Origin: Candidatus Uhrbacteria bacterium
GTDB lineage: Bacteria; Patescibacteriota; Patescibacteriia; UBA9934; GWF2-40-263
Length of the DNA stretch: 36,469 nucleotides
Assembly (NCBI GenBank): GCA_016188495.1
Contig: JACPHU010000027.1
Span: 1 to 36,469 of the forward strand
Direction: 5' to 3'
A model generated the notes under the pieces. The model searched no databases, was not told the DNA's origin, and worked only from the letters and a program-made list of their open reading frames with translations. The position numbers and the translations under genes were made by a program. Positions 1 through 36,469 of the stretch are shown here, piece by piece; positions within the stretch are counted from its first letter, which is position 1; every line of letters begins with the position of its first letter.

Positions 1-127
1 TTGCGAACAAACAGGTTACCAAACCAGCGATCGACCATCCTTGGAGAAAACAAATCGCCAAAGACTGTACCCTCTCACAACTCACTCACTAGGACATTTC
101 TAAATCCCTGGAAGTAGGACATTTCTA
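1..127 (+). mobile_element. Remnant of an insertion-sequence 3' end
   Basis: Reading frame 3 from the left edge is open for 29 codons and encodes a short basic tail containing DHPWRK, a type of ending I associate with integrase-core (IS481/IS3-like) transposases in CPR genomes. It stops at the TAG overlapping the first of two exact direct repeats TAGGACATTTCTA (90-102 and 115-127), which resemble tandem transposase-binding sites at an IS end. Only the edge is visible, so whether a complete element lies to the left cannot be judged. The transposase assignment is from memory of motif style, not from a search. Confidence 0.35.
90..127. repeat. Two 13-bp direct repeats TAGGACATTTCTA
   Basis: Identical 13-mers start at 90 and 115, 25 bp apart. 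They lie between the putative transposase tail and the promoter of the LysM/M23 gene and probably form the terminal part of the IS remnant. Confidence 0.7.
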
Positions 128-156
128 TTTCCCGTTGACAAATAACTCCGAATTGA

Positions 157-185
157 TTGACAAAATCGTCTTTTTTTTGTACATT
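157..185 (+). promoter_or_regulatory. Promoter of the LysM/M23 gene
   Basis: TTGACA at 157-162, a 17-nt spacer containing a run of eight T, and TACATT at 180-185. A second TTGACA at 135-140 has no good partner. Transcription would start near 192, about 20 nt before the TTG start codon. Confidence 0.6.
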
Positions 186-211
186 ATTGATCAAAATTAA
201 CCCAGATTCTT

Positions 212-1522
212 TTGAATCTTACGTTTAAACAATTCATCGTTCGTTCGCTCTTGGGCTTTTTGCGCGGGCTTATTTTTATAAAACGCCACAGCGGACCTCT
301 TTTGAAAAAACTGGCCACACCTATAAAAAAAACGGGTTTGTTTTTTGCCCGTTGGGTAGGGATTCCCTCTTATCGTTTACTTTTTTTTGTTCGCCGTTAT
401 ATCAATAAGGTGTTACTTCCGGCAAAGCATCGTATTGTTTTTGTTATTTCTAATCGTTACACCGTCCATGTCATGATGAGTTTTATTGTGTTGGGCGTGG
501 CTTGGGTGAATTTGTCTGCCCGCGACGTACGGGCAGAAACATTTGGACAGCAGAGTTTGTTGTACCATTTGGTTGTGCAGGATGACTCTGCGGTATTGGA
601 AGTGGTAGAGGCAGGCACAGTGACGGTCAATACATCTTCAACCTCTTCTTATCTTGCGGATGCTGTTTTAGATGCTCAGCGACAAGTCGATCTTGATTAC
701 TTAGAGGAAACTTTCACTTCCCTTACGGGAGAAGAGGCACCTGCGAGCGAACCGTTGGTTTCTACACGGACACAAGTGGAAACGTATACTGTTGCCGATG
801 GGGATACCCTTGGAAAGATTGCTCAGTCTTACGGTTTAAGTTTAAGTACGCTGCTTTGGAGCAACGGATTAACCTATGCCAGCACGATTCGTCCCGGACA
901 GGAACTCAAGATTTTGCCAGTGGATGGGTTACTTTATAGTGTAAAAAGTGGAGATACCCTTTCACGTATTGCCAAAAATTATTCGGTGGATGTTGAGACT
1001 ATTTTGAAGCAAAACGGCCTGACAAGCGCAAACACCCTTTCTATAGGTGATGAGTTGCTGCTTCCAGGAGGCGAACCGCCTGCGCCTGTGACAACCGCTC
1101 GTGCAAGCGCTTCTATCACCAATCTTTTTGTCGCTCCACAGGTTAGTGCTCCAAGCGAGGTTGTTGGCGGGTGGGTATGGCCAACGGATTGGCACAGTAT
1201 CACTCAATATTACGGATGGAGGCATACAGGGATAGACGTTGACGGAGATTATTCAACCTATAGTTATGCTGCACGGGATGGTGCCGTGATTTACAGCGGT
1301 TGGCGAAACGGATACGGGTTTACTGTAGAAGTAGATCATGGAGACGGATACGTTACCCGCTACGCTCACCACTCGAAGTTGTTTGTGTCTGTTGGGGATG
1401 TCGTTACAGCCGGACAGGCTCTTGCTCAGACAGGTTCCACAGGAAGATCTACCGGAACACACTTGCACTTTGAAGTGATTCGTAACGGAAAATTCCAAAA
1501 TCCACTTGATTATATAAGATAA
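212..1522 (+). CDS. Murein hydrolase-type protein: membrane anchor, two LysM, M23 peptidase
   Basis: Predicted cell-wall endopeptidase or hydrolase activator of the NlpD/EnvC style. A strongly basic N-terminal part (residues 1-85) precedes one hydrophobic segment (about 88-103), so the protein is probably anchored in the membrane with the rest outside. Two LysM domains follow (about 193-235 and 243-287, each with the GDTL signature), binding peptidoglycan glycan. The C-terminal M23 domain keeps both metal motifs: HTGID (HxxxD) and HLHFE (HxH), plus YAHHS before them, so it should be catalytically active. The start is TTG; no strong Shine-Dalgarno site is seen, and an internal ATG (MMSF, about residue 88) would still retain the membrane segment. 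It is monocistronic, with its own promoter and a terminator directly after the stop codon. Confidence 0.9.
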   Translation: MNLTFKQFIVRSLLGFLRGLIFIKRHSGPLLKKLATPIKKTGLFFARWVGIPSYRLLFFVRRYINKVLLPAKHRIVFVISNRYTVHVMMSFIVLGVAWVNLSARDVRAETFGQQSLLYHLVVQDDSAVLEVVEAGTVTVNTSSTSSYLADAVLDAQRQVDLDYLEETFTSLTGEEAPASEPLVSTRTQVETYTVADGDTLGKIAQSYGLSLSTLLWSNGLTYASTIRPGQELKILPVDGLLYSVKSGDTLSRIAKNYSVDVETILKQNGLTSANTLSIGDELLLPGGEPPAPVTTARASASITNLFVAPQVSAPSEVVGGWVWPTDWHSITQYYGWRHTGIDVDGDYSTYSYAARDGAVIYSGWRNGYGFTVEVDHGDGYVTRYAHHSKLFVSVGDVVTAGQALAQTGSTGRSTGTHLHFEVIRNGKFQNPLDYIR

Positions 1523-1566
1523 AAAAACAGGCTTTGATTTTTTAAGAAAATCTTAGGCCTGTTTTT
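1523..1566 (+). terminator. Rho-independent terminator after the LysM/M23 gene
   Basis: AAAAACAGGC pairs with GCCTGTTTTT, with an inner GATTTT/AAAATC helix. The final U-run overlaps the extended -10 of the next gene, so termination and re-initiation are stacked here. Confidence 0.8.
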
Positions 1567-1574
1567 GTTATACT
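1566..1574 (+). promoter_or_regulatory. Extended -10 promoter of the zinc-ribbon gene (leaderless)
   Basis: TG-T-TATACT, with TATACT at 1569-1574 and the ATG 8 nt further at 1583. No convincing -35. The spacing places the transcript start at or within a base or two of the start codon. Confidence 0.55.
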
Positions 1575-1582
1575 GTTTTTAT

Positions 1583-1966
1583 ATGAATCGTGTTTGTGTT
1601 TCTTGTAAAAAACAGATGGATGATTGGAATGAACACTGTGGAAGGTGCGGCTTTCATGTGGAATTGGTTCCTGACGATACAATAAAAGCGAGGTATTTGC
1701 GCGGACCATCCCTTGGGGCCGTGCTGTTTACTCAAGGATGGGCTTTTGGAGCGAGACTTTATCTATGGTTTCTCCTCTCTCTTGTTCCTGTCTTTGGTAT
1801 TATCGTGTTATTCATTTGTTTATTTTTTGGACGTCGTTTGAGTTGGAAACAAGGAGGGTGGGCCAGTTGGGAAGATTTCGTCCGTCGGATGAAGATGATG
1901 GATATTTTGGGTGGATTTTGGATTGTGTTTTGGATGAGTATTTATCTGTACGCGCGTTTTATTTAA
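1583..1966 (+). CDS. Small membrane protein with N-terminal zinc ribbon
   Basis: 127-residue protein of unknown function. The N-terminus carries CVSC and CGRC, a four-cysteine treble-clef or zinc-ribbon pattern with about 13 residues between the pairs. Two hydrophobic stretches follow (about 60-82 and 105-124), so it is likely an inner-membrane protein with the zinc ribbon in the cytoplasm. I chose the ATG at 1583 rather than the ORF-track start at 1565 because a TATACT box lies 8 nt upstream of it and 1565 would fall inside the promoter. The gene is convergent with comM and the two stop codons are only about 15 nt apart. I do not recognise a named family. Confidence 0.7.
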   Translation: MNRVCVSCKKQMDDWNEHCGRCGFHVELVPDDTIKARYLRGPSLGAVLFTQGWAFGARLYLWFLLSLVPVFGIIVLFICLFFGRRLSWKQGGWASWEDFVRRMKMMDILGGFWIVFWMSIYLYARFI

Positions 1967-1980
1967 TGACTATAACGTTT

Positions 1981-3495
1981 TTAGGATGTTCTTTTTGTTT
2001 GTTCTCGATATTGGAGAGCTTCCGCCAGGTGTTCAACGGTTATCTCCTGGCTTTGAGCAAGATCTGCAATGGTTCGAGCTACTTTTCGGACCCGAGAGAA
2101 ACCGCGCGCAGAGAGATGATTTGATTGGAGAGCTTTTTGTAAAAGAGCTTTCGTTTCATTTGTCAGAGGGCATAGTTCATCCAATTGAGAAGAATAAAGT
2201 TCATTATTGGTAAACAATCCAAACGGTTTGAGACGATGGGCTTGTTGCGTTCGTGCGCTCTCTATTCGATGGCGAATCTGTTGTGAAGATTCGGGTTTTT
2301 GATCTGAAAGAAGTTTGTCATATTCAACAGAAGGCACTTCGACAATAAGATCAAACCGGTCTAGAAGTGGTCCAGAGATTTTTTTCTGATAATGAGCTAT
2401 TTGATAATCCGTACACGTACAAGGACGATGGGGATTAGTAAGATGACCACAGGGGCATGGGTTCATGGCCGCGACCAAAAGGAAACGAGCTGGAAATTGA
2501 ATAGAACCTAACGCTCTTGAAATAATAACGGTTCCATCCTCCAGGGGTTGTCTGAGTTGTTCTAAGACATGACGAGAAAATTCAGGAAATTCATCCAAAA
2601 AAAGAACTCCCCTATGGGCCAAAGAGACTTCTCCTGGTTTGGGCCAGGTACCACCTCCAACGAGCGAGGCTGCAGAAGAGCTATGGTGCGGGGATCGAAA
2701 CGGACGCTGTTCTATAAGACCGGCGTGAGAGGCAAGAATACCTGTCACCGAGGCAATCGCCGTGACCTCTATGGATTCCTCATGCGTGAGCGGAGGAAGA
2801 ATAGATGGGAGCGAGCGGGCAAGAAGGGTTTTTCCTGTTCCGGGAGGCCCTTTGAGAAGAATGTTATGTCCCCCCGCGGCAGCAATTTCTAAGGCTCTCT
2901 TGGCTCCCTCCTGACCTTTGATATCGCAGAAATCATTCAAGGAAGATATGTGTGAGGACGCGGTTTTTTCCGTTTCTTTTATCAAGTGAGTTCCCTTGAG
3001 GTGATCCACAAGGATTTTGAGGGAAGAAACGCCAAAGACATGTAATTCTTCGATCGCAACGGCTTCTTGTGTGTTGAATTCAGGAACAAAAATAAATGGT
3101 TTATGTATTTTTTTTGCCATGATCGCGCTCGTGAGCGTTCCTTGAATAGCACGCACAGATCCGTCCAAAGCGAGTTCTCCTAAAAAAACACAATCTTGAA
3201 TGGAAGAACGGCTAATTTCTCCCGTGGCAACAAGGATCGAAAGGGCGATCGGCAGATCATAGAGCGGTCCTTGTTTGCGTACATCCGCAGGAGCCAAATT
3301 CACCGTTACCTTCCCTCGTGGAAACGTGTAGCCGCTATTTTTGATTGCCGCTCGGATACGATCGCGAGCTTCTTTGACAGAGGCGTCCGGTAAACCAACC
3401 AGACAGAATGTCGTTAGGCCAGAAGAGATATCCGCCTCAACCGTCACAGGAATAGAAGTAATACCAATGGTCGCACTTGTAGTGATGTGAAACAT
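1981..3495 (-). CDS. comM: ComM/YifB-family AAA+ ATPase (Mg-chelatase-like)
   Basis: 504 residues, the usual length of the YifB/ComM family. An N-terminal Lon-protease-like fold (about 1-165) leads into a ChlI-type AAA+ module with Walker A GPPGTGKT near residue 215, Walker B VLFLDEFPEF, and the family's Cys-rich MNPCPCG segment, ending in the C-terminal Mg-chelatase helical domain. Studied ComM proteins are hexameric helicases that promote branch migration during natural transformation, a job consistent with CPR cells taking up DNA. The ATG lies directly after a strong hairpin whose 3' arm GGGGG is the only Shine-Dalgarno-like sequence, so translation may depend on that fold opening. The gene stands alone. 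Confidence 0.95.
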   Translation of the reverse strand: MFHITTSATIGITSIPVTVEADISSGLTTFCLVGLPDASVKEARDRIRAAIKNSGYTFPRGKVTVNLAPADVRKQGPLYDLPIALSILVATGEISRSSIQDCVFLGELALDGSVRAIQGTLTSAIMAKKIHKPFIFVPEFNTQEAVAIEELHVFGVSSLKILVDHLKGTHLIKETEKTASSHISSLNDFCDIKGQEGAKRALEIAAAGGHNILLKGPPGTGKTLLARSLPSILPPLTHEESIEVTAIASVTGILASHAGLIEQRPFRSPHHSSSAASLVGGGTWPKPGEVSLAHRGVLFLDEFPEFSRHVLEQLRQPLEDGTVIISRALGSIQFPARFLLVAAMNPCPCGHLTNPHRPCTCTDYQIAHYQKKISGPLLDRFDLIVEVPSVEYDKLLSDQKPESSQQIRHRIESARTQQAHRLKPFGLFTNNELYSSQLDELCPLTNETKALLQKALQSNHLSARGFSRVRKVARTIADLAQSQEITVEHLAEALQYREQTKRTS

Positions 3496-3530
3496 AAAAC
3501 CCCCAACTTATTTTTTAAGTAGGGGGTTTT
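3496..3530. terminator. Hairpin immediately upstream of the comM start
   Basis: AAAACCCCC and AACTTA pair with TAAGT and GGGGGTTTT around an AT-rich loop. On the minus strand it is followed by TTTT and then directly by the comM ATG. It could terminate the upstream dksA-lspA transcript or act as a leader hairpin hiding the comM ribosome-binding site. Confidence 0.6.
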
Positions 3531-3578
3531 CTCTTTTTAGAGTAATGCCTTTTTTATTTTTTTGTCAACGTATTATCC

Positions 3579-3775
3579 GAGACTGTTGAAATACTTCTCA
3601 TATTGCCTGAGCCTGTCTGCGGTGAGCTGCCTGCCATGAGCTTGTCGAATGGTCGAATCCGTCGAAGGCCGCAGATGATTTAGCCAAATTTTGCCCCTTC
3701 GATCGTTCGACTAGCTCACGACGAACAGTTCAGGGAATAAAATTTGGCATGATATTCGAGTTTTTCAACGGTCTC
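3579..3775 (+). repeat. Diverged copy of the long-arm palindromic element
   Basis: Outer arms beginning GAGACTGTTGAAA and ending TTTTTCAACGGTCTC pair over about 17 positions with a few mismatches. Just inside, ATTGCC on the left and GGCATGATATTCGAG on the right match the family core (ATTGCC... and GGCAAGATCGCGAG) with small changes. The interior holds further inverted repeats of the common TTCGA(C/T)AAGCTCA type. The right arm overlaps the last 11 nt of lspA. It is a degraded copy, oriented like the five clear ones. Confidence 0.55.
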
Positions 3776-4271
3776 TATCCTTATCGTTTTTCGCTCGCCT
3801 TGAGAGCCAGAGAAGAAAAAAGACCCCAGTGACAATGACGATATCGGATAGATTGATCGCAGATCTTTCAAAAAGGATGATGTAGTCCACGGTGAAACCG
3901 TAAACAATTCGATCGTAGAGGTTGCCTAATGCTCCAATTAAAATTATGAGCGTTGCAACCGTAATATCAGGATGTCGTTTCCAGTTTTTGTATGCGGCAT
4001 GGAATAAGCCTAATCCAATCAGAAAAGAAAAAAAGATAACGAATTCCAGTTTAAAGGGAATATCAAAAGCAATGCCCCAATTTTTGTGGATAGCAAATTG
4101 GAGGATACTGTGATTAACAACGTTTCCTTCTTCTGGAAATGTGTTTAATCCGTAGTATTTAAGGAATTCATCCAAAAGAACAATAGCTGTTACCGGAATC
4201 AAGGACCAATAGATGTGATTTGAAAATGATCTCACACTTCCTGTGTCAGAGTTTTTTTGCACTGAATACAC
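3765..4271 (-). CDS. lspA: Lipoprotein signal peptidase (signal peptidase II)
   Basis: Membrane aspartyl protease that removes the signal peptide from prolipoproteins after diacylglyceryl transfer. Four hydrophobic segments are visible, with the catalytic Asp regions GNLYDR...VDYI and NLSD in the expected order; the Asn-Trp-Gly motif region appears as KNWGIAF. At 168 residues it is of normal length. The ORF-track start gives a 40-bp overlap with the preceding DksA-like gene; a later start would shorten the N-terminal tail but not the membrane core. Its presence fits the lipoprotein encoded at 15253. The 3' end runs into a repeat element. Confidence 0.9.
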   Translation of the reverse strand: MYSVQKNSDTGSVRSFSNHIYWSLIPVTAIVLLDEFLKYYGLNTFPEEGNVVNHSILQFAIHKNWGIAFDIPFKLEFVIFFSFLIGLGLFHAAYKNWKRHPDITVATLIILIGALGNLYDRIVYGFTVDYIILFERSAINLSDIVIVTGVFFLLWLSRRAKNDKDRDR

Positions 4272-4606
4272 GAACTTGAGGTGGGGCGAGCCATGAGGCG
4301 GCGTTCATCAATTTTTTGTCCGCAATATTTGCAAGTTCCGTATGTTCCCTTTCTGATTAGTTCAAGGGCAGATTCAATGTCTCTGAGACCTTTTTCAAGT
4401 TCATCTTCTAATGAAAGATTATCTGAAAATTGAGCGACTTCAGAGGCGTTTTCGTCCTCTTTATCTCCCATATTTGGGAAATTCGTTTCGAATTCCGTAA
4501 TAGTTGCTTTTGAATTTCTATGTGCAAATTGAGAGAGTTCTTTTTCAATGTGTTTTTTTTCTTCCTCTAATTCCTGTTGCATTTTCTGGATAAAATCGAT
4601 TCCCAT
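4232..4606 (-). CDS. DksA/TraR-family zinc-finger protein
   Basis: 124 residues: an N-terminal coiled-coil region (about 5-75, rich in Glu/Lys) followed by the zf-dskA/TraR finger CKYC...CIQC. The family acts in the RNA polymerase secondary channel, but many small CPR and phage members are uncharacterised, so transcription regulation is inferred. The acidic tip residues that DksA uses cannot be assigned confidently here. It overlaps lspA on the same strand, so the two are probably cotranscribed and translationally coupled. An AGGAG lies in the leader about 30 nt upstream, too far to be a clear ribosome-binding site. Confidence 0.85.
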   Translation of the reverse strand: MGIDFIQKMQQELEEEKKHIEKELSQFAHRNSKATITEFETNFPNMGDKEDENASEVAQFSDNLSLEDELEKGLRDIESALELIRKGTYGTCKYCGQKIDERRLMARPTSSSCIQCKKTLTQEV

Positions 4607-4670
4607 ATGAATGTCTTTTAAAAACGAGCAACTCCTAGACTACACCAAAAATGACAAGAAAACAAGCTTA

Positions 4671-5058
4671 AAAAGAAAAAGAGGGCACTGCCCGCTATAA
4701 TAAAATTTTCGGGTGACCCTCATAGGGACTGGAGTGTTGACCTGTTTAGGCATTGGGTTTTGAAATCAACGAAAGTTAATTTTAAAACTCAACGCCCTTA
4801 AGGCACAAACAAGGTCCAGTCAAGAGTGATTTGCTCTGCCGTTTTTACCATTCATTGGTTTTGCTCACAAACGCGCCATAAGGCACGTTATAGGTGTGTG
4901 CTAACCTAGAATTCGCTTTTGTTTTTGTTTTTACTTTCAGAACAGTAAAGACGGTAAGACGTTCCCCGAAAATTCGCACGGGCGTGGGGTGCCCGTAACA
5001 CAAGGTTAATGCGGGTTTCGGAAAACCTCCCAAGAGTTGGTGTAAAAGAACAACTTAC
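4671..5058 (-). ncRNA. Candidate structured non-coding RNA of about 390 nt
   Basis: The minus-strand sequence has a promoter (see 5065-5093), no convincing gene, many hairpins and a terminator. A 10-bp perfect long-range helix joins 4965-4974 (AATTTTCGGG as RNA sense) with 4703-4712 (CCCGAAAATT) and encloses about 250 nt. Inside are TTTACT/AGTAAA, CGTGCC/GGCGCG with a TTAT loop, GACTGGA/TCCAGTC and a 22-bp imperfect hairpin closed by TTTC. Outside are GGTTT/AAACC and ACGGGC/GCCCGT hairpins. The end is GGGCAGTGCCC followed by a T-rich run. I looked for tmRNA (no TTCGA T-loop, no CCA end), RNase P (no GAGGAAAGTC) and SRP RNA signatures and found none. The 62-aa ORF 4845-5033 lies within it and is probably not translated. 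Confidence 0.5.
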
Positions 5059-5064
5059 CCAAGT

Positions 5065-5093
5065 AGTGTATCAAAAAAATGACCTCTGGTCAA
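5065..5093 (-). promoter_or_regulatory. Promoter of the candidate ncRNA
   Basis: On the minus strand TTGACC (5088-5093), exactly 17 nt, then TACACT (5065-5070). The start would be near 5058. Confidence 0.6.
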
Positions 5094-5222
5094 TCTATAT
5101 AATATTCTCTAAAATTAGCCTATTTTTAGGATATTATAATAAATTTTGTGTTCATGTATACAACTGCGTAATGATAGTTTATCCACAGTTTTACTTAATT
5201 ATGAATAGTTTATCCACAGCTA
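5094..5222. other. AT-rich tract with two perfect DnaA boxes (candidate replication origin or DnaA-binding cluster)
   Basis: TTATCCACA occurs at 5179-5187 and again at 5210-5218, same orientation, 31 bp apart (about three helical turns). The 80 bp to the left is very AT-rich. The stop codon of the gene at 5220 adjoins the second box. A DnaA-box pair plus an unwinding-prone tract is the minimal pattern of an origin, but no dnaA, dnaN or gyrase gene is in the window. Confidence 0.4.
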
Positions 5223-6503
5223 ATCAGTACAGAGACGAATTTCCATTGAATACTTTTTAGTTTCAAATGAAATTAAGCCAAATTTAGAGAATATTTTTTC
5301 GTATCCTGAAATAAGACGGTTAAAGGATTCTAATTGAATTTGTGAAAGGAGGACTTCTGGATTTAGGTAATCATGTGCCTTACAAGAATCTTTTTTGCCA
5401 TCAGATAATGGTGTTAGATACTCTTCTATGAAGGTTTGATTGTTCGAGAGGAGAAGTTCGTCATTTTTGAACAGTGCAAGGATAAACTCGTTAGCCCCTC
5501 CCGCGACGCGATACAAGGTTTCCTCGCCTAGTGAGATTTGTTCTACGGGAACCAAATCGGGAGAGACAACAATTTTGTCATATGACGTTCCGTCAGGGAG
5601 TGGAATATTTATAAAGGAAGGTTTTGACAAAGCACCGATGATTTGAAGATTCCTAGTAATATCTTCGTTGGTAAATGAGTGATTTTTGAAAATAAGGAGT
5701 GTGTCTGTAGATGTTTCAGTTTGTCTAAACAGAACACTCATTTCCTGGTTGTTAAGTAATAATGGTTTTTCCCCGCTGTTCTCCTTTAAGAATGAAGCAA
5801 ATAAACGACGTATTGATTCAAAAGAAGAGAGTTCTCCCTCATCCATCACAAGATGGTTGAGGTAAAGGTCGGCATTTTCAACAGTTTTTTGTTTAATATC
5901 GGTTTGTTTGTCGGTTTTAAACTGTATGACTAGGGAAGAATCATTATAATAAATCACCCCTTCTTGATGCTCTTTAGGAAGCACGACTTTTCCGAGCCAT
6001 AGGTTTTTGAACGATGGAAGGAAAGATCTTCTGGTAGAGGTTGGAATCCCGGTAATGGGTAATAATTTTTCAGACAAAAGAATAAAATCTCCCTTTTCTT
6101 GAATAGAGACGTGGTATTTTTCCAGGATGGTTTCAGGTAATTCATTTTTAGTTGCCCTCAATGCCACTGCCTGATCTCCTTGTTGGGTGATGAAAATGGC
6201 CAAATCACCATGGGTGAATGGAAGGAGATCTTCAATGTCTAAGCTTCTTTTTGAAATGAGTGGAACAGAATGAAAAAAATGTTGCCAATGAAGCAGTGTT
6301 TTTTTGGTTAGTTGAAGTTCGATAGCAAAGACCGTTTCCTCAGGCGCCAGGGACAAGAGTGTATCTGCACTAAACCAGATAACGCCTATACGAGAGAGAA
6401 TAAATAAAAAAAATACCAAAACGGCTCCTAATACCCAAACAACCCACCTTTGCCGGCGGGTTGTTTGGGTATATCGAGAAAATGGGATGCGGAGTCTCTC
6501 CAT
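5220..6503 (-). CDS. Membrane-anchored protein of unknown function
   Basis: 427 residues. A short basic N-terminus precedes one hydrophobic segment (about 21-45); the remaining 380 residues are soluble, probably outside the membrane, with alternating beta/alpha character and no catalytic motif I can name. The general form (single anchor, long domain beginning APEETVFAIEL) recalls DUF3352-type proteins, a weak resemblance. The start codon lies 3 nt after the pnp stop, so it is almost certainly translated from the pnp mRNA by coupling. Codons 11-24 form an exact 15-bp inverted repeat (see 6431-6472). Confidence 0.75.
   Translation of the reverse strand: MERLRIPFSRYTQTTRRQRWVVWVLGAVLVFFLFILSRIGVIWFSADTLLSLAPEETVFAIELQLTKKTLLHWQHFFHSVPLISKRSLDIEDLLPFTHGDLAIFITQQGDQAVALRATKNELPETILEKYHVSIQEKGDFILLSEKLLPITGIPTSTRRSFLPSFKNLWLGKVVLPKEHQEGVIYYNDSSLVIQFKTDKQTDIKQKTVENADLYLNHLVMDEGELSSFESIRRLFASFLKENSGEKPLLLNNQEMSVLFRQTETSTDTLLIFKNHSFTNEDITRNLQIIGALSKPSFINIPLPDGTSYDKIVVSPDLVPVEQISLGEETLYRVAGGANEFILALFKNDELLLSNNQTFIEEYLTPLSDGKKDSCKAHDYLNPEVLLSQIQLESFNRLISGYEKIFSKFGLISFETKKYSMEIRLCTD
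6431..6472 (-). repeat. Perfect 15-bp inverted repeat inside the 5' coding region
   Basis: ATACCCAAACAACCC (6431-6445) and GGGTTGTTTGGGTAT (6458-6472) are exact complements around a 12-nt loop. It sits about 30 nt into the gene that follows pnp and would fold very stably in the mRNA. Confidence 0.8.
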
Positions 6504-6506
6504 GTA

Positions 6507-8780
6507 CTACGATGTTGGTTGGGAACGGTTGGGTTCCTGAGGTCTTCGGATCGCTGGTCTGCTAGGAGGTCTGCTATTTCTTGGACCTGTTGGACGTGGT
6601 GTGTGTGGTCGATCGCCCTCTGGTTGAGCAGGTGGACGTTCAGGATAGACGTTACCTGGAGCATCTTTCATAGAAAGGCTGGTGCGTCCTTCTGATAATT
6701 CCACAATTTTTACCATGACCTCATCTCCTACTTTTACGATATCTGATACAGCATTGACGCGCCATGGAGCGAGCTGACTGACATGGACCATTCCATCTCG
6801 TTTTGGGAGATATTCTACAATAGCTCCGAAATCCATGATGCGCGTCACTTTTCCTTTGTAGATTTCACCCACTTTTGGTTCGCGTGTAAGGTTTTGAACC
6901 ATTTCTAAGGCGGTTTGTGCTCCTTGAGCATCAACGGATGTGATCATGACCAAGCCATCGTCATCAATATCGATGGCCTGAACACCGGTTGAAGCAATAA
7001 TACCGTTGATGGTTTTTCCTCCAGGACCAATAACGTTTCCAATGAGTTCCGGATTAATTCGCAGAGAAATAATACGCGGGGCGTAAGGTGAAAGTTCTGC
7101 TCGAGGTTCTGCAATAGCCTTGCTCATTTGATCTAGGATAGACAGACGGGCTGTACGGGCTTGGGAGATGGCTTGGGTAACCATATCTCTCGTAAGTCCT
7201 TTTGTTTTTGTATCCATTTGAATAGCCGTAATTCCTGTTCGAGAACCCGCGATTTTAAAGTCCATTCCTCCCTTTCCATCTTCAAGATCTTGGAGATCGG
7301 TAATGACTTTCCATCGACCTTGTGCATCTGTGGCAATACCCATAGCAATTCCTGCCACAGGAGCCTTGATAGGCACTCCCGCATCCATCAGAGCCAGTGT
7401 CGATCCGCAGGTCGATCCCATAGAACTGGATCCGTTTGATCCAAGAACTTCTGAAACGGCACGGATCGTATAAGGAAAGGTTTCTTTATCCGGCATCATG
7501 GGCATCAGTGCCTTTTCTGCAAGTCCACCGTGCCCAATGTCTCGGCGGGAAGGTCCTCGCATTGGTTTGACTTCACCTACCGAAAAAGGAGGGAAATTAT
7601 AGTGATGGAAATAACGGCGTGTTCCCACGGTTTCCATTCCATCCAGCGTTTGTTCATCTCCAGGAGCTCCGAGGGTCACAACGGTGAGCACCTGTGTTTC
7701 TCCGCGCATGAACAGTCCGTTTCCGTGAACTCTTGGGAGGACCGCTACTTCTGAAACAATCGTTCTCACTTCTTCTATCTTTCGTCCATCTACTCGCTTT
7801 TCTTCTTCGATAATAGCGCGTGAAACTTCTGCCTCGAGAATTGTCTCAACTTTTTCGACTCCATAGCGCAGATCATCTTTTTCCACTCCTTTTTCTGTGA
7901 GAAATGTTTTTGTTCTCGCTTTCACTTCCTTTTTCTGAAGACCTCTTTCTGTTTTGGTTGCGCGTGGGGCGGAATAGAAAAGATCTCTTACTTGTTCAAG
8001 AATGTAAGGAGCAGCCAGGGCTTCTACCTCTTCTCTTCGTTTTTGTGTCAGTTGTTCTTCTGGTGTTTTAGGACTAAGTAAATCACGTTTTTCTTTTCCA
8101 ACAGCCGTACGTACTTCTTCAATCAGTTTAATAGGAGCATCTATCTGTTCCTGACCAAACCAAAAGGCATTTAAAACGGTTTCCTCAGGTGCTTCATTGG
8201 CGCCGGCTTCAACCATGAGAATTTTTTCACTTGTTCCTGCAAAACTGAGATCCAAGAGAGAGTTTTCTCGCTGTGAGTAGGTGGGATTTAACACAAACGC
8301 TTCTTGTTCATGTCCGACTCGTACACATCCAAGAGGTCCGTCCCAAGGAATATCGCTCATGTGCAATGCACAACTTGCGGCAATAAGTCCGATAATATCA
8401 GGATCATTTTCTCCATCAAAAGAAAGTGCGGTGACAATAACCTGAACTTCGTTACGAATACGATCATCAAATAAAGGACGTAGGGCACGGTCGATGAAAC
8501 GTGAAATAAGAACAGCTTCATCGGTTGGACGACCTTCTTTTTTCATGAAACGACTTCCTTTGATACGGCCAGCTGCGTAGAGTTTTTCTTCGTAATCAAC
8601 CATCAGTGGAAAAAAGTCCATGCCCGTACGACTTTCTGAACTCATGGTGGCGGTTGCCAGAACGATCGTTTCGCCATACTGCACCAGACATGATCCGTTG
8701 GCTTGCTGAGCGTATTTACCTACATCGATGGTAAGGGTGCGTCCTCCCCACTGTGTGCTGAATTGTTTGTGTTCTATCAT
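6507..8780 (-). CDS. pnp: Polyribonucleotide nucleotidyltransferase (PNPase)
   Basis: 757 residues. Two RNase PH-like domains (about 10-235 and 320-545) separated by the helical PNPase domain, then KH (GPGG loop in IGNVIGPGGKTIN) and S1 (VGEIYKGKVTRIMDFGAIVEY) RNA-binding domains. The enzyme degrades RNA 3' to 5' using phosphate, releasing nucleoside diphosphates. The second PH domain has the usual catalytic features (RRDIGHGGLAEKAL and the DLQDLEDGKGGMDFKIAG stretch). The last 45 residues are a Pro/Arg-rich disordered tail (PERPPAQPEGDRPH), which could contact RNA or partner proteins. It is first in a two-gene unit with the membrane protein at 5220, and a long hairpin lies just before the start codon. 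Confidence 0.97.
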   Translation of the reverse strand: MIEHKQFSTQWGGRTLTIDVGKYAQQANGSCLVQYGETIVLATATMSSESRTGMDFFPLMVDYEEKLYAAGRIKGSRFMKKEGRPTDEAVLISRFIDRALRPLFDDRIRNEVQVIVTALSFDGENDPDIIGLIAASCALHMSDIPWDGPLGCVRVGHEQEAFVLNPTYSQRENSLLDLSFAGTSEKILMVEAGANEAPEETVLNAFWFGQEQIDAPIKLIEEVRTAVGKEKRDLLSPKTPEEQLTQKRREEVEALAAPYILEQVRDLFYSAPRATKTERGLQKKEVKARTKTFLTEKGVEKDDLRYGVEKVETILEAEVSRAIIEEEKRVDGRKIEEVRTIVSEVAVLPRVHGNGLFMRGETQVLTVVTLGAPGDEQTLDGMETVGTRRYFHHYNFPPFSVGEVKPMRGPSRRDIGHGGLAEKALMPMMPDKETFPYTIRAVSEVLGSNGSSSMGSTCGSTLALMDAGVPIKAPVAGIAMGIATDAQGRWKVITDLQDLEDGKGGMDFKIAGSRTGITAIQMDTKTKGLTRDMVTQAISQARTARLSILDQMSKAIAEPRAELSPYAPRIISLRINPELIGNVIGPGGKTINGIIASTGVQAIDIDDDGLVMITSVDAQGAQTALEMVQNLTREPKVGEIYKGKVTRIMDFGAIVEYLPKRDGMVHVSQLAPWRVNAVSDIVKVGDEVMVKIVELSEGRTSLSMKDAPGNVYPERPPAQPEGDRPHTPRPTGPRNSRPPSRPAIRRPQEPNRSQPTS

Positions 8781-8794
8781 AAGAAATAGATATT

Positions 8795-8847
8795 CCTGTA
8801 GAAGCGGGAGATATCGAGTTACCTCGAAATCTAAGGGTTTCTACAGG
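8795..8847 (-). promoter_or_regulatory. Leader hairpin in front of pnp
   Basis: CCTGTAGAA pairs with TTCTACAGG, with an inner near-perfect helix (GATATCGAG/CTCGAAATC type) and a TTAC loop. The hairpin ends 14 nt before the pnp ATG. In E. coli a leader stem-loop cut by RNase III lets PNPase repress its own mRNA; a similar use is an inference here. Confidence 0.55.
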
Positions 8848-8861
8848 ATTTTAATTATTTT

Positions 8862-9031
8862 TTTAGGACTTTCTCACTTGGATGCAGAGCGCGAAGAAAT
8901 CGAGGCTTTTTGTGAGCTGTATTCATATACAGTGACCCTTCAATAAATTCAGGGTCAATCTGAACTTGTTGAAGATTGAACAAAAAACGTAGATTTCGAC
9001 AAAGCTATGCGCCAAGTGAGAAAGTCCTAAA
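8862..9031. repeat. Long-arm palindromic element, second type
   Basis: TTTAGGACTTTCTCACTTGG (8862-8881) is an exact inverted copy of 9012-9031. Inside are shorter helices (GAAATC/GATTTC, CTTTTTG/CAAAAAA) separated by unpaired segments, and at the centre a double palindrome TGACCCTTCAATAAATTCAG... that is also found in the element at 27013. It fills the space between the NYN gene stop and the pnp leader. Confidence 0.7.
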
Positions 9032-9032
9032 T

Positions 9033-9695
9033 TTAAAATTCTAATCGTCGCGTTCGGCTTTCCTCCTGATCTGTCACAGAATCTTCAGGATTCATAAAAA
9101 AACTAGAACTGATACTTTCTGTGTCTTCAAAATTTTCCAAGTCTTCATCGTCTTCTTCCGCTTCCTGCGATTTTTCCTGTCCGTGTTCGTTGAGTTTTGG
9201 ACCGATCAAATAACGTCGTCTGTTTTCTGATAAATCGGTAAAGTCATGTACGAGCCCTGTCAGTTTTGACGAGGTTGTCTTTCCAAAGGCCATGAGTTCT
9301 ACCATCCGTCCTCGACTTTGTACGTAATCGACCAACGGTTGAAAGTCTCCATCTCCGGAGACAATGATCACGACGTCGAGCGTATCAAGCATTTGAACCA
9401 CATCAATTGCCAGACCTACATCCCAATCCGCTTTTTTTTGACCGGAAGGATACTCCATAAGCGCTTTTTGGCGCGTTTCGATGCCGGCTTTTTCTAATGC
9501 ATCGAAAAAAGGTCGTTCTTCTCTGCCTTCGGTACTTACGACGTAGGCCATGGCCCGAATAAGTTTTCGGCCTGCAACCGCGTCTTCCACAATGTTTTTA
9601 AAGTTTACTTTGCGTTTGAAAAGATTTCGTGCGGAATAGTACATGTTTTGTGTGTCGATAAAAACGCCGACACGTTGATCTAGATGTTTGAACAT
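9033..9695 (-). CDS. NYN-domain protein (LabA/DUF88 family, PIN-like nuclease fold)
   Basis: 220 residues. The NYN domain occupies about 8-160 with the expected acidic positions: FIDTQNM near the start, KADWDVGLAID in the middle and VSGDGDFQPLV later. This family adopts a PIN-like fold and is thought to be an RNA endonuclease; substrates are unknown for most members. The C-terminal 55 residues are acidic and low-complexity (EEDDEDLENFEDTE), probably disordered. It lies between rpsO and pnp on the same strand, which fits a role in RNA processing or turnover. A TACAAT about 20 nt upstream of the ATG may be its own -10. Confidence 0.88.
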   Translation of the reverse strand: MFKHLDQRVGVFIDTQNMYYSARNLFKRKVNFKNIVEDAVAGRKLIRAMAYVVSTEGREERPFFDALEKAGIETRQKALMEYPSGQKKADWDVGLAIDVVQMLDTLDVVIIVSGDGDFQPLVDYVQSRGRMVELMAFGKTTSSKLTGLVHDFTDLSENRRRYLIGPKLNEHGQEKSQEAEEDDEDLENFEDTESISSSFFMNPEDSVTDQEESRTRRLEF

Positions 9696-9740
9696 AAAAT
9701 GATTTTCAGTGGGATTGTAAAAAAGAGAATCCCGTTTTGT

Positions 9741-9950
9741 GAGATCTTCTCAAAACTCGATGAGATTGCCTTGAACGGGCTGCCCGCCCGACCGTCGAAC
9801 GTTCGTTCGGGCGGGTCGAGCCCCGAGAACCCTACTCAGAGTAGGGAGAACGGGGTCGACCCGCCCGAACGACTGAACAGGATTGATCGTCGTTCAGTCG
9901 GGCGGGCGGGCGCCCGTGAAAGGCAAGATCGCGAGTTTTGAGAAGATCTC
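9741..9950 (+). repeat. Long-arm palindromic element, copy A
   Basis: Outer arms GAGATCTTCTCAAAACTCG and CGAGTTTTGAGAAGATCTC are exact 19-bp complements. Inside are the family core ATGAGATT-GCCTT-GAA on the left and TGA-AAGGC-AAGATCG on the right. The apex contains CGGGC, then about 125 nt of nested GC-rich palindromes, then CGGGCGCCCG, so CGGGC is directly repeated around the insert. The insert has two CCCGCCCGA/TCGGGCGGG hairpins around a central hairpin CCCTACTCAGAGTAGGG. It lies between NYN and the rpsO terminator. Confidence 0.85.
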
Positions 9951-9962
9951 CTTTATAAATTG

Positions 9963-9991
9963 AAAACCTCGTGATAGACACACGAGGTTTT
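9963..9991 (-). terminator. Terminator after rpsO
   Basis: AAAACCTCGTG and CACGAGGTTTT form an 11-bp stem with a 7-nt loop, followed by T residues on the minus strand. Confidence 0.85.
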
Positions 9992-9995
9992 TTGA

Positions 9996-10259
9996 TTAAC
10001 GTAATTTGAGCTCTTCCTTTATTTTTGTAAGAGCTGCTGAATCCTCGCGCTCTAAATATTTCATGAGGCGGCGGCGTTCATTCACTTTGTTGATAAGACC
10101 ACGACGAGAGGAATTGTCCTTTTTGTGATCTCTCAAGTGCTTGGTGAGATCTTCGATTTCGGCTGTTAAAATAGCAATCTGCACTTGTGGAGATCCGGTG
10201 TCGGAATCGTGAGTGCGAAATTTCTTAATGAGGTTCTGTTTCTTTTGAACGGTGAGCAT
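9996..10259 (-). CDS. rpsO: 30S ribosomal protein S15
   Basis: 87 residues, normal length for bacterial S15 (uS15). It binds the 16S rRNA central domain early in 30S assembly and contacts 23S rRNA in bridge B4. The conserved HDSDTGSPQVQIA and SRRGL segments are clear. The start is the ATG at 10257-10259. rpsO and pnp are neighbours in many bacteria; here they are on the same strand but separated by NYN, two palindromic elements and a terminator, so they are probably not one operon. Confidence 0.97.
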   Translation of the reverse strand: MLTVQKKQNLIKKFRTHDSDTGSPQVQIAILTAEIEDLTKHLRDHKKDNSSRRGLINKVNERRRLMKYLEREDSAALTKIKEELKLR

Positions 10260-10414
10260 AGAGAAAAAATGATTTCACGGCATGGTCCGAGTAACAAGAG
10301 CTCAATCTTAAAACCCAGAGAATGTCCTTTAAATAAAGAGAACACACCAAGCGTAAGGAAAAAGAGAATAAAAGTCAAGAAATGATTCGTTTTTTCAAGA
10401 AAAAAACGTATTGT

Positions 10415-10423
10415 TGGTATACT
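10415..10423 (+). promoter_or_regulatory. Extended -10 promoter of the MFS gene (leaderless)
   Basis: TG-G-TATACT with TATACT at 10418-10423; ATG follows after 9 nt. A weak -35 (TTCAAG) lies 18 nt upstream. Confidence 0.55.
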
Positions 10424-10432
10424 AGCGCTTGT

Positions 10433-11653
10433 ATGTCAACGATTCATCCAAATCAATCCTATCCATTCAGGCATCATCGTTACTCCCTTGCCCATACGGG
10501 TCCTCTCCCGCTCTTGGCTTCCAACCGTTTGTTAGCTTTTTGCGCATCAACGATTGTGGGTGTTTTTCTTCCTATCTTTTTTTATGAATTTTTTGATCTT
10601 TCGCTACGTTCTGTGTTGCTCTGGTATATCATTAATTTTTCTATAAAGTTTCCTTTTCAGGTGTGGGGAGCGAAGATTTTTTCACGCATTGGTTTGGTTC
10701 CGAGCATGATTTTTGGAACGTTTGGAATCATGGTCTTTTTTTGGATGTTTTACCTTTTGGATGCAGGAGGCAGTGTGCATCCACATCTTTTAATGGGTGT
10801 GGGAATGCTTGGTCTTATCATTGATACTGCGCTGTATTGGTCTCCTTTCCATATTAATTTTGCTGAATTTAGTTCTCAAAAAACACGAGGGAAACAAATC
10901 GGGATTTTGTATGCGGCACAACAACTCGTAGCAGTGATTGCGCCGATTATGGCGGGATGGATCATCGTGCGTTACGGATTCAAGATCAATTTTTTCATCG
11001 GACTTCTGATTTCTTTTAGTTCGATTGTTCCTTTGTTGTTTTTGCCTCCGTTTCGAGTCACCTACGAATTTGGGTTTTGGCAAAGTTTTCGTGAGCTTTT
11101 TTCTAAAAAATTTCGTTTTATGTCCCTTTCAATGATGGCATACGGTGCGGAAAACATTGTCGGGGTCGTTGTCTGGCCTATCTTTTTATTTACGATTTTT
11201 CAAGGAAAATATTTAGAGATGGGGGCGTTCACTGCCATTATCGTGGTCATGAGTTTTGCCCTTGAAGTGGTTGTCGGGAAAAAAACAGATCAATATTCTC
11301 CGGCGAGATTATTGAAGTTTGGAACGGGAATTTATGCGCTTGGTTGGATATGGAAAGGATTGGTCGAGACGGTCGTCGGAGTTTTTGCTGCCTCTACTTT
11401 TCATAGTATCGGGGCCATCATGCTTCGCACACCTATGGATGTGTTGATGTATGAACAGGCAGCTGACTCAGGACATTACATCGATGAATATACCGTGCTG
11501 CGAGAAATTGCTTTAAATATGGGTCGAGTGATGATGTTGGTGTTTTTATTGCTGGTGACAAACTTCTTTTCGTTAGGCGCCTCTTTTTTTGTCGCGGCTC
11601 TCGCCTCGCTTGGAATCAATTGGCTGGTTGGATATCACTCAAAACAAGTTTAG
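10433..11653 (+). CDS. MFS-like multi-pass membrane transporter
   Basis: 407 residues from the ATG at 10433, which I prefer to the ORF-track start at 10382 because of the promoter box 9 nt upstream; the extra residues would include that promoter. About 10-12 hydrophobic segments are spread over the length in two halves joined near residue 205, the form of a major facilitator. A loop with the sequence SSQKTRGKQIGILYAAQQ sits where MFS proteins carry a conserved basic cytoplasmic loop. No substrate can be inferred. It is monocistronic, ending at a strong bidirectional terminator. Confidence 0.75.
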   Translation: MSTIHPNQSYPFRHHRYSLAHTGPLPLLASNRLLAFCASTIVGVFLPIFFYEFFDLSLRSVLLWYIINFSIKFPFQVWGAKIFSRIGLVPSMIFGTFGIMVFFWMFYLLDAGGSVHPHLLMGVGMLGLIIDTALYWSPFHINFAEFSSQKTRGKQIGILYAAQQLVAVIAPIMAGWIIVRYGFKINFFIGLLISFSSIVPLLFLPPFRVTYEFGFWQSFRELFSKKFRFMSLSMMAYGAENIVGVVVWPIFLFTIFQGKYLEMGAFTAIIVVMSFALEVVVGKKTDQYSPARLLKFGTGIYALGWIWKGLVETVVGVFAASTFHSIGAIMLRTPMDVLMYEQAADSGHYIDEYTVLREIALNMGRVMMLVFLLLVTNFFSLGASFFVAALASLGINWLVGYHSKQV

Positions 11654-11668
11654 TGGTTTTCTTAAATC

Positions 11669-11698
11669 AAAAAACAGACCGTTTCGGTCTGTTTTTTT
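11669..11698. terminator. Bidirectional terminator between MFS and dsbA-like genes
   Basis: AAAAAACAGACC and GGTCTGTTTTTTT around GTTTC; U-runs on both strands serve the two convergent genes. Confidence 0.9.
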
Positions 11699-11705
11699 AA
11701 TGACG

Positions 11706-12485
11706 TTATTCCAGAACACTATCGATAGCGGCTTTGACGGAATCGTATGGGAGAGCTCCTTTGATCGGAATGGCATTTCCATTTGCGTCAATCACGAACG
11801 ATCCTGGAGTTCCGCTGACTCCGGCAGCCCCTCCTGCCTGTGCTTGGGCTTCGATTTTATCCTGGTATTTGCTTGAATCGAAACAGTCTTGCCATTGAGT
11901 TGTATTGAGTTTTAAATCAGTAGCGACTTTTGCGTAATACTCTTTGCCAAGACTTCCTTGATTTTTCACGAGGATATCAAGATATTCCCAGAATTTATCT
12001 TGTTCTGCGGCACATTCAGCAGCATTGGCTGCAGGGAGGGCTTCTGGATGGAATGAGAGAGGAAAGTGACGATAGACCCAGCGGACACTGTCTGTGTAAT
12101 CGGTCATGACTTGCTGCATGGTTGGGTGGAATCGTGCACAGTATGGGCACTGGATATCTGAGTATTCGATGATCGTAATTTTTGCATCTTTATTTCCACG
12201 GATGTGATCGTCATCTGTGACCGCAGGAACGCCGGTGGCTGTTGGGGCTGGCACAGCCGCTGCAGCACCTTGATCCTCACCATTCACTTGAACATTGGCG
12301 GCCACTGCCTTCTCGGCAACGGCGACTCGATTAATAGAACAATCTCCCCCTAGAATGCATCCGCCCAGTAAGATAAATCCAACGGTTCCTAATGAAAGGA
12401 TAGCGGTGATAAAGCCAAGCCAGAAGGCTTGTTTTGAAGGAATAGCATCAAAGAAGTTTTTTGTATGATGTAATGGGTTGTCCAT
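11706..12485 (-). CDS. DsbA-like thiol-disulfide oxidoreductase, membrane anchored
   Basis: 259 residues. One transmembrane segment near residues 20-45, an Ala/Pro-rich linker, then a DsbA/BdbD-type thioredoxin fold. The active site CPYC lies in YSDIQCPYCARFHP, and the cis-proline loop is SGTPGSF. Such proteins form or isomerise disulfides in exported proteins; surface proteins here with cysteines (for example the SCGDALC region at 30617) are plausible clients. The acidic C-terminal half keeps the helical insertion. The small membrane protein at 12534 lies just upstream on the same strand and may be cotranscribed. Confidence 0.9.
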   Translation of the reverse strand: MDNPLHHTKNFFDAIPSKQAFWLGFITAILSLGTVGFILLGGCILGGDCSINRVAVAEKAVAANVQVNGEDQGAAAAVPAPTATGVPAVTDDDHIRGNKDAKITIIEYSDIQCPYCARFHPTMQQVMTDYTDSVRWVYRHFPLSFHPEALPAANAAECAAEQDKFWEYLDILVKNQGSLGKEYYAKVATDLKLNTTQWQDCFDSSKYQDKIEAQAQAGGAAGVSGTPGSFVIDANGNAIPIKGALPYDSVKAAIDSVLE

Positions 12486-12533
12486 AGTTATAGATAAAGA
12501 ATCAATTTAAGGTTTTTTCGCTTCATGTAGCGT

Positions 12534-12905
12534 TCACCAATCGTGCGTTGCGAATAAACAAGGAAGAAAGACTCTTGGAGGGGCGGGGCCAAATCGGCTC
12601 AGAGTGGGCGTGTGGCGTGTAATTCCTTTTTGAGGAGTTTTCCGTACGAAGAACCGTTTTATATTGGGCAGTGCTGTGAAGGCAACGAGAATCAATAAGA
12701 GAAATTTCGTTTCTGCCACCAGGGGTTGATGAGCGACTGACCATAGGGTGGGGGAGGTGAGCGCTTCGCCTGCGCAGATTCCCACTGAAGACAGCGTTGG
12801 TTCTCCGGTTGGGCATTGAGAGGTTTCTACAGGAACGAAAAAAACACAAACCAAAGCCACAATAATGAACCAGATGAAGGTTGTAGAAAAACCAACAGTC
12901 TTCAT
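12534..12905 (-). CDS. Small membrane protein, unknown
   Basis: 123 residues with a hydrophobic N-terminal segment (about 8-26), a short external part with two cysteines (SQCPTGEP and GICAGE), a second hydrophobic stretch (about 66-82) and a basic tail. It precedes the DsbA-like gene by 48 nt on the same strand, and two extracytoplasmic cysteines suggest it may be a redox partner or client; that is inference. It is divergent from xer with about 55 nt between start codons. No family recognised. Confidence 0.6.
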   Translation of the reverse strand: MKTVGFSTTFIWFIIVALVCVFFVPVETSQCPTGEPTLSSVGICAGEALTSPTLWSVAHQPLVAETKFLLLILVAFTALPNIKRFFVRKTPQKGITRHTPTLSRFGPAPPRVFLPCLFATHDW

Positions 12906-12943
12906 AATGGGTACATCCTATCATAGAGCCTTCAATCTCGCGA

Positions 12944-12952
12944 TGATATACT
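12944..12952 (+). promoter_or_regulatory. Extended -10 promoter of the Xer recombinase (leaderless)
   Basis: TG-A-TATACT with TATACT at 12947-12952 and ATG 8 nt later at 12961. Confidence 0.55.
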
Positions 12953-12960
12953 GCTTCCAT

Positions 12961-13890
12961 ATGCCTACTCTTCTTGAGAAGTTGATTGTTGATTTTCTCG
13001 AATATCTTGAGGTGGAACGTGGACGTTCTGAAAAAACGATTCGCAATTATCATTTTTATTTGCGCCGATTCGCACGGTGGGCGAAACAGCCCGCTCCACA
13101 GGATATTTCTGATGAATTGATTCATCGCTATCGTCTCTGGCTTAATCGATCTGTTGAGGGACGTGATGGAGAATCCCTGAAGAGATCAACGCAGAATTAT
13201 CACTTGATTGCGTTGAGAGCTTTTTTGAAATTTTTAGCGCGCAAAGATATTCGTTCGCTTGCTTCTGAAAAAATTGAACTTGCCAAACAAGAACAGCGTC
13301 AGGTTGAGTTTTTAGAAGTTGATGAATTAGATCGGTTACTTCTTCAACCAAAAAAACGAAAAGAGGGTTTGATCGCCTTGCGCGACCAGGCGATTCTTGA
13401 ACTTCTTTTTTCTACCGGCTTGCGCGTAAGCGAACTTTCTAAACTTAAGATCGATCAGATTAATTTGAAACGAGACGAATTTACCGTGCGTGGCAAGGGA
13501 TCAAAATTACGAGTGGTTTTTCTCTCTTCCACAGCTAAAGAAGCATTGAGAGCCTATCTTTCTAAACGTCGAGATTCTTCCACTTATTTATTTGTTGGAC
13601 ATGACCGTGCCAAGGGTGGCCGGCAAACCGTTGAGGGACTCACTCCAAGATCCATCCAACGTCTGGTTGAGTCTTATGCCAAGATGGCCGGCATTACCAA
13701 GCACATCACGCCACATACTTTGCGTCACACCTTTGCCACAGACCTTCTGTTGGGAGGAGCGGATATCCGCTCCGTCCAGTCTTTGTTGGGACACGCCTCT
13801 ATCACCACCACACAGATTTATACGCATATTACCAATGCGCAGATGAAAACGGTGTATCAGACATTTCATGGAAAACAAAGGAAAGAATAG
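12961..13890 (+). CDS. Tyrosine recombinase XerC/XerD
   Basis: 309 residues from the ATG at 12961; the ORF-track start at 12865 would add 32 residues that overlap the divergent gene and the promoter. The N-terminal SAM-like core-binding domain (about 5-95, beginning with LEKLIVDFLEYLEVERGRS) is followed by the catalytic domain with Arg in STGLRVSEL, HTLRH (H-x-x-R), the second His in LGHASI and the nucleophile Tyr in TTTQIYTH. Length and motifs are those of chromosome-dimer resolvases rather than phage integrases. CPR genomes usually have one such protein. No dif site could be found in the window. Confidence 0.93.
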   Translation: MPTLLEKLIVDFLEYLEVERGRSEKTIRNYHFYLRRFARWAKQPAPQDISDELIHRYRLWLNRSVEGRDGESLKRSTQNYHLIALRAFLKFLARKDIRSLASEKIELAKQEQRQVEFLEVDELDRLLLQPKKRKEGLIALRDQAILELLFSTGLRVSELSKLKIDQINLKRDEFTVRGKGSKLRVVFLSSTAKEALRAYLSKRRDSSTYLFVGHDRAKGGRQTVEGLTPRSIQRLVESYAKMAGITKHITPHTLRHTFATDLLLGGADIRSVQSLLGHASITTTQIYTHITNAQMKTVYQTFHGKQRKE

Positions 13891-13910
13891 AAGAATAAGA
13901 GGTTTTTTCC

Positions 13911-13939
13911 TTGACGAAATCGACTTTTTGGAATAGAGT
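13911..13939 (+). promoter_or_regulatory. Promoter of the 13991 gene
   Basis: TTGACG (13911-13916), 17 nt, TAGAGT (13934-13939). Confidence 0.6.
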
Positions 13940-13990
13940 CGGTTTACTGTTTATGGAAGGTTGGCCCTGGTTTTAGCACAGGAGGCTGTT

Positions 13991-14476
13991 ATGACTTCAA
14001 TCTCGCATTCTCATTCCCACCTACCTCATCTGATGATCCGTGCGGTCGAAGTTCCTCCGCCCGGGGTCCGACGAATAGTCCCGAAGGCTCTTGTGTACAT
14101 GTTTCTTCGAGAGACAAGTCGATTTACTATCGAATCAAGCTGGACTCCGGAATCTGCCTTGGTAGAGTTGACCAGTCAGATCAACCAAGGGAGGTTGGCG
14201 ATCGTCTGGCAGTTAGGCAATCCTTCCATTCCCGTGGGGTTTGCTATTTGCGAGCAGAACGAGTCGGGTCTAGTTCTCTCACATTTTTATATTGAACGTA
14301 GGATCCCAAGAGAGCAGGAATCTCTGGTGACACAAGAGCTTTTTGACAAGGTTGTAAAAGCTCAGATGCGACGGCTGGGTCTCCAGACGGTTTCTGTCAC
14401 AGCTCCTTTGTTTTCTGCACAGCCAATTCAGCTATGTCTGAAAGGGGCTTCTGTATCGCGTGTAGGAGTGTATTGA
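13991..14476 (+). CDS. Hypothetical protein, possibly a GNAT-type acetyltransferase fold
   Basis: 161 residues from the ATG at 13991. An AGGAGG ends 6 nt before this ATG, which decides the start over the TTG at 13961. The N-terminus is His-rich (SISHSHSHLPH). From residue 70 the pattern LAIVWQL...VGFAICEQNESGLVLSHFYIERRIPREQE followed by a long helix looks like strands 3-5 and helix 3 of a GNAT domain, but the acetyl-CoA loop (Q/RxxGxG/A) is not evident, replaced by RIPREQES. Function is therefore open. It has its own promoter and terminator. Confidence 0.6.
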   Translation: MTSISHSHSHLPHLMIRAVEVPPPGVRRIVPKALVYMFLRETSRFTIESSWTPESALVELTSQINQGRLAIVWQLGNPSIPVGFAICEQNESGLVLSHFYIERRIPREQESLVTQELFDKVVKAQMRRLGLQTVSVTAPLFSAQPIQLCLKGASVSRVGVY

Positions 14477-14499
14477 TCTTTTTTTGGGTCGTGTTATCT

Positions 14500-14530
14500 A
14501 GCGATCAATTCTGATCGCTTTTTCTTTTTT
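14500..14530 (+). terminator. Terminator after the GNAT-like gene
   Basis: AGCGATCA and TGATCGCT around AATTC-type loop, then TTTTTCTTTTTT. Confidence 0.85.
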
Positions 14531-14579
14531 CAAAGATTCGTTATCATGCGATTCGTCAGAGTATTATTATGTAGTGCGT

Positions 14580-14706
14580 GAGTTCTCTTTAAAAATCGAT
14601 GAGATTGCCTTGAATGGGGTAATCGACGACAGAGCCGTACTCAGAGTACGGTGACGAGTCGATGGGGCCCCATGAAAGGCAAGATCGCGATTTTTAAAGA
14701 GAACTC
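14580..14706 (+). repeat. Long-arm palindromic element, copy B, leader of tRNA-Arg
   Basis: Outer arms GAGTTCTCTTTAAAAATCG and CGATTTTTAAAGAGAACTC are exact 19-bp complements with a sequence unlike the arms of other copies. Core ATGAGATT-GCCTT-GAA / TGA-AAGGC-AAGATCG is identical to copy A. The apical stem is TGGGG/CCCCA instead of CGGGC/GCCCG, a compensatory difference, and TGGGG is directly repeated around a 43-nt insert carrying CCGTACTCAGAGTACGG. The element ends 5 nt before the tRNA. A TTATTA box just upstream suggests that transcription begins about where the element begins. Confidence 0.88.
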
Positions 14707-14711
14707 CTTGT

Positions 14712-14786
14712 GTCCCTGTAGCTCAACGGATAGAGCAGGGCTCTTCTAAGGCCTTGATGCGGGTTCGATTCCTGCCGGGGACACCA
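14712..14786 (+). tRNA. tRNA-Arg (anticodon UCU)
   Basis: Cloverleaf: acceptor GTCCCTG/CGGGGAC, D-arm GCTC/GAGC, anticodon loop CTTCTAA (anticodon TCT), T-loop TTCGATT, encoded CCA. Reads AGA (and probably AGG). It is preceded at 5 nt by palindromic element B. Confidence 0.95.
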
Positions 14787-14831
14787 TAAAGCAATCTGAA
14801 ACTGTTCGCTTAAACATTGGCATAGATTCTT

Positions 14832-15086
14832 ATGTCAAAGAAAGAGAAAGGCTTTTCAAAAGAAATTAAGAAAGAGATACACGATCATCCTATTTCTCCT
14901 GAAGAACTGTTAAGAGAAAAATTAGGTGACGAAAAATATGTCTTTTTAGAAAAAATGGGATACAACGATGAAATGTCTGGATTTATAGGTGAACGTGAGT
15001 TGACCCCATTAGAGCGATCCGCTTATGTGAATGGAATACTCAGGGCAGTAGAGGAAAAAGAAGATAATGAAGAGACAGAAGAATAA
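14832..15086 (+). CDS. Small charged protein, unknown
   Basis: 84 residues, very rich in Lys and Glu, no cysteine, no membrane segment. The first 30 residues (KEKGFSKEIKKEIHDHP) and the last 12 (acidic) look disordered, with a short helical middle. There is no Shine-Dalgarno site and no clear promoter; it lies 45 nt after the tRNA and may be read from the tRNA transcript. A terminator follows. Its coding status rests on length, start position and the terminator after the stop. Confidence 0.55.
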   Translation: MSKKEKGFSKEIKKEIHDHPISPEELLREKLGDEKYVFLEKMGYNDEMSGFIGERELTPLERSAYVNGILRAVEEKEDNEETEE

Positions 15087-15120
15087 CGTTTTGGTAATTT
15101 CATGATTAAAGAATTTTAAA

Positions 15121-15144
15121 AAACACCCGTGAGGGTGTTTTTTT
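15121..15144 (+). terminator. Terminator after the 84-aa gene
   Basis: AAACACCC and GGGTGTTT with GTGA loop and a T8 run. Confidence 0.9.
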
Positions 15145-15252
15145 CTTGAATGATGATTGACGGATGAGCAGAAATATGATAAAGAATCAACGATTTATGT
15201 GTGGTGTCAGGGATAGAGAAATAAATCTTTTCCCCAGAAAGGGATCCTGCTC

Positions 15253-15525
15253 ATGAGAATTTTATCGTCTTTGAGTCTACTTATGTTGTTGTCTGTGACG
15301 GGATGTAAAGAACAATCGCCTGAGATGCGCGAATTGGCTAATGTACAACGTCTTCAATTATTCGCTGATCAAATTGTTTATCAGATCCAATATCTCAAAG
15401 ATCCCCGGACCAATCAGTGCTTCGCTTATTTTTGGGACGGAGCAGGCAATGGCGGTCCTGCATTTACTGCGGTCAATTGTGAATCAATCCCCACAGAGTT
15501 GCTGATCGTGGCGACGCAAAAGTAA
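15253..15525 (+). CDS. Small lipoprotein, unknown
   Basis: 90 residues. A signal peptide with lipobox LSVTGC places the lipidated Cys at residue 18, a substrate for the signal peptidase II encoded at 3765. The mature part of 73 residues is soluble, with two further cysteines (TNQCFAYF and AVNCESIP) that could form a disulfide. Segment RTNQCFAYFW...TAVNCESIP is of a kind common in small secreted proteins but I cannot name the family. AAAGGGAT about 12 nt before the ATG is a good ribosome-binding site. A terminator follows. Confidence 0.75.
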   Translation: MRILSSLSLLMLLSVTGCKEQSPEMRELANVQRLQLFADQIVYQIQYLKDPRTNQCFAYFWDGAGNGGPAFTAVNCESIPTELLIVATQK

Positions 15526-15539
15526 GACTCATTTTTTCT

Positions 15540-15577
15540 ACCATTTTGTGTTAAACAAAGTGGTTTTTCTTTTTTTG
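15540..15577 (+). terminator. Terminator after the lipoprotein gene
   Basis: ACCATTTTGT and ACAAAGTGGT (one G-U pair) around GTTAA, then a T-rich run. Confidence 0.8.
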
Positions 15578-15586
15578 GATGTGAAT

Positions 15587-15715
15587 GGGACTGTTCCCAA
15601 TTCGATGAGGTTGCCTTGAACGGGCTGTTGAGCCGCACGAACCCTATTCACAATAGGGAGAGTGTGGTCAACGGGCGCCCGTGAAAGGCAAGATCGCGAA
15701 TTGGGGGACAGTCCC
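15587..15715 (+). repeat. Long-arm palindromic element, copy C
   Basis: Arms GGGACTGTTCCCAATTCG and CGAATTGGGGGACAGTCCC pair almost fully (one small internal loop) and are unrelated in sequence to those of A, B, D or E. Core ATGAGGTT-GCCTT-GAA / TGA-AAGGC-AAGATCG differs from A by a single base. CGGGC is directly repeated around a 46-nt insert with hairpin CCCTATTCACAATAGGG flanked by GAA and AGA and a CCGCAC/GTGTGG stem, the same insert type as in A and B but with a different stem. Confidence 0.85.
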
Positions 15716-15776
15716 TGAATGTCCACAGAGGGATTTGCCAAAAGATCTCATTTTGTTCTACCTTGTCATTAGATAT

Positions 15777-15881
15777 GCGATCCATAATTGTGACATCCCA
15801 AATGACGACAACGTCCGCTTAGGTGGGGTGTCTTCTTGTTGGATCGCAACAAAACATCCTCATCTTTGGGGATGTTTTTTT
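15777..15881 (+). ncRNA. Candidate small RNA or leader with its own terminator
   Basis: Three nested perfect or near-perfect helices: GCGATCC/GGATCGC (15777-15783 with 15841-15847), GACATCCC/GGGGTGTC (one G-U) and GACG/CGTC with ACAA loop, with symmetric 8-nt internal loops between the outer two. A terminator AACATCC/GGATGTT plus T7 follows at once. The HAD gene begins 19 nt later with its own TATACA box, so the unit may be an independent RNA of about 110 nt or a transcription attenuator. No riboswitch consensus that I know fits. The promoter is not clear (TTGCCA at 15735 is a possible -35). Confidence 0.45.
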
Positions 15882-15899
15882 ATACAATCACAACACATT

Positions 15900-16559
15900 A
15901 TGTATAAACAAATTTTCTTTGATTTTGACAGCACACTGGTAAAACTTGAAACGCTTGATGTTCTTGCGGATATGAAAGGTATTGGTGAAGAAGTGAGGGG
16001 GCTTACTGAGGCTTCGATGAATGGTCTTGTTCCAATTGAAGATGTGTTTGAGAAAAAAGTGGGTATGATCGCTCCTTCGCTGCAAATGATCAGCACGCTC
16101 CATGAACTTCCTCAGGTGTTTGTTGAGGGGATTGAGGAAGTGATAGGGATTCTTCATCATCTTGGCAAAGAGGTTTTTATCTTGACGTCTAACTTTGATG
16201 TCGTCGTAGCTCCCTATGCGCGACGGTTGGGAATTCCTGCTCATCGTGTGGTAGCCAATGAATTGTTTCATACAGACGAGGGGGAATACTTGGGAATGAA
16301 TTCTCGAAATGCTCTCGCGCATACAGGAGGCAAGCGCATTATGATCGATCAGCATATCCGTTCTAAAAACGAAGCGGTGATGATCGGGGACAGTGTGACG
16401 GATTTGGCGTGCCAGCCTTCGGTCCATCGATTTGTCGGTTTTGGAGGAGTAGTCGTACGCGAGACTGTGCGTGCTCGTGCGGACGTCTTTATAGAAGATT
16501 CTCATGCGAGAGCTCTTCTTCCTCACTTGTTATCACAAGAGGAGATGAAGTGCCTTTGA
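15900..16559 (+). CDS. HAD-family phosphatase, SerB (phosphoserine phosphatase)-like
   Basis: 219 residues from the ATG at 15900; the ORF-track extension to 15681 runs through the palindromic element and small RNA and is not credible. HAD motif I is FDFDSTLV (nucleophile and acid Asp), motif II ILTSNFD, motif III Lys in IRSKNEA, and motif IV MIGDSVTDLA, so the enzyme should be active. The cap lies between motifs I and II (about 15-80) as in SerB-type C1 proteins. Substrate is likely a small phosphorylated metabolite; phosphoserine is a guess. TATACA 13 nt upstream gives a very short leader of about 6 nt. Confidence 0.85.
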   Translation: MYKQIFFDFDSTLVKLETLDVLADMKGIGEEVRGLTEASMNGLVPIEDVFEKKVGMIAPSLQMISTLHELPQVFVEGIEEVIGILHHLGKEVFILTSNFDVVVAPYARRLGIPAHRVVANELFHTDEGEYLGMNSRNALAHTGGKRIMIDQHIRSKNEAVMIGDSVTDLACQPSVHRFVGFGGVVVRETVRARADVFIEDSHARALLPHLLSQEEMKCL

Positions 16560-16608
16560 GAAAATCTTCTTGAAGGAGAGTCTCCTGTTTCAGTAGATGA
16601 TCCACACG

Positions 16609-16634
16609 ACCCGCTTTTGAGAGGCGGGTTTTAT
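16609..16634 (+). terminator. Terminator after the HAD gene
   Basis: ACCCGC and GCGGGT with a TTTTGAGAG-type loop, then TTTATTATT. Confidence 0.8.
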
Positions 16635-16696
16635 TATTGACCGCTTACCTCCTCAATGAATGTTATATTGTAGAAATAATATAAGTTGTTTTTTCT

Positions 16697-18040
16697 ATGC
16701 AAAAAATATTTATCAAAAAAGGGTGGTTTCTGGTTTTCGTGGTTCTGTGTGTTCTCGCGTTTCTTTTCTTCTTGATGTTAATGGTTCAGCGAACACAAAA
16801 TCTAAAGAGAGATTTGAGTCCTTCCGATGCTTCCTTTGATGGAGATTTTTCAGAAGAAGGTCGTATCGGAACGGTCTCCTACAAGGCTTATTCTTTTGAT
16901 GAGGTTTTAGAACCAGGAACGTATCTTGTGTATGCAAAGACCACTATTGTGGATCGAAAAGATCTTGAAACCTGGGAAGATGATCAGACACAGACGTCTT
17001 TCTACCGATATCGTGTTGGCGATGTGACTTCCAAAAAGATCGCAGACTTTCTGTTTGAGAATGGAGAATCCCCCACGGCTTTTGTTTATAAAGAAGGATT
17101 TCTTGTTGGGAATCTTGTTTCGACAGATGTGCATTCAGATTTGACAGCTCACAATATAGAAGCGTTTGTTGGGCTTACTGGTTCCGTGCAAAGGCCCGAG
17201 GTTGCCAATTCTCAGGTTTTTTTGTCAAAAGATGGAACAACGATTGTCACGTATACCATTCAATATCCCTTCTTGTCCTTTTCCGACGAGATCCCTTATA
17301 CCGTTGATCTCTCTATCACCAGAGGTTCAATGCAGAAAAAAACAGTGACGTACACTCCTCAGGATCTTGGTATACAAATGGGATATGCCCGACCCGTGCT
17401 TCTGAGCGGGAATGGGAAAAATCTCTATCTTGCTCTCACTGTCGATTCTGAAGGTATGGATGATCTAAACCCCGGAAAGCAACGCTTATGGAGGTACAAT
17501 CTTGAAACAGAAACATTTACCGATCTCTCTGGCTTTTTTGAGCAAAACAATATTTTGTTTTATCAAATCAATCCCGATACGCAACAGCTTATTGGAGTTC
17601 AAATGGAAGTAAGCCAAGAGACCAATGAAGTAGGTTTTCATGTTCCTGTTGCTCCAACCACGATTCATCTGTTGGATTTACAAACACAACAGTCAAGAGT
17701 TCTTTTGCACGATGGTGATTGGACGTATGATCGCGTAATGCTTTCTGATGACGGGTCAGAGTTTGCTTTTAATTTAGGTGAGGATGGAGTTTGGATTCTT
17801 CCTGTACAAGATCAAACATACCAAAGTCCCTTTAGACAAAATCCATTGGCGGTCGCCGATATTTCCGGAAGGTTGGTCGATTGGATTGGAGATTCTCTTG
17901 TAGTAGATCGTGCAGGCGAACTTGTGCTGTATACTCCTATTGAACAGAAGGTTTTTTCTCTTGACCGAGATATCGGGAATTACCATGTGGATCAAGATTA
18001 TCAAGGAGTGTGGTATGTAGGATCTGTCATTGTGGATTGA
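16697..18040 (+). CDS. Membrane-anchored protein, probably beta-propeller-like
   Basis: 447 residues. N-terminal anchor at about 9-31, then a long soluble domain of mostly beta strands. Repeated units such as VFLSKDGTTIVTYTI, VLLSGNGKNLYLALT and VMLSDDGSEFAFNL have the S-x-D/N-G spacing typical of TolB/WD40-like propeller blades, so a six- or seven-bladed extracytoplasmic propeller is plausible. No catalytic motif seen. No terminator directly after it; the next unit is the palindromic element and tRNA-His with its own promoter. Function unknown. Confidence 0.75.
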   Translation: MQKIFIKKGWFLVFVVLCVLAFLFFLMLMVQRTQNLKRDLSPSDASFDGDFSEEGRIGTVSYKAYSFDEVLEPGTYLVYAKTTIVDRKDLETWEDDQTQTSFYRYRVGDVTSKKIADFLFENGESPTAFVYKEGFLVGNLVSTDVHSDLTAHNIEAFVGLTGSVQRPEVANSQVFLSKDGTTIVTYTIQYPFLSFSDEIPYTVDLSITRGSMQKKTVTYTPQDLGIQMGYARPVLLSGNGKNLYLALTVDSEGMDDLNPGKQRLWRYNLETETFTDLSGFFEQNNILFYQINPDTQQLIGVQMEVSQETNEVGFHVPVAPTTIHLLDLQTQQSRVLLHDGDWTYDRVMLSDDGSEFAFNLGEDGVWILPVQDQTYQSPFRQNPLAVADISGRLVDWIGDSLVVDRAGELVLYTPIEQKVFSLDRDIGNYHVDQDYQGVWYVGSVIVD

Positions 18041-18079
18041 TAAGAAATGAAACTCATTAATCTCTAACCCTCACCTATC

Positions 18080-18108
18080 TTGATCAAAAATAAGAAATAC
18101 GTTACAGT
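18080..18108 (+). promoter_or_regulatory. Promoter of the element D / tRNA-His unit
   Basis: TTGATC (18080-18085), 17 nt, TACAGT (18103-18108). The start near 18115 lies about 16 nt before element D, so the element would be transcribed as the tRNA leader. Confidence 0.5.
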
Positions 18109-18130
18109 CTGGTGCGTCAATGACTCTTAT

Positions 18131-18211
18131 GGAGACTGTGGTAAAACTCGATGAGATTGCCTTAAACGGGCGCCCGTGAAAGGCAAGATCGCGAGTTTTG
18201 CGACAGTCTCC
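18131..18211 (+). repeat. Long-arm palindromic element, copy D (minimal form), leader of tRNA-His
   Basis: The shortest copy, 81 nt. Arms GGAGACTGT...AAAACTCG and CGAGTTTT...ACAGTCTCC are complementary with a small 3x3 internal loop. Core ATGAGATT-GCCTT-AAA / TGA-AAGGC-AAGATCG. The apex is just CGGGCGCCCG, with no insert, and so shows what the other copies look like without their inserts. It ends 4 nt before the tRNA-His G-1. Confidence 0.88.
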
Positions 18212-18215
18212 TTAT

Positions 18216-18291
18216 GGCGGCCATGGTGAAACGGTTATCACAGGGGTTTGTGGTACCTCTATTACGGGTTCGATTCCCGTTGGCCGCCCCA
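18216..18291 (+). tRNA. tRNA-His (anticodon GUG)
   Basis: Acceptor GCGGCCA/TGGCCGC with an extra encoded G-1 opposite C73, the hallmark of tRNA-His; anticodon loop TTGTGGT (GTG); T-arm ACGGG-TTCGATT-CCCGT; CCA encoded. Confidence 0.96.
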
Positions 18292-18292
18292 C

Positions 18293-18323
18293 AAAAAAAC
18301 TTCCAGGTATTGGAAGTTTTTTT
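18293..18323 (+). terminator. Terminator after tRNA-His
   Basis: AAAAAAACTTCCA and TGGAAGTTTTTTT with a GGTAT-type loop. Confidence 0.9.
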
Positions 18324-18341
18324 GTTTTTATTCAAAACAAA

Positions 18342-18361
18342 AACCCAACAGATGTTGGGTT
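18342..18361 (-). terminator. Terminator of the 18360 gene
   Basis: AACCCAACA and TGTTGGGTT; on the minus strand a T-rich run follows. The hairpin includes the stop codon. Confidence 0.75.
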
Positions 18362-19625
18362 AGATTTGATTGATACGCCAGCGTCTCAGACGTCTGTGGG
18401 TTTTTGGAGAATCCCAGTTTACCCCGTAGTGGGGAGAGAGAAAGGTTGGAATATCGGTATATCGGTCGCCTGTGTTAGGAAACCAGATTTTACACAAGAC
18501 GTCATCGATCTGTTTGGAGCGATACAGAAAATGATTCGTTTCTGATCGTGCGTGATTTTCGTTTAGAAAATCTTGAATGGTTGTGATCAGCAGCTCTGTT
18601 GGTCCTGCGATCGTGCGCGAACCTAAATGTCTACAGAATACACCAATGATTTTACAATCCCAGTAATCTACATTTCGGTGTGGATTTTCCGAGCTTATAT
18701 CCTCACGCGGAAGTAGCGGTTCTTTCCATAAGATTTCTTTTACATAAGAGGCAAACCGTTCAGCATCTTGTCGCGTCGCCTGGTGAAGGCGTCCATTCCT
18801 TTCTGTTCCTACAACAACATACTTTGATCCTCTTCTATCAGAGAGTGTTCTTCCGCGTTCCAATTTTAGAAGAGTGGAAAAAGGACTTTTATATCGACTA
18901 TCTACATAGATAATGAAGGTCTCTCCATGTGCATGAACCACACGGCACATCAACATTTCGCCGTCTGTGGAGAGAATATGTGGGTAGGTGCGCTTTTTCA
19001 AACGAGTCGCCGTTTCTTCATCTGGAAAGAATTCTACTCCCACAACTTTTTTTTGTTGTTTGAGATCTTTGAGTCCTACGACCCAGAGATCTCTGGATTC
19101 CTCAGAAGTAAACAGTCGTTCTTGGGAGAGAGCATCAATTTGCTCCAGATCTTCTGAGACTCCTAGTTTGGGATCGTTTTTTTCGATGCTGAAAATTTGC
19201 AGAGCAATGCCCAATTGACGATGGGCTTCAAAGTGCAGACGTTGTTTTAGCGAAGGCGCTTCATTCCCCGGATGAGTGCCGGCATGTTTGAGCATGCGGA
19301 TAGGATCGAGACAATTTTCAATGGTATTGTGCGGCGCCAAACTTTTTCTGAAGGGTTTCAAAAATTCTTTGGTTACCGTTTCAACCATGTTCAATGCTTC
19401 TATGAGCCCGTATGACATTTGCCTATGAAATTCTTGCGCTCCCATTGAGGTGGGAATCTCATCTGTCTGATGAGTTTGGAAAAAGGCGGCATATAGGGCT
19501 TCTGCAGGATCGTAGCCTTTATCTACAAGCTGCTTGAAAATCCGGTACATCTCCTCAATGAGAAGAAATTGCTGTGGAAGTGATCGAAAGACCAGACTGT
19601 CTTCGGGTTGGAACAATGGTGGCAC
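18360..19625 (-). CDS. Cytosolic protein, unknown, with RelA/SpoT-synthetase-like segments
   Basis: 421 residues from a GTG with GGAG about 8 nt upstream. No signal peptide or membrane segment. The N-terminal 170 residues look helical. The middle and C-terminal part has a pattern reminiscent of nucleotidyltransferases of the RelA/SpoT type: a DRRGSKYVVVG strand where the synthetase has a conserved D-x-x-G-x-R strand, and ELLITTIQDFLNENHARSETNHFLYRSKQ-like C-terminal order resembling E-x-Q-I-R-T...H...AE..H..YK. If related, several key residues are changed. This is pattern matching by eye and could be wrong. It is flanked by terminators on both sides. Confidence 0.55.
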   Translation of the reverse strand: MPPLFQPEDSLVFRSLPQQFLLIEEMYRIFKQLVDKGYDPAEALYAAFFQTHQTDEIPTSMGAQEFHRQMSYGLIEALNMVETVTKEFLKPFRKSLAPHNTIENCLDPIRMLKHAGTHPGNEAPSLKQRLHFEAHRQLGIALQIFSIEKNDPKLGVSEDLEQIDALSQERLFTSEESRDLWVVGLKDLKQQKKVVGVEFFPDEETATRLKKRTYPHILSTDGEMLMCRVVHAHGETFIIYVDSRYKSPFSTLLKLERGRTLSDRRGSKYVVVGTERNGRLHQATRQDAERFASYVKEILWKEPLLPREDISSENPHRNVDYWDCKIIGVFCRHLGSRTIAGPTELLITTIQDFLNENHARSETNHFLYRSKQIDDVLCKIWFPNTGDRYTDIPTFLSPHYGVNWDSPKTHRRLRRWRINQI

Positions 19626-19720
19626 GTAGACTCCGGTTAAATGAAAGGTTCTTTACCCAAGGTTTTGGTAAGCCCTATGGATCTAAACAAGAAATGCTAA
19701 AGACGTCAATAATGGCGTAT

Positions 19721-19757
19721 AAAAAATCACCCTGGGACAATCTCAGGGCGATTTTTT
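19721..19757. terminator. Terminator of the HEAT/kinase-like gene
   Basis: AAAAAATCACCCTG pairs with CAGGGCGATTTTTT (one mismatch or wobble); U-runs on both strands. It serves the minus-strand gene ending at 19763. Confidence 0.8.
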
Positions 19758-19762
19758 TAGAA

Positions 19763-20992
19763 TCAGTTATTTTGTGATGAGACGGCTCTATCAAAATCAA
19801 TCACATACACTTTTGGAGGTTTTTCAAGAATGGGTTCATCTTGCTCATCGCGATCAAAATAAACAATAAAGTTATTTTCATGGGTATGTCCGTGGGCAAC
19901 TCCTAAAGTCTCTAAAGCTTTTTTGATTTTTTCAACCTGTTCATCAATTGTCTGTGTATAGAATCCAACGTCTTGCTTCCATATTGCCACAGAAGGAGCT
20001 GGTAACACTCGGGTGACCACATCTACACGATACGTCTGAGGATTAAGAGTTGCTTTCACAATCGGTTCTACAGGGACGTAATCAAACCCCTGATTTTTCC
20101 AGAATTCAACATCTTCATACGCCCGTTTCCATCCTTGGAATGGTCCAAGATCAATATGACGAATGATCGCTCTATTTCGAAGAGATTCATGACCTTCCAC
20201 AAACCCTTGATCTAATAATGTTGTTCCCGAACCTGTTTTTGAAAATGATTCAACAAAGAACGGATCTTGAACATCTTTATAAAGAGGCGTGGTTTTAGCA
20301 AGTGCTTTCCAGTGTTGAAATAATTCTGATCCGGTTTGTTTGATATCTCTTATGAGATTTTGAGCACGCTGAGTCTGGTCAGAATCTTTTAGAGGGGTTT
20401 CAGGAATAACAGTATGATTATCCGTACGATCTTCAAAATCAGTATTTAATAATCCATAAGAAAGATGCTTTTCAAGAGCGTCAGACAGATCTGGATTTTT
20501 CATGTGTCGAGCTTGTTCAATCAGTTCAGGACGATCTTTTTTTGGAACTTTCCAAATATCTACACAAAATTGTTCAGCGGCTCGCTTACGAACTTTCATT
20601 TCTTTATCTTTAAGAGCCTGTTCAAATAATCGTTGTTTATCTTCTTTTGAGACAAGAGAAGTGAATAATCCTATAACTTCACAACGAATAGCGATATTTT
20701 TATCTTGTAAGGCTTGCTCAATTAAACCTAGTCGGTCCATTTCTAAAACGATTTTAATTTGCGAAACAGCAAACAAACGAGCGAGCACATTCTCATCTTG
20801 GAGATCTTGTTTAACACGCTTAAAAAATTCTTTTCTTATTTTTTCTTGTTCATTTTTTGGAAATGTATCAATCAATTCTAAAATAATATTTGGTTTAAAA
20901 TCCTTTTCAGGACTAAGATCAATATCTTCATCCCGAAAAATATTCTCATATAAATCAAAACGTTGTTGTTCCATCAGTTGCGGAATCAACAT
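19763..20992 (-). CDS. HEAT-repeat plus kinase-like protein, downstream part of a frameshifted gene
   Basis: 409 residues as listed. The N-terminal half has helical repeats (for example NVLARLFAVSQIKIVLEMDR, NIAIRCEVIGLF, EMKVRKRAAEQF) of the HEAT type. The C-terminal 200 residues resemble an APH/choline-kinase-like fold: a strand region with RNRAIIRHIDLGPFQGWKRA, a catalytic-loop-like HGHTHENNFIV (compare HGD-x-H-x-x-N) and IDFDRA (compare the metal-binding IDFG/D). The Asp of the loop is replaced by His, so catalysis is uncertain. It is in a -1 frame relative to the ORF 20986-21378, and the two join at an A8 run (see findings). Confidence 0.65.
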   Translation of the reverse strand: MLIPQLMEQQRFDLYENIFRDEDIDLSPEKDFKPNIILELIDTFPKNEQEKIRKEFFKRVKQDLQDENVLARLFAVSQIKIVLEMDRLGLIEQALQDKNIAIRCEVIGLFTSLVSKEDKQRLFEQALKDKEMKVRKRAAEQFCVDIWKVPKKDRPELIEQARHMKNPDLSDALEKHLSYGLLNTDFEDRTDNHTVIPETPLKDSDQTQRAQNLIRDIKQTGSELFQHWKALAKTTPLYKDVQDPFFVESFSKTGSGTTLLDQGFVEGHESLRNRAIIRHIDLGPFQGWKRAYEDVEFWKNQGFDYVPVEPIVKATLNPQTYRVDVVTRVLPAPSVAIWKQDVGFYTQTIDEQVEKIKKALETLGVAHGHTHENNFIVYFDRDEQDEPILEKPPKVYVIDFDRAVSSQNN

Positions 20993-21378
20993 GAGTGCTT
21001 TGTCTCGTGATTCATAACGAATTTTTTTTCTTTGCTATCTTCCGATTCATCCGATGAACGTAAGACTTCTAAAATCGTCGGAATCACATACTGTTGCAAT
21101 TCTTTCTGTTGATCCTCTGGTACTTGAGCTAGAACTTCAATCATTCCCAAGCGTGCAGACAAATCTCCATGTTTTAAACCCTCAACAATAAAGCCGAGGG
21201 TTTCCTTTTGAACGCGTTCTTGGCTTTTTTCGTAACGTTCATAATCTCTTGGTGTGGGTTCTGGATCGCCTGACAGACGATAGAAAGAAGTATGTTTTTG
21301 GAAACGTTTGTACTGTTCAGATGAAGTTCTTCGAAGTTTCTCTGGATTTTCATTTCTAGTAAAACCTTCACGCAACAT
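20986..21378 (-). CDS. Upstream part of the frameshifted HEAT/kinase-like gene
   Basis: 130 residues, charged, with one HEAT-like unit (GDLSARLGMIEVLAQVPEDQQ). After SKEKK the frame runs into 11 unrelated codons and TGA. Shifting by -1 at the A8 (plus-strand T8 at 21022-21029) continues as IRYESRDKAL straight into the MLIPQLMEQQ start of the following ORF without a stop. The joined product would be about 535 residues. The original start is likely the ATG at 21376-21378; a TATAAG lies just upstream. Divergent from polA with 118 nt between start codons. Confidence 0.6.
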   Translation of the reverse strand: MLREGFTRNENPEKLRRTSSEQYKRFQKHTSFYRLSGDPEPTPRDYERYEKSQERVQKETLGFIVEGLKHGDLSARLGMIEVLAQVPEDQQKELQQYVIPTILEVLRSSDESEDSKEKKFVMNHETKHSC

Positions 21379-21479
21379 ACTCTTATAAAAATATTTTTTA
21401 TTTTACGCGTTCTTATTTTATAGGAAGAAGTCATTTTTGATTAGGGTTTGTTGATTTTCTAGCTTTTGTAAGGCCTCGT

Positions 21480-21488
21480 TGATACACT
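21480..21488 (+). promoter_or_regulatory. Extended -10 promoter of polA (leaderless)
   Basis: TG-A-TACACT, with TACACT at 21483-21488; the ATG at 21497 follows after 8 nt. Confidence 0.5.
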
Positions 21489-21496
21489 TTGCTTAC

Positions 21497-24109
21497 ATGT
21501 CTACACAAGAAACAATTCTTTTATTGGATGGGAATGCTCTTTTACACCGCGCTTGGCATGCGATTCCTCCTTTAACGACGAAAAAGGGGGTTGTGGTCAA
21601 TGCTGCCTACGGCTTTGCTATGGTGGTAGAAAAAATGCTTGAGACGTACAAACCTGATTACATGGCGGTTGCCTGGGACTTGCCTGGCAAAACCTTTCGA
21701 CATGAGCTGTACGAAGCCTATAAGGCTCAAAGGGAAAAAAAGGAACAAGAGCTTTATGACCAGATTCCGCTCATTCAGAATATTCTTGAGGCTTTCGGGA
21801 TTCCCAGCCTTCAGACTCCTGGGTTTGAGGCCGACGATATTATTGGAACTCTCTCTAAACAGGCAGCAGAAAGAGGATTAAAAACACTGATCGTGACCGG
21901 AGATTTGGATAGTTTGCAGTTGGTGGATGAAAACACCAACGTTGTCTTTTTTCAAAAAGGGATTAGTGAAACAAAGGTATATGACCCTGTATCGGTCAAA
22001 GAACGGTATGGACTCACACCGGATCAACTTATTGATTACAAAGCTCTTCGTGGAGATCCATCTGACAATATTCCTGGAATTGCCGGTATTGGGGAGAAGA
22101 CCGCAACGATGCTTCTTCAAGAATACGGAACCATTGAGGGAATTTTGGAAGCATTGGATCGGATCGAAGAAAAATATGCGAAAAAATTGCGCGGGCAAGA
22201 ACAGCTCATTACCCAGTCTCTTACATTGGTAAAAATTGTCCGTGATGTTCCTCTGGAATTTTCGTTTTCGTCCGCTGTGGTTGGCCAGCCAAATCTTGAA
22301 CAGCTGTTGCCTTTGTATCGAGAACTCGAATTTAGGACGTTGCTGAAAAAACATCATGATCATTCCCCTGTTTTAGAGAAAAAATCAAAGGAACCAAAAG
22401 CGGTTATTCAGATAACACGTGAGGTGCAGACGTTTGTCGATGCGTTTTCTTCTTCATCGACTCTGGGTGTTCTTGTGGCGCAACAGCCGGCAGATTTGTT
22501 TGGTGCGACGCTTGCTGCCGTGGCTTGTTCTGACGGAGTACAAACACTTGTTCTTCCCAATCCTTCAAAAGAGGCGTTAGAAAAAATAACTTCTCTTCTT
22601 CTCAAAACAGAAAAGGTCGTGAGTCATGATCTTAAACAACTCATGCATCTATTAGGGGCACCTCTTACGGGTGACTTGTTTGATACCATGATCGCTTCTT
22701 ATCTGCTTCATTCTGGCAGTCGCGCGCATGACCTGTCCGGCGTTGTTTTTCAATCGTTAGGTCGTTCTATTTCTGAAATTCCTTCTACGTTTTCAAAACA
22801 AAAGGAGTATGAACAGTTCGGTCAGATTGTCGCTATATTGCCGGAGTTGTCTGAAAAGATGGAAATACAGATGAAACAGATCGGAGCAGAAAAAGTGTTT
22901 GAAGAAATAGAGATGCCTCTCCTTTGTGTGCTCTATCGCATGGAAGTGGAAGGAATTGAGCTTGATACGGCAAGTCTTTCGGCTTTTTCTGTCACTATTC
23001 AAAAACGCATGAGGGAATTGACGGATGCGATCACGAAATTAGCCGGAGTGGAATTTAATCTCAATTCCCCGTCTCAGCTTGCGGATGTATTGTTTGATAC
23101 GCTCAAGATTTCCACAAAAGGCATTAAAAAAACTAAGTCAGGATTTTCTACAGCTGCTCCTGAGTTGGAAAAATTATGGGACGTCCATCCGATTATCCCC
23201 CTATTGAGTGAATATCGAGAGCTTTCAAAATTACAGTCCACGTACGTCGATACTCTACCAAAACTGGTTGATAAAGACGGTCGCGTTCATACGACGTTTA
23301 ATCAAGCCATTGCCTCCACTGGTAGACTTTCTTCCTCTGATCCGAACCTCCAAAATATTCCCATTAAGACAGAACTTGGACGTGAGATTCGCAAGGCATT
23401 CGTGGCTTCCCGAGGGAACATCCTGTTGGCAGCGGACTATAGTCAGATTGAGCTACGTCTTGCTGCTGTCATTGCTAAAGACGAACCGTTCATTAAAGCG
23501 TTTCAAGAAGGGGCGGATATTCATACGTGCACGGCTTCAGAAATTTGGGAAGTTGCTGAGTCAGAGGTGACTAAAGATCAACGACGGGCCGCTAAGGCTA
23601 TTAACTTTGGTATTCTTTATGGCATGGGACCGCGTTCCCTTTCACGTTCAACAGGTCTCACCATGAATGAGGCAAAGCGATTTATTGATCGATACTTTGA
23701 AATTCATCATGCCATTGCAAACTATTTGAATGAAACAAAAGTGAAAGCTCATCAAGATGGTTACGTGGAAACTCTTTTTGGTCGTAGACGATATTTGCCA
23801 GAAATTCATTCCGGAGTCCCTATGCTTGTTGCCTCTGCTGAACGCATGGCGATTAACATGCCTATCCAGGGAACAGAAGCCGATATTATTAAAATCGCGA
23901 TGTTGCGTGTTGACGGTTGGTTGAAGACAAGTGGATGGCCTGCGAAATTGTTATTACAGGTTCATGATGAGTTAGTTCTTGAGGTTCAAAAAGAAGCGAT
24001 AGAACCTGTAATTCTTGGGATACGAGAAATGATGGAAAGCGTGGCATCATTTGAAGTGCCGTTGGTGGTAGATATAGAAGTAGGAAAGAATTGGGGTGAA
24101 CTTAAATAG
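21497..24109 (+). CDS. polA: DNA polymerase I
   Basis: 870 residues from the ATG at 21497 (the listed start at 21479 would lie within the promoter). The 5'-3' exonuclease/flap domain (1-290) keeps its Asp cluster (LLDGNAL, FEADDIIGT, VTGDLDSLQLV) and the helix-hairpin-helix GIAGIGEKTA. The 3'-5' exonuclease-like domain (about 300-480) lacks the DxE motif (LGVLVAQQP stands in its place) and the second Asp (SHDLKQL), so proofreading is probably lost, as in Taq. The polymerase domain is intact: motif A DYSQIELR, motif B RRAAKAINFGILYG, motif C QVHDELVLEV. It repairs gaps and processes Okazaki fragments. The stop codon overlaps palindromic element F. Confidence 0.97.
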   Translation: MSTQETILLLDGNALLHRAWHAIPPLTTKKGVVVNAAYGFAMVVEKMLETYKPDYMAVAWDLPGKTFRHELYEAYKAQREKKEQELYDQIPLIQNILEAFGIPSLQTPGFEADDIIGTLSKQAAERGLKTLIVTGDLDSLQLVDENTNVVFFQKGISETKVYDPVSVKERYGLTPDQLIDYKALRGDPSDNIPGIAGIGEKTATMLLQEYGTIEGILEALDRIEEKYAKKLRGQEQLITQSLTLVKIVRDVPLEFSFSSAVVGQPNLEQLLPLYRELEFRTLLKKHHDHSPVLEKKSKEPKAVIQITREVQTFVDAFSSSSTLGVLVAQQPADLFGATLAAVACSDGVQTLVLPNPSKEALEKITSLLLKTEKVVSHDLKQLMHLLGAPLTGDLFDTMIASYLLHSGSRAHDLSGVVFQSLGRSISEIPSTFSKQKEYEQFGQIVAILPELSEKMEIQMKQIGAEKVFEEIEMPLLCVLYRMEVEGIELDTASLSAFSVTIQKRMRELTDAITKLAGVEFNLNSPSQLADVLFDTLKISTKGIKKTKSGFSTAAPELEKLWDVHPIIPLLSEYRELSKLQSTYVDTLPKLVDKDGRVHTTFNQAIASTGRLSSSDPNLQNIPIKTELGREIRKAFVASRGNILLAADYSQIELRLAAVIAKDEPFIKAFQEGADIHTCTASEIWEVAESEVTKDQRRAAKAINFGILYGMGPRSLSRSTGLTMNEAKRFIDRYFEIHHAIANYLNETKVKAHQDGYVETLFGRRRYLPEIHSGVPMLVASAERMAINMPIQGTEADIIKIAMLRVDGWLKTSGWPAKLLLQVHDELVLEVQKEAIEPVILGIREMMESVASFEVPLVVDIEVGKNWGELK

Positions 24110-24322
24110 AGACTTCTGTAAAAACGCGTCTTTTCGTTTTCCGGCCCATGGCCGGACCCGGCCTTCAGGCCGGGCACTGCGCCCGTCGACCCCACTCTCC
24201 CTATGTGAATAGGGTTCGTAGGGCTCGACCCGCCCGAATGAACGTTCGACGGTCGGGCGGGCAGCCCGTTCCTGTCTGCCGACAGGCAGGCAACGAAAAT
24301 CCATCATTTATACAAAAGTCTC
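24109..24322 (-). repeat. Long-arm palindromic element, copy F, diverged and reversed
   Basis: Arms GAGACTT-TGTA-AAA on the left and TTTATACAAAAGTCTC on the right are mostly complementary. Read on the minus strand the core is ATGGATT...AAGACG, with the helix next to it TTCGTT/AACGAA instead of GCCTT/AAGGC. The interior shares the CCCGCCCGACCGTCGAACGT stretch with copy A and the ACCCTATTCACATAGGGAGA hairpin with copy C. It lies between polA and holA. Confidence 0.65.
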
Positions 24323-24349
24323 CTTACAAAGGATTTTAGAGAAAAAAAT

Positions 24350-25327
24350 ATGCTGATTTTTGTTTACGGAGACGATACCTTTCGGGTACAAGAAAAAATT
24401 CATCAGATGACAAAGGCGTTTCGAGAAAAATTTGATCCGTCAGGATTAAATCTTTCAGAGTATTCCTTTGAAGGAACAAAAAAAGGAATGTTAGGTGAGA
24501 TTGTAGGCTCAGCTCGCTCGCTTCCTTTTTTTGGAAAAAAACGAATGATGATCGTGAAACAATTAATTTCTGAGGTGAAATCTTCTGATGTTCAAGCCTG
24601 GGTGAGCGGATTTACCGATCTTCCTGAATCGAACATCGTGATTTTTTGGGAGACGCTTGAGCCTAAAGCCTTAGAAAAGAAACCGTTATTTAAAAAATTA
24701 TCCGAAATGGCTGAAGTTCATCACTATACGTTTCCCCAACTTCAGGGCAGTGCACTCAACCAGTGGGTTCAAGCGCGTTTTAAGGAACGAGCTGGATTTA
24801 TTGAGATGAAAGCCTTGGTGTCCCTTGTTGAACGCGTTGGTTCTGATTTATGGCGCATGGATCAAGAAATTGGAAAGCTTGTTGGTTATGCCAACGGAAA
24901 ACCAGTCACTCTTGAGATGATTCAAAAACTCGTTCACGAAGATTTTGAAGGAAAAATTTTTACGCTTATCGACGCTATTTCGCAGCGCCGTCCTGTTGAA
25001 GCGATCCGTTTGTTGCAAGAAGAACGTTTGTCAGGTGCGGATGATCATTATTTGCTTACCATGCTTGGTCGACAGGTACGAATTTTATTAGGAATTCGGG
25101 CAATGCTGGAAGAAAATGCTCAAGTGAATAAGCAGGAAATTGCGCTAGCGTTGGGAATACACCCATTTGTTGCTCAAAAAGGAATGAGCCAGGTTCGCGG
25201 ATTTACGCTCAAACAACTAAAGAAGGTGCACGATTTGTTGTTTCAGTTTGATTATCAACTAAAAACAGGTGGTATTGATGCACAAATGGCCGTTGATTTA
25301 ACAACGGTCGAATTGATTCGGTCTTAA
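24350..25327 (+). CDS. holA: DNA polymerase III delta subunit
   Basis: 325 residues, the usual length of HolA. It opens with FVYGDDTFRVQEKI (the family's [YF]G-[DE]-x-[FL] strand), continues through the AAA+-like domains I and II without a functional Walker A, as normal for delta, and ends with the helical collar domain (from about residue 205, DAISQRRPVEAIRLL and LLTMLGRQVRILLGI). Delta wrenches open the beta clamp in the clamp loader. An AAAGGATT lies about 20 nt before the ATG. It follows polA, separated by element F, and is closed by a terminator. Confidence 0.92.
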   Translation: MLIFVYGDDTFRVQEKIHQMTKAFREKFDPSGLNLSEYSFEGTKKGMLGEIVGSARSLPFFGKKRMMIVKQLISEVKSSDVQAWVSGFTDLPESNIVIFWETLEPKALEKKPLFKKLSEMAEVHHYTFPQLQGSALNQWVQARFKERAGFIEMKALVSLVERVGSDLWRMDQEIGKLVGYANGKPVTLEMIQKLVHEDFEGKIFTLIDAISQRRPVEAIRLLQEERLSGADDHYLLTMLGRQVRILLGIRAMLEENAQVNKQEIALALGIHPFVAQKGMSQVRGFTLKQLKKVHDLLFQFDYQLKTGGIDAQMAVDLTTVELIRS

Positions 25328-25349
25328 TCTCTCGCATAATAGGTATAAT

Positions 25350-25379
25350 AAAAAAGAGATCCATACGGATCTCTTTTTT
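25350..25379. terminator. Bidirectional terminator between holA and rpsT
   Basis: AAAAAAGAGATCC and GGATCTCTTTTTT with ATAC loop. Confidence 0.92.
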
Positions 25380-25380
25380 A

Positions 25381-25650
25381 TTATGCGCTCAAGAGCGTAT
25401 GAAGTTTTTTCATGAGACGGGACTTGTAGCGAGCAACGGTATTCTGTTTAAAAACCTTCTTTTGAACAGCTTTATCAAGTTTTTTCCCTACAAGTTGTAC
25501 AAGATTTTTTGCATCGTCCATCTGTTTGCTTGTGAGAGCTTTTCGTACCTTAACTCGAAGCGAGTGGATTTCTGCTTTTATCACTTTATTGCGCTGAGCA
25601 TTCTTTTCGTTTTGGCGAAGAGCTTTTTTTGCATTGTTGAGCTTTGGCAT
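25381..25650 (-). CDS. rpsT: 30S ribosomal protein S20
   Basis: 89 residues from MPKLNNAKKALRQ; the ORF-track start adds 14 residues that do not belong to the family. Lys-rich three-helix bundle protein that binds the 5' domain and h44 of 16S rRNA. The conserved C-terminal segment KVFKQNTVARYKSRLMKKL matches bS20. It is monocistronic and convergent with holA. Confidence 0.93.
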   Translation of the reverse strand: MPKLNNAKKALRQNEKNAQRNKVIKAEIHSLRVKVRKALTSKQMDDAKNLVQLVGKKLDKAVQKKVFKQNTVARYKSRLMKKLHTLLSA

Positions 25651-25763
25651 AGAAAACAGAGGTGTTGAACCAGTGAATGTTGAGCTGTACATTAAGACCA
25701 GATTAGTATAGCGATCTTTTTTAAAATGTCAAAGGAATCATTCCTAAATGCGAGAATTTAAGA

Positions 25764-26915
25764 TTAATCGTCTTGTTCTTCTGCGTTTGAATAGACAAGT
25801 TCAAGCGGATCCATTTGTTTTCCAGAAATTCCTTCTGTCACGCGATAAATGTCCTTATCAATTTTTTTGAGTTCTCGAGAGGAAGCTGAATAGGCTCTAA
25901 CCGTTGTTTCAAGATGTTTCCCTAATTTATTATGGTGGTCTTCGTACGCTTTCATGTGTCGCATGAGATTTTCCGCTTGTTTTTGGATATCTTTGACAGA
26001 TTCCTCAATTTGAAGGGCTTTTAACCCTAAGATAACGGTTTGAAGGTAAGCAAAAAAGGACGTTGGAGAGACGATCATCACCCCTTTTTCAAAGGCGTAT
26101 TCAATGAGATTGCGTGAATTTACTTTTACTGTTCCAACGGTTTGACTAATAAGATTGTGATAAACCCCTTCTGCAGGAATAAACATGAAAGCAAAATTCG
26201 TCGTCCCTTTTTCGGTTTGAATATATTTGGATGTTTCATCAATACGCAATTTTACATCCGATTTAAATTCCTTTTCTAATTGTTCTCGACGTGTAGGGTC
26301 ATTTTCTACCGATATCCTATTGTAATTCTCAAGTGAAAATTTTGCGTCAATAGGTATCAACATTTCTCGAATGAAAATGACAGCATCAGGAATGAGAGAT
26401 TGTTTACTGTTTTCGTCTATTCCTAGTGGGTATTGCATTTGATACTGACCTGGTGGAAGGACTTGATTTAACAAGGTTTCAAGCCAATATTCCCCTAGAA
26501 TTCCTCTTTGTTTGGGATTTTTTAAAATATTTTCTAAGCTTTGAAGCTGTCCTGAAAAATTGAGGACTTGTTTATTGGTTTCATCCAGTTTTGTTAATTT
26601 TTCTGTCACATCTCGAATAATTCCAGAGGTATGGCTGAAATGTTTTTGAAGGGTTGAGGAAGATTCCTGCATGTTTTGAACAAGGCGTTCGTGCATGAGA
26701 TCTAATTTTCCTTCCATTTCTTTTCGTTGTGTGGTGGTTGTCTGCTGGATTTCCTTCCGAACATCGTTGAGTAATCCCAGAAGTTGTGGGTCAAAGGATT
26801 GAGTTTCTTGTTTTTTCCGTACAGATAAGTAAATGATCGTTACGATAGCTAAAAAGAGAGTGATGATAAGAACGAGTTCAGTAGTCATAGGTTTTGACGA
26901 TGTGTTTGTACTCAC
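25764..26915 (-). CDS. rmuC: RmuC-family protein (DNA recombination limiting)
   Basis: 383 residues from a GTG with AGAGG about 14 nt upstream; an ATG nine codons later is possible. One N-terminal transmembrane segment (about 12-28), a coiled coil (about 40-125), and the nuclease-like RmuC domain with GILGEYWLETLL, PDAVIFI, IPIDAKFSLENY and TTNFAFMFIPAEGVY, which follow the restriction-endonuclease-like core order (E...D...xDAK). RmuC limits inversions between short inverted repeats in E. coli, notable in a genome full of palindromes. TATACT with TG-C extension lies 20 nt upstream of the start. Confidence 0.93.
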   Translation of the reverse strand: MSTNTSSKPMTTELVLIITLFLAIVTIIYLSVRKKQETQSFDPQLLGLLNDVRKEIQQTTTTQRKEMEGKLDLMHERLVQNMQESSSTLQKHFSHTSGIIRDVTEKLTKLDETNKQVLNFSGQLQSLENILKNPKQRGILGEYWLETLLNQVLPPGQYQMQYPLGIDENSKQSLIPDAVIFIREMLIPIDAKFSLENYNRISVENDPTRREQLEKEFKSDVKLRIDETSKYIQTEKGTTNFAFMFIPAEGVYHNLISQTVGTVKVNSRNLIEYAFEKGVMIVSPTSFFAYLQTVILGLKALQIEESVKDIQKQAENLMRHMKAYEDHHNKLGKHLETTVRAYSASSRELKKIDKDIYRVTEGISGKQMDPLELVYSNAEEQDD

Positions 26916-27012
26916 GTACTATTGTGTCGCCTCTTAGTATAGCAAACACGATGTAACTCTTCGCCTTTTATCGTATAAGTTCCTTCTGTAATATTTTACG
27001 ACACTTATTTAT

Positions 27013-27244
27013 GAGATCTCTCAAAACTCGATGAGATTGCCTTGAACGTCATGCCGAAGGCAGATCCGCCTCTGGCGGAGGCTGTCCGCCCGGACTCATG
27101 TCCATTCGGACGGGCTATCTCTGAAAACGTACCCAAAATGTACGTTGACCCTTCGATAAACTCAGGGTCAGTCTGAGTTTATCGAAGACTGAAGAGATAG
27201 CTGGGCGCCCGTGAAAGGCAAGATCGCGAGTTTTGAGAGATCTC
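27013..27244 (+). repeat. Long-arm palindromic element, copy E, leader of tRNA-Arg(CCU)
   Basis: Arms GAGATCTCTCAAAACTCG and CGAGTTTTGAGAGATCTC are exact 18-bp complements. Core ATGAGATT-GCCTT-GAA / TGA-AAGGC-AAGATCG is unchanged. The apex has been split: after GAACG come about 150 nt of several palindromes (including TGACCCTTCGATAAACTCAG, shared with the element at 8862), and then GGGCGCCCG resumes. The element ends 4 nt before the tRNA. Confidence 0.85.
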
Positions 27245-27248
27245 CAAT

Positions 27249-27324
27249 GTCCTTGTAGCTCAACTGGATAGAGCGGCAGCGTCCTAAGCTGAGGATGGGG
27301 GTTCAAGTCCCTCCTGGGACACCA
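27249..27324 (+). tRNA. tRNA-Arg (anticodon CCU)
   Basis: Acceptor GTCCTTG/CTGGGAC (one U-U mismatch), D-arm GCTC/GAGC, anticodon loop GTCCTAA (CCT), T-loop TTCAAGT, CCA encoded. Reads AGG. It resembles tRNA-Arg(UCU) at 14712. Confidence 0.93.
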
Positions 27325-27410
27325 CCCTACACTCTGGCTGTGTATTTCAGAGCCATAGTGTAGGGTGTCACCCATAGCCTCACAGGCGACGGGTGGCGTA
27401 AGTTTAAAAA
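27324..27410 (+). other. Hairpins after tRNA-Arg(CCU)
   Basis: ACCCTACACT/AGTGTAGGGT (27324-27333 with 27357-27366) encloses TGGCT/AGCCA; a second hairpin CACCC...GGGTG contains GCCT/AGGC. There is no clean U-run, so they may be processing or weak termination structures. The first starts on the tRNA's final A. Confidence 0.5.
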
Positions 27411-27411
27411 T

Positions 27412-27427
27412 TGTTTCATGTGAAACA
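27412..27427. promoter_or_regulatory. parS-like site 1
   Basis: TGTTTCATGTGAAACA matches the common parS 16-mer TGTTTCACGTGAAACA at 15 of 16 positions. It ends one base before the ATG of the HAD gene. Confidence 0.5.
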
Positions 27428-27428
27428 T

Positions 27429-28097
27429 ATGTCAGATTTCAATCCGAAAGAAGTTGGTTTCCTGGTTGATATGGATGGTCTTCTGATTAATTCTGAAAAA
27501 ATTGCTCATGAAGTGTTCCTTACACTGTGTAATCAGCACGGAGGTCACTTCAATAAAGAGATTCATTCAAATATTCTTGGGACAGAAAGTGAATTTTGGT
27601 CTAATTATGTTGTTGATCATTGTAAACTTGATATAAATAGCGAAGTTTTTCTTCATGATTTTTATCAAGTCTACAGAGAAATTCTTGATCAGAGAATTGC
27701 TTTGATGCCCGGAGTAAAAGAGTTTTTAGATTGGATTTCAATTAAAGGATATGAAAAGTGTCTGGTCACAAGTTCGGGAAAAGAAAATACTCAAAAAAAT
27801 CTTAAAAAGGTTGGCTTAGATGAATATTTTTTCTATAGAATTACCGCCGATGTTACTTCTCGTGGGAAACCGGATCCAGAGCCCTATCAGTTAGCTGCAT
27901 CCTTGATTAATCGTGATTTAAAATAGTGTTTTGTTTTAGAAGATTCACCCAGCGGAACATTGTCTGGATCCACTGCTGGTTGTACCGTTATTGCGATACC
28001 AACCGAATTTGTACAGAAAGATCGTTTTAATAAGGCAAAATTTATCCTTTCTCATATTAATGAAGCGATTCCGCTTCTTGAAAATATGGGCCTGTAG
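27429..28097 (+). pseudogene. HAD-family hydrolase interrupted by an in-frame TAG
   Basis: Beta-phosphoglucomutase/GS1-like HAD: motif I VDMDGLLINSE, cap domain about 20-90, motif II CLVTSSGK, Lys motif SRGKPDPEPY. The ORF-track product stops at LINRDLK with TAG (27924-27926), but the same frame reads on without a shift as CFVLEDSPSGTLSGSTAGCTVIAIP..., which is exactly motif IV (ED-S-x-x-G) and the family's C-terminus, ending with ENMGL and TAG at 28095-28097. Full length would be 222 codons, normal for the family. The final stop lies inside tRNA-Ala. Without readthrough the product lacks the metal-binding motif and should be inactive. The start ATG at 27429 directly follows the parS-like palindrome. 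Confidence 0.85.
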
Positions 28098-28163
28098 CTC
28101 AGTTGGTAGAGCGTTGCATTCGCATTGCAGAGGTCAGGGGTTCGACTCCCCTCAGGTCCACCA
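28088..28163 (+). tRNA. tRNA-Ala (anticodon CGC)
   Basis: Acceptor GGGCCTG/CAGGTCC with the alanine identity pair G3-U70, anticodon loop TTCGCAT (CGC), T-arm AGGGG-TTCGACT-CCCCT, CCA encoded. Its first 10 nt overlap the end of the HAD reading frame. It has no long-arm element in front, unlike the other three tRNAs. Confidence 0.96.
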
Positions 28164-28165
28164 AA

Positions 28166-28195
28166 AAATATCAGAATTATTCTGATATTTTTTTG
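28166..28195 (+). terminator. Terminator after tRNA-Ala
   Basis: AAATATCAGA and TCTGATATTT with ATTAT loop and T-run; it abuts parS-like site 2. Confidence 0.9.
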
Positions 28196-28209
28196 TTTCA
28201 CATGAAACA
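28194..28209. promoter_or_regulatory. parS-like site 2
   Basis: TGTTTCACATGAAACA is the exact reverse complement of site 1 and likewise one mismatch from parS. The sites are 782 bp apart. Confidence 0.5.
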
Positions 28210-28378
28210 AAAAAAGTTAGAGATATTGGGTCGTAGTTTGAATGCGTATCTTGTCTTTGTTAGACGGTTTCGGTGTATCAAAAGTTTTTATTATGTAGAT
28301 CCACAACACTTAGCTCGGTGCGTAATTTGTTTATACATGAATTTATCGGGATGTGCTCTATCTATTGTAAGTTTATAG
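28202..28378 (+). CDS. Doubtful 59-codon ORF
   Basis: An ATG within parS-like site 2 opens a short frame (MKQKKLEILGRSL...). No Shine-Dalgarno, no family, unusual composition for the region. Listed because nothing else occupies the space. Confidence 0.15.
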   Translation: MKQKKLEILGRSLNAYLVFVRRFRCIKSFYYVDPQHLARCVICLYMNLSGCALSIVSL

Positions 28379-28704
28379 AGTGGTGAAATGATTGGATTCA
28401 CAAAAATTTTTTTTCGAAGGATTGTCATTAAATGCTGTTGGATTGTCGCGAGAATTACTTACCTCCAAAGCAGGCTCATAAGTATCGATTTTTTTACTTT
28501 AAAGTATCATTTTTGTCTAAACTAGTGTAGCCAAATATGGTTATTGTGGATAATTTTTCTTTTTTCGAGAGAATTTTTACTTTTTTTCGTAAATTTTAGT
28601 CCAATGACTGTTTTTTAGCTTTATTTTTTTAGCTAAAATTAGATAAAAAATGGATTGACGACATTTGGTATTCATGCTATACTACTGTTGTAAAGGTTAA
28701 AGAT
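28379..28704. other. AT-rich intergenic region with one DnaA box
   Basis: No gene seen. It contains TGTGGATAA (28545-28553, reverse of TTATCCACA), the 12-bp palindrome TTTTAGCTAAAA around 28627-28638, and the promoter of the surface locus at its right end. Confidence 0.5.
28655..28683 (+). promoter_or_regulatory. Promoter of the surface-protein locus
   Basis: TTGACG (28655-28660), 17 nt, TATACT (28678-28683); the best sigma-70-type promoter in the window. ATG follows after 21 nt. Confidence 0.75.
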
Positions 28705-29610
28705 ATGAATAAAAAAGTTTTCACCTTTGCAGTTGTGGGGTTTTTTGTTTGGGGCTCGTTTGCTCAGGCTCAAATGTCCTCAACAAATTTCAAGATTCGA
28801 TGGGACTCTATTAGTACGGGTGGATCCGACACAGCGTCTTCGGCTAGTTACCTCTTAAGGGATACTGCCCAAACCGCTATTGCGGGCTCCTCTACAAGTG
28901 CTTCCTATCGACTTGATCAAGGATATAGATCAGGTGTTGATGAACAAATGATCTCCTTTGATGTATTTGTGCAGGATCTGTCTTTGGGACGTTCTGCCAC
29001 TGCTTTGTCTGGTACAACGGTTTCTGTTGATACAACAGGTCTTTCAATCAACAATTATGTTGGTTTAGTCCAAGATGTTGGATCTGGACAGGTATCGATG
29101 ATCGGCAAAATTCAATCTATCGGATCAGGAACCGTGACGGTTGATGTTTGGAAACATAGCGGGACGTTGGCGGTGGTTGATGGTGTGAATGATTCTCTTT
29201 ATCCCTTGACTGGTTCTGCTATTTCATTCGGACAGTTGAGTTCATCTTCTTTGAAAACGGCACTTATCGCCTTCGAGGTCACATCTGCCAATGACAACGG
29301 GTATGTGGTGCAAGTTTACGAGGATGGAAATCTCCGTAGCGGGAGTAATGAAATTTCTGATGTGGCAGATGGGTCTGTCAGTGTCGGTTCTGCAGAATAT
29401 GGAGCACGATCCTCAGATACTTCTTTGAGTGATTCTACCTTTGACACTTCTGATACGGCTCTAACGTCTGCTTTCCAAACCATTGCTTCAGAAAATACAG
29501 CAAGTTTTGCCAGTCGGAATTTTCTCACTCTCAAAACGGCTGTAGATCCCATTGCCTCTTCCGGAAGTTATGCGCATACGATTTCTTTTATTGCCTCTGG
29601 TAACTTTTAA
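28705..29610 (+). CDS. Secreted beta-sheet surface protein, unknown
   Basis: 301 residues. Signal peptide with cleavage likely after AQA (about residue 22). The mature N-terminus SSTNFKIRWDSI...SYRLDQGY is of a type I recall from many CPR exported proteins, with repeated S-x-S-Y-x-L strands. The rest is Ser/Thr/Gly-rich beta sheet ending in YAHTISFIASGNF. No cysteines or catalytic motif. It may be a structural surface subunit, comparable in role (not in proven sequence) to WxL proteins because of its neighbour. First gene of a four-gene unit driven by a strong promoter; 3 nt separate it from the next start. Confidence 0.75.
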   Translation: MNKKVFTFAVVGFFVWGSFAQAQMSSTNFKIRWDSISTGGSDTASSASYLLRDTAQTAIAGSSTSASYRLDQGYRSGVDEQMISFDVFVQDLSLGRSATALSGTTVSVDTTGLSINNYVGLVQDVGSGQVSMIGKIQSIGSGTVTVDVWKHSGTLAVVDGVNDSLYPLTGSAISFGQLSSSSLKTALIAFEVTSANDNGYVVQVYEDGNLRSGSNEISDVADGSVSVGSAEYGARSSDTSLSDSTFDTSDTALTSAFQTIASENTASFASRNFLTLKTAVDPIASSGSYAHTISFIASGNF

Positions 29611-29613
29611 GAT

Positions 29614-30603
29614 ATGAAAAATGAGATTTCCCAAACATACGCGCTCAAGGCGATCTCAGTCATATGTGCAAATCGTTTACGTATTTTTTTCATCGGATGT
29701 TGTTCATTTGCTCTCTTGTTGATTGCGTTAGAAGTTCATGCAGCCGTCGTTTCTCCTAGTGTGTTGGAACTGTCTTCCACACGCGGGGCGGTGATTCATG
29801 AAACATTCACGATTCTCAACACGGGATCGAGTGAACAAACGTACTTTTTCGATCGGGTTACTTTCAAACCGATGGAAGAAACGGGAACGCCGTTGTTCTC
29901 TCAGGAAACAAAAGAAGCTGGCGCACTGACCTCCTGGATTTCTTTTCCACAGACCCAAGTGCGAATATCGCCTCAATCAAAAGCAGATGTTCCTTTCCAA
30001 ATAGCTATTCCAGATGACATTGCCTCGGGTGGATATTACGCCGCTATCACTGTTTCACCCACTCCTACAGATATTGTCACAACCAATGGCGCGATTGTGG
30101 ATGCTAAGACGGCCATTTTGGTTTTATTGACGGTCGAAGGTGAGACAACACAACAGCTGCAGCTGCTTGATTTTCACGGAACGCTCTTTTCTTCTTCTCT
30201 TCCTTTTAGTTCTTTTCAATTCAGAGTGCAGAATCAAGGAAACGTGCATGTGGTTCCTCAAGGTCAAATCACTCTCAAGGGGTTTTTGGGACAAACCTTC
30301 CATGTGATTGACGTCAACACGATTGAAGGAAGAGTTCTGCCCTCCTCCACCAGATTATTTGAAGCATCCTATCCCCAACAGGCACTCAGCTGGTTAGGTA
30401 AGGCTGGATATCAATTAAGCCATCTTGCTTTTGGTCCCGTGGCGGCAGATCTGTCATTGCACTATGGATCAGAGGGGACACTTTTCTCATCTTTGACGTT
30501 TTGGATCGTTCCTTGGGAGCTTTTGTGTATTTTCATGGGTGTGATCGTCATCATTCTCACGTTTTATTACCTGATACGGAAAAAAATTAACTCAACAAGA
30601 TAG
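29614..30603 (+). CDS. Exported protein with C-terminal membrane anchor (DUF916-like)
   Basis: 329 residues. N-terminal signal or anchor (about 22-42), then an Ig-like beta domain starting AAVVSPSVLELSSTRGAVIHETF, resembling DUF916/P-pilus-chaperone-like domains that accompany WxL proteins (compare ISPQSKADVPFQIAIPDDIASGGYYAAI). A second beta domain follows (about 165-275), then a transmembrane helix (about 298-320) and a basic tail RKKINSTR facing the cytoplasm. It probably holds or presents the product of the previous gene at the membrane. The start follows the previous stop by 3 nt. Confidence 0.75.
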   Translation: MKNEISQTYALKAISVICANRLRIFFIGCCSFALLLIALEVHAAVVSPSVLELSSTRGAVIHETFTILNTGSSEQTYFFDRVTFKPMEETGTPLFSQETKEAGALTSWISFPQTQVRISPQSKADVPFQIAIPDDIASGGYYAAITVSPTPTDIVTTNGAIVDAKTAILVLLTVEGETTQQLQLLDFHGTLFSSSLPFSSFQFRVQNQGNVHVVPQGQITLKGFLGQTFHVIDVNTIEGRVLPSSTRLFEASYPQQALSWLGKAGYQLSHLAFGPVAADLSLHYGSEGTLFSSLTFWIVPWELLCIFMGVIVIILTFYYLIRKKINSTR

Positions 30604-30616
30604 GTAAAAGTCATGT

Positions 30617-33600
30617 GTGCGTATTTTTAGGAGGATCATTCGAACCATCGCAACAGTCGCTGTCATCATTACGGCGTCTGTTGCGGTTGTTCCAACAACC
30701 TTTGCCACGACTCTTTCGGTGGCAAACGATTATCCTTCGACGCTAGAAACTTCGCAGGTTGCCAATCACACGTTGTTCTTTACAACTCCAACAAACATTA
30801 CAGAAGGTTCCACGCTTACCCTCACCTTTGCTTCGGCTTTTGATACCAGCTCTCTTGTTGAGGACGATATCGATCTTGCCGATGATGGCGTTGATCTCAC
30901 CACAGCCGCTGATTGTTCCGGGAGTGAAAAAGCGTCGGTCGCCATTGCTGCTGATGTGGTGACTCTCACGGTGTGTGTTGGTGACGGTGGCACCATTGCC
31001 GCTTCAAGCATTGTGACTGTGGAAATAGGAACCAATGCGACAAGTTCAGGAACAGGTGCCAACAAAATCACTAATCCATCCACCGCAGGAGATTATTTTG
31101 TCTCCATTGCCGGGACGTTTGGTGGTTCTGGATCGATCATCCTTCCTATCGGAGGAGATGATTCTATTGAAGTCACCGCAAATGTTCCTTCCTCAGGTGG
31201 AGGGGGCGAACAAAGGTCAGGTGGAGGAGGTTCTGTTGATACAACGGCTCCAGTGATTTCTCAGATTTTGGTGTCTGGTTTAACGACCGCAGAAGCCACG
31301 ATCAGTTGGGTGACTAACGAGCCAGCCACACAGGCCTTATCCTATGGATTAACCTCCAGTCTTGAGTTAGGTACCAAATCAACGAGTTCGTACTTTAGCT
31401 CTTATGCCGTCACATTGGATGAACTCACCCAAGGAACGACGTATTATTTTCAGATTTTTGCTTCAGACAGTAGTGGAAACGACGGGGTTTCTTCCCTGGT
31501 TACCTTTACGACGTTGGATGAGACATCCCCTCTCATCAGTGATATCCAGGTTCTGGATATCACGACTGTTTCTGCACGAGTTATTTGGACCACCAACGAG
31601 CCTGCCAATAGCGTTGTTTCTTATGGAACGACGACGACGTATTCGAATACTGTTTCAGAAAACAGTTTTGTCACCGCTCATTCCGTTGTGTTGACGGGAT
31701 TGAATCCGGCCACCCGTTATCACTTCCAAGTGTTGTCTACAGATTCCTCATTGAATCAGGCTTTTTCTTCTGATGGTACATTCACCACAGATACCGATGC
31801 CCCTCCGGCAAATGTGTCTGGACTCGCTGCCACACCAGCAGATGCTCAAATTGTTCTTTCTTGGATTAATCCCACAGATGAGGATTTATCAGGGATTCGT
31901 GTTTTGCAATGCGTGAATGGTTATCCAACAGGACCCGCAGATGTCACCTGCGATATTATCGGAAACAGTCTGGAAACTTCATTAATTCAAACAGATCTTT
32001 CCAACGGTACGGTTTATTATTTTGGAGTTTTTGCGTACGACCAATCAGGGCAGTTTGCTTCTGGAGCACTTGTGTCCGCGACACCCAGTGCTTCAGAAGA
32101 AGAGGTGCCCTTACCGGAACCTCCGGAGGAAATTCCTCCTGAGGAACCTCCTCTTACGCAATCAGAACAGACAGAACCTTCAGGATCAGGATCTACGGGC
32201 ACGGAATTTCCACAGGGATCGGCGGTTTCCTGTGGAGACGCTCTTTGCTCGGATACTGAATCGAATGGGTCTTGTCCGCAAGATTGTGGTGAACCTCCTG
32301 AAGAACCGACTCCTTTAGGTGAAGGAGAAGGAATATTCAGTCAGGTTGATCTCCGTTATTTCGTCGCAGATGGATCAATCGCGCTTAAGACCACCAGCTC
32401 CGGTGTGGTTGATGTGCTCCCCACAAGCACTGTGCGCGCAGCGATTCCCCGTTCCGTTTTATCCGACAACGTAAAGACGGTGTTTTTTACCGTAGGGTCG
32501 GACACGTACCTCATGCGTCTTGATGACGCTCTTGCTCTTTATGTATCGGATCTCACGATTCCAATAATGTCTGGTGTTCTTGATGTGACCGTGCTTGTCA
32601 CATTTAAGGACGCTTCGACACACTCTGTTTCTTCATACCTGAACGCTGTCGTGCCCGGTTTCGTGTCTCAGGTCATCGATGGTGAAGAAGCTCCCGTGAG
32701 TTCCGCGATTCTTTCGCTCTTTGAACGTGCTGATGGCGAATTTGTGGTATGGGATGGGTCCCCGTATGCGCAATTTAATCCAACGCACACCACTTCTGAT
32801 GGGTTTTTTGGATGGTATGTTCCAAATGGAACGTATGTCGTCCGAGCCCAGTCCGACGGATATGAGCCTTCTCAAACAGAAGCGCTCATTGTCAGAAACA
32901 ATATTGTAAATCCCCACTTGTTTCTTGCCTTGATCACACAAGAACAAGAAGAAGATTTACAACAGCCTGTCACGGCTCCCGTTACAGAAGAATCCCCTCC
33001 GTCTTCCGTTCAAGCGACGCTGGGCGCGTCCCTTGAGAGTGTACAAGAGATTCTGACCGTTATTCGGGAAGTGCCAGGAGTAGAAGAAGCGGCAGAGATT
33101 TCTCTCCCGGCTCTTGCTATTGTTGCCACAACGAGTCTTATTGTTCTTTCAACTGTTTTCGATCTTCTTCCTCTCCTTCAATATTTTTTCACGGCGCCTG
33201 TTCTCTTTTTTGGACGCCTTCGAAGGAAAGGTTATGGAATGGTCTATAACGGCATTGCCAAAACTCCTGTGGATCTGGCTGTGGTTCGATTGTTTGAGAC
33301 AACCTCAGAAAATGTCGCCCTTGGCAAACAGGATCGGCTTATTCAAAGTCGAGTCACGGACAAGGGTGGTCGATATTTTTTCCTCGTTCAACCAGGAACG
33401 TACCGTATTACAGTCACCAAATCAGGATTTCAGTTTCCTTCAGAGTATCTTCATGGGGTAAAAACAGATGGAAATTATCTAGATGTCTATCATGGCGAAC
33501 TTATTCATGTGACGTCTTCTGACGCTGTGATTACCGCCAATATTCCTCTTGATCCATCTCAAGCAGACAAATATCACACACCAAGTGCGATCGCTCGCAA

Positions 33601-34033
33601 AAATTCATTACGAAAGTTCCAACATATTGTTGCTTTCTCTGGAGTATTCTCCTCTCTTATTTTCGCTGCGATTCGCCCGAACGTTCTTTCTCTCTTGATG
33701 ATTTTGATACAAGGAGTGATTTATCTTTTTGTTCGTAGGTTAGCCACTCCTTATAAACCGATGAATTGGGGAATTGTTTACGATAAAAATACGGGTCGTC
33801 CACTGTCTCAGGTTGTTGCACGTATTTTTGAGCCAAAATATAACAAGCTCTTAGAAACACAGGTCACGGATTCGCGAGGACGTTATGCCTTTTTGCTCGG
33901 TCCAAACCTGTATTACGCCGTCTTCCAAAAATCAGGATTCAAAAAAACAGAGGTGAACCCTATTGATTATTCACATTCACCAGAACCAAAGAGTTTCTCT
34001 GAAAAAGTTTCTTTGGAAACGGAAAATGCTTAG
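30617..34033 (+). CDS. Large multidomain surface protein (FN3 and carboxypeptidase-regulatory-like domains)
   Basis: 1138 residues from a GTG at 30617 (the ATG at 30613 is in another frame and stops at once); AGGTAAAAG precedes it. Signal peptide (cut after TFA), an N-terminal beta domain, a Gly-rich linker (GGGGEQRSGGGG), two clear FN3 domains (about 212-300 and 305-392, each with TTAEATISW/VTN-E-P type strands) and a third Ig-like or FN3 domain (about 396-490). A Pro/Glu linker and a Cys motif SCGDALCSDTESNGSCPQDCG follow. Near residue 840 and 1010 are hydrophobic segments, each followed by a CarboxypepD_reg/CNA-B-like domain (VTDKGGRYFFLV and VTDSRGRYAFLL). Probably an adhesin or envelope scaffold spanning the membrane twice. 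Confidence 0.85.
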   Translation: MRIFRRIIRTIATVAVIITASVAVVPTTFATTLSVANDYPSTLETSQVANHTLFFTTPTNITEGSTLTLTFASAFDTSSLVEDDIDLADDGVDLTTAADCSGSEKASVAIAADVVTLTVCVGDGGTIAASSIVTVEIGTNATSSGTGANKITNPSTAGDYFVSIAGTFGGSGSIILPIGGDDSIEVTANVPSSGGGGEQRSGGGGSVDTTAPVISQILVSGLTTAEATISWVTNEPATQALSYGLTSSLELGTKSTSSYFSSYAVTLDELTQGTTYYFQIFASDSSGNDGVSSLVTFTTLDETSPLISDIQVLDITTVSARVIWTTNEPANSVVSYGTTTTYSNTVSENSFVTAHSVVLTGLNPATRYHFQVLSTDSSLNQAFSSDGTFTTDTDAPPANVSGLAATPADAQIVLSWINPTDEDLSGIRVLQCVNGYPTGPADVTCDIIGNSLETSLIQTDLSNGTVYYFGVFAYDQSGQFASGALVSATPSASEEEVPLPEPPEEIPPEEPPLTQSEQTEPSGSGSTGTEFPQGSAVSCGDALCSDTESNGSCPQDCGEPPEEPTPLGEGEGIFSQVDLRYFVADGSIALKTTSSGVVDVLPTSTVRAAIPRSVLSDNVKTVFFTVGSDTYLMRLDDALALYVSDLTIPIMSGVLDVTVLVTFKDASTHSVSSYLNAVVPGFVSQVIDGEEAPVSSAILSLFERADGEFVVWDGSPYAQFNPTHTTSDGFFGWYVPNGTYVVRAQSDGYEPSQTEALIVRNNIVNPHLFLALITQEQEEDLQQPVTAPVTEESPPSSVQATLGASLESVQEILTVIREVPGVEEAAEISLPALAIVATTSLIVLSTVFDLLPLLQYFFTAPVLFFGRLRRKGYGMVYNGIAKTPVDLAVVRLFETTSENVALGKQDRLIQSRVTDKGGRYFFLVQPGTYRITVTKSGFQFPSEYLHGVKTDGNYLDVYHGELIHVTSSDAVITANIPLDPSQADKYHTPSAIARKNSLRKFQHIVAFSGVFSSLIFAAIRPNVLSLLMILIQGVIYLFVRRLATPYKPMNWGIVYDKNTGRPLSQVVARIFEPKYNKLLETQVTDSRGRYAFLLGPNLYYAVFQKSGFKKTEVNPIDYSHSPEPKSFSEKVSLETENA

Positions 34034-34055
34034 ATCTGTTTTGCGGAGTCATTCT

Positions 34056-36469
34056 ATGCTTCATACATGGAGGAAATTCTCAGCCTTCGTGTTCTTGATA
34101 ACGATCCTGTTGGGTGGAGTTGCTGCCACGCAAGCTGCCGCTCCCCCCAACATCGTGACCTATCAAGGACGCGTACTGAACACCAACGGTGTTCCGGTTT
34201 CTGATTCCTCAATCAGTATGAAGTTCGCTCTTTATAATTCGCTTGCGGGTGGAACGTGCGTATGGTCCAACGATTCTTCTACGTGTTTTGGAAACACTCC
34301 CGGTTCGATTGTGGCCCGAAGTGTCACATTGACTTCAGGTTTGTTTACAGAAAATCTTGGAGATACCACAAATTCTTATGCCGCAATTCCTGATACCGTT
34401 TTTGCTGACAACAGCGGCGTGTATTTGGAAGTGATCATTGCAGGAGAGACATTATCTCCACGCCGTCGTTTGACTGCCGCTCCTTATGCTCTCAATGCCC
34501 AACGGTTAGACGGCATTGATTCAACCGGTTTTCTCGCCTCAGATGGCGATACAGCCACGGGCGATTATGACTTGAGTGGTGCTGAGCTTGTCGGCGCATC
34601 ACCTATCGTGTTTGAAGGCAGCTCAAACGACGGCAATACCACGACGTTCGCGTTTACCGATCCCACGGCAGACCGAACGATTACGTTCCAAAACAGCTCT
34701 GGCACCGTTGCGTTCACAAGCGATATCACTTCTAGCCAATGGGAAACAGGGATAAACGGGATTTTTGAAGATGATGCAGCGATCATCATCGGAGCCGATA
34801 CCGCGTTTACCTATGCCACCGGTGGCGTGGGAGATGTTCGCTTGGCAGATGAACTGGAAGTTATGGGCGATGGATTTATCGATAATGATCTGGTGATTGG
34901 CGCCTCGACTTCCTCCACAGAGACGCTTTCCCATATATCTTTCTCTCTTGGTGGCGATGATTTATTCGTGGCTGGTACGTTGGGCGTGGAAGGCGTCGTC
35001 TATTCAGATGGCGGATTTACCGCCTCCACAGACACCACCTTTGGTTCAGGAATTATTACCACCACAGGGACGACAGATCTCCTTTTGACGATTGCAGGAG
35101 GAGATTTGGCGTTCGCGCAAGCGACAACCATTGGCGATGGTGGAGATGCATTGGTTGTAAATACTTCTGATTGGGATATTTCTGCAACAGGAGATCTCAC
35201 CAATATCGGAACCGTCACGATGAATGGATTACTTACCGGCACATCTGGAGCGGCTCTCTCAGGAGCCAGCGTATCTTTTAATGAAAATTCGAATTTTAAT
35301 ACATCCATCAATACAGGAACGTCTAACGGGGTTGTTTCCATTGGAGGAGGTTCCGCATCCATTGTTGTTGATTCCACTTCCTGGGATGTAACCGCAAGCG
35401 GATCGATCAATTTGAATAATTCAGCGGATGTCGTAGGTCTCGTGGTTGCTCCAAGTATTGCCACGACAACAGCCGTCGATCTTTCCGATACGGATATCGT
35501 CACAGCCTTGTCTGTGGGAGCAAACGATATTGTCGGTACCACAGGTCTTATCAACTACACTAATTTCGATGTTGACGGATCCGGAAATGCCATCATCGGA
35601 GGCACGCTTGGTACAACCGGTATCGCCACCTTCTCCGCCAACACCAATGCCAACGGAGGCGTGGATGTTGATGACGCGTTCGTGGTTGCCGACGGCGGAG
35701 TTCTCACAACGTCCCAAACCGCGAACTTCGATGGTACGGTTGATTTTGATTCACTCATCGATGCCACAGCCGGCGTGGTCCAAGGAGCTAGTCCTCTGGT
35801 GTTTGAAGGTCTGACGGCTAACGATTTTGAATCCACCTTCGCCTTTACCGATCCCACTGCAGACAACACCATTACCTTTCAAAACGGATCCGGAACCATT
35901 GCTTTCTTAAGCGATATCGGAGGAGGTAGCTTGTTTACCGACGGCGGTACGGTCACCTATCTCACTTCCACCACGGACGATCTGGCGATCGGAGGTACTA
36001 CCCTTGCAGCGCCCTTCTCTGTAGACGTTGAGACCAATATCCTTCGCGTCGGAGACGCAACCAACGATACAAACGATCCGACCATTACGTTTTATGCCTC
36101 CGATGCCGTTGATAGCGGAAGCATTTCTTTTGTGGATGCCGATGATTTTCTTTTTACTGGCGGAGATCTTACGTTTGCTCAAAATACGATCATAGGAGAT
36201 GGTGGAGATACCTTAGCGATCGATACTTCTGACTGGGATATATCGGCCATGGGAGATATGACCGGTATCGGTTCTATCACTTCCAACGGAGCCATTGTAA
36301 CGACTTCTACCTTTGACGTAGACGGCGCTGCCAACATCGCAGACACCACCGCAGGAGCTGACGTCACCATGGGTAACTCCACAGGTAACCTCACCTTCCT
36401 CTCAGACAACGCTGACTTCACGCTGACCGATGCCACCGACAACGTATTTCAACTTGTTAATGCTACAAA
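34056..36469 (+). CDS. Large secreted repeat protein, partial at the window edge
   Basis: At least 804 codons without a stop; missing from the ORF track because it is open at the right edge. The ATG at 34056 starts a signal peptide (cut near TQAAA). The N-terminal domain (about 25-160; IVTYQGRVLNTNGVPVSDSS... and LSPRRRLTAAPYALNAQRLDG) is of a kind common to CPR and phage-tail-like surface proteins. After it come Asp/Thr/Gly-rich beta repeats, with two repeat types recurring about 1.05-1.2 kb apart (FTDPTAD-TITFQN-SGT and TIGDGGD...TSDWDIS). Likely a long fibrous, beta-helical adhesin or tail-fibre-like protein. Calcium binding is possible but no RTX nonapeptide is seen. It starts 22 nt after the previous stop, so it belongs to the same unit. 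Confidence 0.85.
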   Translation, partial: MLHTWRKFSAFVFLITILLGGVAATQAAAPPNIVTYQGRVLNTNGVPVSDSSISMKFALYNSLAGGTCVWSNDSSTCFGNTPGSIVARSVTLTSGLFTENLGDTTNSYAAIPDTVFADNSGVYLEVIIAGETLSPRRRLTAAPYALNAQRLDGIDSTGFLASDGDTATGDYDLSGAELVGASPIVFEGSSNDGNTTTFAFTDPTADRTITFQNSSGTVAFTSDITSSQWETGINGIFEDDAAIIIGADTAFTYATGGVGDVRLADELEVMGDGFIDNDLVIGASTSSTETLSHISFSLGGDDLFVAGTLGVEGVVYSDGGFTASTDTTFGSGIITTTGTTDLLLTIAGGDLAFAQATTIGDGGDALVVNTSDWDISATGDLTNIGTVTMNGLLTGTSGAALSGASVSFNENSNFNTSINTGTSNGVVSIGGGSASIVVDSTSWDVTASGSINLNNSADVVGLVVAPSIATTTAVDLSDTDIVTALSVGANDIVGTTGLINYTNFDVDGSGNAIIGGTLGTTGIATFSANTNANGGVDVDDAFVVADGGVLTTSQTANFDGTVDFDSLIDATAGVVQGASPLVFEGLTANDFESTFAFTDPTADNTITFQNGSGTIAFLSDIGGGSLFTDGGTVTYLTSTTDDLAIGGTTLAAPFSVDVETNILRVGDATNDTNDPTITFYASDAVDSGSISFVDADDFLFTGGDLTFAQNTIIGDGGDTLAIDTSDWDISAMGDMTGIGSITSNGAIVTTSTFDVDGAANIADTTAGADVTMGNSTGNLTFLSDNADFTLTDATDNVFQLVNAT
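34644..36300 (+). repeat. Long-period repeats inside the terminal surface gene
   Basis: Segment 34649-34730 recurs at 35838-35920 (TTTACCGATCCCAC and CAAAAC landmarks), and 35099-35227 recurs at 36160-36293 (GATGGTGGAGAT and TCTGA(C/T)TGGGATAT landmarks). Protein similarity is higher than DNA similarity, so these are old duplications. Confidence 0.75.

Follow-up and report, generated by a model that had tools for sequence, protein, structure and literature searches.

A conserved structured RNA of Patescibacteria with DnaA boxes upstream of its promoter

A folded RNA of roughly 390 nt, which matches no family in Rfam and lies behind a strong promoter and a pair of DnaA-binding sites, is conserved across a large class of tiny, mostly uncultured bacteria (Patescibacteria), and is probably an undescribed RNA gene tied to their replication initiator. 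It was found on the minus strand (5093-4671) of the window, a 36,469-nt stretch of Candidatus Uhrbacteria bacterium that constitutes one contig of a 1.19-Mb, 29-contig genome (G000; below, G, C and L denote genomes, contigs and loci, respectively). The original prediction, made from the sequence alone, was of an unassigned structured RNA, either new or strongly diverged from a known one, with its own promoter and terminator and beside a possible cluster of DnaA boxes. The observation is confirmed in our analysis except for one proposed long-range helix, and the interpretation as an unassigned structured RNA is supported by the comparative evidence, which establishes an RNA family. Transcription itself was not examined, as no transcript data were at hand.

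The absence of a match in Rfam and the absence of coding conservation had both been set in advance as conditions that the prediction should survive, and it survived both. At gathering thresholds, Rfam 15 covariance models detect only four tRNAs in the window, and at E <= 10 there is only noise at the locus. Among 20 homologous loci searched at E <= 1, only a tRNA and isolated chance hits were found, none of them shared between relatives at the RNA. The 62-aa ORF on the minus strand (4845-5033) and an 83-aa ORF on the plus strand are not conserved as coding sequences, since only 47 of 309 indels between relatives are multiples of three. The original prediction noted that the size is near that of tmRNA or RNase P RNA. 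However, neither RF00023 nor RF00010 matches the locus, and the genuine tmRNA (G000:C23:42056-42450) and RNase P RNA (G000:C26:10075-10518, 162 bits) are encoded elsewhere in the genome. SRP RNA was found neither in G000 (RF00169) nor in 39 relatives (RF01854), and no S-domain motif is present in the complete genome of G110, a single-contig relative from the class. Pattern searches for Ffh and FtsY gave no credible match, and tblastn with the Escherichia coli proteins detected neither of them in G110, while L19, S16 and TrmD are detected. Thus, no SRP RNA is expected there, and the clade may lack the signal recognition particle pathway. Although the RNA has the right size, is widespread in the class and is present as a single copy, an extremely diverged housekeeping RNA (tmRNA, RNase P RNA or SRP RNA) is a very unlikely explanation.

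The predicted 396-nt transcript folds far better than its shuffled versions (MFE -125.7 kcal/mol; z = -5.35 against 100 dinucleotide shuffles, none as good). To test whether the structure is conserved, we examined compensatory changes in two alignments. In the core alignment of 44 sequences, 92.8% of cells are paired versus 71.4% after shuffling, 24 of 27 pairs show two-sided changes versus 18.2, the score is 0.487 versus 0.171, and pairing collapses to 33-49% when partners are slid by 1-3 columns. Taken together with an earlier core alignment of 30 sequences, the ranges are 92.8-93.7% of cells paired versus 71-74% after shuffling, with two-sided changes in 22-24 of 27 pairs and a collapse when partners are slid by one column; the pairing survives every control. 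In the full-length alignment of 22 sequences, 36 of 58 pairs show two-sided changes versus 22.1 in shuffles, with a score of 0.451 versus 0.222, supporting three domains plus the terminator.

The RNA gene spans positions 4671-5058 (minus strand, as are the features below), with a predicted transcription start near 5058. Domain I (4956-5033) consists of helix P1, formed by GGGAGGTTTTCCGAAA and TTTCGGGGAACGTCTT, with a variable internal hairpin. Domain II (4839-4954) is the core used for the covariance models R1-R3 and contains helix P2 (4954-4940 with 4853-4839), an inner stem GGTT (4906-4903)/AACC (4860-4857) and an apical hairpin. It also carries an A-rich single-stranded strand (AAAAACAAAAACAAAA, 4917-4932), which is near-invariant in most copies but missing in a few GC-rich ones (L053, L055, L057). 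Domain III (4749-4797) is a long covarying hairpin, GGGCGTTGAGTT...AAAACCCAATGCC, in which 13 of 17 pairs have two-sided changes (helix 6). The gene ends with an intrinsic terminator (4671-4720; AGGG...CCCTC plus a T-rich run), the T-run closing the transcript at 4671. The T-run follows GGGCAGTGCCC, as predicted, but the conserved terminator stem is the longer AGGG (from 4720)...CCCT (to 4682) pair set (helix 7). The perfect 10-bp helix enclosing about 250 nt that was originally proposed exists as letters (4704-4713 with 4965-4974, 251 nt apart) but is not the conserved structure. Positions 4965-4974 are part of the 3' strand of P1, which pairs with 5016-5029, so that the two helices compete, and the segment 4704-4713 is not conserved in relatives.

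BLAST searches against 39 relatives identified the RNA, with its conserved core, in many genera; close relatives carrying it are named Candidatus Uhrbacteria or Parcubacteria MAGs. Two of the matches, L017 (G034:C31:7473-7514) and L019 (G017:C4:2327-2357), cover only the promoter region. There, the same promoter signature (AATTAGC..., TTGACAAAAnGTCATTTTTTTGCTAnNAT) precedes unrelated protein genes, suggesting a shared operator or regulon. The core model R1 found a single copy in 20 of 23 genomes of the family (Candidatus Uhrbacteria) and in three genomes from other families of the order, and then in families across the class. The usual neighbour across the class is the gene for a DksA/TraR-type zinc-finger protein (PF01258; 4232-4606 in the window), which is downstream and not part of the RNA. 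The dksA/traR gene is present in 39 of 42 class genomes drawn widely. Of 29 dksA loci, each from a different family, 17 carry the RNA core at E < 0.01, 16 of them upstream of and co-oriented with dksA. Three of these loci were in the training set of the model, leaving 14 of 26 as independent. Model R3, retrained on distant copies, added L118 (2e-5), L107 (0.003) and L112 (0.0035) and, more weakly, L113 and L106, although E-values from these shortened calibrations are rough. By eye, the promoter, leader, A-rich strand and terminator are recognisable in most loci.

Far fewer copies were found outside the class, where 2 of 37 sampled genomes match. Of these, L256 is convincing, with an exact DnaA box, a promoter, a terminator and an lgt-dksA neighbourhood, whereas L255 is weaker and shows neither a DnaA box nor dksA. 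A scan of 381 genomes of the phylum returned only six hits; however, only about nine candidates per genome were scored, so this does not count as absence, and the searches outside the class are not deep enough to set the true boundary of the family. Pattern hits in Bacilli, Natronococcus, Enterococcus, Sphingobacteriaceae and Neomarinimicrobiota were due to chance, since none passed the covariance model. We found nothing relevant in the literature on non-coding RNAs of CPR bacteria, and a survey of ncRNAs in 50 genomes (PMC11109978) does not mention Parcubacteria or CPR.

The co-orientation with dksA raises the possibility that the RNA is a cis-acting leader or attenuator of the downstream dksA-lspA operon. 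This is unlikely, since the RNA ends in its own intrinsic terminator before dksA. Furthermore, dksA is convergent in G074 (L098) and lies 11 kb away in G024, lgt intervenes in L256, and the neighbours in L255 are gmk- and ssb-like genes. Similarly unlikely is a 6S-like RNA, an abundant global regulator that binds RNA polymerase and regulates transcription, replacing the missing 6S RNA and working beside DksA, which also acts on RNA polymerase. In favour of this view, no 6S RNA was found in the genome (RF00013), dksA is the usual neighbour, and the expression signals suggest an abundant RNA. By contrast, RF00013 does not score the RNA, its size differs from that of 6S RNA, and its structure consists of three separate domains rather than one long rod with a central open-promoter-like bubble. 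The Rfam 6S model also misses several known genomes, so that the absence of 6S RNA is weak evidence.

The sigma-70 promoter consists of TTGACC (5093-5088), a 17-nt spacer and TACACT (5070-5065), as originally predicted. In 40 of 48 homologous loci the best promoter-like site scores 10/12 or better, nearly always with a 17-nt spacer, versus 1 of 92 background windows. The suspected DnaA boxes are also real and strongly conserved, with two exact copies of TTATCCACA at 5210-5218 (box 1; TGTGGATAA on the RNA-sense strand) and 5179-5187 (box 2), exactly 31 bp apart. In 39 of 43 loci, one to three exact boxes lie upstream of the promoter, amounting to 63 boxes in 21.6 kb versus 0 in 114 kb elsewhere in the same loci, and where two are found on the RNA strand, the 31-bp spacing holds in 23 of 25 cases. 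Conserved TTGAACACA and GCTAAnnTTAGC elements lie between the boxes and the promoter, and in the window a GCTAAnnTTAGC-like element just upstream of the -35 (5109-5120) is inferred to be a possible operator. In close relatives the -35 box overlaps a palindrome TTGACC-N3-GGTCAA, while others carry TGTGTTCAA in the promoter spacer or upstream (observed among the window, L001-L007, L072 and L085), suggesting possible repressor sites. Directly upstream of the boxes, a 427-aa protein (5220-6503, minus strand) has no Pfam family, with only sub-threshold matches.

The density of boxes could also indicate that the locus is (part of) the chromosomal replication origin, with an AT-rich stretch completing oriC and the RNA being an origin-encoded transcript, as with CcnA in Caulobacter. 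The dnaA gene lies about 5-20 kb from the RNA in G006, G008, G009, G024, G051, G075 and G110 (one genome, G023, has two genes with a DnaA C-terminal domain, at C7:6201 and C4:209833). In G008, the GC-skew minimum (239 kb) is located between dnaA (231 kb) and the RNA (251 kb), and the pair of boxes at the RNA is the only pair of exact boxes within 400 bp in the 400 kb read, although near-consensus boxes also flank dnaA. In G043, however, the skew minimum (798 kb) is near dnaA (810 kb), whereas the RNA, at 677 kb and thus about 121 kb from the minimum, still keeps its box. The skew in G110 and G051 is too weak to be informative, so that the skew maps do not decide the matter: an origin at this locus, tested with GC skew and box maps in G110, G008, G051 and G043, is not supported in G043 and not excluded elsewhere. 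Nevertheless, only one or two exact boxes are usually present, fewer than in a typical oriC, and we consider this explanation unlikely. At least in G043, the boxes follow the RNA promoter rather than the origin.

The promoter is followed by a boxA-like leader (GTTCTTTTACA, 5041-5051). The motif GYTCTTT is found in 25 of 48 leaders versus 0.018 expected per 66-nt stretch, and is close to the gammaproteobacterial boxA consensus GYTCTTTAANA (PMC5725501). The rRNA leaders of G043 and G110 read GGTCTTTGAAAAC and CGTCTTTGACAA, respectively, but a similar element is not obvious in G008, so the comparison with rRNA leaders leaves the assignment as an antitermination site unsettled. NusB is encoded. 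In L059 and L064, which belong to the same genus as G110, a GTTCTTTCCGCC segment lies just 3' of helix P2 instead of in the 5' leader, suggesting that the boxA-like segment may have been moved or duplicated in this lineage.

Collectively, we regard as demonstrated the RNA family, conserved across one class and seen sparsely in other classes of the phylum, together with its three-domain secondary structure, single copy, sigma-70 promoter, terminator and near-fixed pair of upstream DnaA boxes. The best explanation, held with moderate confidence, is a new, stand-alone and probably abundant RNA gene under DnaA control that acts in trans. The remaining steps are inferences of decreasing strength. 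It is likely that DnaA bound at the two boxes sets when or how strongly the promoter fires, so that RNA output follows DnaA activity; the boxes are read from consensus only, and neither DnaA binding nor DnaA-dependent expression was assayed. It is about as likely as not that the boxA-like leader recruits NusB/S10, so that RNA polymerase completes a long untranslated, heavily folded transcript, as in rRNA operons, an inference that likewise rests on the consensus. The finished RNA is inferred to act in trans as a ribonucleoprotein or regulatory scaffold, with the A-rich strand and the conserved P2 junction as contact sites. No protein partner or target RNA was identified, and the trans-acting role rests on the absence of a cis role. 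More tentative still is its most likely task, to feed DnaA or replication status into growth or cell-cycle control.

The closest system in logic, but not in sequence or structure, is CcnA of Caulobacter crescentus (PMC8959179), a cell-cycle ncRNA gene linked to the origin/initiator region, with a promoter carrying a binding site of a cell-cycle regulator. CcnA is 182 nt long, lies within the origin, is presumably activated by CtrA and is proposed to act on target mRNAs, whereas the present RNA is multidomain, about 390 nt long, located under DnaA boxes and, at least in G043, separable from the origin. Large structured bacterial RNAs of unknown or partly known function (OLE, GOLLD, ROOL, raiA) are likewise strongly covarying, stand-alone RNAs of several hundred nucleotides, but no Rfam family scores this RNA or its relatives, and the phylum, promoter and neighbourhood are different. 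As in rRNA operon leaders with boxA (NusB/S10 antitermination), a boxA-like GYTCTTT element shortly follows the promoter of a structured untranslated transcript, but it is not followed by rRNA, and its function as boxA is inferred only.

A broader reading, doubtful but not excluded, is that of a phylum-level housekeeping RNA of Patescibacteria, comparable in reach to tmRNA or 6S RNA within the group, transcribed with rRNA-type antitermination under direct control of DnaA and acting as an RNA arm of replication or cell-cycle control. The alignments and coordinates obtained here are sufficient to look for the RNA in existing metatranscriptomes, and its pair of DnaA boxes makes a direct link between replication initiation and a non-coding RNA testable. 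Large, widely conserved structured bacterial RNAs are rare finds, and most of those understood carry out fundamental tasks; this one, absent from Rfam, is widespread in a class of a huge, mostly uncultured bacterial phylum.
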